Shown in pieces: positions 1 to 64,000 of a stretch of 64,000 bases of DNA. A model generated the notes under the pieces. The model was not told the origin of the DNA. It saw nothing but the letters and a program-made list of their open reading frames with translations, and searched no databases. Positions within the stretch are counted from its first letter, which is position 1; the number at the start of each line of letters is the position of its first letter. Origin of the DNA: Polytrichum commune (Eukaryota; Streptophyta; Polytrichopsida; Polytrichales; Polytrichaceae); the NCBI GenBank assembly GCA_950295325.1, contig OX485803.1:27220001-27284000 (forward strand). The letters run 5' to 3'. The position numbers and the translations under genes were made by a program.

Positions 1-327
1 ACTTATCAAAAAACATATTAATTTTGATTGCCTTTACCATCCCATCACACGTGACATCCTTGATGACTTTGAGTTAGTGTAAAGTACATATCATTTAATT
101 GGGATCATTACTATATACTTAAAAGGATTGGGAGACTCAAATGCAGTTTCAAAATTTTGTTTGAATCGTTCTTGTTAAAAGAACTCTTTTGATTTCCTCA
201 CCCATTAAAATGTGTTTCAAGATGTAAATCCTAATCTCAATTTTTAGCTTTATCTTACAAACATGTGTATGACTGCAATCTCTCTCAATCATTAGTAGAA
301 ATTTATGCTAAAAAGATTCGCAGCTGA

Positions 328-554
328 AATCGGCCGCAGTTCTTTTGACCATCCTAATCTGTAGTTGCTAAACGATTGTAGATTTGTTTTTGGTTTAGCA
401 ATTGACATTCTAGGAGTTTGGGTTCAAGACCTTTCCAACGGTATATTACACGCCCACTTTTTTAACCAAAAATTCAGTCACAAAATGAATAATAAAAATT
501 TGTAATCGTTTGGCGAGTGTAGATCAAGCTGGTCAAAAGAACCGCAACCAATTT
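328..554. mobile_element. Foldback MITE with about 50-base terminal inverted repeats
   Basis: The ends pair as AAATCGGCCGCAGTTCTTTT and AAATTGGTTGCGGTTCTTTT (reverse complement of the right end), differing by four transitions. Pairing continues for about 50 bases. The centre contains CCTTTCCAACGGTATATTAC, which recurs inside the composite element at 50.4-51.6 kb, so this is a dispersed family. No transposase is present. The target duplication is not clear. Confidence 0.6.
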
Positions 555-3500
555 TTTTGGGGGACATAGTTGTCTACTTGTGAACGATCTTGAAATTTAT
601 CTTTTCTACAAAAAAAAAATTGCATGAAACAACAATAAAGATTGAGAAAATGGTTTTTCCCAACTCCCATCATGTTATGCAACTTATTATTGGAGCAAAT
701 CACCCAAACCTAAAATGATTTCAATCCTATTCTAGTTTATTTTGAAAACATATATTTTTCTAAAGGAGTTGGTGATTATAGATGACAAAGCTATTTTTTC
801 AAGTTGTATACATACAATCTAAATGTCATCCTTCAATGTTTCATTGCACTTACCCCCTCACAAGTAAGTTCCACATGGCATGTATTGCCACAAAAACATT
901 GAGCAAAAATTATTTCATTTTCATCCCTACTCACCTTTCCAAATTATCTTCTTTCGACTAGAATGTCCACAAGGAATAGTAAGAGCTTATCCATGCATTC
1001 ATTCCTACATGAGAACAACCACTAAAAAAATATGAACATGTATAATGAAGCATGTAACATGACATATTAAAAATATTTGATTGACACGTGAAGCATAAAT
1101 AAACATACAACATTGACACACAAATTTATGACAAGCTTTGAATAGGCATTATAAACAAGAGAGACTACATAGTGCACGTAGTGAGATTGGCTTGCTAGGG
1201 GTGAAGTAGGGATTCAATGAGCTCCTATTCATCATGTGAGGAAGTCATTTGGCGGTCTAAGCCAAGCTACCTTTTGTAGAACACCGATGGCTTCTACACT
1301 AATATGTGCAAGTAGGTTGCCTTTGCAAAAAGATCATCCCTTTACCCATGCAAATTTGCCTTGGGCCAAAACCAAATCTCAAAACGGTATAACTATGTTC
1401 ATGTGTCCATATGCCAATCTCGATCAAATCAAATCAAATATATGTTTATTTTTGTGGGAGTAGATATTTAGAATATTGTGGAATCTTAATAAATTATCGT
1501 GGATTAGCTTGATTGCACAAATTAGTGTAGACACGTTTTATTGATTTTAAGGGGACTTGGTTTATCTACTAGATACATAGTCTACTAGATACATGGTTTT
1601 CGTCTTTTGACTTTCTATAGCCCCTTGGGCCCTCATGGTCTAGTGTAACGCAAAATGGAGCTATCTTCATATATTTTGGATAGCAATAGCCATGGCCCCT
1701 CAAGCTCTAGTGTAAAATGGCCCTAACAATGGATATGTTAGGGCCTAGTTATTGTATGTATGTGTGTGTGTTTATTTGTATATATACTCACTCTCATATG
1801 CAATGCGAGGGGTCTAATGATTTAGAAACCAAGAAATTGTTCGACCATGAAATTTTGAGGACCCTTGAAACTCATCAAAAGGCCAAACCATGGAACATTG
1901 AAGATAAAAATTGTGTGACTGCATGCCTTCAAGTGGAGTGCAATTAAGACGTATGCCGCCGGATTCTTAACCAAATGATGCTTAATAACCATCTTATACA
2001 CGTGGGTCCTTCCAACACAATACATTTCTAATAAATAGAGGGTTGTGATTTTTGAAATGTCATGGTGTCTCAATTTTATGTCATACCAACCTATTTGAAG
2101 CGGGCTTGACGCAAAGTATGATAGCGCATAAAACCTCATCCATTTCAAACCATGTGAAACTTCATATTAGTTTCGCATTCATTCAAATATTCTTGGTCGC
2201 TAAATTAGTTCCTTAACCTCTAGCGTAATAGTGAAGTGGGCCGGTCTTTATCTCTTTCCACCAATAAGCGATTCTAGGTGTCAATGGTCACGGGCCCTCA
2301 AGCTCTAGCATAAAAGTGAAGTGGGACGGTCTCAATCTCTTTCCACCAACGAGTGTCAATGGTCACGGGCCCTCAAGCTCTAGGGTAAAGTGTCATTACT
2401 AGGCCGGTAAGTTAAATGAAGCTCTTGTCTTTAGAATTATGAAAAGTTTCAATATGTGCCCAAAAAATAAATAAAATTATGAAAAGTTGAAAATGGGGAA
2501 GTTACTCCAGGCTTGTGGGGCACATGGCTGCCTCAATTTTGATGGTCATGTCATACACTGACACCGAAATTTTGAACCGGAGGCCGGGACTTGGTTGCTT
2601 TTTATTAGTTCTTCCCATCAAGCACACGTCCCCACTCTCTTGTCTCACATGGATGACCATAAGTGGAAATTTTCAAAAACGTGAAAGTGGCTTCCGGGAA
2701 TTTAAAGCTCACTCGAAGTGCAAGGGATTGGTGTCATGTGAGTGACGTCATCATGGTAAAATCGAGCACCTGCAAAAAACACACATAATGTTACAATCTC
2801 GGGATCTTTTACCTATCCCATCGTATTTTATTAGTAACTCCACGATCTTTTTGGAGTTCATAGACTCCCTCAAGCCAACGATGTAATTATGACTTGAGGA
2901 TATAACATCATTCGATCCTCGTCTTTTTCAAAACATACCATCTCCGACATGATGCAATAGGCCTTGTCCCAAGCCATCATGAGGATGTTTTGATCTTTAA
3001 GTTGGTGGTTTCTGGTCTGTAGATGGGTCTATGCTTGAATTTGAGTTTCATGTACGCATTCTGAAACGGTTTCTGAGAGTTTATATTGGTTCTCATTGGA
3101 TCTTTTGGATTTTTTAAGGACAAATTTGATAATCGTAGGTTTAGTATTGGGGCTTTGAGATAATATTGTGGCGACCTGAAATAGCGGCATCACACTTGAA
3201 AGGGGGTTTTTTTCTTTTCTTTCTTTCAATATGTAGTTCTAATAGACACTTTATATGGGTGTTTTGGGAGATTGATGGGTATATGCTTCCTTGTCATATG
3301 TGGTCTAATTTGATCTTGAGCTTGGTTGCAAAGTAACTTGGGGCTCTTACTTAATAGCCTTCATCATGCTGAGTCCCATGTGCTTCAATGAGGAATTCCT
3401 TATGGCTATGAATGGCCTTTTGGCAACTACTTGGGGTATATGCAATGTGCATGCATCTAAATTGGGGTGTGGAGGTGTAAATTGATATCTTGGAGCTTAG

Positions 3501-4480
3501 CTTGGAAATGGGAATGACCTTGTTGTTGACATATACTTTGCCACATGATTGTTTGTGCTGCCAATTTTTATGTGCCATTTTTTTGCCAAAAAGACAATTG
3601 AATGTGTCTTTTTGGTTATCGAATGCATAATGTGCTTATTTTCCATTCTTGCACCCATGCCCTACAATAACCATGGTCCATATGTTGAATGAGAGGCATC
3701 AAGGTGCATAACATTATTCATTTATATGGTTGTGTTCCATTCTATATTTCGCATTTGACACGGGCCTCCACTACTTTACCTTCATGGGAATAAACTTAAA
3801 AAATAAGAAGAAATTGACACCGGTACGAACAATTAATAACGCCAACATTTTTTAGTGACTAATATCAAGATATACAATGTTTGATGTAATAATGATACTT
3901 GTAAATAATGTTGGGAGAATAACTCCACCCAGCTATCCAACTGTCAACCTAAATGTATGAAGAGTAAACGAACATTCTTTCTTTGTTCAGGGGACTCACA
4001 ACATTTAACTAACATATTCTAGGGTCATGAAACCGACCCACATGACTAAATAATGTTATGTGGACAAATCTTTAATTTGAACGCATGCACATAGGTGATA
4101 TAGGAAACCCTACATCTATTGTCTTCCACCCTAAGATTTTTCTCTACCTAACTTGGACAATAACATGTGATTATTTGTAGTTGTTTAAGGCCCTTTGCTT
4201 CCAATGGGTCTAACCCTTACAACCCCCCCCCCCCCGGCCCCCCTCCCTTCCAAATTATGCCTCTTGTGAGTTCTAATGTTTACAACCCTCCAGTACAAGG
4301 CAACACTAAATTGGCCATTTGCTCGATTTTTTTTTTTTTTTTTTTGGGGGGGGGGGATTGGAGGGATTTTGAATACAAAAGAGCCAATTTCATCTTGATG
4401 CAGTAGAGTAGTTTCATTCTTGATTTAAATTTTATTTTTGGACAACCATTTTTGCATATTGGAAATGGCCTTGGGCTAGA
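555..4480. other. AT-rich intergenic stretch with old MITE scraps
   Basis: No supported gene was found. Pieces of the GGGCCACTTCACAC-type MITE family (CACGGGCCCTCAAGCTCTAG motif) lie near 1,620-1,715 and 2,218-2,395. The second is a tandem pair with an 85-base spacing. Homopolymer runs of 13 C (4,223-4,235) and of 19 T followed by 11 G (4,327-4,356) are present. The remaining short open frames have no recognisable protein character. Confidence 0.6.
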
Positions 4481-4828
4481 TCACATCTTCATTCGGCTGG
4501 GCTTTGCCCCTTCCACGCCTCTTTCACTGCCCGGTCTTCTTGCCTGCACCTGCGTGGGAACTCTTTCTCATTGGGGACCAACTTGACAATGCCCGGTCAC
4601 CTAAGCCATTAAGCGCCTGGTCACTTAAGCCATTAAGTTGCTTTGACATGTGAAGGATCTCCATCAATTAACTTGGGAATAATGAAAATGATGTCAACTT
4701 GAATATTTGTAATTTTGAGCGGGTATTATCACATTGGTTCCCAACGAGGAAGAGTTCCCATGCATGTGCGGGTTGGAAGACTGAACAATGAAGGAGACAT
4801 GGGAGGGGTGAGCCGAACGAAGATGTGA
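4481..4828. repeat. Long inverted repeat (arms about 110 bases)
   Basis: The left arm 4,481-4,596 and the right arm 4,719-4,828 are reverse complements with scattered substitutions and small indels. Anchors are TCACATCTTC/CATTCGGCT, GGGAACTCTT and ACCAA. The spacer of about 120 bases contains a short direct repeat (TAAGCCATTAAG twice). The duplex would be long and imperfect, like a MITE or a young small-RNA precursor. Confidence 0.65.
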
Positions 4829-5786
4829 TTTGGCTCGGGGCTTGGGAATGGGGTCATCGCAATTGACAAGAAAAAAAAACATGTGGAACTTCGATGATAC
4901 ATGTTGTGACCTTCCTAGCACCTTCATGTTGGATGAATTGTCGTTCAAAAGTAAGCCCAAAATGGGCCTCGCAAGGAAGTTAATGGCTAAAAAGCGATCC
5001 AACGTATAGTATACGGTGAGTACGAAGAATGTGTTTATTGCACCCTATAAGTCACGATTCCAATAGAACAAGCAACCCCCTTACTTATTTAAGGCTTTGG
5101 TGGTTTCCCACCTGTCAATGGAAGAATGGCCTCATTTGAGTGTCGCTCTTGTACTATGTCCCTTACCCAAAGTAGAATGATATGCATCCATCCAAAAACT
5201 ACGTAAACTATGATGTTTTTGTCGACTCGTTTCTAGATAGAGTAGGTTATAGTATCACTATCTAATGTTAGAAGCTCATACTCTATGGTATTTTTTAGAA
5301 ATTTAGTTACATACTCGCGCTTGTTGAAGGACCAAACGTAAGGGCGGGCGGGCGGGCACACACTAGGCTCCAATACTAAAGAAACTCCAAAATTGAGCGA
5401 TTTTGTTGTTCAAGAGCAAATTTTCGACCCAAGTAGTTCACACTAGGGTTTGGGTCCAAGGAATGAAAAAAAATGAAGTGTTGGCAGGCGTCAATGTGGC
5501 ATGACTATCATGCCAAAGTTTGAGAATCCCGATTTCCAAAAAAAGAAGCTTCCTCCTTATTTGAGAATCAATCTCGGGTTCAAAAGGAAGGTATATTGAG
5601 GGGTAATTTGGTCCTTAAGTTTTTTGAACATGATCCTAATGTTAAGAACCACCTTTTAAGTTGGACCATGTCAAAACCATGATAGCCTCACCCAAAACTT
5701 GCACCTTAAAATCTTGCACAATAAGTAGATATTGATTTCAAGGATGTCAAGTGCATCATGCTCGTGTGATGAGTTTGAGTCATCTA
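4829..5786. other. Intergenic stretch with GGGTGGG-family MITE remnant
   Basis: A (GGGC)4 run lies near 5,342-5,357. From about 5,360 to 5,670 the sequence resembles the interior of the complete element at 62,197-62,509 (ACTCCAAAATTGAGCGA, GAATGAAAAAAAATGAAGTG, tail AACATGATCCTAATGTTAA), but its ends are lost. No gene was recognised. Confidence 0.5.
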
Positions 5787-5888
5787 CCGTAGTGGGAAGC
5801 GAACTTGGACCAGCTCTGCCTTTTCCACCAATGAGAGTGCTTGAAGTGTAATGGTCACGGGCTCTTAGTCTCGTGTGTGAAGTGGCCC
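5787..5888. mobile_element. Truncated Tourist-like MITE (right end only)
   Basis: About 100 bases match the right end of the complete element at 33,182-33,658, including CCACCAATGAGAGTGCTTGA, GGTCACGGGCTCT and the terminus TGTGTGAAGTGGCCC followed by TTA. The left end is missing. Confidence 0.6.
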
Positions 5889-6014
5889 TTAGTCTTGGCC
5901 TTCCAAATCATAGAGCGACAATCCTTTTCACTTCTTGGATTTTAAAATCAATTTCATCTTTTCTTTTTTACATAACATCACCAAGCATTCTTCTTCTTCT
6001 TCTTCTTCCGATTA

Positions 6015-6196
6015 ATTTTTTTTGTTAAATAATCATAACATTTTAAAGACATAACAATGTTTTGTGGGATTGGCGGTATTCCATAGAATATTCTACATAG
6101 ATGAGTGTGGGAAATATTCTGTGGAATACCCTCAGTCCCACATAGCATTGTTATGAATTTGAATAATGTTATGATAATTGTTTGTCAAAAAAATTA
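6015..6196. repeat. Near-palindromic foldback, arms about 75-80 bases
   Basis: The left arm (about 6,015-6,096) and right arm (about 6,110-6,196) are complementary through CATAACAATG, TGTGGGA, GGTATTCCA and GAATATT, with a spacer of about 15 bases. It has the size and form of a MITE or a long RNA hairpin. It is preceded by a TTC repeat at about 5,989-6,009. No matching copy was noticed elsewhere in the window. Confidence 0.65.
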
Positions 6197-7385
6197 TGGT
6201 ATATAGTCTGAATGCTCACCTAATGCTTGGTCCAATGGAAAATAGCCAAAGAGCTCAGTAACATTATGAAAAAATTGGAATTCAATCAAAGTTTAACTAA
6301 GAATGTATTTGAAACAAACTAGTCAATGGTCGAGTATTCCAAAAACAGGACCCATGCTCGCTCTATGGAATTATTTAAGAAAGAATCCCTCAAATCTCTC
6401 GTAATGCAATGAGGCAATTTTTTTTTCTTCTTGTAATTTTTAATTTTTATGTTCCATGAAGCCAAAAGAGTATGGAGTCCACTCGACAGGGTGGAAGCCC
6501 CCATATTTATAAAGGCAGTCGCTTGCATTTTGGGTCAAAGTCTAGGCATGTTAGTGTGCAAATTTCAACGAATTCGAGTCACAAGACATTTCCATTCCGC
6601 GGCCTTTTTTATTACACAAGACTTTATGGTTGGGAAGAAAACCTGCCCGAAATAATAATAAAGTCTCACTAGCTAAACTATTTCATAGGCTAGATTTGCG
6701 GTCTAAAATGAAGTCCTCCCATCCTTTTTGGTGGTCATAGGTTTAGTGCTGGCTAGAGCCCAAATTACACAAATACATGAGATGACTTAATTGAATCATA
6801 TGTTTGGTTTGTTTGTTATTTGTAGTTGAAGTTTTTTTTGTCAAGATTTCTGTGTGTGTGTGTGTGTTTTCCTCCTTTTTTTGGTTTCTTTCTTTCTTCT
6901 TTGGTAAAGACAAACAATGTTGCTCTTGTTTGAGAACGAGATTGTGTATGATTTTACTTAAACATATATTCTCATTGCATATTAGAGTGATAAGACTTAA
7001 TTTTGATAAAGGACCGTTCATTTGAGGGTTTAGGGTTTCCCGTTTTGGATCGGTCATTGTGACATCATGTGGTCTTTGGTCATCATGTAACAACTAACGT
7101 CGGTGTGACACGTGCCAACGTGTTATTAATGCTTACCCAATCAACAACTAGGGCCAACTATGACAAGGTTTCTTGATTTTTTTTTCTAGTCGACTACCGC
7201 TATCAACGGTCTAGATTTAGCAATAATCGAAATTTGATGGTCGACTAGGAGGAGTCAAACAATAGTTGAATGCCACCCAAAAAAAATGGTACTGCTACTA
7301 GTGGTCTAGATCTAGCAACCGAGTCATTCAAACGGTAGAATGAAATCTAATACAAAATCATGGAGGGCTGCAATTACTCGTTGAT
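6197..7385. other. AT-rich intergenic stretch
   Basis: No supported gene. It contains a short TG repeat near 6,850-6,870. Open frames here are low-complexity and overlap on opposite strands. Confidence 0.5.
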
Positions 7386-7388
7386 TTA

Positions 7389-7728
7389 GGGCCGGTTTAC
7401 ACTACGGTGGAGAAGTCCACCGGTCATGAAAAAAAGGGCGTTTCTCAATTGTGATTGGTCGAAAATGCAACTCTTGACCGGTGGGTGTTTACACTAGGTG
7501 AAGAAAACAATGGTGGTGAACTTTTCTCATGGATGATAAAATGACATGGCCGCCTACATGGCGGCACTTTTTGGAGTTGGGCTTCTCCGGAGAAGCCCAA
7601 CTCAATAAAAATATTTTATTGCCTTTAATTCTTCTCCGGCACATCCACCATTTGCCTCATATAACCATGTCTTGGCCAAGCATTCTTGACCGACCGGATG
7701 CCTTCTCCACCGTAGTGTAAACCGGCCC
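7389..7728. mobile_element. Tourist-like (PIF/Harbinger-type) MITE, 340 bp, TTA duplication
   Basis: The terminal inverted repeats begin GGGCCGGTTTACACTACG and continue through GGTGGAGAAG, matched at the right end by CTTCTCCACC...GTAAACCGGCCC. TTA flanks both sides (7,386-7,388 and 7,729-7,731). Three-base TTA/TAA duplications and GGG-starting ends are typical of PIF/Harbinger elements. It has no transposase, so it needed one supplied from elsewhere. Confidence 0.85.
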
Positions 7729-7731
7729 TTA

Positions 7732-10700
7732 GTAGTTGATTTGAATCGGCTGCATTTTAATTAGCAACCCACATTGCGCTTAATTTCCACGTCAACATCT
7801 AAGTTACGGTTGAATGGGAAGTAAACTGCATTTAGTAGTTGATTAAGAGGTTTATCCTTGGGGATGGATCATGATCCACCATCACATCATTTATCGACAT
7901 AAAAATCGTGTTCATGTGAGTCTATGTCCAAGAAGCTTGGGGTCTAAAACAACTCTTAATGTCCTTACTTTTGGATTCAAGACTAGAGTTAAACTTTGAG
8001 ATTGTATCTCAAGCTAGAAGGAGCATTTTTTGTGTTAGGATTTAGAATTTTTCTGGTGGGGAAGTGGTGTTATATTAGGGTTGCTTCATTTTCTCCCACT
8101 TTGAACTTGGACCCTAGTGTAAATTCCTTGGTTCGAAAAAATTACTCTCAGCCAATTGGATCACTTAATTTTCAATGTTTATTTGGTCTTGGACCCTGGT
8201 GTAAAGTTACTTCCATTTACAAATCCAAGAACACCCGACAAATGCACTCATATTCTCCATTCAAGGCTTTGATAGATAATTTATCGCAAAATTGGAGAGA
8301 TGATTGTGGTTGACTCAAGGTATATCTTTGTCGGTTTTGTGCTATAAATGCATTTTAGGGGAGCTCAACTTAACATCATCATGGAACCTAAGGTGTAGAG
8401 GCCTAATTTGGTTACATGAAGCTTTGGACATACATTTGGCCATTAAAATGGCACATGTGAGGTATCAAAAGACATGCAACCCCGAGAGAAGTGCACAACA
8501 CACACACACAAAAAAAGATAATCAACAAAACATTTGCATACACAACATTACTAAGCAACTGGATGGTGGCCTTTTTCCAAAGAAAGAGGGTGCCATTAAA
8601 AAACTATGATAAATTATAGTTTTTTTATCAAAAACTCTAGAGCACACATCCTAAATGCTTGGAGCTCCCTATAAATAGGGGGTTCTAGAATTGAAGGAGA
8701 TTTTTGCTTGTCCAGTACCTTGTCCCATGGAACACAACCAAGAAGTTGCATAATGTTATGTGGCACCCAAATAGATATGAGCAATCGCAGTGAAGATGCT
8801 CCCTCTCCCAATGAGGTTGAGTAAGGGGGAGTTGTTTCAACACCAAAGAAAAAAAATGTTTGAGAAATGATGGCTAGAGGAGTTCAGTGGCAATTTACGT
8901 AGAAACAACATGTGGGAAAAGGTAGGGTGAAATATACTCATATGACATAAATGTTATATTTAGTTTAGAAATACATTAGTCTCTATTGGATGTCATGAGA
9001 TCATTTATATATAACATACGGTACTATATTTTGTGCTATTTTACTTATGCTTTCCTGTAAAATAGTCTAACAAAAATTGAAATGAATAAATTTTTTGGAG
9101 GATGAGTACATTTGGATGGTGAGTTAAGTTATGTTTAAAATAAAACGGGGGTTCATTGGAAACATGAATGAATGAATGAGATTTGGTTTACTACGGCTGA
9201 GCTTTGGTTCACTATGGATGAAACAAGGGAAAAAATAGATTTGTATGGGTAGAAGCACATTGAACTAGTTTTCTCTTTCCCTTTCTATTTTGCACTGCTT
9301 CCTTAGCTGCATAATCGCGCCACCTTCAAATTGTTCAAACATTTTGTCAATTTGCTATGTTTCCTTACATGACAAACATCAACAAAGAAGGAACCCCACT
9401 TGAATACCATGAGGAAGAATTTATTTCCTACTTCTTATAAATAAAATAGGGTACAATTTATTGCATGCTTACAAAATTTATAATTGTTTATAGGGTGGAG
9501 GAAAATGGTGATAAGTAGGATTTTTAATGATTGTGGGTTTAATCTTTTCTTGAAGACTAGGATATATAGCCCCTAAACAAATACTTGGTTCTTGCACATG
9601 TATGCCAATCTTCTATAGAGGTGCCTTCTCCGGGGATGATAAACGTTCGGATACACATGCCACTATGCCTAAATAAGCGGCTAGTCACAAGAGTGCTTTT
9701 CCCTAGTATTATCTTACAAACGTGGCTAGCTCTGGTTGGTTGTCTGACCAAGACCAAACTTTGGCTCATTTTAGAGACCACCTTAAATTACATCAACAAT
9801 CACTAGCAATTGGACTCCACATGAACAACAAGTTACTAACACCATATGTGACCATTTATGATTGACAACCAAACTTTGGCCCATTTTAGAGACCACCCCT
9901 GAGTTTCTCTGCACATGGCAAAGCCAATAAAACAACCTTGCCTCACGGCCAACTCACACAACCTTGGACTTTCATCCCACCTTTGCAAGTTCTCAGTCTA
10001 GAGGTTGGCACTTACATGTTCGTAGTTGGGTTACCCAATCTGCATGAGGGGCTGATCACACCGGCCACTTCTGACACCATCCGTCAGCACCTCCGACTGT
10101 AATAGTGTGAAAAACGGTGGGCCAACATCTATTTCTCAACATAATCCCTAGCAATTTCACGGCTAGAATTGGACGGAATGTTTGGTGTGGTTGGGGCCTG
10201 AATGATTGGTGGCTACTACCAAATTGGCTTGTGAATGTATACTACAATTCAGTTCACTTTGAATTAACAACCAAATTGCAGCCCAAAATAAGTGGCCAAA
10301 TAAGGAGCCTGGCCGCATTAGACTTCTTGACCTTATGATGAATGAAATTAAAGGGTAACTACATAATTTTTATATGTACATGAACCCCAGAACATGGCTC
10401 TTATGAAAGCCTTCGTGAATGACAGATCCTTGAAGGGGTTCAATCTACTCCACATTACCCCTTGTTAATGCGGCACTATATATATACATATATACACCTC
10501 CTAACGGAGACCAAAGTTTCTCTTCTTCTTTTTACATATATACACTCTCTGATAAGGTGTACTCTACGTATATGGTGATTGAAATCTATAAATTTGGGTA
10601 GAATAGAATAAATCGCAATATATTTCAAATGACTCTAGCATTGATGAAATGACAAGAGTTTCAATAATGGTCGGAGACGATCCTAAACTATCGGATGATT

Positions 10701-11413
10701 GTGGATAAATACCCAAATCTCAAGGAAGAGGTTGGCGGATCGATCTCTGGAAAACTTACAAGGTGGTCAACTGCATCATGTGCTTTGGCGCTGGCCTGTT
10801 GGCCTTCTCTCTCAAAAAAATAAAAAAATAAAGAGTTTCAATAGTTCTTTGCATGTGATATTAGCCCCAAACCGCCAGCGGTTAGCAACCAAATTTGGTT
10901 GCCTGTCTCTGTTTGAGGGGCTCCACTGGTTGAAACAAAGTAGCAAGATAAACACAAAGGGCAAATCTTAAACCCTAAAATGGTAAGCTACATTCTAATT
11001 TTAGTTAGGGCCAATTTCTAAAGAATGTGATAGAAATATGATAAACCATTGTAGGCGCAATAGTGAACATAATTACGGTATCTATATGTCAATTTATAAT
11101 TTAAAAAATCATAACTAAAAGGCAATGAAGAGCTACATCATGGCAACATAAAAGTCAACATTAGAGTCGATTTTTAAGCCTCAAATTTTTCTTTCCAAGT
11201 TTGCTCTACAATATTATGTCAATATAATGACATGTATTGGGCTACTGTAGGGCATAGAAAGGCTTCATTTGGCTCAGCTAGCTTGGAGGGGGTATATTGT
11301 AGGCCGAACATCTGTAGGGTAGGTGGGGAACTATGACTGTGGCAATTGAGTGTCATTCAAGTTAAATACAAACACTCAATTGACTTTAAAAATCAACATA
11401 TTATCATGTGTTG
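7732..11413. other. Intergenic stretch without recognised genes
   Basis: Around 7,950-8,215 there are motifs of an unplaced repeat also seen near 30.8-31.1 kb (TTGGACCCTGGTGTAAA). A 30-base direct repeat (CAAACTTTGGC, CATTTTAGAGACCACC) occurs at about 9,759 and 9,870. The open frames do not resemble known proteins. Confidence 0.5.
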
Positions 11414-11416
11414 TTA

Positions 11417-11990
11417 GGGCTGCCTCACACTATGGCCGTCCAAATCGAGAGGCTGTGGATTGAATGGCCAAACATTGTTGAGAGTCCAAATAAATGGGCT
11501 GAAAATAACTAGTAAAATTTAGAAATTTGAGGCTTTGGCTGGGCACAATGTGAAGCCTTCAAAAGGCCAAGGCCAAGCCCAAAGTCCAAAACTTTGGCCA
11601 TGAGCTCCCACGGCCTTTCGACTTGGACATCCATAATGTGAAGCCTCCAAAGGCCAAGCCCAAAGTCCAAAGGAAGAAGGAGCATCCCGCTTAATTTCCT
11701 ACCCAAAACAACCCCTTCAATCTAACGGCCAAGATCTTGTCAAAATTTTAATTTTTTTAATGAAAAAGAATCGACGGCCTCTCGACCAAAATTTGGGTTT
11801 CCATTCCTGTCTGACCCAAACTTCCTTCAAGAGTCTGTTGCTATTGTCATGTATGCATTTTGGAGAGCGGCGGCCTTTGGACTTTGGCCTCTAGTGTGAA
11901 GGGTCGAGAGGCTGAACCCTTGGTTTTCATGCAATTTGATTGGTGGAAATTGACAGCCTCTTGACCTTCAGCCATAATATGAAGCGGCCC
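11417..11990. mobile_element. Tourist-like MITE, 574 bp
   Basis: The ends read GGGCTGCCTCACACTATGGC on the left and GCCATAATATGAAGCGGCCC on the right, inverted with several changes. They are flanked by TTA (11,414-11,416) and TAA (11,991-11,993). Inside, about 35 bases are directly repeated (AGGCCAAGCCCAAAGTCCAA near 11,570 and 11,650). Confidence 0.6.
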
Positions 11991-11993
11991 TAA

Positions 11994-13458
11994 GAAGACA
12001 TTTCACGAACCACACATTTGTAATGAAAAAAGAACTACAATGCATTTGAATATCACATAAAACATCAATATACTATACAACACGATTCTGACTGTTAACC
12101 TCCATCATATTATCAACCTACAAATTCTAAAAGTGTCCACTCCATGAAATTTTTAAGAAAATGTTTATAACGTGTCCTTCAAAATTCAGATTATGCATCT
12201 TTTTTCTTTTTTTTTAATCCAAACACATTCAATGCCTATATAGCTGAAACTTTGAAATGATCAGTGTCTGTAGAACCAACAGTCTTAATTATTTGAGATC
12301 AAGAATATTGTGGGCACCGTGTTCAATCAAAAATACCCTCCCTCCCGCATATCATGTAACATCCTCATAACAAACTAAGAACTTATCAAAAGAAATGTGC
12401 ATTATACTCATTCCAATTGTATTGAAATACCAAATATTGATTTCTAGCTTTTACACGTTCATTAACATTTTTGAAGACAAAATTATGCTTCAATTTTGTT
12501 TCAATATACGATGAGTCCACAATATAACTCAATGGCATTAAAACAAGTACGTCACAATATGTTGAAATTGTCACAATATCCAATAGCTTGGTAGATACAA
12601 ACTAAGAGAATGTTGGACGACTAGGATGTATGTTACTTGGGGGGTGGACTAATGTGAGTGTAAGAAGGGGTATTATTTGAGGCATTAATGCACATCGTAT
12701 ACGTAAGGGAGAGGTATAAATTTCCCTGGTGTGTATAATAAAAAAAAGTATACAAATTTATGAAGTTAAGGTAGATGTACAAAAGGGAGCCTTAAGGTTT
12801 GGAGGAAAATTTGACAATAGATGTATTAGTTTTGTCCAATCCATGTTTTCATCCATTTTCGTCATATGGTAATAGTCCTCCATGACTACCATGTTCATTC
12901 TTGTTAGGGTTTGCATTTGGGTTTTTGGGTTTTTGCAAACTGGAGGCTCTTGGACAACTCATGGGTTCCCTTGAGTTTCTCTCTCCGGATTGTGGCTAAG
13001 TTATTATGCTTTAGTCTTTGTAAGTTTGATGCAATTGTTTAATTACATGCTATGGATGAAAATTTGTTCAATGATTTTCTCGTTGGAAGTGGATTTCAAA
13101 TGTAATAAGGGACTGTTGGAATCATGACTTATATTTCACATATGTAGTGGAGGCATTTATCACATTGAATTGAAAAGCTTAACATATATACATGAATCCA
13201 TTTTCTAGCATGCCCCATTAGTACGTATACATTTTTTTTCTCCATAAAGTTCCGCTATATAGGGGGTTTAATTTCATAGAGACCCATGCACGTCATTTAG
13301 GTTTCCAACGAAGAGTCCACCCCCTAGTGTATGTTACCCCCAATTTGTTGGTATCCTACACACATACATACCAATCAAACTTCTCAACCCCTTTAAAAAA
13401 TAAATCAACATCAAGCAAAGTTTTATTGATAGTAAAAACTAACATGATCGGCGTGATT
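11994..13458. other. AT-rich intergenic stretch
   Basis: No supported gene, RNA gene or clear repeat was seen. Open frames are short and AT-driven. Confidence 0.5.
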
Positions 13459-13461
13459 TTA

Positions 13462-13860
13462 GGGCCGGTTTACACTACTGTGAAGAAGTGCACCGGTTGA
13501 TCAAGAATTTTAGCCCAAAACAAGGTTATTTGAGGCAATGGTTGGTATGGTAGACAAGATGATAAACCAATGAAAAAAAAAGGCCTCAAAGTTGGAGTTC
13601 TCTAGAGGCCAAGTTTCTTGTCCAAGGGTTTGAGGTTGCCCAAAAAATTGACCTCCGGAGAACTCCTCTAGCAAAAAATGTTATCATGTTGGCAACCGCG
13701 TCATTTTTTTTTCATCCATGCTTGAAGTTCTACACAAGAGAAGTCTTGACTGTAGTGTAAACCCTGGTCGGAGAACACCCCATTTCACAGCCAATCATAT
13801 TGCTCCGTTCCCCTAAAATTCTTGACTGGTACACTTCTTCACGATAGGTTAAACCGGCCC
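13462..13860. mobile_element. Tourist-like MITE, about 399 bp, same family as 7,389-7,728
   Basis: The left end is GGGCCGGTTTACACTACTG followed by AAGAAGTGCACCGGT. The right end is CACTTCTTCACGATAGG then TTAAACCGGCCC. It is preceded by TTA and followed by CTA, so the duplication has one change. A second right-end-like sequence (GACTGTAGTGTAAACC) at about 13,747-13,765 suggests an internal rearrangement or a nested partial copy. Confidence 0.75.
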
Positions 13861-13863
13861 CTA

Positions 13864-16396
13864 TTGTTATGTTTGGACAAATATAAAATTTATCAATAAC
13901 TTTGCGGTACAAGCATTAACAACAAAACGTACAAAGCAAACCGAACATGTGTATATATAATACATCATTCATACTCCCACAAGTACCTCCACAAGAGGCT
14001 CCACATGATCCATGGAACCCTAGATCCTCACAAACACCGTACACACCAAGCATATCCCAAAGGAATGCTTCATAACAAACAACCTCAAGGTGTTCTCTTT
14101 CACTTGTTAAAAACAACAAGTAGCAAACAAACACTTCAAATTTCTTTCACATGCTTAAGTACCCTATTTCAAAGTAAATAGAAATGGGATAGAATTACCC
14201 TCCCACCCTTCTTATTTCCCATAAGACACAATCTTGAACACAAGAGATTCATACTTGGCCCACTATATGGCTTTATACCGTTCTCCCTCTTAATTAAGAC
14301 ACATTTGGTCGTGCATGAAAGTGTCGCCTTATCCGATTGTTGTATTCTCGGTACTATGCCATTTTGGCCTCAAATGTCGTACTAGCGAGGCTTTTCAAGA
14401 TAATGGCCTATTTCAATGCAATTTTGTGGGCATTATGGAGACACGTACGTATGAGAGAACATTTTTAGTGAAGATATATGTTCACAATGTTCCCTAAGGC
14501 TCGCAACATTCCCCAATTTTCTCCAATGCTTACGATGTTCCCCAATGTTTCTCAATGTTTACAATGTTAACTAGGGTTCCATTGCATGTTCCAAAGTTTT
14601 AACCACATATGAACCTTTGTAATACATGTGCATCCCATTGGTTATGCACATTATTCACCCTTATTATATGACAAATTGAACTTGAAAAATGTCGTATTAC
14701 GAGCATCGTAATTGTCGTGTGAAGGTAAATTAATCCGTCGAATAATTGAGTGTTATAATATGGAGGTTAGATTGTACACTTGTTTTTTGTTTACATTTGA
14801 GCTTAACCCTGGTCTGCACTTTGCATTTCTCTCTGTAATCACATGAGTGCACAACAAGGGTATTTATTTGGATGTCCCCCCATACATCGTACATACAAGG
14901 AAGGATCATTTCTTAGAATACGATTCGTATGTATAGGAGGGCTATTATGTAAGGCCTACAAAATGTAAAATTAAACTAGGGCTATGTTGAACTCATCTAT
15001 GGAAGGACATGTGTTCAATGGTGTTGTGAAGGAAAGAACCATGTCTTGGATATGAACACTTTATCCTCATTCTGCACACCTTCTGTCTATGTGTACATAA
15101 GCAAAGTGCGTTTCATATTACCTATTTTTGGACATCTAATTCTCTATACATATTTGAGGCAATGTGTAACTCTCTAAATATATATATATATATATATATA
15201 TGTGTTGTGTTGTTTTTGTTGCCTAGTTCTTTGCAAATAGTGATGTTAGATTCAAGGTCAACCACACACATTATTTCTTATCATAATAAAGAGGTCACCC
15301 CCACGTCAAGTTATGTCTCATATATGCCATCTTGTGGTTGATGTCATAATTCTCACTAAATTCACATCTCATTTCTCGATACTCAAATCTATGACTATAA
15401 GATATATGGTTGATATTTCAAGTTTGACTTAGTAGTAAAGAATAAATATTCTGATAATGCCAAAATATGGTGCTAATAATATTTTACTTTGAGTACAGTA
15501 TCCAAGCAAAGTCTTAATCATAAGATGATTTCTTAAAAAATTACGTACATGGTGGCTATCAGAAGTTATAAACTATATCATCATATTTAGTATGCTTATC
15601 ACATTATATGATTATTTTATGTTTATGTTTGTATTTCTTTTAGTTTACATAGCTCATCAATGCACTAAATATTGTATTTATTGCCACTTACTATTTGGAA
15701 TTACAAAATGCTCTAACTTTTTTATTGTATATCTCATGTTTTGCCAACAAATGTCAAATTGGTTGTTTGGACTTTATAGAGCATTAACAACTTTACTTGT
15801 TAAAATATAACATTGATAGTAAAATGGTATAAAATTGCGTAACTCCAAATAGTTAGTGACACTAAACACCATGTTGTGAATTTAACGTCACTAAACAAGT
15901 GGCAACAACATTTCATGGCTTATGTAGTCATTATCACACTAGTTCAGTGATGGTTTTGTGAAGTTAAAATGATAGGTTTCATGAAAGGTGCAATTTCTTC
16001 AATTATTCAAACGTACCAATTATTGCAAAAATATGCATGGTATTCATTTGAGCATCTATCCTTAGCCTTCTATCCAATCTAATATTATATGTCATTTTGG
16101 TACGAAACAAAACCAAGAAGAATTTCTTAAAGATTCAAGATAGACTTTTGCTCAAGTCGTAATTAAAGATTCACTCCTTTATGTTAGTGACGCACTTAAC
16201 ATAGTAAGTGTTTCTTCAAGGTCATCCATGTAAGACATTATAAAACTATATGTTCACATATGAATGGTGTAGTAGCAAATAATTTGAGTCATAAATGTGA
16301 CTCATATTATTAATTTAAAAAATTGAAAGTAAATTTCACTTTATAATACAGCAGGGCACTTTTAAATGTAGATTAAATTATGATCATGATTTCGAT
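13864..16396. other. AT-rich intergenic stretch with (AT)12
   Basis: It contains an AT microsatellite at 15,178-15,202. Around 15,830-15,900 it contains motifs of a foldback repeat family (GCGTAACTCCAAATAGT, GTGACACTAAA) that is better preserved at 30.6-31.8 kb. No gene was recognised. Confidence 0.5.
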
Positions 16397-17119
16397 TTTA
16401 TTATGATTATTATGATTATTATTTTTTTATGTGAAGCACAATGTCGAATACACAAATGGAGTAAAATTCTGCAAGTCACCAAAATCATGAGCCACTAAAC
16501 TACATGAGGGAGGGGGCAAGGGCTTTTTTCCACATTTTGTGTTTTGACGAACACTAGAAATGTTGTGCACCATTTTTTGTGAATGGCTAAGCTCTACATG
16601 AGCCCTAATCTAGGGGCTCTTTTTATCATGGTTTCATCCAAAGTAAAGTCATGCCGGACTTGTAGATTACAGACTGATTGCCTACGTCACATTCATAGAA
16701 GTTATGTGAAACTGAAGGTTTGCAGACATTCAGCAAACATTTTCTTACTATTCTTGAAAGTCTGGGAGGTTAGGATTTTACTTACATGGTTGCTGTAGAC
16801 TGATCAAAACGTTGGACGCCACTCTGTTGAACATGGATGCTAATTTAGATCGCTTTGTGCACAGGTGCACATTGCTGAAGGGCATGCTGATTTTTACAAT
16901 CGAAGAGCTGTGTAAGACAAAACTAAACCAGGCTGTCAAGTTTTCTCCGCGCGTGCAAGAGTGACAACCTTTATCAAAACCCTGTGGAATCATGTCACAT
17001 TTGACAATGATAGCAAAGGCCTGAAATTGGAATGCAAAAAAATGTTATTGAGCAACTTCATGAATGAATACCGAAATTAAGAAACATGGGACTCATTGTG
17101 TGACTTCCAGAAGCTACAG

Positions 17120-17130
17120 TATATATATAG
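17120..17130 (+). promoter_or_regulatory. TATA-like element upstream of hairpins 1 and 2 (plus-strand alternative)
   Basis: The run TATATATATAG at 17,120-17,130 sits about 480 bases before hairpin 1. Such runs are common in AT-rich DNA, but this stretch is not especially AT-rich. It is listed because it competes with the minus-strand promoter model for the hairpin cluster. Confidence 0.2.
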
Positions 17131-17610
17131 ATATCTACCCAACCCGAGTATTCTTACCATGCATGATCCAGACATTTGAAACAGGAATGAACTTCTTGAG
17201 TGAATTAAACTCACTCTTGCCTATGCATTCTTGTGACAGCCTCGAGGAGGAAGGTCGGAATGATTTGTATGATTTTGTCTTCTATTGCTATTGGATTGCC
17301 GCCCAATCATCACAATAAAGAGTCCCATTTCTGCATAGCGCGATTCTACCAAGTGTTTTGCAAATATTACACAGGTCCAAATGCAAACCTTGGACAGAAA
17401 TGGATGAAAACTGTCATATCACAGATGATTTCAGCAGAAACATCACCCAACAAGCAGTTGTGAAGTACCTTGATGATTACATGCGAAATTGTGAAATGCA
17501 TCTTCCTCCATCGAATAAACTCCCATGTGCCGTTGCATGCGATTATGCGGCAAGGGTCTAAAATACTGAATTTCTTAGGCATCACATACGGTGGATGAGA
17601 GTAAATAGAC

Positions 17611-17706
17611 TAGAGGCACAACAGAGATGCATGACTCTACAGCATCGAGATGAAGCATCGTGGCTTCAAACTGCGCTGTAGGGCCGTGCATCTCTGCTGA
17701 ACCTCC
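17611..17706 (-). ncRNA. MicroRNA-like hairpin 1
   Basis: The arms are 17,611-17,643 and 17,675-17,706. Over about 33 aligned positions they are complementary except for seven sites. Read on the minus strand these are about four G-U pairs and three mismatches; on the plus strand they are about two and five. The loop carries its own six-pair stem (TGAAGC with GCTTCA). The core arm, 17,623-17,643, differs by a few bases from the matching arm of the other three hairpins. Length, limited mismatches and the small loop fit a plant miRNA precursor. No known miRNA family was recognised. Confidence 0.55.
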
Positions 17707-17746
17707 AGCCTCAACAGTAGTATCTGATGAGCACCTGGACGGAAGA

Positions 17747-17834
17747 CCAATAGAGGTGTATGACTCTACAACCATGTGTGAATGATCTCCTCCGCTATAG
17801 CACACAAGGGTGTAGAGTCACACACCCTTACAGG
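17747..17834 (-). ncRNA. MicroRNA-like hairpin 2
   Basis: The arms pair for about 36 positions, including a proximal TGTGTG/CACACA clamp, around a loop of roughly 20 nt. The arm at 17,752-17,773 is identical over 22 bases to the arm at 18,318-18,339 in hairpin 3, although loops and flanks are unrelated. That pattern is expected if this arm encodes the mature small RNA. On the minus strand this would be the 3' arm, and a 21-mer beginning TTGTAGAGTCATACACCTCT would start with U, the usual first base of plant miRNAs. Confidence 0.55.
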
Positions 17835-18165
17835 GCATCCAGCCATATTATTTCGAGACATATTGACGTGGTTCTTGTTGCAATATGAGCCAGGGTTTCC
17901 AGTTCCCTCGCAATATTTATGCTCAAGACATAAGGTGCCCCTGTCCGTAAGCTTCTTTGCCATGAAGACCTTCATACAATTTTGAAACTTTTCAATCAGT
18001 TCTGTAATCATGATGACTTTAAAGTATAGACAAAGCAATAGCATACATACTGTACATAACGTGCAAGTTTCTACCAATTTTGGATGTTAATGCACCACAC
18101 TCTGTTTAGAACAGTAAAGTTTTTGAAGCTTTTTGACTACTAGCAATCACATGCTTCTTCAGAAC

Positions 18166-18174
18166 TATAAATAG
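18166..18174 (+). promoter_or_regulatory. TATA-box-like element upstream of hairpins 3 and 4 (plus-strand alternative)
   Basis: TATAAATAG matches the plant TATA-box consensus and lies about 140 bases before hairpin 3. Start sites in plants usually fall about 30 bases downstream, here near 18,200. If used, hairpins 3 and 4 would form a separate plus-strand precursor. Confidence 0.3.
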
Positions 18175-18307
18175 AATGACAGCAGGTTCGACACTATCAG
18201 AAAATCTGAAACAGGGAAGATTGAACTCACCAGCATCCGTTGTCTAGTTGTTAAAAGACGAGGGCCAGAACAGGAGGTGCCGCCGCGCTAACATCAGTCG
18301 ACAAAAC

Positions 18308-18387
18308 GAGGCACAACAGAGGTGTATGACTCTACAACCACGTGCGCAGATGACGGGTTGTAGAGCCATGCACCCTTGCTGGAATTC
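18308..18387 (-). ncRNA. MicroRNA-like hairpin 3
   Basis: The arms at 18,308-18,339 and about 18,356-18,387 pair over 32 positions. The last ten next to the loop are perfect (CTCTACAACC with GGTTGTAGAG), and the loop is about 16 nt. The inner 23 bases have only five differences from perfect complementarity, all transitions. It shares a 22-base identical arm with hairpin 2 and differs from hairpin 4 by one base across that arm. It lies about 140 bases downstream of a plus-strand TATAAATAG at 18,166, which would favour the opposite strand. Confidence 0.55.
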
Positions 18388-18527
18388 GTTTTCAAGGTAA
18401 TTAGGATGCCTGAAGCAATTTCAAACCGGGTGCTTCTGATCCTTGTAAATTATGCACGCAATAACGCTTCGATCTCTTTCCATCCACATTTGATGAGGCA
18501 TAAAATGTATTCTGTCAGCTCCACTGA

Positions 18528-18616
18528 AGCAGGAGGCACAGCAGAGGTGCATGACTCTACAACCGCGTCTCTACGATGGGTTGTAGGGCCATGTACCCTT
18601 GCCGAAGCTCCATGCT
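18528..18616 (-). ncRNA. MicroRNA-like hairpin 4
   Basis: The arms pair over about 40 positions. An outer clamp (AGCA and GGAG with CTCC and TGCT, one A bulged) is followed by a central mismatch patch and then a well-paired inner stem ending ACTCTACAACC. The conserved arm is 18,543-18,564. Six core differences divide evenly into mismatches and G-U pairs on either strand, so this copy does not help decide direction. The outer clamp is not present in the other copies, so the precursors have diverged outside the conserved duplex. Confidence 0.55.
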
Positions 18617-20217
18617 GAAGATTGCTTACTTCTGCAATCTGACACAAACGTTGTTAACTATCAAATTTCGGAATACAGGGATTCAGGTGAGAGGGGGGTG
18701 AGAGTCTTAGTCAGTTTGAATAGACACTGATTGATGAATAAACGAGACAGGCCAATGCGTATTTCAACGCAGCAACAAACACGCAGCGGACAGGATGTAC
18801 CCTGTAGATCCGTTCTAGTCATTTCTGAAATATTTGAAGTACCCCGTCAGAGATGAAACACATGGTTAGTCCACATTGATGAGACCGCCAGATGTGCCAG
18901 ACCCCCAATTTCACAAATCTCGAGGGCTAAAATACAAGCTAACAATCTTAACCCGGTATAGTAAACCATCGGGCTACTCACTCCATCTTTTCCTCTTCCT
19001 ATTAAATTTCCTGGCAAATCTTTGCAGCTTCGTTAGGGTCAATATTCTGTTCCACAACATCAGTAACAGAAAACCTGAGTTGCAATAGGTTGCCAATCTG
19101 ACTAGGCACTTGGCTTACGACTATTGATAGTAGACGTATCCAGAAACAATACAAATCTGTTGCGTACAGATTTGCCTACAAGGTCAGGTAGTCAGTACAA
19201 TCGGTGGAGACAAGGTTCTCACAAACATCAGCGCGCAGTAGTTGCATTAGTTTCCATGTAGCAATACTTCCCTGCGCCAGGAGGCGTGCTACAAGAGCAG
19301 AAGATGGACTCGAGAACGGCTTGTGGCACTTCTCGTGCATTAACTTGACACGGTCCTTGCGAAATCAATTAGCGAGGTATATGCCGGTGCATATTGGATT
19401 TGCATTGTGTAAATACTGCTGCACCAACACCTAAACTAGTTGAGCAACGTACTGTAGCGATTGATCTCCGGAGGTCTGCCGTTCCTCATATCATCTCCGG
19501 AGGATGATTGCACAAATGGCTTCGAAGTCTCTACTGTAGTAATGGATCGTGTCTCGAGGCCGATGGTGCAGCTCCCGTCCTAAAAGGTCGCAAACGTGGT
19601 AATTCACCAGCTGAATAGTAACAGAGATTCTTTCAGATATTTTCTTACCAAGAATCGGAAACTATGAGCAGCAGTCGCGGTAGCCTGGTGGGTTTAATTG
19701 CTGCCAAAGAAACTCTTTGCGAGTAGAAGGATGGCCCTATTTGCAAGTCCTACTTCAGCCTCCACCCCTAACGTCCACATATTCGCAGCCAGAATCTCAT
19801 GTCGGTTGATCGTGAGACATTCGACCTAAATATCGGAAGTGATTAAGACACATTACTAAAGGAAGTCAATAATCAACTGCCGTGCACCTATCTCAAAACG
19901 ACTATAATTCCCTCCTCCAACTCCACAGCAAGAACAGACCAATCCATCCAGTAAGTGCAGGATCGGCTGTCTCCATCCTTTGAGACACACAGAATTCCAC
20001 CTACTTACAACCACGACTTCAAAAACAAAAACAGAACTGCTTACACGTCCACTTCCAGTGCCAGCTACAAGCCACAACGTGGTCACATTCGCATGAGACG
20101 CGATTGGGAAAGATCGATACACAGCTCAAACGTAGGCACCCAACGCTGGTCATGGAACGTTATAAAATTGCCCAACACAATTCTACAAGCAGTAAACACT
20201 AAACCGGATTGAAAGTT

Positions 20218-21540
20218 ACAAGCATCGCGTTTTATACGACAGGATCATCAGCAGAGTGTGCGCAATACTCCTTGAAGTGCGCATTGTAGAGAAGAAATTA
20301 AAATAAAATTTGATTGTTGCTATACAATAATGTGAGCAGTGCATCATTGTGTTTATAAGAAAGGAAAAAACGTCACACAAGCGAGGAAGGATCGTGAGCT
20401 ATTGAAATGGAGCTTAACACTGGTCGTTGTCACGACGTGTGGCACAATTTCCTACAAGCATCGCGTCGTCTCATTATGACAAAATCGGTAGATTGCCAGC
20501 AATGATTGCGAGCCGCTTCGAGGAAGGATCATTAAATGGAGCTCGAACAGCGAGGCCGAAGAAACGGACTCGATAACACCACTCACTGGTCAAGGGATTC
20601 TACAAGACTCCTATAAATGCGCAGAGCACAGGAAAAACTCTGAATGCGCAATACTACAATAATAATAATAATGTGAGCAGTGCACATCATTGTCAGAATA
20701 AGGAAAATCTGCAGAAAGGGAGGAAGGATGATCGTGAGCAGTTATGAGTGAACGGAGTGGGCGTGCACCACGAAATGAGAGTGGACTCTTAACACAGCAA
20801 AATTCTACTAGTCGTTATCAAGCTACAAGCATCGCGTCGACTCATATGACAGAATCGACGGAGTGCGAGCAATAATTTCGAGCCGCTAGGCTGAGGAAGG
20901 GATCACTAAATGGAGCTCGAACAGCTAGGTCGAAGAAACGGACTGGACAACAACACCACTGGTCAAGGAGTGCTACAATACTCTCCTATAAGTGCGCACA
21001 GTACAGGAAAAAATCTGAATGCTCAATACTACAATAATAAATAATGTGAGCAGTGCACATCATTGTCACAATAAGTAAACCACGGCAGAGAGTGAGGGAG
21101 GATCCATCGTGAGCAGGTTATAAGTGAATGGAGCGGGCGTGCACCACGGAATGTGAATGGACTGATTCTTATCACAGCGGAATTCAACAAGCCATTATCA
21201 AGCTCATAAGAAACAATCCACAGCGTGTTGCGAGCTGCTTAGGCTGAGGGAGGGATCACTAAGTGGAGCTCGAACAGCTAGGTCGAAGAAACGGACTTGA
21301 CAACAACACCAGTGGTCAAGTAAATGCCACAAGACTCTCCTATAAGTGCGCGGAGTACAGGGAAGAGAAGAAAACAAAAATGAAAACAAAAAAATCTGAA
21401 TGCGCAATACTACTACCACTACAACAATAGTAATAATAATTGGCTGACCAGTACATAACACTGTGTGAATGAGGAAACTCGGCAGAAAGTGAGGGAGGAT
21501 CCATCGTAAACAGTTATAAGTGAATGCAGGGAGGGAGTGT
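20218..21540. repeat. Four diverged tandem units of 340-375 bp
   Basis: Landmarks recur in order: AAGCATCGCG, GAGCTCGAACAGC, ACTGGTCAAG, TCCTATAA, then a run of AAT triplets, then GAGCAGTGCACATCATTG. The TCCT(ATAA) landmark falls at 20,269, 20,609, 20,984 and 21,338, giving spacings of 340, 375 and 354. The first unit lacks the middle part. The units differ by many substitutions and small indels, so the array is old. It lies just downstream of the minus-strand TATA box and would be in the 5' part of that transcript. Confidence 0.75.
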
Positions 21541-21816
21541 GCGTGGACTCTGAATATACAGTGGGGATGATGAGCAGTGCAGAGGAAAAGCGGGGAGCTG
21601 TAGGCCTCGGCGGCGACTCATCAGAGTGACAGGAGCATGGATGGATTGTGGAATGAGTGAGTGAGTGAGTGTGGGAGTGAGTAGAAGTAATGAAGCGTGT
21701 TGCATGATTTGTTGGAAGGGGAGGGGAGGGTGGCGATGGCGGAGAGGGCCGAGCCGGGGCGGGGAGAAGGGAGCTGGTGGAGGTGGGGATGAAAGAAGTG
21801 GGGAGGAATGGCGCCC

Positions 21817-21823
21817 TTTATAT
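21817..21823 (-). promoter_or_regulatory. Minus-strand TATA box with pyrimidine-rich leader
   Basis: On the minus strand the site reads CCATATAAAGGGCGCC, a strong TATA-box match inside G+C-rich DNA where it is unlikely by chance. The following 100-250 bases on that strand are C/T-rich, with CACT repeats at about 21,655-21,690, as in plant 5' leaders. The expected start site is about 21,785. The leader contains no long convincing open frame. A tandem array begins 110 bases upstream. Confidence 0.45.
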
Positions 21824-21930
21824 GGCATGGCCGAGAGGGAGGCCTGGCCACCGGGAAGGTGACCGGGTACACCGGTGGGCCCTGGCTTGGCCCCGTTCCC
21901 ACTGCACCCCTGCCCCCCCTCCTCGGGGCA

Positions 21931-23913
21931 ATGGAATTCCGCTGGCGGGCACGGGGGTTTCCGTGCGGCCATGCACAGAGGAGACGGTCAAGGCGTCTGC
22001 TGTCTTCACCTCCACAGTGTAGTAAAAACACAAGCACGAGAGGGGGATCATCGTTGCATACGAGAGTGTACGCTAACCACACTCCGGTCTCTCTAATACC
22101 ATGCCCGTGCCATCCAAAGTGCACGTGATATTAAGGAGGTCTGTAGTGTTAACACAAAAGTAGTGTAACATGTGGCATCATGGAATACCACATGCGTTTC
22201 CGTGCAGTCATGCACAAAGGAGATGGTCAAGACATTTGTTGTCGTTCACCTCCACAGTGTAGTAAAAACACAAGCGCGAGAGGGACGAGAGGGGGGTCAT
22301 CGTTGCATACGAGAGTGTACGCTAAACACACTCCAGTCTTTCTAAAACCATGCCCGTGCCACCCAAAGTGCACATGATATTAAGGAGGTTTGTAGTGTTA
22401 ACACAAAAGTAGTGTAACATGTGGCATCATGGAATACCACATGCGTTTCCGTGCAATCATGCACAAAGGAGATGGTCAAGACATCTGTTGTTGTTCACCT
22501 CCACAGTGTAGTAAAAACACAAGCACGAGAGGGACGAGAGGGGGGTCATCGTTGCATATGAGAGTGTACGCTAAACACACTCCAGTCTTTCTAAAACCAT
22601 GCCCGTGCCACCCAAAGTGCACGTGATATTAAGGAGGTCTGTAGTGTTAACACAAAAGTAGTGTAACATGTGGCATCATGGAATACCACATGCGTTTCCG
22701 TGCAGTCATGCACAAAGGAGATGGTCAAGACATCTGTTGTTGTTCACCTCCACAGTGTAGTAAAAACACAAGCACGAGAGGGACGAGAGGGGGGTCATCG
22801 TTGCGTATGAGAGTGTACGCTAAACACACTCCAGTCTTTCTAAAACCATGCCCGTGCCACCCAAAGTGCACGTGATATTAAGGAGGTCTGTAGTGTTAAC
22901 ACAAAAGTAGTGTAACATGTGGCATCATGGAATACCACATGCGTTTCCGTGCGATCATGCACAGAGGAGATGGTCAAGACATTTGTTGTCGTTCACCTCC
23001 ACAGTGTAGTAAAAACACAAGCGCGAGAGGGATGAGAGGGGGGTCATTGTTGCATACGAGAGTGTACGCTAAACACACTCCAGTCTTTCTAAAACCATGC
23101 CCGTGCCACCCAAAGTGCACATGATATTAAGGAGGTCTGTAGTGTTAACACAAAAGTAGTGTAACATGTGGCATCATGGAATACCACATGCGTTTCCGTG
23201 CGATCATGCACAGAGGAGATGGTCAAGACATTTGTTGCCGTTCACCTCCACAGTGTAGTAAAAACACAAGCGCGAGAGGGACGAGAGGGGGGTCATCGTT
23301 GCATACGAGAGTGTACGCTAAACACACTCCGGTCTTTCTAAAACCATGCCCGTGCCACCCAAAGTGCAAGTGATATTAAGGAGGTTTGTAGTGTTAACAC
23401 AAAAGTAGTGTAACATGTGGCATCATGGAATACCACATGCGTTTCCGTGCGGCCATGCACAGAGGAGATGGTCAAGGCATCTGCTGTGTTCACCTCCACA
23501 GTGTAGTAAAAACACAAGCGCAAGAGGGGGATCATCGTTGCAGATGAGAGTGTGCACTAAACACACTCCGGTCTCTCTAATACCATGCTTGTGGCAACTA
23601 AAGTGCAAGTGATATTAAGGAGGTTTGTAGTGTTACCAGAGAATTGGTGTAACATGTGGCATCATGGAATACCACATGCGTTTCCGTGCGGCCATGCACA
23701 GAGGAGATGGTCAAAACATTTGTTGTTGTTCACCTCCACAATGTAGTAAAAATACAAGCGCGAGAGGGGGATCGTTGCATACGAGAGTGTACACTTAACA
23801 CACTCCAGTCTTTCTAATACCATGCCTGTGGCAACCAAAGTGCATGTGATATTAAGGAGGTTTGTAGTATTAACAGAGAATTTGTGTAACATGTGGCATC
23901 ATGGAATACCACA
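21931..23913. repeat. Tandem array of 249-bp units (eight full, one partial)
   Basis: Units begin with ATGGAATACCACATGCG (ATGGAATTCCGC in the first) at 21,931, 22,180, 22,429, 22,678, 22,927, 23,176 and 23,425, a spacing of exactly 249. Shorter 238-base units start at 23,425 and 23,663, and a partial unit starts at 23,901. The central units are about 97% identical. The first and the last two are more diverged, as is usual at array edges. Differences are almost all transitions, many at CpG. A G-box CACGTG is present in three units (22,122, 22,620, 22,869) and decayed in the others. Each unit carries a 65-codon open frame that shifts many amino acids between copies, so it is not treated as coding. 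Confidence 0.9.
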
Positions 23914-26900
23914 AAGTCAACTTTGCAAGAAATGACAATGACGATAACATGATGTGTGTGAGCGTGTGCTTTGTATTATTTGGTGGATTATTTTCACGTC
24001 AAAACCCATGATAAATGAGAGGGAAATGTGACAACAAGGAGGGAGGTTTAAACTGAGCACATCCGTTCCCTAAGATTTCAGGACATAAGAGAGGGAGGTT
24101 AGGGTGTCTCCTATCAATGCTATCATTGTGGTCCACCATGATTGTCTAGAATCCTCGCTGATTTCCAAGTTGAGAATTAGCATGGGTTGCATTGATTTCA
24201 GCCCATTCATCCATCCATCCATCCAACAAAAAACTATAACCCCTGTAGACTTGTGGCCAATTCATCTTGAATTAATAGACTTAATTTGGAATTCTTAAGT
24301 TATTTTTGGTGTCAAAATTACCAAAAATAATAACCTTCAAGATTCATACTATTTCAAGGCTTTTATGTTGGATGAATGAGAGGTATGTTCATATGCGATA
24401 ATTCTCTCTCACCATAGACACATGGCATGAGGGTTTTGTTGCAAGCATATCTCCAATCTAGATAACATAATTACTTGATCCCCTATAGGTTTCTAGTCGA
24501 CTCATCTCAAATGATCTGAACTAGACCGATTTGGAGTCTTTTGAAGTTAATTTTGGTGTCAACTAATAATAATAACCTTCATGATATATGACTAGACTAA
24601 TTTGATCCCTTATAGGTTTGTGGTCGATTTATCTCAAAAGATTTGGATTAGACTAGTTCGGACTCGTTGAAGTCAAATTTAATGTCATAATAAGTGGTAT
24701 TAATAACCTCCATGATACATACTATGTAAGGGTTTTATGTTGGATGAATAAGAGGTATATTTGTATGCAGTAATTATCTCTTGCCATAAAACACAAGGAC
24801 TTTCTAAGACAAGTGCACTTATATCAGAGAGTGATTTATGGTGGAGTGACTTTTGATATATTGAAGTCTTTTGATTTTGATGGCACTAGAACATTCAAGT
24901 ATAATGTTCAGTTATATTGTATCTTCACCATTCCTCATGTACGTAGTTGTCATAAGAGGGCAAGTTGAATCTTGACAATAGCAAATCTTGATCAAGACCT
25001 AGAACGAGTCTATCACACTTATGTAGAAGATGCTAGTTTGTTAGCAATCAAGCGAAATGAAAATCATTTTAAAGCTTTGGAAGCCAAGTTTATGGGACTT
25101 GACTAAAAGTACATCAAGATGATGTCAAAAAGGCTAGTTCCCTAGAGCAATAGAGTGCAATACTCTCCATGAGATAAAGGCTAACATCAATTTGATGGCC
25201 CAATTGGAAGAGTACTACGTGCCTAGTGTACTACATTCTCAAATAGAGGCAAGTTACCAATGAAAAAAAGGCAAGTGGACTCTTCCTCATGCTCCAATTG
25301 GTGTACTCACCTCTCTTAGGGGCAATACAATTCCGTGAAGTGGCATGGACGCTTCCGTACTTCTAAGCACAAGAAGCCTTACGCACACAGAGTTCGTCAT
25401 GGCTTCATGTACCACGACTATTACTCAATTCCGTAGTAAAACCACAAAAGCAACATAGAATTGTTGTAAATTCAGGTACGGTGATCCTTTCTGCCTAAAC
25501 TAGGTAAACGGGTACCTAGTTAAGGTAAGTCAGCATATTTGCGGTAAGTTATGGTTTGCCATTTAATGAAGAATACTAATCGTAGAATCAATGTTGCATG
25601 ATGTTAAGTTGTGTGTATGATTGACATCCCACCCATGATTTATAACACTGGCTTCTAACACCATCACGGAAAATAACCTAGATAAAATTTGATAAGTACC
25701 TTCATACCCATGAACCCATGCCCATGCTTGAGTAATGTTATGTAAAAGCTAGGTGAATGAGATTCACTCTTCAAGTATATGGAATTTTTATGTTACATTG
25801 GTTATTGATTCTTCGTCTAGGGGTGACCTCATAAGGAGCTTAAAAGTTAAGGATGTCATGAAAGCACATGGACCCACTAACACAAAATAATACAAAAATG
25901 TCCAAATGTAGTTTCAATACCATTATACATGATTCAAGAGCCAATAATAGTAGGCTAGTATAAATTTGGTAAGAAATCAAAGATGTAACATTCAAACTTT
26001 TACATGACATTTGGTCATCTAGTTTTCATGTTTTGAATGTAAGTTTGAGATTGTTGTGTTTCCAGTTGCTTTTCAAATGGAATCCGATGATTCTATTCGA
26101 TATTTAGATTTACAATGAGCACAATGGAGTTGGACATGTTTACCTTAAAGGCTTATGACACGACCTTGAACTACTTGGTCCCATGATATACTTGATTATG
26201 ACAGACCTTGAATAAATATTTGATAATGTTTCATCTAGTTTGTTTTTTTCTTTTTCTGGAAAATGACATTTCTTTGAGAAGAAGAAACACTTGTGAACAT
26301 TATTTCATAAGAAGGCAAGACAAAGTGTGGTTTGGGCATCAAAGAAGCCTTTACCATATATAAAAATTCTAACCGTCATAGAAGGAGCAAGCCATGCAAG
26401 TGAACCCTTCTTTTCCTCATGTTGCATTCGCTCAACCTCTCTCCTAGGGGCAATACAATTCCATGAATTGGCATGGAGGGTTACGGCTCTTTCATCCTCA
26501 CGCAATTCCAAGCACTAGAATCATCACACAAAGTGAGGTGAGCTACTAGTCAAGGCTTCATAGCTCCATGTACTAGGTTATATCATTCCCAAGCACAAAA
26601 CACAAGACCACCTCATAGGACGGATAATTACCTATTTGGGACGAGAATGTCCAAGTGCGAGAGTTTTGTTGGATGACATGTGGTGAGCAAGCTATTGTGA
26701 TCGTGTTAAGGTAGAGAGCATCCTTAACCACCATCTACCCAAAACCAATACCTTGAAATTTTGTATAATTAGTACATGTTAATTTTGAGATCGTTCACGT
26801 GCCGACTTTGGGTCATCTGACAATAAAATTCTACATCCTTATAACTTTTGCATGTATAAAGTTTCAAATAATACATACTTTGGTGTATTGGAATCTCACA

Positions 26901-27199
26901 TCAATTGCTAAAGATAATCCTCAGATGATCGCTCATTTTTTTATAGATCTAGTAATAATCTCTATGTACAATGCTTAAAGTGACGGTTCTAACACCATCT
27001 ACCTTTTATATGTTAGCTTTATTAGCATATGAGTCCCAAAGCACATGTCACACATCACATCAAAAATTCAGCACAACAATAGGTTGCAATTTCTCAATGC
27101 CACATGCAATTGTGTTATAAGACTCTAATACATAGGTTGAGAGTAAAGTGATTACGTAATCGCAACATTGAACATCAAATGCATGATGTTGCTAGTATA
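23914..27199. other. Dispersed repeats and degraded coding-like debris
   Basis: Between 24,190 and 24,790 three diverged stretches share TTTTATGTTGGATGAATGAG, TAGGTTT.TGGTCGA and ATAACCT.CATGAT. Related sequence recurs at 42,850-43,010 and 59,400-59,470. A motif GGGGCAATACAATTCC occurs at about 25,319, 26,450 and 27,970 with similar flanks. From 24,960 to 25,260 the plus strand reads as protein-like segments broken by stops. No intact gene. Confidence 0.5.
24987..25258 (+). pseudogene. Possible degraded coding fragment, family unknown
   Basis: Two protein-like stretches can be read on the plus strand, one containing VEDASLLAIKRNENHFKALE and the other HEIKANINLMAQLEEYYVPS. They are separated by in-frame stops. 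The charged, helix-like composition resembles gag or coiled-coil proteins of transposons, but no family was recognised. It may be chance. Confidence 0.25.
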
Positions 27200-27201
27200 T
27201 A

Positions 27202-27815
27202 CAATAGAACCTATCTAATTTAATCCTCCATAAAATAATAACCTCCGTAAATTAATCAGATGGGCTCGGCCCCAGCTCGGACCCATACATCAATTAATTA
27301 ACCTCTGTTAATTAATTATTAATTGAATCGAGCGGTCCCGATGATTTCATAAATTTATTTTCACTCTTGAAGTACATTGATCGCTACGTATAATACTGCA
27401 AAAATGACCTACGAATGGTTGAAAAACTTGCGAATGTCCGTTTGGACCATCTGGTTGACACGGATCTTGTTAATCTTGTTCTTCATCTGCTGGAGGGAAC
27501 GAATGAATTCCTGCGCCAACTTAGGGTTTTCTGTATGATGCTTGCAAAGAGCAATGCAGATAGTATCCGTCATTGTAGTGTGCTTTGCTCCCTGTAGTGG
27601 CATCCTCGTTGTGGGTGATGTTCTTAAGCAATGTTTGGTTGTTGGTTGTGTCTTGGGGGTGGTGCGTTTGAAGGTGTGTATGATTGCAGTCGTTTGCCTT
27701 GGTCTAGCGAAAAATAAGAGTGCCGTAAATGTAGCACCCTTCGTAAATTAATAACCTCTGTAAATTAATCGGGCATGGGCGGTCCCAAGAATATTAATTT
27801 AGACAGGTTCTACTG
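27202..27815. mobile_element. pogo-like (Tc1/mariner) non-autonomous element, TA duplication
   Basis: The left end is CAATAGAACCTATCTAATTT and the right end, reversed, is CAGTAGAACCTGTCTAAATT. Both are flanked by TA (27,200-27,201; 27,816-27,817). This matches the CAGTAAAACCTCTATAAATT type of end known from plant pogo elements such as Lemi1/Emigrant. Subterminal repeats (ACCTC.GTAAATTAAT) occur at both ends. The interior keeps a remnant of transposase but no full gene. Confidence 0.75.
27409..27603 (-). pseudogene. Possible C-terminal remnant of pogo-like transposase
   Basis: A 64-codon minus-strand frame lies inside the pogo-like element. Its last residues, QTDIRKFF, resemble the short QT/S-x-(I/L)-x-x-FF tail at the end of many pogo/Tigger transposases. 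The rest (helical, basic, KNKINKIRVNQM) fits the region before that tail. The catalytic DDD/DDE domain and DNA-binding domain are not seen, so the element cannot move itself. The assignment is by context and a short motif only. Confidence 0.35.
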
Positions 27816-27817
27816 TA

Positions 27818-30630
27818 CTTCCAAATTTGATCAAACTAGTAGTAAACTTGAATTTGGAGAGCCCGGATATGTTTTGGATGAATATGTAGAGGAAGTTATT
27901 GAGGAAGAATGAAGAGTAGAATAACATGGCATTATGTATACCCTTCCTTCAACCCCATGCCAACAACATCTCTCACCTAGGGGCAATACAATTCATTGAA
28001 GGGGTATGAAGCTTTATGGCACTTCATGTCCATGCAATTTTAACCAGGAGAACACTTTCAAAGCCATATTAGCATAACATTTTACTGTAAAAAATGAATT
28101 TCTCAAATGTGAACATTGTAATGTTTTTTACGATTGTTTCTTGCTTTTATCTTTTCTAATGTGAATATCCAATTAATCTCCATGTGGAATTTGAGTGGGC
28201 CTCAACAAGGTTGCTAGAACAATTATGTGCTTCAAGTTGTTGTTGTTAACCATGCAATAATATGCCTACTAAACAAGAACACGGGAATTTAATTCAGAGA
28301 TATTTAGGACTAGTTTACATTGGTGACCAATGACCATGATCATCGCTTTCTAAATCCTTTCAGTTTTAAGGAAATGAGTGGCAGTCCCACTTCATTTACA
28401 CAATGTTACCAAAGTTAGAAGACTATGGGTAAGCATGTTAAGAAGTGACACATAAACCTATGTGTCCATAAATAGATAATGTTGATCACCCAGATTTGGC
28501 GGCGAAAAAATCCAAATAGATTGTCTCAACAAAAAACAACATGACCATGACCACAAGAATCTTATATCATTTTCTCTTACAACCCTTGATCACGCATGTA
28601 AAACGACCCTTATGCTATGCACTAACCACTTTCACCATATTGCCACTTGTCAAAACTCACACCTTAATATTTTTTCTTCAAAGGGAAATTTGGGACTCGA
28701 CTTCACTTCCTTTGACTCGGACTTATATATCATTATGAACTCCTAGGTTTGCAAAATCAATTGTTTGTTGTGTGAGAGGGGAAGGCCCACACCAATTCGC
28801 TCCCCATCCCTTCAAATTGGCAAGAGGTCCTTCATAGACGAGTCATCAACCGATAAGATGAGCCTAAAGGGAAGAGAGACCTTTCAACAAGTGCAAGCTT
28901 ATTCATCAAGTGCTCAAATTAAGATTGTTGCTATTTTATTTATTTAGTCATTTATTTACATTTTAAAATTTTATTGTGTACACTCTATCATGGTCTTTGA
29001 CCAAAGAAGTAAGGTTGCATGATGTTTGTTTGAAAGCAAGTTCTAAGTTATCATTTGGGAGTGCTTTCGGTTCTTGGATGAATATACATCCACAAGTTTA
29101 AGGTTTGATGTGTATCATCCTCATGTTATATTGGGAGATGGAGTTCTCAACGGTGTTCCCAATGGTGTTCCCTAAAGTACTACTATCACTCATCTATATT
29201 TCTTATGGTATGTAGTGTCACTTCTTGTTTAGAGTTACGCGATGTTAATTTTGTTTTGTTAACCTTTAACTTCACGAGAGGTCACTTTTGGGGTAATGAA
29301 TGACTCTTGAAGGCAAATTTGTCCACAAGGTAGGTGTTGGGAAGATCACAAAAGGTTATCATTGTGTTTCTCATGAATTTTTTTCCTCAATGGCGATGAT
29401 CCCAATCCAATATGAAAAGATGGTTGTTCTCAAAACTTTTTGTAGTCAATAATGAACTAACATTTTTTCTTTTGTTGATACATTGTTATATATATCAACT
29501 TCATATTATTTTGATTGGTCAATTATTTATGGACTCTTATTCTTACCTTAAAGTGTATGTTTATTCTAATATAATCTTGAAGTTTGGACTATAAATCTAT
29601 TGCATACATTTATGTCCAAAGTTTTGAAGATAAATGTAGAATTTTATTCAAGCTCAATGATTCTAGATCAACTATAAAAAAAAATGAAAATCAGTAAATG
29701 TTGATACCCTATTGATGTGATCTTAAGATCATAAGCAACAACTTTTCTTTTAAGTACAATAAAAAATTAGGCTTATTTTTAGGATGCTATTATAAACCCC
29801 CAATATGCTCCAGGAAGCTAAGGGTTAATGTAAGTTTTATCAAGCAAAGATCAGATCTAGAATGTTCTATGATGTCCAAACAATTGTTGTAACCTTTTGT
29901 TGGTACAAAATGAGATCTATCATTAATAGTTATAGCTTTGCATGTTTCCAAGTAGTGAGTGACACTAAGTGCCATAAATGATGTACACAATTATTGTAAT
30001 TTAATGTCACATACTATATGGAGTTACACTATGCTATAACTCTTTGTTAAGAAAGTAAGTTTTGGACCATGTAAAATCATTTAAGCTATAAAATGTCCAT
30101 ACAACCTATTAAATATTGTTTGGTAAGAAATGGAATCCATCGTAAATGGTAGTAGCACTGCGTGATTCCAAAGACTATGTGACACTAAATATAGTAAATG
30201 GTGTAGTGGTAGGAAGTGTGGGAGGGAGGGAATTATCGCATTTGAGCATGCCTCTCATCCATCCAACATAAAAACATGTGCACATATAGGATGATCCATG
30301 TGCAATGACTTGGACTTGACTAATTTGTGGACTCTTTAACCCCTAAAGGCTGAGGCGGATGATTACACATAGTATTGCAAATACAATATTGTTCTATGGC
30401 ATACATCCAAGAAAAAACAATCACACTCCAAGTTCTAATTGTTGTTGACACGCGTATGAGAAAATTCATAGCAAAAAAACCATCTTTGCAACATCATGAA
30501 CCCAAGAATACCCATCATAATAGCATTAAGTATAGAGATTGATCCAGGGACCAATTTCCACCATCATAAAAAATCTCCAATAAGAGATTTCACAAAGAAG
30601 AATAAAAGGGAAGGGAGTACACTATTTATA
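27818..30630. other. AT-rich intergenic stretch with foldback fragments
   Basis: Sequence at 29,900-30,210 has several copies of GTGACACTAA next to TATAGC and forms imperfect foldbacks of the family described at 30,631-30,830. No protein gene was recognised. Confidence 0.45.
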
Positions 30631-30830
30631 GTATTTAGTGTCACTTACTATTCGGGCTCAAGCAATGCTATCATGTTTACTTGAAATACCAATCAACTCC
30701 CTGGTAAAGACCTTTGTTTTCTTCATTGTTTAAGCCATATGTTTTAAAAAAAATGCAGAATTGAAATCTTTAATAAATAAAATTATAGCATTGTGTAATT
30801 TTAAATAGTAAGACACTAAGGATGGATTAA
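30631..30830. mobile_element. Small foldback element, TTAGTGTCACTTACTATT family
   Basis: The left arm (TTAGTGTCACTTACTATTCG, then CAATGCTAT) is mirrored on the right by ATAGCATTGTGTAA and AAATAGTAAGACACTAA. Similar foldbacks lie at 31,630-31,812, and partial ones at 15.83, 29.9, 30.1 and 43.4 kb. A short MITE of unassigned superfamily is the likely nature. Confidence 0.5.
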
Positions 30831-31159
30831 CATTGGAATCCGGGTCCAAGAAACCGGGGTTCCAAAACCACTCTTAATGGACCTAAATTACTTTCGGACC
30901 CAATATTGGAGACTACCCAAGCTAGGAGATTGGTTTTGAAAATGAGGAGTATTTTCTTTAATGGGAACTGCCAAGATTTGGGGGCAAAGTGATGCCACAT
31001 TGTTGATTCTCACCACTTCAATCTTTCATATCACATAGACTCCAGTGCAAACTCCTTGGGTCCCAAAAAATCTCTTGATCAATAGGATCTGTCAGTTTTG
31101 GAGATTGTTTGGTATTGGGTCCTAGTGTAAACCCTAAACCCTAAATACCATAATAATGC

Positions 31160-31525
31160 AGTTTACACCCAAGGTACATGGTGTGTTAATCAGTTTGCTT
31201 TCCAACTTCTATCGATTAGATTTACGCAACAAAATTTGTGTTGCATTAGCAAATCTACAATGAAGCATTAGCGAATAAAAATTGAATTGAAAATGGGACC
31301 TCCCCTTATTTGATTATGATTATCGGAAGTGTATGTTTGTTGATTCCTTAACTAAATACATAGGTCCTCCCAATTGTGCTCACTATTGCGTGTAGAGAAA
31401 TTAATAAGATTTGAAGATGTAGTCCAATCTCTTTTGAACACATGTCTTTATGGTGTTTGTTCTTCGATCCTCACTGAAACCACACACCAATCAAATCATA
31501 TGTACTATCCAATTATGGCAAGTAA
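31160..31525 (-). repeat. Dispersed repeat D, copy 1 (reverse orientation)
   Basis: This is the reverse complement of a repeat also found at about 40,335-40,690, 54,505-54,845 and 61,610-61,955. Shared landmarks are GCTAATGCAACAC, GATAACCA.AACT, CAACAGTGAACACAATT and ACATACCT. Copies are diverged (roughly 70-80% by eye). No coding capacity or terminal repeats were noticed. Probably an old transposon. Confidence 0.6.
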
Positions 31526-31629
31526 CTAAATAACACCCGCATGCCCTTATTTAATTGTGCCAATTGGTGGCCACAAAGGAGTTGACTATTGGCCTAACTT
31601 GAGCATACATGCTCAAAGGTCTAATCATC

Positions 31630-31812
31630 ATTGTAAGTTACACTAAATATCCCAATCAGTGCGTGTTACTATTCAGAATCACATGGTGCTATAACTATTG
31701 AATGAGAATGTAATATTTTACCAAGCAAAGTTACTTATGTTCTATGATGTTAAAATTCAACTATTGAGTAAGACATTATTGTACTACGCAACTCCAAATA
31801 GTAACACGCACT
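31630..31812. mobile_element. Small foldback element, second copy
   Basis: Ends of the type CACTAAATATCC...GTGCGTGTTACTATTC on the left are mirrored by CAAATAGTAACACGCACTAAG on the right. Same family as the element at 30,631. Confidence 0.5.
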
Positions 31813-33178
31813 AAGGGAGAGCCACCCATAACCGCTCACTTAAGAGATTATGCGCCAGGTGTGGAGAAGTATAAGGCAGTGCAAAATGTGCAATAATTTT
31901 ATTTCTTAAATTGAAATTACAGTGAATTTTTAAAGTCAAAAGTTGGTCCAAACACATTACCAATGTCTAGAGTTTGCCATACCGCTCAATTTGAGATGAA
32001 TTTCTCCTCACTTTAGCACTTAAAACCAAGGACATGTGTGATGGCACTATTGATTTCCTGGTGATACCATAATTGAAGTTGGAGACTTTGAAACCAAGAA
32101 TTGTTGGTGTACAAGTTGGTAGGAAGGGTGTGCAATGTTATTATTGGATTGTGAGCTTTTTTTTTCAACCCTAGAAATTGCATGCTATCCTTCTTCCTCT
32201 ATGTAGCACCCGCAACTACTTGGAATTTTGGAGTTGAGCCTAAAAGACTTTTAAGTTCTAAACACTCTTTTGGAGTTGCTTTTGGATTGTGAGCATACGT
32301 CAAAAACTTTTGTAGAAGTGAAAATATAGAACTTCTTGGGGTCTAGTTTATGACCTACGGACCCTTGCTTTCTGGAAAAAAATTGCTTCTAATTGGTTAT
32401 GAAAACTTTGACTTTCGCACTAACTCATGCTCTAATTAATATGATAGTTGGCAATTGTGACCTACTATGCACAAAAGCCCAAGTTGTGAAACGTGGAACC
32501 TTATTTTAACCACCCACAAAAAGAAATTACGGAAATCAATCCCACCCTTATTGAATCTCCGATACCCCACAAATTGCCCAATGGAGTCATGATCTAGAAT
32601 AGGTGGTTCGACTGTGAATGGGATGATCAATGTAGTAATCTCAAATCAAAAGTTAAAATAAGTTAAGTTAGAGTAGAGGCACCCATAATTGATCGCTTAA
32701 GAGATTTTGCTCCAAATTTGGAGAAAGTATAAGGTGGTGCAAAAGTTTATAGTTTAGGAAAGATAGAAATTAGGAGGAGGACAACAACATCAACAACAAA
32801 TCTTTAATTTTATTCCTTAAATGGAAATTATTGTGAAGTTTTTAAGCTATAAGTTGACTCAAACACATTACCAATGTCTAGAGTATGCCATAACCACTCA
32901 TTCCTCCTCACTTTAACACTCAAAACTAGGACATGTGTCATGATTCTATTGATCATGACCCGATCAAAATCCAATGCAACCTTATTGAAATTCAGGTCCA
33001 ACCTAAACATAAATCCGATCGATACTCTTTAGATTGCCGATGGGGTCCCAGATCAGGAATAGGTGCCTCTACCGTATGTTAACAGAAAGGTGCTCAGGTG
33101 TGTGTTGGAAAACATGAGAGGCCCGTGGGTGCCAATTGTGCACCACTCTCTCACCACTACTTAAACTCACTCACTCAC
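31813..33178. other. Intergenic stretch with an internal direct duplication
   Basis: About 31,815-32,030 and 32,675-32,945 are similar in the same direction (ACCCATAA..GCTCACTTAAGAGATT, AAACACATTACCAATGTCTA, GACATGTGT.ATG). The stretch 32,520-32,650 also recurs at 32,960-33,075. A duplicated segment of about 900 bases is likely. No gene was recognised. Confidence 0.5.
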
Positions 33179-33181
33179 TTA

Positions 33182-33658
33182 GGGCCACTTCACACACAAG
33201 CCAAGAGCCATGACCATGAAATTGTGAGAGCCAAAAACAAAGTGTCCCAAGACACCTCCAAAATCATGTAGTGTGGTCACGGGTCCTCTAGTGTAGTGTG
33301 AAGTCATATGCAATCAGGCCCTCAACCAAATGTTATTTCAATGAATTTTTATTCACGCAGGTCCTCACACATGATAAAATAGAATAAAGCAACAATTCTG
33401 AACATTCGGAGTGTCATAGTCTTCCGGTTTTGTGTTAGACCTACCTCCAAGAGGTGGTTTAGCGACGATAAAACACGGTCCATTTGATGTCATGTAGGAA
33501 TCCATGTAAACTTTACATCCATCTTGCATTCGCATACTCCGTTGGTCCCTCAAGCGTAGTGTGAAGTAGCGAACTGGGACCGGCTCCGCCTTTTCCACCA
33601 ATGAGAGTGCTTGACGTGCACTGGTCACGGGCTCTCAGTCTCGTGTGTGAAGTGGCCC
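33182..33658. mobile_element. Tourist-like MITE, 477 bp, GGGCCACTTCACAC family, TTA duplication
   Basis: The left end GGGCCACTTCACACACAAG and the right end TGTGTGAAGTGGCCC are inverted repeats, flanked by TTA at 33,179-33,181 and 33,659-33,661. An internal end-like sequence near 33,290-33,330 suggests insertion or duplication inside the element. A truncated relative is at 5,787, and another complete one at 47,270. Confidence 0.8.
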
Positions 33659-33661
33659 TTA

Positions 33662-34014
33662 CTTATAGATCCAAGGATCCAGTTTTATTCTCACTTCTGA
33701 CCTCTATATTTTGGAGTATAATTTAGTAGTGGTACTAAACAATACAGGCGAGGGGCTACGTCGTAACTTACATGCAGTGTGGACTGGCCTGCTCTGTAAG
33801 TTAATCAATTGTGGGGCCCAAATCTGGGTTCGGACGATTGATTAGATGATTGAGTGATTGAGTGATTGAGTGATTGATTGAAAGGCCACCCCATGCCCAA
33901 GTGCATGGATTGTAAAAAGGTACTTCATCCCCAAGCGTCTCATAAGAGGCCTAGATTGGGCCTCTTCATGCACCAAATAATAATAATAATAATAATGTAT
34001 TAGGAGCAAGTGTC
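33662..34014. other. Unique spacer with GATTGAGT repeat
   Basis: It holds about four copies of GATTGAGT at 33,848-33,880 and a TAA microsatellite near 33,977-33,997. No gene. Confidence 0.5.
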
Positions 34015-34017
34015 TGA

Positions 34018-34457
34018 GGGTTGGTTAACACCATAGACCATGAAGTCGGACCATGGAAGATGGTCGTTTTCCATGGTCCAACTTCCATGGTCCGATTTCC
34101 TAGAAATTCAGATTACAAAGTTTTTGGGCCCTTCACTAGGTGTAAACTGAATGTGGACCAAGAAGGAATGACCATGCACCAAAAAATGAATTTGTTGATT
34201 TTTTTTTAATATATGATCAAAAAGGGCACTTTTTAAAAAAAAAAATCAAGTTTGACCCTTGTCTTGTCTTCGTCTTCTCTTCCCCCAAAATTTTTTTATT
34301 GAAGAATTATTGTAACAACATTTTTATGCCATGGGCCCTTGCCTTTTTCTACTAGAGCACCTCATTTGCCTCTCCCACCACAATACCCGTTGGACCATGT
34401 TAGTGGATAATGTAGGCCTTTAGATATATATTTCATGGTCCATGATGTAAACAACCC
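34018..34457. mobile_element. MITE of the GGACCATGAAGT subfamily, about 440 bp
   Basis: The left end is GGGTTGGTTAACACCATAGA and the reversed right end is GGGTTGTTTACATCATGGAC, both followed by CCATGAA. This subfamily shares its outer bases with the element at 7,389 but has a different interior. Others are at 46,688, 50,430 and 63,832. The flanking triplets do not match well. Confidence 0.65.
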
Positions 34458-37400
34458 TTGCGGAGGTTTTTGGGCATAATCGGTCAGGATCCCAATAGTT
34501 CCAAGTCCAGTCGGTTACATGTTGACATCTTTCGGTTTTCATTCATTAGATTGGGGTATATTTTATAAATCCCTCTAAAACTGATCAGTAATTTTCCTAA
34601 AGTTTTGAACTTCAACCGGTTGTTTCTTAAACTCAATCGGTTCACTTGTAACTAGCAGCCCACTCTCCCCGTTCATTGTATCAATGTCGTGTTTGAATTG
34701 CGTATTCCTATTTTTGGGTAACTTACTTTTTCATGTGAATTAATGGATTGGTTGAGTACGTTGATGTTATTGAAGGTTTAAGTTTAAAAACACAACTTGA
34801 TTGTCCTTGGATGTTAATACATACATTGATTTTTGATCATCAATGTCAAGTATGAGTGTATTTTGGAATTCTCTAAGACATAAGATATGATATTAATAAG
34901 ATTTCGAACCTATTAAATTGAGCAGGTAGTTTTGTTAAAACAACCATAGTGATGTGCGCCACGCAGTCACATGACTTGTTAAACTTTGACTTTTTATTGC
35001 ACATGAAGCAAAGCAAGGTATCAGTTCAACTACCTTTTTCTTTACATTTTAGCTTAGAATTAGAATTGTTCAGTATTTGATAGGTTGTGTGATTGCTTGA
35101 TGGGTCTTTGTGGTTGTTTTAACCAATGTGTGGTTTATTTAACAATCCCCTATATTAAATGCGATTATGAACTTGGTGGGGTCCATGTAGATTGTGTATG
35201 AGACCCCATGTCCTTTAAGGGTTAAGGTAGTCGAGCCTATTACGTTTATTACCAAGAGGTTTGGCCTCTTCCCTCGGTTGGGTGACTCCAGTCATCTTAA
35301 AAACCATGTGGGAAAAATCATAGGGTCCTTTTTATTCCTTGAAGCTCAAATTATCATACTCTTAGTTTTCATATAGGGTTGAAGATATATGAAACGTGTA
35401 GGATGGGTGAGAAGAGGAAGTAATAGAGAAATTGATAACTCTAAGTTAGCATTGATTCTTACAATGAGTGGATGGATGAAATGTTTCGGATGTAGTATCC
35501 TATGTTGTGGATGAAAACTTAGGACAAGATAGTCTTGTTTTAAGTTTGATTTAATGTTGAGTTTGATATGAACTATAAGATGTTGGGCTTTGGTCAGGCT
35601 GAGTAAATTGTGCCATGACTTTTGGATGGGGTTTGTGTTATTTGATTTGATGATCAAAGGTTTTCGCGATTGTCATTATTTGTAAGCATATAAGTTTTTG
35701 TGATTAATAAGGCATTTTTATTTGTTGGTATTGTGACTACTGTCCACTTTTTTTTATTCAAATTGTGAGGGGATGTCAAGATGTGATCTTATAGTATGGT
35801 TGATTTTATTTGGTTGTTTTGTTCTCTTAATTACTAATGATTTGGTAAGCGTTAGGATTTTTTTTTACACAAACTTTTTCTTGCATTAATCTCAAAAGAA
35901 AATATTTTTAAAATAAATAATAAAATAATCGTGACAAATAAAATCTGGTCAATTAGCAAAGCTTGTACAAGTCTAATTTCATGAGATTAAGGTGACTACC
36001 TTTCAGTTTGTGATGATTTTCAAAGAGAATATGTGTGACTCTTTGAATGGTTAAATAGTTGTCCTTAGAGTGGTTAATGTTGAGGAGTTATTAAGCATCG
36101 AGCCATCATACTATTCCTCAAAATAATATCAAAAGTTTTTTGGTTTGAGAATGATATTGAATCATTTTCACTCAAAACTAGGTGTTTGAATAAGCTATGT
36201 CTATCTTACTCCTGCCCATTCCAAGGAAACCAATCCCGAGTTTTAGCATATTTCATTGAAATAGCACCCACTTATCACACTCCATTGTTTATGGTATCTA
36301 GTGTTGCTACTTATTTGGTAATATATAAATATACTCTTTTAAATTAATATTTTATTACTCCAAACATCGAAGTATTCTTAGATAACTTGGATGATACAAA
36401 ATTTAAAAGTACCGTAAACCCTAAACCCTAAACCTCAAACCCTAACCATTGTAGTACTTAAGTTTTGAATTGGAAATGTTCTTGGTTAAGGAGTCGTTCC
36501 TTGGTATAGTTGGTGTGCTACATGTATTTCCAACACTAACTTTAGTTCAACCTTGAGAAATTTAATGTTTGGAGTATGCTCAATCTTTGTGGGATTATAC
36601 ACAACTTCTCTCATGTGTGATCAATGCAACTTAACAAGTCAGTTTTTTTCACAGATGAGGATTGTACATGTCCCTAAGTTTCATGATGTTGTATTTAGTG
36701 TGGGCCACACAATTTTTAGAAATCTATGCAAGTATTGTGGTCCACTCGACCAAGAGGATTGTTCGATTATGAAAGTTTCTTTGATCTTTGGACCCTAGTG
36801 TAAACCCACCCTTGCTTACAGACTGAATCCCATCGTGCCATTGATGGCGGCACCCGCTACGAGGGGCTTATATCCATGTCCTTGGACGGGTCATGTGACC
36901 AACCCCCCCCCCCCCCCCCCCCCATGAGGATGAGTACGAGTGGGAGTGAATGAAGGGCTATGCGTTATATACACACGAGTGAGACAAACTTGTAAGTAGT
37001 TGGCCGGCATATCCTCTCAAGAAGCCGATGGCCCTTGGATCTCATTGCCCACAAATCCTACGGCGCATCCACTATAGATCCGCTAACGGTATGCCATGAG
37101 TACACCTTTGGTGTAGGATTTAGTGGGATGTTATTCAATAGATATGGTCATTGGTGGCTTTCAAAGTAACAAATATAAATATGGCTCCCATAAAAAGATC
37201 AAAGGGAGATCCAAGTTACCAATGTGGGGATGTTTGTGCAACATTTGGGTGTTGGAACTTGGCACATGATTTGGCCTTGCATCAATATTGATGGGAAAGA
37301 AGGCATTGATGGGAATTATTGTGCATCACTTAGTCTCAAGTTGCTAGGTGTGGATTATTGGTAAATATGATGAGCCATATTACAAAGAGTATAGTACTAT

Positions 37401-39589
37401 TCATCATATACTTCTCTTTATACTCAAGTACTATGCTTTCATACTTTGGTCTATATCTTGAACATCATGATATAAAGGGGAAAACGTTTCATCATGATTT
37501 TATATAATATAAGGCCAAACAACACTACACCCATTTTAATACTTGTTTGGTCTTATGTATAAAAATAACAATGTTGTAATAGGAAGCATTTACGATGAAC
37601 TTTGCAAAAGAGGCTCTACCACTCCCATCGCTTCAACAACAAGCCCCCACAACGTATAAGATGTTGGTGTAACTTTGTACATTGAATCCATTTGGAGAAC
37701 CCTTCAACAAGTCAATGTATCCAATATACTCCAAAACACCATGACTCCACATAGATCAAGTCCTTCCAATGCAACACAAAAACGCATAGTATCACGCAAA
37801 ACCAAAAGTTTCATGTGAACAAATCCAAATTTGTAACATATATCTACTTTTTCATTTTTTCTAAAAGATAAATTACAAATTTTGTGACATGAGCCAAATA
37901 AATTTTGGCAGACCGTGCTAATATGACAATCTTTGTGGTTCGCAATTCCTAATCAGATCAAACAATTCCCGTTGCCATGCGATAATTAGAATTTTATGCG
38001 GAGTTAGAAGTGTCCACATTAAGGCCATGTATCTCATTGGTGTTATCATGTTCCTAAGAAATCTTCATGTTGGCACGTAGAGCATTTGCATTGGGACCTA
38101 GGTTGGGTCCGAAAATGGGCGAAACAATACCAACCAAAATGGTTCTAGGTTTGGTTTTGAAATGTGAAGTTAGTGAAATCACAACATTTGCAGTTCAATT
38201 TTATTCAAAAGATTGAATTTTTAATTTTAAAAATTGGTAAGGCGTGTGCACCCAAAACCAACACTATGTACCGATGCCATAGAATTGATGACTTGAAGCT
38301 CTCAGATTTACGACTATGATACATGGGGTTGAATTTAGTTATGTGTTGAATTTGGGCATGCTTACCTTATGCGGTAATCGGATTTAGTCTAGCAACAATA
38401 TGTGCCTAGTTTCCACATTGGCTGTCAAGGAGTTCAAACCTAGTACCTCTAGGAATCCACAACTTTGACATTGAATCCCCAAATCAATGCCATTCGAAAA
38501 CATGAACCACGTGGATAAGGCATGTTGCTAGAATGTAACCCATAAAGTTTCAAACATTTTTCACATATAGTAACACAAAATTCATGTACTATAATTTGGA
38601 GTTAGCAAGGCTATCAAGTAAAAACGTTGACAAAAAAAGTTGCTAACGATGATTTAAATGTGACATTTATGTGACATTCGTATGACATTCATATGACAAT
38701 CATATGACATTTATATGACATTCATGTTCTCAAAATATTTTGGTGATTTTTTTGTATCTTTTCTTTTCTTTTCTTTTCTTTTCTTAATGTAGACAATGAA
38801 TGGGTTCCTCGCATTTCAAGAGTACATAATTCTGAAATGAACTCTTTCAAGTTTGTTAAGCACTTGATGCAATATCATAACAATAATAAATGTTCATGCG
38901 TCAAGTTTCATTCACAAAGTGCATCATTTAAGAAAATTGGACACTCATAAAATGTTACATTATTTTTGAATTTTTCTAATGTTCAAGCCATGCATTAATT
39001 GCAAAATTGTCTTTTATAGAAACATACTACTTACTTGCATGTTTTGTTTTTTGAAAAAATGACATTTGGACATGGAAACCTCTTCTTTTAAGGATTTAGT
39101 GTTTCAATTGCACTAAACAATGAAAGTGTTCGTTAGGTGAACAAGTGTTTTGATCACATTTGATCACATCATATACACACGTATATACATACATACATTC
39201 ATACCTACATTCATACATCATGATATCTATATATATTGACACTATATCGATAATTCCACCAATACAATGGGCTTATTTCAAAGGTTAAAATTTTAAAAGC
39301 ATGTCTAGTGTCACTTAAATATGAGTTAATACAAAATCGAAGAAATATTTGGCCCAATCACCTTGAAGTTAACAATTGTTGCAATAACACCCTTTGGGCT
39401 TGGGGTGAGATGGATATTTATAATTGGAAGGTCAAACCCATTGAACTAATCAATTATTTTGCATTTCCAAGTGTTTAGTCCATGTCAAATTAGTGTGGCT
39501 ATGCTAGAAGGAGGTTGAACAGTTCAACCTCACCTCTCACAACACTCACGTGAAATCATCCATGAGAGGGACAAAGTTCTGGGTTGTGG
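34458..39589. other. Long AT-rich intergenic stretch
   Basis: No gene was recognised in five kilobases. Contents include a telomere-like run (AAACCCTAAACCCTAAA) at about 36,415-36,440, a run of 21 C at 36,903-36,923, an 11-base minisatellite (TATGACATTCA, six copies) at 38,659-38,724, and a TTTTC microsatellite at 38,758-38,785. A piece ending GGACCCTAGTGTAAACCCACCC near 36,787 resembles the right end of the GGGTGGG MITE family. Confidence 0.5.
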
Positions 39590-40345
39590 ATCCCGTGTGC
39601 TACAATGCCTTGATGTATTCTACTTTGGAAGGACTCAATATGCTCACAATGGATGACTCATATTGGTGCAAATATCAAAATTGATTAAAAACAAATGTCC
39701 CGTGTTGCAAAATTGTAAACACAAAAAAACCGCTTGGAAATCACACTCAATCAACTTTTACACTCATGTATCTAGTGACATGTTATGTACAACACGGGAA
39801 GATGACCTCACGATTTGTGACATCTGTCAGCTCTCCTTCAAATGTATCTTTCATGCCAACCTTTGGTTATGGACCGTCAATGGTACAATGCCAATGAACT
39901 CTACTTTGACACCTTGCAAATAGAAAGAAACATACTACTCGCAATGCATGACTCGAATTGATGTGGGTGTCACATTTTGATGAACTATATCCTGCATTGC
40001 AAGATTTCTTTGAAACTAGGTAGAAGAAAATTCACACTTGATCAACGTTTAGACTCATATATCTCATGGTATATTCTATACAAAGTGGGAGCATGACCTT
40101 AGGATTTGTGATATCCAACATCTCACCTTCACATGCGTCTTTCATGCGAACCCTAGATTGTGGCTCTTTGGTGCTACTTTGCCAATGAATTCTACCTTGA
40201 CACCCACTAATGAGAAGACCCAATCTACTCACCATGGTAGACTTGTATCAACGATAGTGTCCATTTCAATCAAAGATGTTTTGCATTGCAAGATTGTATT
40301 AAATATCAAGAAGAAATAAGTTCACACTTGATTGGTCTTTAAGAT
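39590..40345. repeat. Tandem duplication, unit about 290-295 bp
   Basis: Landmarks CTC.CAATG.ATGACTC at 39,643, 39,938 and 40,228, together with GATTTGTGA.ATC, CTTTCATGC and CTACTTTGACACC, repeat in order. Two units are nearly complete and a third is partial. A diverged further piece lies at about 41,130-41,225. Confidence 0.65.
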
Positions 40346-40690
40346 ATGCAGGTGTTATTTGGTTATTGTTCTTAATTAGACACCTATATTGGGATGTGTG
40401 TGGTTAGGTGTGGATCTAAAAACGGATGCCATAAAGACTTAAAGAATATTTATATGCATCTTCATAATTTTAGTGACTCCTCACATTAGTCAACACAAGG
40501 ACTTGGGGGGAAGACAAAACTTATGTATATGCTTAAGAAATCAACACACATGCACTTGTGATAACCATAACTAAATCCAAGGATGTTTGATTTTCAAATT
40601 CAATTTGTTGTTGTTGTTGTTGTTTTGTCATAAGCTTGCTAATGCGGCACAAATTCCAAGATGTAAATTTGATCAATAGAAAACGGAAAA
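40346..40690 (+). repeat. Dispersed repeat D, copy 2
   Basis: Similar to 54,505-54,845 over its whole length. It carries a local expansion of TTG triplets near 40,605-40,625. Confidence 0.55.
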
Positions 40691-41371
40691 CAAGATACTA
40701 CTACTACTAATAATAATAATAGACTTATCCGTAAAGTCCCACAAAGAGAGACTAAACCGTGGGTTTGATATGACTTAGAGAAAAGTTTCTATAACAACTT
40801 GTTAACTCATCATGTATCGGTGCCTGTTTAAAAAATGGGGTGAAAGTTTTGGGATCTTCTCTTTCCACCCCTCAAACTTCAAGAGACTTCTAGAATCTAA
40901 ATTAGGGTATGCACATGGGACCCACCATTGTAAAATCCTGGACACAGCCCCACGCAAGGCGAGCTTGGCCTGCCCACCCATCCCAGTCGGACAAACTAGA
41001 AAACCGATATTCAATAGTCTAAACACCACTCTGTGTGTGTGATATGATAATTCAAGCATTATGAACATGTACTTGGGTGACGTTGTGGTAACCCTCATGA
41101 ACTTAAGGTTTGGGACTAAGCCCATGGTTTCATGTGCTTTACGTTACGGATAACTCCAACGTACCTCGGGATTCGTGACACCCGTCACCATGTCTCTTTC
41201 AAGCCAGCCCATGAGCTTGGGTTTGAGAGGGAGAGGGAGAGAGAGAGATGCTTGAGTCTCAATTGAGTGAGAGAGAGAGGGGGGGGGGCATGAGCAGAGT
41301 GCAATTATTTGTACTGATTGTGGCCATTACTTACATGAAAAGCGGCCAACAGCGAAAGGTCCTTGGTCGGA
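40691..41371. other. Intergenic stretch with GA-rich tract
   Basis: An overlapping open frame on each strand at about 40,802-41,125 has no recognised homology. A GAGAGA tract and a short G run lie at 41,225-41,290. Confidence 0.45.
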
Positions 41372-42100
41372 AGGCACATGAGAGGCTGCCAAAAGAGTAA
41401 GGCCCACATCATCATATTTCTAATAATAAATATACTAAGTCACACTACAGTCCGTCACAGGTGTCCTTAATCCTTGGTTCTCCAACCAACTTCATCACTA
41501 CACTAAACATACTCACTCTTTGGAAACGTAGTCTGATGTACACTGATACATGGAATTAGGTTTCCCTATTATGCTAAACTATCCACGTTTCACACTCTGT
41601 TTTGGAAACGTGTTACCATACTAACAAATACATGAAAAGTCTTCCTTTTATAATCGTAGTTGTCATACAGATTGATAAAGAAAACTCTCTAAGTTTTCAT
41701 GATCTGATTTTGACTCAAGGTAATTTGTATAGGCACATGAGAGGCTGCCAAAAGAGTTAGGCCCACATCATCATCATCATCATAATAATAATAATAATAA
41801 ATATAATAAGTTACACTACAGTCCGTCACGGGTATACTTAATCCTCGGTTCTCCAAGCGACTTGATCACTACACTAAACATACTCACTCTTCGGAAACGT
41901 AGTCTTATGTACACTCACATGTGGAATTAGGTTTTCCCCACTACACTAATTTATCCACATTCCACACTATTTTGGAAACTTGTCACCATAGTAACAAATA
42001 CATGAAAAGTCTTTCTTTTATGATCATAGTTGTCATACAGATTTATAAAGAAAACTCTCTAAGTTTTCATGATCTGATTTTGACTCAAGGTAATTTGTAG
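41372..42100. repeat. Direct tandem duplication, unit about 359 bp
   Basis: AGGCACATGAGAGGCTGCC starts both units (41,372 and 41,731). The shared sequence runs through CACTACAGTCCGTCAC, GGAAACGTAGTCT and TTGACTCAAGGTAATTTGTA to the end. The second copy has an expanded ATC/AAT microsatellite. Identity is about 90% by eye, so it is fairly recent. Confidence 0.8.
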
Positions 42101-43184
42101 AGGTGAAGAGACAACCTATTCGCGAAGGCAACTTAATTGCACGTATCAATGTAGAGCGTCTCCGCCTTGGTGCTATTGTTTCCATGGTCACCAAGTTCAT
42201 CAAGTTCACAACATGTTCGTTGTATATATAAATTTAGTGAGCTCCCAAAGATTTTTCCATTGACCATATTGGGACAACTTCTTCTTCTTCTTCTTCTTCG
42301 ATTTTTTAAGGGGGTTTGTCTAGATGGAGGTGCGCATACTATTCTCTCCACCCCGACTCACCACATGGGCTTATCCAATGGTCAAGTGCAACCACTCTTT
42401 AGAGTGACACCATGCACCCTCCGTACTTAATTTGGAGGGCCAAATGGCTTGAAAAACTTCCGACCCTAGAATTTTAGACGAAGACACCGAGATTTAGTCT
42501 TGAAAGCTTCCAAAGCTCACACAAGATCTCCATAAAGTGTGTTCTCTATCTTCTCTTAGATGTCGATGCAAGGTCATCATAATTAGCTTAAAGCCAACAC
42601 TACATCATAAATCAATATTTCAAGACACACTACATTATGGGAAGGATGAGACGTAAGATTGATTTAAGGTCCCCTTTACAATAGTGGGGTTGTGGTGGTG
42701 GTGGTTTTTTGCCATACTCCTCACCTAGTATCATAAATGACCCCTCCACCTTGGCAATTTCAATGACAAGTGAACATTCTCAAATGGAAGTGTTCTCACT
42801 CAAATCTCAAAACCCATGATTAGGCATGAGGGATTCTTGGCATCTCCTATGCGAAGAGAGAGGGAGTTAGCACATACGAGCATATCTCTTATCCATCCAA
42901 CATAACAATCTGACTCCCTGTAAGTTTCTGGTCGATTGATCTCAAATGATTTGAACTAGAGTAGATTGGGGTCTTTAAACCTAAATATGGTGTCAAATCA
43001 ACTAAAGCAACCCTCAAGTTGTTAAACCACCATGCTTTAACGGTGGTGTTGGGCTATTAAAAGCCAGATTCCTAGCTTGTCATACTAGAATGGGTGGACT
43101 AAGGTAGTCTTGCGTTAGCTTATATGGGATTTAGTGTGACGGCTCCCATGTTCCAGCATGATTGCATCAACTTAACACATGCCT
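42101..43184. other. Intergenic stretch
   Basis: A TTC repeat lies near 42,280-42,300, and a piece of the 24-kb dispersed repeat (CTTATCCATCCAACATAA, TTCTGGTCGATT) lies at 42,850-43,010. No gene was recognised. Confidence 0.45.
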
Positions 43185-43375
43185 CCTACATAGGTAAGTG
43201 ATCGTAATTGCAACACTGTAAATCTATAATCCCCCCAATTTTTTTTACAAGGAATGACAAATAATGTTGGGTTAACATTTAGTGTTGATGACTCTATACC
43301 ACGGTTTACAATTAGTATTGAGCAAGACAATGAGAATCGGTGACATTAAATATCATATTTAGTGTACTTATGTTA
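43185..43375 (+). repeat. Dispersed repeat G, copy 1
   Basis: It shares GTAAGTGA, CAACA.TGTAAA, TTTTACAAGGAA and AACATTTAGTG in order with 58,436-58,575 (same direction) and 63,150-63,310 (reverse). Probably a short non-autonomous transposon. Confidence 0.5.
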
Positions 43376-43774
43376 TTTGGGTAAAGAAAAGTGATACTCT
43401 CAGTAAAATGTTATGGCAATGCGTAACTCCAAATGATAATTCACACTAATTAGACAAAACAGTGTAGACCTCTTTGACTTGAGTCCTCACAACTATTAGC
43501 ATTAAGGGGTTCTAGTAAAAACATCATACCCCATAGATATGTGGTTATTTCATCTCAAGTAGTTTCTCCCATGCTAATTCATGATTTATGATGCTAATAT
43601 CATAATCAAATTGTTCAAAAATAAAATATACATGATACTAATAGGATTGATTGCATTTTCACCTCAGGTAAAAGTGGTATGGGCCCAACTCAAAGAGATG
43701 GCCCTTCTTCACGAGTGCTCAAAATAGAGCAACAAGTGGTTCAAACCTTAGGCAACTAACGAACTAATTCAACA

Positions 43775-44278
43775 ATTAGTTAACTAATTGCCTTTCGTAA
43801 CTATAGTTATTCGCGATTTAACCTGCCAAAAAATGTAGTTGACTATAGTTGTTTTAAATTCAGTCTACCAAAAAATCTAGTTAACTATAGTTATATCTAG
43901 TTAACTAAAGTTGAGCGTAACATGTTCACGGAATTTTGTTGTAGGGTTGTAGTGTCACTAGTGTGTTATTTGTGTTGGTGGTGTACACAGAGGTTGTTTT
44001 CGGAGCCCAACATTGTGAGTTATTGTATAAAGTCGTTTCTTGATGATCCTTAGTGGCCCGAGCATATCAAAGACCATCAACTGAAACAAATCAAGAGACA
44101 ATCTTCTTCGAATACATAATAATACTTATAATTTTTCTAATTAACTATAATTGTTCTTGAATCTGCTCTTAAAAATGTCTAGTTAACTATAATTGTTCCC
44201 TAAAATGTCTTGGAGAAAATCTAGTCAATTATAGCTATTTTGGCAGTTGTCCAAGGTCTGAAGTAGTTGACTATAGAA
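43775..44278. repeat. Periodic cluster of TAGTTAACTATAGTTG palindromic motifs
   Basis: At least nine degenerate copies occur. They include perfect palindromes ATTAGTTAACTAAT (43,775-43,788) and TAACTATAGTTA (about 43,798). Starts at 43,797, 43,837 and 43,877 are 40 apart. Starts at 44,137, 44,179, 44,221 and 44,263 are 42 apart, with spacers that no longer look alike. This could be an eroded tandem repeat or a set of binding sites. Confidence 0.65.
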
Positions 44279-45963
44279 TGACCGTTTCCAGTTTCACTAA
44301 ACAGCTCATTACAGCACACATTGATTGCTCATTCATTCATGGTGTCCTCTGAAAGTTTCGGCCTAACTTAACATAAACTCGAAGCTTGTCGGCCAGCTGC
44401 CACACAACTTCAGAAAAGCCACACTGATTGATATGTGCAATTAGAGTGCCTCTTTACCCATGCCCATAATGTTAGGTCAAAACTAGGTCCCAAAACATCG
44501 TTTATTCATCCATATAACAACTACGGTAAATTAAATTATGCATTTTTTAATATAAAAAATTGTGGAAGTAAGCAACCAAAGTGGTGTGGAATGTTGATAA
44601 ATTCAGAGTGGGGCAACCTAATTGCACATATCAGTACAAGGCATTCAGGTCATGACAACTACCTATGTAAAAATTTGTCCCTTTCAAGTTTTTAAGTAAT
44701 TCATGCTAAATGGATCCCACTAGAGTAAAGTGAGGTCTCCAATCTTAATTTAGGGTCAACCTATGTTTTGAAATGAAAAACCCCGGACTTTCCAACGTTT
44801 CTATGCATTTTCATCCTCTACCATGATACACTAAATAGTCCTATTAGTGTTGGAGGAAATATTTAGCTTAGGCCATGAATAATTGTCTAGTCCAGGTAAA
44901 AATAACGTGGGTCAGAGACCCTCTGGTCTTCCCCTCAACCTTCCTTGGGACTTCCACCAACACTTTACATATAACAAAATAATCATCTTACATCAATAAT
45001 ATCAAAAGAAGTTCAAAAAACCCCATTTCAGTCTCTTAAATAATTTTTTTAATAAAAAAATCGATATGGTCCACCCTATCAAAAATATAGAGATGTTTGA
45101 CATGGGTTGAGAATCAAACTAGTCCACATTACAAAAAGAATTAATGTGGGCTCTGGAGATTCACTATGGTCCACACTAATATGACTATTTAGTGCATATA
45201 TCATGAAGTTGCACCGAATGGCTAGTATGCATGCATGTTTATATAGGCTACCATCAGTCAGCAATCTACGCCCGAGGTTTCATAGGATCTACACAAACTC
45301 ATCCATAATGTTTGTGAAAACATAGTAAACTATGAAAATAAATCTCTATAAATCAATCAATCCTAAAATGACAACATCATTTGAGATTATTCAAAATGAG
45401 ATTGGATTGGATTGGATCGAATTGAATAAACCCCCCAATATGTAAGGAACTTGGGATTTTTTTTTTTTTTTTTTTAGAACCCCTTCATCCACGTTGGATG
45501 AGTTAACACATAGTGTATAGAGCATAGGCCGTCCTGGAAGCCATGAAAACGAACGAAAGGGGGGCGGCCACGCGACAAGTGTAAGGGTAACGAAGGTACC
45601 CCTAAATACGTACATGTGTGGGACTCGACTAACTAGGGCTGCGACTAAGGTAGTGGGGGGCCTGGCAAAAGGGCGAGGCCACAGCCGACACTGTGGCCCC
45701 TCGAGATTTTGGGCAGATTGGCAACCGGCGCCCCTGACACCCTACATATTTCGTCCGATCCCCACCCCCACCTCCCAAATCCCACTACACTAAATATGAT
45801 ATCTAGTGTTTGATTATATTTAGTGTTGTTACCACCTTGGTACCCTACCTTGCTCAACACTATTTTTCAATTCTTTGACAATTGGTGTTAGACATAAATG
45901 CGCCGTCACCTTCGCTACTGCCACCTCCCCACCTGTGAAACACTCCTCTTCGATCGCTTCAAG

Positions 45964-46002
<39 letters not shown>

Positions 46003-46020
46003 ACTTCCTTAAGCTTCCAT
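44279..46020. other. Intergenic stretch with TC microsatellite
   Basis: No recognised gene. It includes a T tract (about 45,456-45,476), a repeat with ACACTAAATAT motifs at 45,784-45,890 that recurs inverted at about 51,055-51,150, and (TC)17 at 45,966-45,999. Confidence 0.45.
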
Positions 46021-46330
46021 TCAACTAAAACCCTCGCGATCGAAGATGTGTAGGTTGAGTGGAATCTCGTCAAAGACTCAGAAGAGTACACTGTGCTTCT
46101 TCATTTGCTTCGTCGATGGAAATTGTGTGCTCTTTTGTTGGAGATGAATATGAGGTCACGTGCAATACATGCGATTGTTTGTTGAGGGGATTCGGGAGCT
46201 TTGTGTCCGAGCCATGTATCCCTGCTTGCAATAAATCAACAAACGAGAAATTGAACCTTCTCCTTACTAACACTAAATTCATGCATGTAACTTCCACATA
46301 TTATCATAGTTGATGTTTAGTGTTTGAATT
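46021..46330 (+). other. Possible transcribed fragment: pyrimidine leader and small open frames
   Basis: After (TC)17, a C/T-rich stretch leads to an ATG at 46,046 opening 29 codons (M-C-R-L-S-G...). Another frame opens at 46,059 and runs 84 codons. The local base mix is gene-like compared with its surroundings, but no protein family was recognised and no splice pattern is clear. Confidence 0.2.
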
Positions 46331-46454
46331 TACACTTAATGTTACTTACTTTCATAGGGTTAGTGATATTTACGTATATGCGTTCGTATTTAGTGTATCA
46401 AACACTAAATATCATATTTAGTGTACCTTCACTTCTTATTGTATTGGCATTCAT

Positions 46455-46520
46455 TGGCTTGGCTTGGCTTTTGGTTCCGTAGCCTATATAGGCTACGAAC
46501 CAGCCAGCCAGCCAGCCAGG
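46455..46520. repeat. Palindrome inside a longer imperfect hairpin
   Basis: GTAGCCTATATAGGCTAC (46,479-46,496) is a perfect 18-base palindrome enclosed by GGTTC and GAACC. Outside it, TTGGCTTGGCTTGGC faces AGCCAGCCAGCCAGCC. The right side is also an AGCC microsatellite. Confidence 0.6.
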
Positions 46521-46687
46521 CCCTTTTTAAGCAATACGGTTTGGGATCCCCCTGCCCCACAAGCCAACTAACTTAAACAACCGTTCCTAAGCGGCAAAGC
46601 CACCAGCCTCGGGTTGCACATCTGACACTTCAAGCTTGCCGCTCAGTTCACTGGGAGAACTATACACCGCTTTTAGGGCATTTAGTA

Positions 46688-47266
46688 GGGGTTGTTGACA
46701 CCATGGACCATGAAGTCGTCCCAAGGTCCTGTAAAATCCGTGATTGGTTGTTGAGCTCGTCCCAGGATCACTTCGGTTTACACTAAGGACAAAATGTCAG
46801 AGTGATCGTGGAGTTCGAGGTTTTCAAATCACGTGTTTGAAGGCCCACATTATCCACTGACATGGTCCCAATGGGTTGTGCGGTGGGAGAGGTAAAAGAG
46901 GTGCTATGGTAGAAAAAGGTAAGGGCCCATGACAGAGAATTGTTGTTATGATAATTATTTGATGAAATATTTTTTTTGTGGAAGAGAAGATGAAGACAAG
47001 AGAATGGTCAAACTTGATTTTATTTTATTTTTTCTCCCAAAACTGCCCCTTTTGGGCATACGTTATTAAAAAAAACCAACACATTCAATTTTGGGTGCAT
47101 GGTCATTTCTCTTGGTCCACATTTGGTTTGCAACTGTGAGGGGCCCAAAGGCTTTGTAAATTGATTTTCAAAGAAACCGGACCATAGAAGTTGGGCCATG
47201 AAGTCGGACCATGGAAAAAGGGCATCTTCTATGGTTAGACATTATGGTCCATGGTGTATATAGCCC
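46688..47266. mobile_element. MITE of the GGACCATGAAGT subfamily, about 579 bp
   Basis: The left end GGGGTTGTTGACACCATGGA and right end TCCATGGTGTATATAGCCC are imperfect inverted repeats. The internal motif GGTTTACACTAAGGA is shared with the elements at 50,430 and 63,832. Its right-hand TTA (47,267-47,269) is also the left-hand TTA of the next element. Confidence 0.65.
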
Positions 47267-47269
47267 TTA

Positions 47270-47500
47270 GGGCCACTTCACACACAAGCCAAGGGTTGTG
47301 ATCACGTAAGCGTGAGCGCCCTCAACTCTCATCCAAAGGCTGTACCAGTTGTTTGACTTTTCATCTCTAATAATTTCTTTGGGCTCTTAGGCCTTCACCT
47401 TTTAGTGTGAAGTGAACTTGGACGGTCTCGGCCTTTTTTACCAATGAATGATCTTAAAATGCAATGGTCACGGGCCTTTAGTCTTATGTGTGAGTGGCCC
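47270..47500. mobile_element. Tourist-like MITE, 231 bp, GGGCCACTTCACAC family, TTA duplication
   Basis: The left end is GGGCCACTTCACACACAAG and the right end is CTTATGTGTGAGTGGCCC, with TTA on both sides (47,267-47,269; 47,501-47,503). Its interior matches the 33,182 element (CACGGGCC, CACCAATGA-like). It abuts the previous MITE with a single shared TTA. Confidence 0.8.
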
Positions 47501-47503
47501 TTA

Positions 47504-48600
47504 AAGTCACATACGTAATAGTGTCACTTACCCTATTTTGAGGTGTATGCTAGATTACACTAATAACCAACAACCTTGTCGTTATTGTCACTTCATGACA
47601 CTTGGCATCCAAGTGCCCTTCTGAATATCTTGGCATGAGTATGTTCCATAGGGTTATGAGGTGTATGCCTATGTTACAAAACGGTATACACGTTGTTGAC
47701 TAAAGTGTGCACAAATGACACTTGGCATTAGGATGCTCAAGAAAATGCAAAACCATCATCTCAAGTATCCCAATGTGCTTCACTAAATGTCATAAGGAAA
47801 ATGAAATTTCACTTCCAAAAGTTACTCATGTTGACATATAGTATCGTATTGGTAATCAAATTGAGTTTTCATGTAGGCGGCTCACCCACCAAATTCCAGT
47901 GGGAATAAGGACAAACTTGCCCACATGTAGATGGAATCTGGTGAGGTAGGTTTCATATGTCCCAACTAGCTACCCTCATCATCTCAAATCCGGGCCCACC
48001 TCCTAACCTCCTCCTCCTCCTCCTAATAAAACCGATTTTCAAATCCTTCATCGACCAACACTTGAAGGTTAAAAAGTGATTTAGTGGGTGCATGGAAGTC
48101 TAGCCGCCTGTGTCTATGGTCCTTCACATTCTAGTAGGCCGCCATAATGTGGTTGGTTGGCAGGTGTGCTTATCTACATGCAAACACCTCCAATCCATTG
48201 TTAACTAGTATCTAGCGGGTGAGTGGCCAACATGGAAACTCACCGTTAGAGGATGTGACACTTTGTCACATCTAGGCTTCTAGTGTAGGCCCTTCACAAA
48301 TAGTGAATGTGAAATTGAATACCATAAATGGTGTACACCGTTTACACCTATTATTGTGGCCCACTATAGATTTGTCATTCTACGACAACTTTGGTCAATG
48401 TAGCTCTCCATGACCCACGTCATTTTTGAATTCTCATTAATATATATCCAAAAACATGAATACACGATCAATTTTCTCTACATGAACATGAATAATTGTG
48501 GGTTGAAAATATAATATAATTATAACATCAACATTTTATTAGTATTCGATACATTTATAATGCCACCTAATTTTCAACCCACACATCTATGTTCAATGAA
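47504..48600. other. Intergenic stretch
   Basis: Nothing recognised beyond short repeats such as CTCCTCCTCCTCC near 48,010. No gene. Confidence 0.5.
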
Positions 48601-48815
48601 AGACATGATAGTGGTGGTGGTGAGGTTGCTGCCCCATTGTTCCCCATTGTTCTTGCCTTAGGAAAAAATTTCCCAAAGAAAAACCACATGTCAAAATTTC
48701 CTCCCCAAAACAAACATGTAACAAAACAAAAGAAATTGATAACAACGTATTTAAAAAGACAAGGAAGAGACTACAAGTGCAAAACTTGGGCATAGTGGAG
48801 GACACGTTTGTATGC

Positions 48816-48864
<49 letters not shown>

Positions 48865-49059
48865 TCCGCGTCCGACTCTTTGGAAAGTGGAGCATTACAT
48901 GAATGTTGAGCTTGCTCGGTGGGTACATGTGGGCAGGGGAGCAAAAATTTCCTCCCCAATACAAACATGTAACAAAAAACATTGTTACACCAAATTTGAA
49001 AAGACAGGGAAAAGACCACAAGTGCAAGACCTGGGTATAGTGGAGGTACACTTGTATGC

Positions 49060-49109
<50 letters not shown>

Positions 49110-49640
49110 TGGGAAAGTGGAGCATTACATGAACGTTGAGCTTGCTCGGTGGGTACAAGTGGGCAGGGGAGCAAAAATTTCCTCCCCAATACAAACAAGT
49201 CACAAAAAACATTGTTACAACAAATTTGAAAAGACATGGAAAAGACCACAAGTGCAAGACGTATAGTGGAGGTACACTTGTATGCGAAATTTTTCTTTCT
49301 CCCCCCCCCCCCCCCTCTCTCTCGTCCTCTGTGTCCAACCCTTGGGAAAGTGGAGCATTACATGAATGTTAAGCTTGCTTGGTGGGTACATGTGGACAGG
49401 GGAACAAAAATTTCCTCCCCAAAACAAACATGGAACAAAAAACATTGTTACACCAAATTTGAAAAGATAGAGGGAAAACTACAAGTGCCAAACCTGGGTA
49501 TAGTGGAGGTACATTTGTATGCGATTTTTCTCTTTCCACCCTCTTTCTTCCGCATCCGACCCTTGGGAAAGTGGAGCATTTCCGTGAGCTTTGAGCTCAC
49601 TTGGTGAGTACAAGCGGGCAGGGGGAGCACATGGTGGGGG
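48601..49640. repeat. Tandem array, unit about 226-244 bp, with TC microsatellites
   Basis: The landmark (T/C)ATAGTGGAGG lies at 48,792, 49,036, 49,262 and 49,499. Each is followed by a pyrimidine tract, then GGGAAAGTGGAGCATT, then TTTCCTCCCCAA.ACAAAC. The tract is (TC)20 in the first full unit, (TC)22 in the second, 15 C plus TC in the third, and short mixed C/T in the fourth. Long minus-strand open frames here, rich in Arg-Glu repeats, are products of the TC tracts and not genes. Confidence 0.85.
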
Positions 49641-50426
49641 TGATATGAGAGGCGGAGGGAGACCAAGAGGCCGGAAGAACCATACTCAGATCGCCAAAAA
49701 GGGGACTTGGGCTGGCAGTCGTTGGCACTCCATTAACACTTGGTATTTGCGGATGTGAGGCCTCTCTCACACAGCTTTACTGACTGGCATGCACACAGGC
49801 AGGCAGACAGTCTCTCCCTCTCTCCCTCTCTCCCTCTCTCTCTCCTGACAGGGAGCTAAGAGCCCGGGTGTAGGCCTAACCCCCATGTGAGTGATGCACT
49901 TTGCGCGATTTAAATAACAGTATTTCTGATTTGATTCGATACTTCCATAAGATCCGACAAATCTACGACGTTGACTCACGGCCGAGGAGGAGGGAAGGGA
50001 AGGGAAGGGAAGGGGCTTTGAATTCCAAGTCACAAACATGAGTAGCCTAACCCCCCCCCCCCCCCCCCCCCAACGCATGCGTGGAGTGGGGTGGGGTGGA
50101 GGGGGGCGGGACATGATGTTGTGTCATGTCAACTTAACCCGACAACGATTAACTTATCATTCTGTGTAGCTCTCTTCAACACACGTGGCTCCCTCTCTCC
50201 GGCCTTGAAGCTTCCATGGCTGTGGAGTGAGTGAGTGAGCTGCTGCTACTGCTGCGAAGGGTTGTTATAAGTTAATGTGGCCACATATATATATCCAACT
50301 GTAACTGTCATGGTGACCTCCCAAATCTTTTGGGAGGAGGAAAGTCACATGTGTCGGAACCCCAAAATCAAGCTCTATTTTAATCCCCACTCGCCCTCGT
50401 CCCTGTTGTTGTTATTATTGTTGGAT
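49641..50426. other. Less repetitive stretch with simple C/T and G/A tracts
   Basis: It contains TCTCCC repeats (about 49,812-49,845), GGGAA repeats (about 49,993-50,015) and 21 C at 50,051-50,071. The sequence between is richer in G+C and not obviously transposon-derived. No gene was recognised. It could be a former promoter region. Confidence 0.35.
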
Positions 50427-50429
50427 TCA

Positions 50430-51642
50430 GGGGCGGTTTACACTATGGACTATGACGTTGGACCAGGGCTCTGCAAGGCAGCTGATTGGCTCTTGAAGTT
50501 GTCCCGGGACAACTTCGGTTTACACTAAGGAAAAAATGGCAGAGGGACCATGGAGGTTGAGGTCCCCAAAATATTATTTTTAAGGCCTAATAAATGCACT
50601 GACATGGTCCAACGGGTTTTGCAGTGAGAGAGACAAGAGAGGTGGTATGGTAGGAAAAGGCAAGGGCCCATGTCAAAGAAATGCCATTTCAAGAATGTTT
50701 TAATGAATCTACCTTTTATGTACCTTAATCATATTATAGCCCATGAGACATACCAACACTACCTTGCCCTACCCCTTAAACCGGCTTACATGTGTTTCAT
50801 CAAACAACGCGGGACATCTAGACCTCAAGAATTCAAGTGCAGATTTGTTTTTTTGGTCTACCAGCTGCAATGTTTGGAACTTGGGGGCGTATAATATACC
50901 GTTGGAAAGGTCTTGAAAATACCTTTCCAACGGTATATTACACGCCCCAAAATGTTTTTAAAATACAGTTGCAAAAGAAAAAACAAACATTTGTAGTGGT
51001 TTAGTGACTGTAGATCAGGGTGGTCAAAAGAAGCGCAATGGGAAATCTTCTAACATTAATTATCAAAGAATTGAAATTTAGTGTTGAGCAAGGTTGGGTG
51101 GTAACAACATTAGATATAATCAAACACTAAATATCCTAGATAGTGTAGTGATAACACAAGGTACATGTCACATGTAAATTACATTGAACATGTACAAATT
51201 GAATCGCTCATTTTTTTTGTAAAAATTGTTGTGAGAAGATTTGCAAGCCACATCTTCGACACATTTAACAAGAAGTGAAGACAGTTGAAGCCCAAGAGAT
51301 GACAAGAGAATGATCAAACTAAAAGAAGAAAAAACTAAGTGACAAGATAAGTGAAGGCATGTGTAGGCAAGTGAAGGCAAATTGAAGTCAACAAAATGGT
51401 CAAACTTCATTTTTTCCCAATATGCCCTTTTTGGGCTTATATTAAAAAAATCAGCACATCCACTTCTTGCCGCATGGTCATTCCTCTTGGTCCACATTCG
51501 GTTTACACCTAGTTAGGGGCCCAACGGCTTTGTAAATCAAATTTTTAAGAACTTGGACCATGAAATGTAGACCATGAACTCGTACCGCGGAATAAGGCAT
51601 CTTCCGTGGGACGAGTTCATGGTCTATGGTGTAAACCGCCCC
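50430..51642. mobile_element. Composite MITE of the GGACCATGAAGT subfamily, 1,213 bp, TCA duplication
   Basis: The ends GGGGCGGTTTACACTATGGA and, reversed, GGGGCGGTTTACACCATAGA are near-perfect inverted repeats, flanked by TCA at 50,427-50,429 and 51,643-51,645. The left 150 bases match the element at 63,832. The middle holds inserted material: a copy related to the foldback at 328-554 (about 50,810-51,035) and a piece with ACACTAAATAT motifs. No transposase. Confidence 0.8.
50881..50950. repeat. Near-perfect 31-base inverted repeat, 9-base loop
   Basis: The arms 50,881-50,911 and 50,921-50,950 pair with one G bulge and one transition. Core words are CCGTTGGAAAGGT and ACCTTTCCAACGG. It sits at the centre of the nested foldback within the composite MITE. 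One arm recurs at about 428-457. Confidence 0.8.
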
Positions 51643-51645
51643 TCA

Positions 51646-52259
51646 AACGAGATACGTTGGGTCCCAAGTCCCACTCATTTCAGCATGTCCCAACTTTTGA
51701 GCCTCAAGAAACTGTTAAAATATGGTTGATTATCATTACAATCGGATCTTGATTATTTTATGTAAAATTTTATTCACGGGACTTGGGTTGGGAGTTGGGG
51801 TCTAGCTTTTAGCTCGACCCAAATCTCAACACAAGTCCCGAGCCGAGCCTCCAAAAAGTGTTGCCATGTGGGCATCCATGTCATCCTTGGGACTTAGGGC
51901 TTGGGATCTTGTGTGAAGTGGTAAGTCCCAACTCCCCTCATGCTCTCAACGATTAAGATTGCATAGATTGACCTCACGTGACTTGGGACTTGGGACTTGT
52001 GACCCTGTGTGAACTGGCCCTAAGGTATACGTGGCCCTATTGTGGACACTTCCAAGTTCAAAAGGGAATTTTGGTCGTTGGATCATATCTTGAATCGTCT
52101 TGTCTGGTTAGGAACCGTGATTCATGAAGACTGTCATTTCAAGTTTCGGAATTGTGGTTCAGAAGCACAAGTAAGAGATCAAAGTGAAGATTTTCAGAGG
52201 AAGTTTTAATAAGAAGTTTTCTCAAAGAAGGATCAAACCCATGATGTACTTGGCAGGTT
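51646..52259. other. Repeat debris before the gypsy fragment
   Basis: The words GGGACTTGGGACTTG and CCCAAGTCCCA occur repeatedly in both directions at 51,660-52,020, ending in TGTGTGAACTGGCCCTAA, which looks like a MITE terminus whose partner was not found. Confidence 0.4.
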
Positions 52260-53345
52260 CCAACTCTTATAGCTAACGTTGAATATAAAATCAACTATGT
52301 TATTTTCAAAACAATGGACGGAGTACCGTCCTATCTAGGTATTCTTGGATGGAGTACCATCTTATCTATGTATTCTTGGACGTACATGGTTATTAGACGC
52401 ACACTCTAGGGAGGATTGGGGAAAAGGCACTCTTACCGAAGGAAAATGTTAAAAAAAAATTGTAGTACGTTTGTTCCTTACCCAATATCATGGTGAAACC
52501 CAAGATGATGGTACTGAATTCACCATAGATGATGGATATGAAATAGAAAAGGATACAACTCTAAACTATGAATGCGGTTGCTATCTACATATCACCAACT
52601 AATAATCCCCACATCTTGAGGATTAATTGTGATTGATGCAATGTATGAGAAAGAAAAATCCAACCCATCAAATAAAAAGAATTAGTTGAAAAATAGGAGG
52701 CTTCAATGTTTGAAACCGATCGAGTCCTTAGTAGTTATGTGGTCAAAGACGTGTATATGGATGTGGATTTGAGTGATGGTGATACACCTATAGTATAAAA
52801 ATACTTGAGAAAATTACCAAGGTTGAGTGAGAATATTGGAGAGACTTCTTAAAAATGTATATTAATTTTTTTGCTTGGACATACAAGGATTTGAGAGGAG
52901 TTCCGCCCAAAATTGGTGAACATGAAATTATATCAGAAAGCAAAGACAATATTGAATGCATCCTATATTCTTCTTGTTAGTCAAACAAGAGATTGATGAG
53001 TTACAAGAGGCTAGTATCATTTACCTTGCTCCATACAATGAATGGGTATCACCTATTGTCGTAGTACCAAGAAAAATGGTAAAGTACGAATATGTGTGGA
53101 CTATTGGAATCGGAATATTGTCACCAAAAAGGACTATTTTCCTTTACCATTACAAACACTATATTAGATGAGTAGCGGGTTATGACCTTTATTTAGTTAC
53201 GGAAGGGTTTTCCGGATATAATAAAATTTCAATATACCCTCACATTGTCTTTTGACAACTTTTACTACACCATGGGGAATATGTGCACGTGGGAATAATG
53301 CCCTTTGGTTTGTGCAAATCTCCCAATACCTTCTCTAGACTAAGA
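52260..53345 (+). pseudogene. Ty3/gypsy retrotransposon pol fragment (protease end to mid reverse transcriptase)
   Basis: Read through frame breaks, the plus strand follows the usual plant gypsy order. After the protease comes a LGR.WL..A....DWGKGTLT motif (52,375-52,445). Then comes an FAW.Y.DL.G.PP.IGEHEI motif (52,870-52,929), the MHP start of the reverse transcriptase at 52,956, the EWVSPIVVVP motif, a KNGK..ICVDY motif, a GFSGYN motif and MPFGLC (53,298). The GFSGYN motif has Glu where the first catalytic Asp belongs. The YxDD site, RNase H and integrase are missing. There are several frameshifts, one near 53,072, and a stop where Arg is expected just before 52,956. No LTRs were seen. 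A 30-base stretch is duplicated at about 52,320-52,380. It is dead. Confidence 0.85.
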
Positions 53346-54504
53346 ATCAATGGTTGCCAGCATAGTAAAATGGATAGCTCCTAATCCTTGCATAGCTCCT
53401 AATCTTTACAATGGCAAAGTCAAGCAAGCAGAAACACAAGAGAGGAAGGGTGCCAATTGAGCCATTGATATTTCAAGAGATTTCCCCACCAATTCTAGAG
53501 CATATATGGAAGAGAGAGGGTTGTGTTGTGCAATTTTTGGTGCAACCTTGATATTGTTTGGCTATGGTAGGTTGACTTGTCTGAATTTCATCAATTAACA
53601 TTGTAAGTGAGTTTTAGGAAATAAAGGTGCAAAATCAAAGTGTGAGTTGTTCAATCAAGGCTATAGTCAATATTACCGTGTTACATGCTAAGGAGGTGAA
53701 AACTTTATTCGATGTTGAATTGCCCGTGAATGCAAGAAAGTGGGAAACAATTTCTCAAGGAGGAACCCAAACATTTGTTGTTGAGGCTAATGGATGGGAA
53801 GTTGTGAGGGCGTTCACTCCTTGGAAGGAGTGCTTGGAGATAATTTGATAACACATTGAATTAGGAGAGGATGATAGCTGAAAGGAGCATTGTGTGGTGT
53901 GTACAACATGCAACGCATTGGTGTGCGGTGTGAAGTAAAAATGGGTTGAGGAGTTGCTAAATTGTAATTCTAAAAATTTCATTTTATTTGATTTTGTGAA
54001 TTGTTAGATCTTGGTTTTTTCTTTTTTCTTTTTTCTTTTGCAACCAACTATTGCGTTGATTGATATTTTGCAGTTGACTACAAAGTAGTAGTCAACCGGA
54101 CCAGTGACCACAAGATTGACTGCATCAGTTTACCCCAAATGACATGACGTTTTTTGGTCCGGTGTCACATTGCCATCACAAGATGTGACATGACATGAAG
54201 TCCCTGGACATGAAATCCCTGGTGTAGCTAAGAGTTTTATGTAGAATAAACCTCATTCAAAAGGGTGTCCCCACCCACCCGCTCAAAGATTCTCTCACAT
54301 GCATGTTTGGAAGTGCGATTGATTGGCATATTTTCTACTACATAGTGAATCCACAAAAATCAAGAATTTGATTGTTGTCCGAGGAGAAGAATCCATATGA
54401 AGGGGTAAATTTCCAATTGTAGGATGTGTTTTTGTAGGGACATGAGGTTCCGAAGTCACATAAGGTATGCGGGTGTTGCTGAGTCACTTTTCTTTACCGG
54501 ACAC
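53346..54504. other. Intergenic stretch after the gypsy fragment
   Basis: No further pol motifs could be followed. Open frames at 53,627-53,848 (plus) and 53,755-53,982 (minus) overlap and are not recognised. A T/C-rich tract lies near 54,010-54,040. Confidence 0.45.
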
Positions 54505-54845
54505 CTAGTATATTTGATTGGTGTGTGGTCAGGTGAAGATCAACAAATAACCATCATAAAGACACATGATGTTTAAAAGAGATTGAACTACATCTTCAAA
54601 TCTTATTAAATACTCCACACTCAACAGTGAACACAATTGGAAGGACCTACCGTGTCTTCAATTAAGGAATCAACTAATATGCACTTCCGATAACCACAAC
54701 TCAATCGTGGGAAGCTCAATTTTCAATCCGATTTTTGCTGATGCTTCATTAGAGATTTGCTAATGCAACACAAGCTCCATTGTGCAAATCTAATCGGTAG
54801 AAGCTAGAGAACATGAACCAAATAACACTCACATACCTTGTTGGT
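54505..54845 (+). repeat. Dispersed repeat D, copy 3
   Basis: Carries GATTGGTGTGTGGTCAGGTG, CAACAGTGAACACAATTGG, GCTAATGCAACACAAGC and AACACTCACATACCT. It is the longest clean copy and a good reference for the family. Confidence 0.6.
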
Positions 54846-54993
54846 TGTCCACAGTATCAATCTGGTTATACGTGTTGAAGCAGAGACCCAAGGTCAGGCA
54901 GATGTGTGTATTATTATTATTATTATTATTATTTCTTCTTTCTATCTTATTGCGCTTCTGAACACAGTGACCTAGAATCCAATACCACAGCAC

Positions 54994-55960
54994 AAGTCAG
55001 AGTGTTGCCTCGTGCAGTATGTATGGGGAAGGATTTGGATCCGGAGAGATCTTTGTAGCAGGCTGTGAAATGTTTGTTGGAAGTAGATGGTGCTAATAAC
55101 CCTCACTTTAAGTGCTGAGCATAGATACTACTATTGATTTACATATTTGTCAGGTGATTCTCATTAACATTTCATAAAGAATCCCAACACATCAAAATAT
55201 GTCTTGTTTTGTATGTCCAACTTCAAAGGGTTTAAAATTTTACTGATAGATGACTCAAATCCAATATCAAAGTATGGTGTTAAGGTGGTGGACATTCTCA
55301 TAATCAAGTCAGAATGTTGCCTCGTATGGTATGTATGGGGAAGGATTTGGATCTGGAGAGATCTTTTGTAGCATGTTGTGAAATGTTTGTTGGAAGTAGA
55401 TGGTGCTAATAACCCTCACTTTAAATGTTGAGCATAGATACTACTATTGATTTACATATTTTTTCAGGTGATTCTCATTAACATTTGATAAATAATCCTA
55501 ACACACCAAAATATGTCTTGTTTTGTATGTCCAACTTCAAAGGGTTTAAAATTTTACTGATAGATGACTCAAATCCAATATCAGAGTATGGTGTTAATTA
55601 AGGCGGTGGACATTCTCATAATCAATATGTGCATTCTCATAATTAGGTCAGGATGTTTGCCTCGTACGGTATTTATCGTGAAGGATTTGGATATGGAGAG
55701 ATCTTTTGTAGCAAGCTGTGAAATGTTTGCTGGAAGTAGATGGTGCTAATTAATAACCCTCACTTTGAGTGTTGAGCATAGATACTACTATTGATTATGT
55801 ATTTCTAAAGTGATTCTCATTAGCACCTGACAAAAGATCCCAACACACCAAAATATGTCTTGTTTTGTATGCACAACTTTTAAGGGTTCAAAATTTTATT
55901 GATAGGTGACTCAACTCCAATATTAGAGTATGATGTTAAGGTGGTGGACATTCTCATAAT
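54994..55960. repeat. Three tandem units of 312-340 bp
   Basis: The landmark TGCCTCG falls at 55,006, 55,318 and 55,658. Each is followed by GGATTTGGAT, GAGAGATCTTT, GTAGATGGTGCTAAT, AAATATGTCTTGTTTTGTAT and GTGGACATTCTCATAATCAA. The units are about 90% identical. A TTA microsatellite precedes the array at 54,909-54,933. No coding sense was found. Confidence 0.85.
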
Positions 55961-57696
55961 CAATTTGTGCAAATTTTGCAAGAATTTAGGGTGTTGATTT
56001 AACATGCTCTATCTACCATTGTAAGTACTTGCATATAAACTACTTGATGACAATTGCACAAACTAGCCCTATGAACGTGGGTGGAAAACTAGCATGGAAA
56101 TAATTAGTGTGGGTCACACTAATTTCAAGTCAAGGTGGGACTACCATGGGTCCAAGACCACATGTCTTCCCCTATGTTTGCATAAAGACTTCCGGTCAAC
56201 ACCTTACATAAAATAAAACAGTCAGTTTACATAAAAATCTCTAGAATAAACCAAATCATGTGGCCCGTGCTAATTTCTACTTAAAACTTAGTGTACATTA
56301 GGTTAAAATTTAGTGTGGCCCATATTAATTCTCATTATGAGAATTAGCGTGAACTCTAAAAACATGTTGTGGCCCACAATATTAGGACTATTTAGTGTAG
56401 TTAAGATCCTAATTCTTCCAAAGCAAACCCCTTTTGTTCTAGTAGTCTAATAACCATGTTTTAAGAAGAAGAAAAAGAACACATAACATTATATTCATGC
56501 TTGAAAATTTGGTCAATTTTTTGGTTGTAGTTTCCAAATTTTGTTGTCAACTCCATTCACATTCAACTTGCTACATAGATGTGAAATTTTGTGAAGGAGG
56601 CATAACACCTTATGTCGCATCATGGTTAACCGTGATCAACATATGGCTAACGGGCTCACATTCATGCCGGTACCTGGTTACGGGCATTATTTTTATTTTA
56701 TTTATTTAAGATCCGCACATTGATAACATAATTTAGCTTCATGCCTAGATTAAATTGAACTCTAACGAATCTAAGCTTCGCGGAATTCGATTTGAGCACA
56801 AGTCCTTTTGATTCCCACACCCCATAGAACATGACATCTTTGGTGAATAAATGTTTGGTGATTAAGTTAGAATGATGTGCTACTCATGTGACCTTGGTTC
56901 CACATTCTTTTTTGCTGCACTAAATATTGTATCAAGTGCTCGGGGGGGGCACTCCCTTGTATATTTTGCATACACCTGCGATAATGAGCTATTAAAATGG
57001 GGGCTATTTACCTATGAGAAAGGATTATAAGGGATGCTAATTTTTGAAATAATGGTAAATTGTTGTGATTATTTGCACCCTATTGGTAATTATAAATTCT
57101 TGGATGGTTGATTTTATGGTACCCTATATTACTTATATGTATTTTTTCCCCCTGATTGCCCCCATTCCTTAAAGTGTATGATACAGTAGAATTCCCGTTA
57201 GAAGCATATGTACAGAGTAAGAGAAACAAACATTTACTAGGGTTTAGGGTTCATGGTCACACTGAAGTCCGGGCAAAGCAAAACACTAAACAATAACAAC
57301 AAAAGATTGCAATTACATGTCATTAAGCAACACGAGCCAACGAATAAAAGTTGTGTTGGATAACACCGTTAGAAACCTTGAGGTCTTAGGGAACAGGCCA
57401 GCCACATGTGTCTCAAAGTCACATTTACAAGGTTTGCAGAATCCCTACAATTGATGCCTTGATCTTCCAATCCTACACATTGGAGGAAAATCCCACGCCA
57501 TGCAAGCAAAATCCACCTAAACTAGCTAGGCTACCATTTACACATGTGGGAGATATGAGGGTACTCGAACTGAAATGACTACTACAAATTTCAAGGTATA
57601 CTAATGATCATTCAGCCTTTTTTCCAAATTATATCTCCACATGTGTGAGATAGTACAAATTTAGCAGGTTTTATTTTTTATTTGAAATGAACTCAC
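55961..57696. other. AT-rich intergenic stretch
   Basis: No recognised gene. The motif GTG.CCCA.ATTAGTGTG recurs loosely between 56,090 and 56,400, resembling 44,880-45,200. This points to another dispersed repeat. Confidence 0.45.
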
Positions 57697-58032
57697 TCAA
57701 TGAGCTGCATCTACCTCATCTAAGGTGTAGATTTTGCTAGTTGATTCATACAGTAGAGACACAGTTGAGATAATAGCATCCACATCAACCCACACATAGT
57801 CACTCTCAACATACTTATATTTGTTGAGACCCGGTTGTTTTTTGAACCAATGGAGGTAAGCCATAGCAGTTGGGAAGAGCGTTTCTCTATTTCCGTTCTG
57901 GACTGCACGTTTCATCAAGTCAATGAGTTGCCAACAATTGCCCCACTTAGTACCAACCTTCACCCTTATCTTTTGAACCCTTCCTATATAGAACATGCCA
58001 TATTTTGGTGGCAAAGTATTTAATTTTGGAAA
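57697..58032 (-). CDS. Coding-like open frame of unknown family, possibly transposon-derived
   Basis: An open minus-strand frame of about 112 codons runs from just after a stop at 58,033-58,035 to the stop at 57,697. The first ATG in frame is about 25 bases inside, at the M of GMFYIGRVQ. The first codon of the longer reading is TTG, so the start is unsure. Unlike its neighbours it has even amino-acid use, with aromatic and charged residues: a basic start (QKIRVKVGTKWG), a WFKKQPG motif, and an acidic tail (VWVDVDAII, YTLDEVD). No known domain was recognised. It may be a remnant exon or part of a transposon protein. Confidence 0.3.
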   Translation of the reverse strand, partial: FPKLNTLPPKYGMFYIGRVQKIRVKVGTKWGNCWQLIDLMKRAVQNGNRETLFPTAMAYLHWFKKQPGLNKYKYVESDYVWVDVDAIISTVSLLYESTSKIYTLDEVDAAH

Positions 58033-58035
58033 CTA

Positions 58036-59923
58036 TCGCTTTTTCTCCATGCTATTTTATATGTACCACTTAGATAATTTAATCATGTTTTGTCAAATGC
58101 TATATTACATATAATCATGTTTCACAATCCCAAAGCACCCTATACTACATCTAATAATTTACAAATTTTACGCCAAATTTTTATACAAGACCCTATATTT
58201 TATCGCACGTAGTTCCTACGTTTTTCGCCAGTGCCCCCCCCCCGAGATCAAGTGTCATATGGCATTTCATGTCACTTGTAGTAACTCTTCTTATGGATAA
58301 GTTTTACAAGTATTGTCATCCCAACTCACTTTTAGTTCATCCAAATGCCAACCATATACGAAACAAAGTCTAGTATATTCCACATCCTAACATTTCCACA
58401 ACGGCTTGTTGTCGTAGATTATTGAAGAACCATCTAGTAAGTGACGGCAAATGCAACATTGTAAAATCTCTAATGTTCAAATTTGTTTTACAAGGAACAA
58501 GAAAATGACGTTAGGTTTACATCTAGCGTCGGTGACACTCACATGGGCATTTCACAATTAGCATTTCACATGTAGTAATACAAAGGAGAGCTTTGGTTGA
58601 ATCCAACAAAGATTCGAGATGGGTCATAATGCAAGATTCGGGACCGATTCCTTGGTATTGGGAGCCCAATTCCTCAACACTGGGAGCACAATGCCCAAGC
58701 ATATTGGAATCTGGGGTTCTCAATCCTTGGCATCCCTTTCGAAAGGCCAATTGCCTTAGCACGAGAAACCCAAGACTCGACTCTCGGGGATCGGGAGCAC
58801 CGTTAACGGTAGAGACGCGCCTATAACGGTTACTTGCGGCAATTCGGGTGAAAAGAATGCTACGCTAATGTTATGTTTACACGTCATAGGTGCACTTTTC
58901 ATGCACTTGAAAACATCGTGTGCATGTGAGTTTCATAAACCTAGCATTCTTTGCCAAGATCGTCGTGTTTGCTTCCATGAAAACCGGGTTGGGTAGATGG
59001 TGGTAGACGATAGAATAAGTAAGGCTAGATCCTAGACAATCGGTCTAAATTTGTAAATCACAACGAGGGAGGAACATTTCTTTTACTAGCCTTTGATGGC
59101 GTTATCCTAAATTGCTTTTATGATTTTGCTATACTTTCTAGACGCGGCACACATTGATTCATAGATTGCGAACACAAAGCATACTAAAGATGCAATGAAT
59201 GAATGGATGAACGCATATAATTAGATCATCTTCTTATGTTGCCTCTGTTAAACTGTGTTAAAGAAAAAGGCAGCCTTGAAACACTTCCAAAATGAAATCT
59301 AAACCCAAAGGAAAAAAATGCATAAATAGAAAATGCCATACCGTAACATAAGTAAATATTTTTGAGAATGGTGGAATTGTATTCAAATTGTATGAAGTAT
59401 TATTTTAGGGTTCTTAGGTTGGATGAATGAGAAGTATGCTTGTATGGGATAATCTCCTCTGCCCAATGCCAACCAAGTGTGACCCACATCATAAGTGATT
59501 AGAGCACTAAACTTTTAAGCATATTTGCTAGGCATCACAAATACGTGCAATAGAATCACATGTCAAGTGTAATGAACTTATGAGTGTAGATCAATCAAGC
59601 CACATTGGTAGAAACATGTGAAATAAATTCAAGATTTTTCTTTTTCTTTTTCTTTTTTTAATGTGCAATTTGGTTGACCCCCACACTAACTTATCAACAT
59701 TCCACATTATTTTCAACGTTTACTATCACAATATCAACATACGAGATTTTAAAGAATGTGATTTCTATATGGATGAATAAACAAAGTTTTCATTTGATTT
59801 ATTGTTGGATATGGTTTCGACCCAAGGGTAACCACAAGAGACCTTTCTTCTCAAAGAGTCTCCGATTCATCATGCACCTTGATTATTTTTCAATTATCTT
59901 CTTTCCTTTTTCTCCCCATTGCA
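58036..59923. other. Intergenic stretch with repeat G copy 2
   Basis: Repeat G lies at about 58,436-58,575, and a piece of the 24-kb dispersed repeat lies at about 59,400-59,470. The rest shows no recognised gene. Confidence 0.45.
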
Positions 59924-60274
59924 TTATGGGAATGATTTGAGGTTCTGGGTTTGAGAGTCACGTCGATCGCAAAACTCCTCGCGGAACTCGACATAGAGAT
60001 GTGCAAGAGTTGATAAAACTTTGGGCATATTTTTCAATATATTTGAGGCCAAAGCTTGCAAACCGTTTTTTCCAACAAGGTGAGGTGGAATATTTAGAGG
60101 AATTCGAACCATAGATAATCCTTGACCACTTCAAGTGACAAGTCCTCCCAACTCTCTCATTCAAGGGGCCGTCCCCTTGCAACCCAAACCAAGGTCCTTT
60201 GACTCATACACCCCCCACCCTCCCTCCCTCGTATTATCAATGAGATATACATGAAGTTTGAGTTGTTTAACTTT

Positions 60275-60548
60275 GAGGGACTCCCCAATAGAAGGTCCAA
60301 ATGCGAGATGGATTTTCCTTTTTGGAATTGGGGTACTAGAAGCGGAGACAAAACCGATCTCTTATTGGTCTCCGGTTCATCGAAGTACGCGAAACCATGG
60401 CTTGTGCAAGTTTGAGGATTCCCCAATAGGAGTTCCTAATGTGAGACCAATTTTTTTTTTTGAAATGAGAGCACCAAAAATGGAGGAAAAGAAAACCAAT
60501 ATCTTCTTGGTCTTCGGTTCATTGAACCACGTAAAGTTACGATGCGGA
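60275..60548. repeat. Tandem pair, 138-bp unit, in frame
   Basis: CCCCAATAG at 60,283 and 60,421 starts two similar units. These share TCC.AATG.GAGA, GGA..TTTTCTT-like and TTGGTCT.CGGTTCAT. The unit is a multiple of three and both strands stay open for 90-110 codons across it, but no protein family was recognised and the two units differ at many codons. Confidence 0.5.
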
Positions 60549-61609
60549 GGCGCGTCACTTGCAAGTGAACTTGAAATGGCATGTGGATAGTTGTCTGAAG
60601 TCTCTAGGGAAAATGATTGCCAAGTAAGTTGAGAAATGGAAGCAATCATGCGCTCGTATATATTAAGAGAGTAAGCTTCGTCAAGAGGGCTTCTTCTTTA
60701 TAGCTCGATGCAATCACAAGATCGCACTTGAAGCATGTGGTTGAGTAACTCAAAATACTTTGATTTTTTCATGATGTCAATATGTTATGTCACATGATAC
60801 ACATCATACCAAGATGCCACTAACTCTCATCTACCTTTGTCATGCTTCGTGCTTAGAAATTTGATGGTCATCACTGGATCTTGAAACCCTAAATTTTATT
60901 ATTTTGTCTATGAGCACTAGATTCCAAGATCATCCTTACCAATCATGTTGTCAAAAATATTCTTTGGTGCAAACCAAAATATTCTTTGTCATAGAGAGCA
61001 AGGAAACATGTGTAATTTCTGTTATGTTGATGTGCATGTTAGGTCCAGTTACTACCATCAACATTGGTGCCAAAGTTGGCATTCAAAAATTCAAGAAGAT
61101 GATGAATTCCCCCACTATCCTGTGCCTTCAATGTAGACTACTGGTGTCCATGGAGGGCACATTTGTTTTTAAATTTAGAAGTGCCAGAATGTAGATGCAT
61201 ATAGAATTTGTGCGGAGCTCAACCAATGTAAGAACCACACATGGCAAAATTGGGTGAGGAGACTTACTTCTTGTCATAATAGAGAGGCCTCTATAATACA
61301 GTATACAATACAATTTATGGTAATGGAGTTCACATTATTCATCGTCTATCCAAGTAAGGGACTTTTTGTAATCACTAGGTGACAAGCAACGTAGATGACA
61401 TGGGCACTTGCTTCTTCATGACCAGTCATGGAAGCAACTCTAATCAACATGGCACCTCAATTTTAATTGCGCACTAAATCATATATATCTCTAGATACAA
61501 ATATAGATATAGATAGTGTAGTATTACATCAAGGCAAGATGAGATTGAATACTTTGCAACACAAACTTGACCATAGGGAAGATGGGTCTTCAATGGGCTG
61601 GTTTTCCTA
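60549..61609. other. AT-rich intergenic stretch
   Basis: Nothing recognised. Overlapping open frames at 60,904-61,194 and 60,945-61,136 have no family resemblance. Confidence 0.45.
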
Positions 61610-61955
61610 ATCGGACCCCTAGATTTGATTGATATGTGGTTCAATGAGGATCAAGCAACAAACATCGTAGAGACACATGTTTAAAAGAGCTTGGACTAAG
61701 TCTTCAAATATTAAGAACCACTCTACACTCAACAGTGAACACAATTAGGAGGATTTACATAACCAATTAAGAAATCAACAAACATGCACTTTTGATAACC
61801 ATAACTAAATTAGAGAAGGTCTGATATTCAATTTGGTTTTTACAGATACTTCACCATAAATTTGCTAATGCAACACGAGTTTTTTTTGTGTGTAAATCTA
61901 ATTGGCAGAAGTTGGAGAACATGAAAACCGAACCAAATAACACCCACATACCTCA
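61610..61955 (+). repeat. Dispersed repeat D, copy 4
   Basis: Closest to the copy at 54,505, sharing CACTCAACAGTGAACACAAT, GATAACCATAACTAAAT and AACACCCACATACCTCA. Confidence 0.6.
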
Positions 61956-62196
61956 ATGCTTCAGTCCTTTGAAGCTAACAACAATTGGAAAGTGTTCAAT
62001 CAAACAATCACTCTCGGAGGAAAAGGAGATAAAGACAACGTTGCTTTGTATTGTGATGCGAAGAAAAGCCTATTTGTCTGTACATTGCCTAGGGTTGGCC
62101 TTGGGACATGCATAGGTTATAATGCCTATGTTAGTAGTAGGGGAGGGGGGGGGGGGAGTGGGCGATGAGATTATTGCTAAAAAGTATGGGACTTTA

Positions 62197-62509
62197 GGGT
62201 GGGAGATTTTACACTAGAGTTCAAGACCAAAGAAACTCTAGAATCGAGCAACCCTATTGGTCGAGAGCAAAAAGATTGGAGTCTAGGGGTTTGCACCAAG
62301 GTCAGGGTTCATGGTATGAAAAAAATGAAGTGACATGAATGTGACATCTTTTTTCTCACCAAATCTCAGTTGTCTCCACTCAAAATAACTTTCCTCCTAT
62401 TTTGAGAAATGCATTTTCAAAGTTGGGTCTAATCATGAGTCTAAAACTCAGGTCCGTCAAGGGGTGCTTCAAACCACAAGTTTTTCCAATCCCCAATGTA
62501 AACCCACCC
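62197..62509. mobile_element. Tourist-like MITE, 313 bp, GGGTGGG family, TTA duplication
   Basis: The left end is GGGTGGGAGATTTTACACTA and the reversed right end is GGGTGGGTTTACATTGGGG, flanked by TTA (62,194-62,196; 62,510-62,512). The family has a damaged member at about 5,360-5,670 and an end piece near 36,787. Confidence 0.75.
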
Positions 62510-62641
62510 TTAGTCGAGAAGAAGTCTATGGGCGATGAAAGCAGCTTCTGGCTTCTGGTGAGGCCACGTCGCCTGTGCATTATCTACCGTCGGATTTGAG
62601 CGATGTAAGATCTCCACCGTCCCTGCTAGCACTCAACCACC

Positions 62642-62985
62642 GTTTCACACTTGTGTAAGGTGTCTACAAGAGATTGTACCCCAAGTTTATTGGAATAAGT
62701 CCATAATGTAGATCCACCCTCAATTTAGGACTTGTGTAGGGTGTTTGCACGAGAATGTACATTTTGGCTATAGTGTTGGCGTGGGATATATTATACCATG
62801 CATTATTAGTTAGGATGTAGTTTGAGAAACCAATATATAAAGATGGGATTAAGCATGAGTCCGAAAGTAAGGTCCATAAGGGAAGTTTGGGACTCCAAGT
62901 TTCTTGGAATCGGTCCCTAATGTTAACCCACATTCAATTTTAGACTTGTATAGGGTGTCTACAAGAGACTCTACATTCCTTGTGG
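62642..62985. repeat. Three copies of a short motif, ACTTGTGTAGGGTGT
   Basis: ACTTGT.TA.GGTGT.T.CA.GAGA.T.TAC occurs at about 62,648, 62,726 and 62,944, with CCACCCTCAATTT.GGACTTG-type flanks before the last two. The remains may come from the GGGTGGG MITE family. Confidence 0.45.
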
Positions 62986-63149
62986 TTGCATAGCATTACT
63001 AAGCACTCACTAGTCGGTCAATGGGACCCCGGAATATAATAGTCAGATGCTCAGAAAGCTGAGTCTCCCTCTTAGTTTTTCGAGCATCCGATTGTTATAT
63101 TATAAGCATCCGGCTGTTATATTCCGAGAGCCCACTGAACTACTATACT

Positions 63150-63310
63150 AACCATGATATACAGTGTCACCAATTCTAATGGTCTTGCTCAATACTAATT
63201 CTAAATTTCGGTGTAGTGTCAGATGTTAACCTGACATTATATGTCGTTCCTTGTAAATTTAGTGGGGATTATGGATTCACAATGTTGTAATTATCGTCAC
63301 TCACCAAGTG
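63150..63310 (-). repeat. Dispersed repeat G, copy 3 (reverse)
   Basis: Reverse complement of 43,185-43,375 with scattered changes. Shared words are TCTTGCTCAATACTAATT and TTCCTTGTAAA. Confidence 0.5.
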
Positions 63311-63831
63311 ATTTTTCATCCAAATTCCAATCACCCATGACAATATTTCATCAAAATTCACTAACAAGAGAAGAGAAGGTAGGGATGTGGCCAATGGATG
63401 AACTCATCCATCATCCATGACAATCTTTGTTCACTCATTCATAAGAAGCATCATCCAAAAAAATACCATAGTGACATTAAATACCATATGACACTAAATT
63501 ATGGTATTTAGTGTCGTGGGTGCTAAGTAATGTTATGTGTCGTGTTAGTGTGGGATATATTATATTATATTATATTATATCATAGCGTATCATACATTGT
63601 AAGTGGGGAGGGCGAGGGTTGGAACATGGAGATGAGGAGCCATAACAGAGCTTTTCTACTGACAAGCACGTAAGATAAGTGCCTTGGTAAGTGGAGGCCC
63701 ATGAGCTCAGTCTGATAGCTTAACAAACTGGACAGCTGATAACCCAGCCTTGTTATTAGCAACACTTTTTAACTAATAAGTTAACGACCTCTTCGGACTC
63801 GGTAATGCTTTATGAGATGCAGCTCATCTAA

Positions 63832-64000
63832 GGGCCGGTTTACACTATGGACCATGAAGTTGGACCAGGGCTCTGCAAGGCAGCTGATTGGCTGTTGAAG
63901 TTGTCCCGGGACAAGTTTGGTTTACACTAAGGAAAAAATGGTAGAGGGACCATGGAGGTCGAGGTCCCCAAAATATAATTTTTAAGGCCTAGTAAATGCA
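63832..64000. mobile_element. MITE of the GGACCATGAAGT subfamily, cut by window end
   Basis: Starts GGGCCGGTTTACACTATGGA after TAA (63,829-63,831). Its 169 visible bases match the left side of the 50,430 element almost base for base (GGCTCTGCAAGGCAGCTGAT, GTCCCGGGACAA). The right end lies beyond the window. Confidence 0.75.

Follow-up and report, generated by a model that had tools for sequence, protein, structure and literature searches.

A tandem cluster of four MIR1223 microRNA genes very probably lies on the minus strand of the chromosome studied here, which is that of a land plant and probably of a moss. It falls within the 64,000-nucleotide stretch of DNA that we analyzed as a whole (hereafter the window), at C1:27220001-27284000 in a genome of 408 Mb in 64 contigs. 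An earlier reading, made from the letters of the sequence only, had placed the hairpins in no known family and suggested that they may be undescribed; this is contradicted by a full-length match to MIR1223 (RF01941) in all four copies. The same reading had proposed a plant microRNA cluster of tandem precursors whose mature arm is conserved, and the sequence comparisons support that proposal through the MIR1223 match and the conservation of the arm. That this is a microRNA cluster is well supported at the level of sequence; as its members belong to the already named moss family miR1223, the find is largely familiar.

Four stem-loops with a common arm

The four stem-loops, h1 to h4, occupy positions 17610-17708, 17739-17842, 18305-18390 and 18530-18613 of the window; one arm is common to all of them while the loops and flanks differ, and the repeat searches and the folds agree on this picture of four stem-loops in about 1 kb, as the sequence-only reading had it. 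In the repeat search of the window the conserved arm was recovered as a four-copy direct repeat with starts at 17612, 17741, 18307 and 18532, the opposite arm as a second four-copy repeat with starts at 17670, 17804, 18352 and 18575, and inverted-repeat pairs linked both arms in copies 1, 2 and 3. The arm sequences given earlier are also correct, namely AGAGGTGTATGACTCTACAA in copies 2 and 3, with one change in copy 4 and three in copy 1. A search of the window with a model built from the four copies returned no fifth copy up to an E-value of 10.

When folded in both directions, all four copies form hairpins on the plus and on the minus strand, with z-scores from -4.39 to -8.87 over the eight folds; in each fold, none of 200 shuffles folded as well as the real hairpin. 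On the minus strand the fold of h1 (positions 17600-17715) reaches -66.8 kcal/mol with a z-score of -8.87, and the z-scores of h2, h3 and h4 are -5.09, -6.86 and -4.98, respectively; h4 folds slightly better on the plus strand (-49.6 kcal/mol) than on the minus strand (-46.3 kcal/mol). A loose hairpin test, applied to 12778 windows of 110 nt and requiring an MFE of -38 or lower and at least 27 pairs, was passed by 18 merged intervals of the window, three of which make up the cluster and 15 of which lie elsewhere. What goes beyond chance at the cluster is thus the shared arm together with the family match, and not folding as such.

Conservation among the copies is graded along the hairpin. Averaged over the six pairwise comparisons, identity is 0.90 for the 21-nt conserved arm, 0.71 for the opposite arm, 0.58 and 0.61 for the lower stem, 0.47 for the loop and 0.53-0.59 for the 30-nt flanks, and shuffled controls give 0.43-0.60 overall and 0.43-0.57 for the loop and flanks. 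Loop and flank identity is therefore near the level of the shuffled controls, and the opposite arm is partly conserved as well, which corrects the picture of a single conserved arm.

Family, mature arm and strand

In a relaxed Rfam scan RF01941, which is built from loci of Physcomitrium patens, matched h1, h2, h3 and h4 on the minus strand over model positions 1-102 of 102, with 60.4 bits (E 6.7e-14), 66.0 bits (E 1.3e-15), 64.3 bits (E 4.3e-15) and 72.8 bits (E 1.1e-17), respectively. The Rfam gathering score for this family is 77 bits, a curator's cut-off and not a biological property, and all four hairpins fall 4.2 to 16.6 bits short of it. A default Rfam scan of the window gave no match because all four scores are under this value, and we therefore call the hairpins homologues that would be left out at the strict cut-off. 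Matches to mir-676, mir-2450, snoR128 and Atu_Ti3 were returned at E-values of 0.008 to 3.1, far below the respective gathering scores, and were taken as chance or generic hairpin similarity.

The likely mature sequence was approached through two forms of ppt-miR1223 from the literature. The first, UUGUAGAGUCAUACACCUCCA, is printed in an excerpt of a paper on onion (PMC7088424), where we assigned the column to ppt-miR1223 because the sequence beside it is part of the onion precursor; the second, UUGUAGAGUCAUGCACCUCUA, is implied by our reading of the primers in an excerpt of a paper on ginger (PMC8323298). On the minus strand the 3' arm of h2, UUGUAGAGUCAUACACCUCUA (17751-17771), agrees with both the printed and the primer-implied form at 20 of 21 positions, and that of h3, UUGUAGAGUCAUACACCUCUG (18317-18337), with both at 19 of 21. 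The arm of h4, UUGUAGAGUCAUGCACCUCUG (18542-18562), agrees at 18 of 21 positions with the printed form and at 20 of 21 with the primer-implied form. The weakest is that of h1, CUGUAGAGUCAUGCAUCUCUG (17622-17642), at 16 and 18 of 21, which also starts with C instead of U. Three of the four 21-nt arms have G as their last base and the fourth has A. These four arms are the putative mature sequences, to judge by their similarity to ppt-miR1223 and their position in the folds.

The minus-strand folds accommodate, in every hairpin, a star strand of 21 nt with 2-nt 3' overhangs, which puts the predicted star arms at 17674-17694 (h1), 17808-17828 (h2), 18356-18376 (h3) and 18579-18599 (h4), and mature positions 1-19 contain 2, 2, 2 and 3 unpaired bases in h1 to h4. 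Plant MIRNA hairpins are expected to be under 300 nt and commonly to have no more than five duplex mismatches; all four hairpins are under 300 nt with few duplex mismatches.

The cluster might alternatively be derived from MIR1223 and decayed, that is, a formerly working locus that is now an unexpressed relic. Scores below the gathering cut-off, the drifted mature arm of h1, the lack of a convincing target site and the presence in the genome of at least one truncated MIR1223 relic would all be in keeping with this, yet three copies retain 18-20 of 21 positions of the printed ppt-miR1223, and an arm held at 0.90 mean identity while the loops are near random is not expected from neutral decay. 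We regard such a decayed cluster as improbable.

A further alternative concerns orientation: the plus strand, or both strands, might be transcribed and yield a functional small RNA, the former being the orientation adopted in the sequence-only reading. The hairpins fold on both strands, and there is no strand signal internal to them: the duplexes hold 7 G-U versus 8 A-C pairs, so that the assignment to the minus strand is drawn from homology only. RF01941 and the printed ppt-miR1223 are, however, oriented, and at the same four places the plus-strand RF01941 scores are 42.0-51.0 bits, so that minus is the better strand by 15.0 to 30.8 bits in all four copies; transcription of the plus strand or of both to functional effect is accordingly, in our judgment, highly improbable. 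Given the RF01941 homology on the minus strand, what reads as a conserved 5' arm on the plus strand is therefore complementary to the mature 3' arm.

The family is thinly represented in the literature we searched. Searches with 16-18-mers of the arms matched no paper, and one of the four arm 19-mers occurs there, in PMC7088424. A text find for "1223" was negative in two moss microRNA papers (PMC1838911 and PMC3565333), and the term "miR1223" retrieved no title about moss and, among the passages retrieved, none on a second moss.

Occurrence in the genome and a partial upstream copy

Searched genome-wide at E<=1, RF01941 gave eight matches among the best 50 of 25115 candidates scored, and these are the places of h1 to h4 on both strands; at this loose threshold the model also matches, below the cut-off, in 3 of 14 control genomes. 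Among the scored candidates, the DNA of h1 and h2 (17600-17850) has itself as its sole genomic match, that of h3 and h4 (18295-18625) has one match besides itself, 36 bases at C1:22585988-22586023 with 95% identity, and pattern and family searches found no further hairpin copy elsewhere in the genome. That the hairpins are inverted repeats of a MITE or other transposon that fold by chance, a reading suggested by the many strong hairpins in the window (18 intervals) and by the high copy number of the two tested outside the cluster, is extremely improbable when, among the scored candidates, the h1-h2 DNA matches itself only and the h3-h4 DNA adds a single 36-base piece, no further hairpin copy is found there, all four hairpins match a microRNA family and it is chiefly one 21-nt arm that is conserved.

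The two other hairpins are of a different kind. That at 6031-6180 is long and near-perfect (-80 kcal/mol, z -15.6) and belongs to a repeat family found at at least 40 places (40 of 1552 candidates scored), the others being at best 78-83% identical. That at 50866-50970 is also near-perfect and is found at at least 40 places (40 of 1281 candidates scored), with other copies 93-95% identical. We call both MITE-like, and the cluster not, because each matches 40 scored places; the repeat at 50866-50970 would be a young family of this type because its other copies are 93-95% identical. The window also holds a strong hairpin (46421-46550, z -5.5) whose stem contains a CCAG-type repeat, a tandem array at 22036-23913 in which a 249-bp unit occurs 7-8 times (with 239 and 237 bp for the final two spacings) and a 148-nt core is 86-99% alike to its reference, and three direct copies of a unit at 54993-55963 with a spacing of 312-344 bp.

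The 36-base match belongs to a partial copy 4.65 Mb away. Its identity to the window is 94.2% at 18589-19105 (517 columns) and 91.4% at 19006-20742 (1763 columns), with weaker pieces to about 22026, and its homology ends inside the 5' arm of h4. The duplicated segment, 18589-20742 of the window and C1:22585988 onward in the copy, is the upstream flank of the cluster on the minus strand and may contain a promoter and 5' leader. This flank thus exists a second time in the genome, there without the hairpins, and the duplicate would include the promoter if our reading of the transcript is right. We take the copy at C1:22.586 Mb to be the derived one because the hairpin is complete in the window copy. 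Over 1001 bases at the copy Rfam returned nothing at E<=1, and the four-copy model, run with filters off, gave the broken hairpin 6.9 bits (E 0.23); with filters on, four loci totalling 27,001 bases yielded no match. The break in the copy is followed by GGTAAGT, which resembles a splice donor.

With regard to protein-coding sequence around the cluster, 11 frames of 80 aa or more overlap 16.7-20.1 kb, a Pfam scan of 10 of them gave one sub-threshold match (14.6 bits, cut-off 28.7), and inspection by eye of the minus-strand frames of 18.6-22.3 kb revealed no clear gene.

Elsewhere in the genome MIR156 matches at two places with 61.2 and 58.5 bits, below its cut-off of 62; one of these MIR156-like hairpins was inspected and carries what we take to be the usual MIR156 mature sequence. 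The best single-domain PDB chains for the PsaD of this genome are 8htu_D, 7ksq_D and 6l35_D, which we take to be from P. patens photosystem I, and the fused three-domain chain 9vfj_D had a higher summed score. Contig C1 is 77.9 Mb long and C3 to C5 measure 53-59 Mb, whereas P. patens has about 27 smaller chromosomes, and we take the plant to be probably a moss other than P. patens.

Proposed expression, candidate targets and implications

Plant microRNAs are diced to 21 nt, one arm is loaded and complementary mRNAs are cleaved. At this locus one or more polymerase II transcripts would start beyond 18613 and run on the minus strand to below 17610, with h4 first and h1 last. Such a transcript would fold into the four hairpins, from which a Dicer-like enzyme would cut 21-nt duplexes; the 3' arm, with a sequence of the type UUGUAGAGUCAURCACCUCUR, would be loaded into an Argonaute protein and would direct the cleavage of complementary mRNAs. 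One putative transcript for all four hairpins, that is, a polycistron, is plausible and would fit their common orientation and 1-kb span. The arrangement is similar to that of rice miR166k-166h, described in an excerpt of PMC5869255, in that several precursors of one family lie in the same orientation in a short stretch; a single transcript is only putative here.

Compared with MIR1223 of P. patens, the cluster is alike in its full-length precursor match, in a probable mature sequence on the 3' arm that agrees at up to 20 of 21 positions and in its stem geometry, but the loops of h3 and h4 are shorter than those of RF01941. The name miR1223 is also in use for other plants. The onion "miR1223", UUGAAGAAUGAUACACCUCUA (excerpt of PMC7088424), and the mulberry "miR1223", UUGAGAUGUCAUGCACCACUCUG (excerpt of PMC5770470), are by eye both farther from the printed ppt-miR1223 than are the arms of h2 to h4, and the ginger paper, in the excerpt of PMC8323298, uses ppt-miR1223 primers and shares the name.

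In pattern searches of the genome for target sites, the strict target pattern with up to 2 mismatches had 5 matches, 4 of them in the cluster (control 2), and with up to 3 mismatches the target pattern had 7, of which the cluster again accounts for 4 (16 for the reversed control). When G-U pairs were tolerated and one mismatch was allowed there were 25 matches, including 5 in the cluster (control 14), and a search with the opposite arm's complement, allowing 3 mismatches, had 12, including 3 in the cluster (control 4). All 23 non-cluster sites from the 3-mismatch and the G-U-tolerant searches were scored. The best non-cluster site, C1:57198682-57198702, is two changes from the strict pattern and, with one end position omitted, scores between 2.0 and 3.5 against the different copies; the second-best of the 23 scores 3.5. 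Over all 21 positions it scores 2.5 against h3, for which 0.55 such sites are expected by chance, and 3.5 against h4, for which 4.26 are expected. We consider it a weak candidate target site and a lead only. A 322-aa reading frame lies 1.2 kb downstream of the site; it had no Pfam match in a scan of 6 of the 21 frames listed, no PDB match at E<=1, and no second genomic copy was found.

In combination, these observations lead us to speculate that an old moss MIR1223 array was kept well outside the Physcomitrium lineage, that its upstream region, copied 4.65 Mb away and cut within a hairpin, could drive another transcript, and that the array may regulate an as yet unnamed gene, for instance by way of the site at C1:57198682-57198702, although we hold this joint scenario to be unlikely.

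The family appears as a tandem cluster in a probable moss other than Physcomitrium, at a locus missed by a default Rfam scan, and the case also cautions that an arm conserved on one strand need not be the mature sequence. For a family little covered in the literature searched, a second genome with MIR1223 would make its targets testable by comparison.
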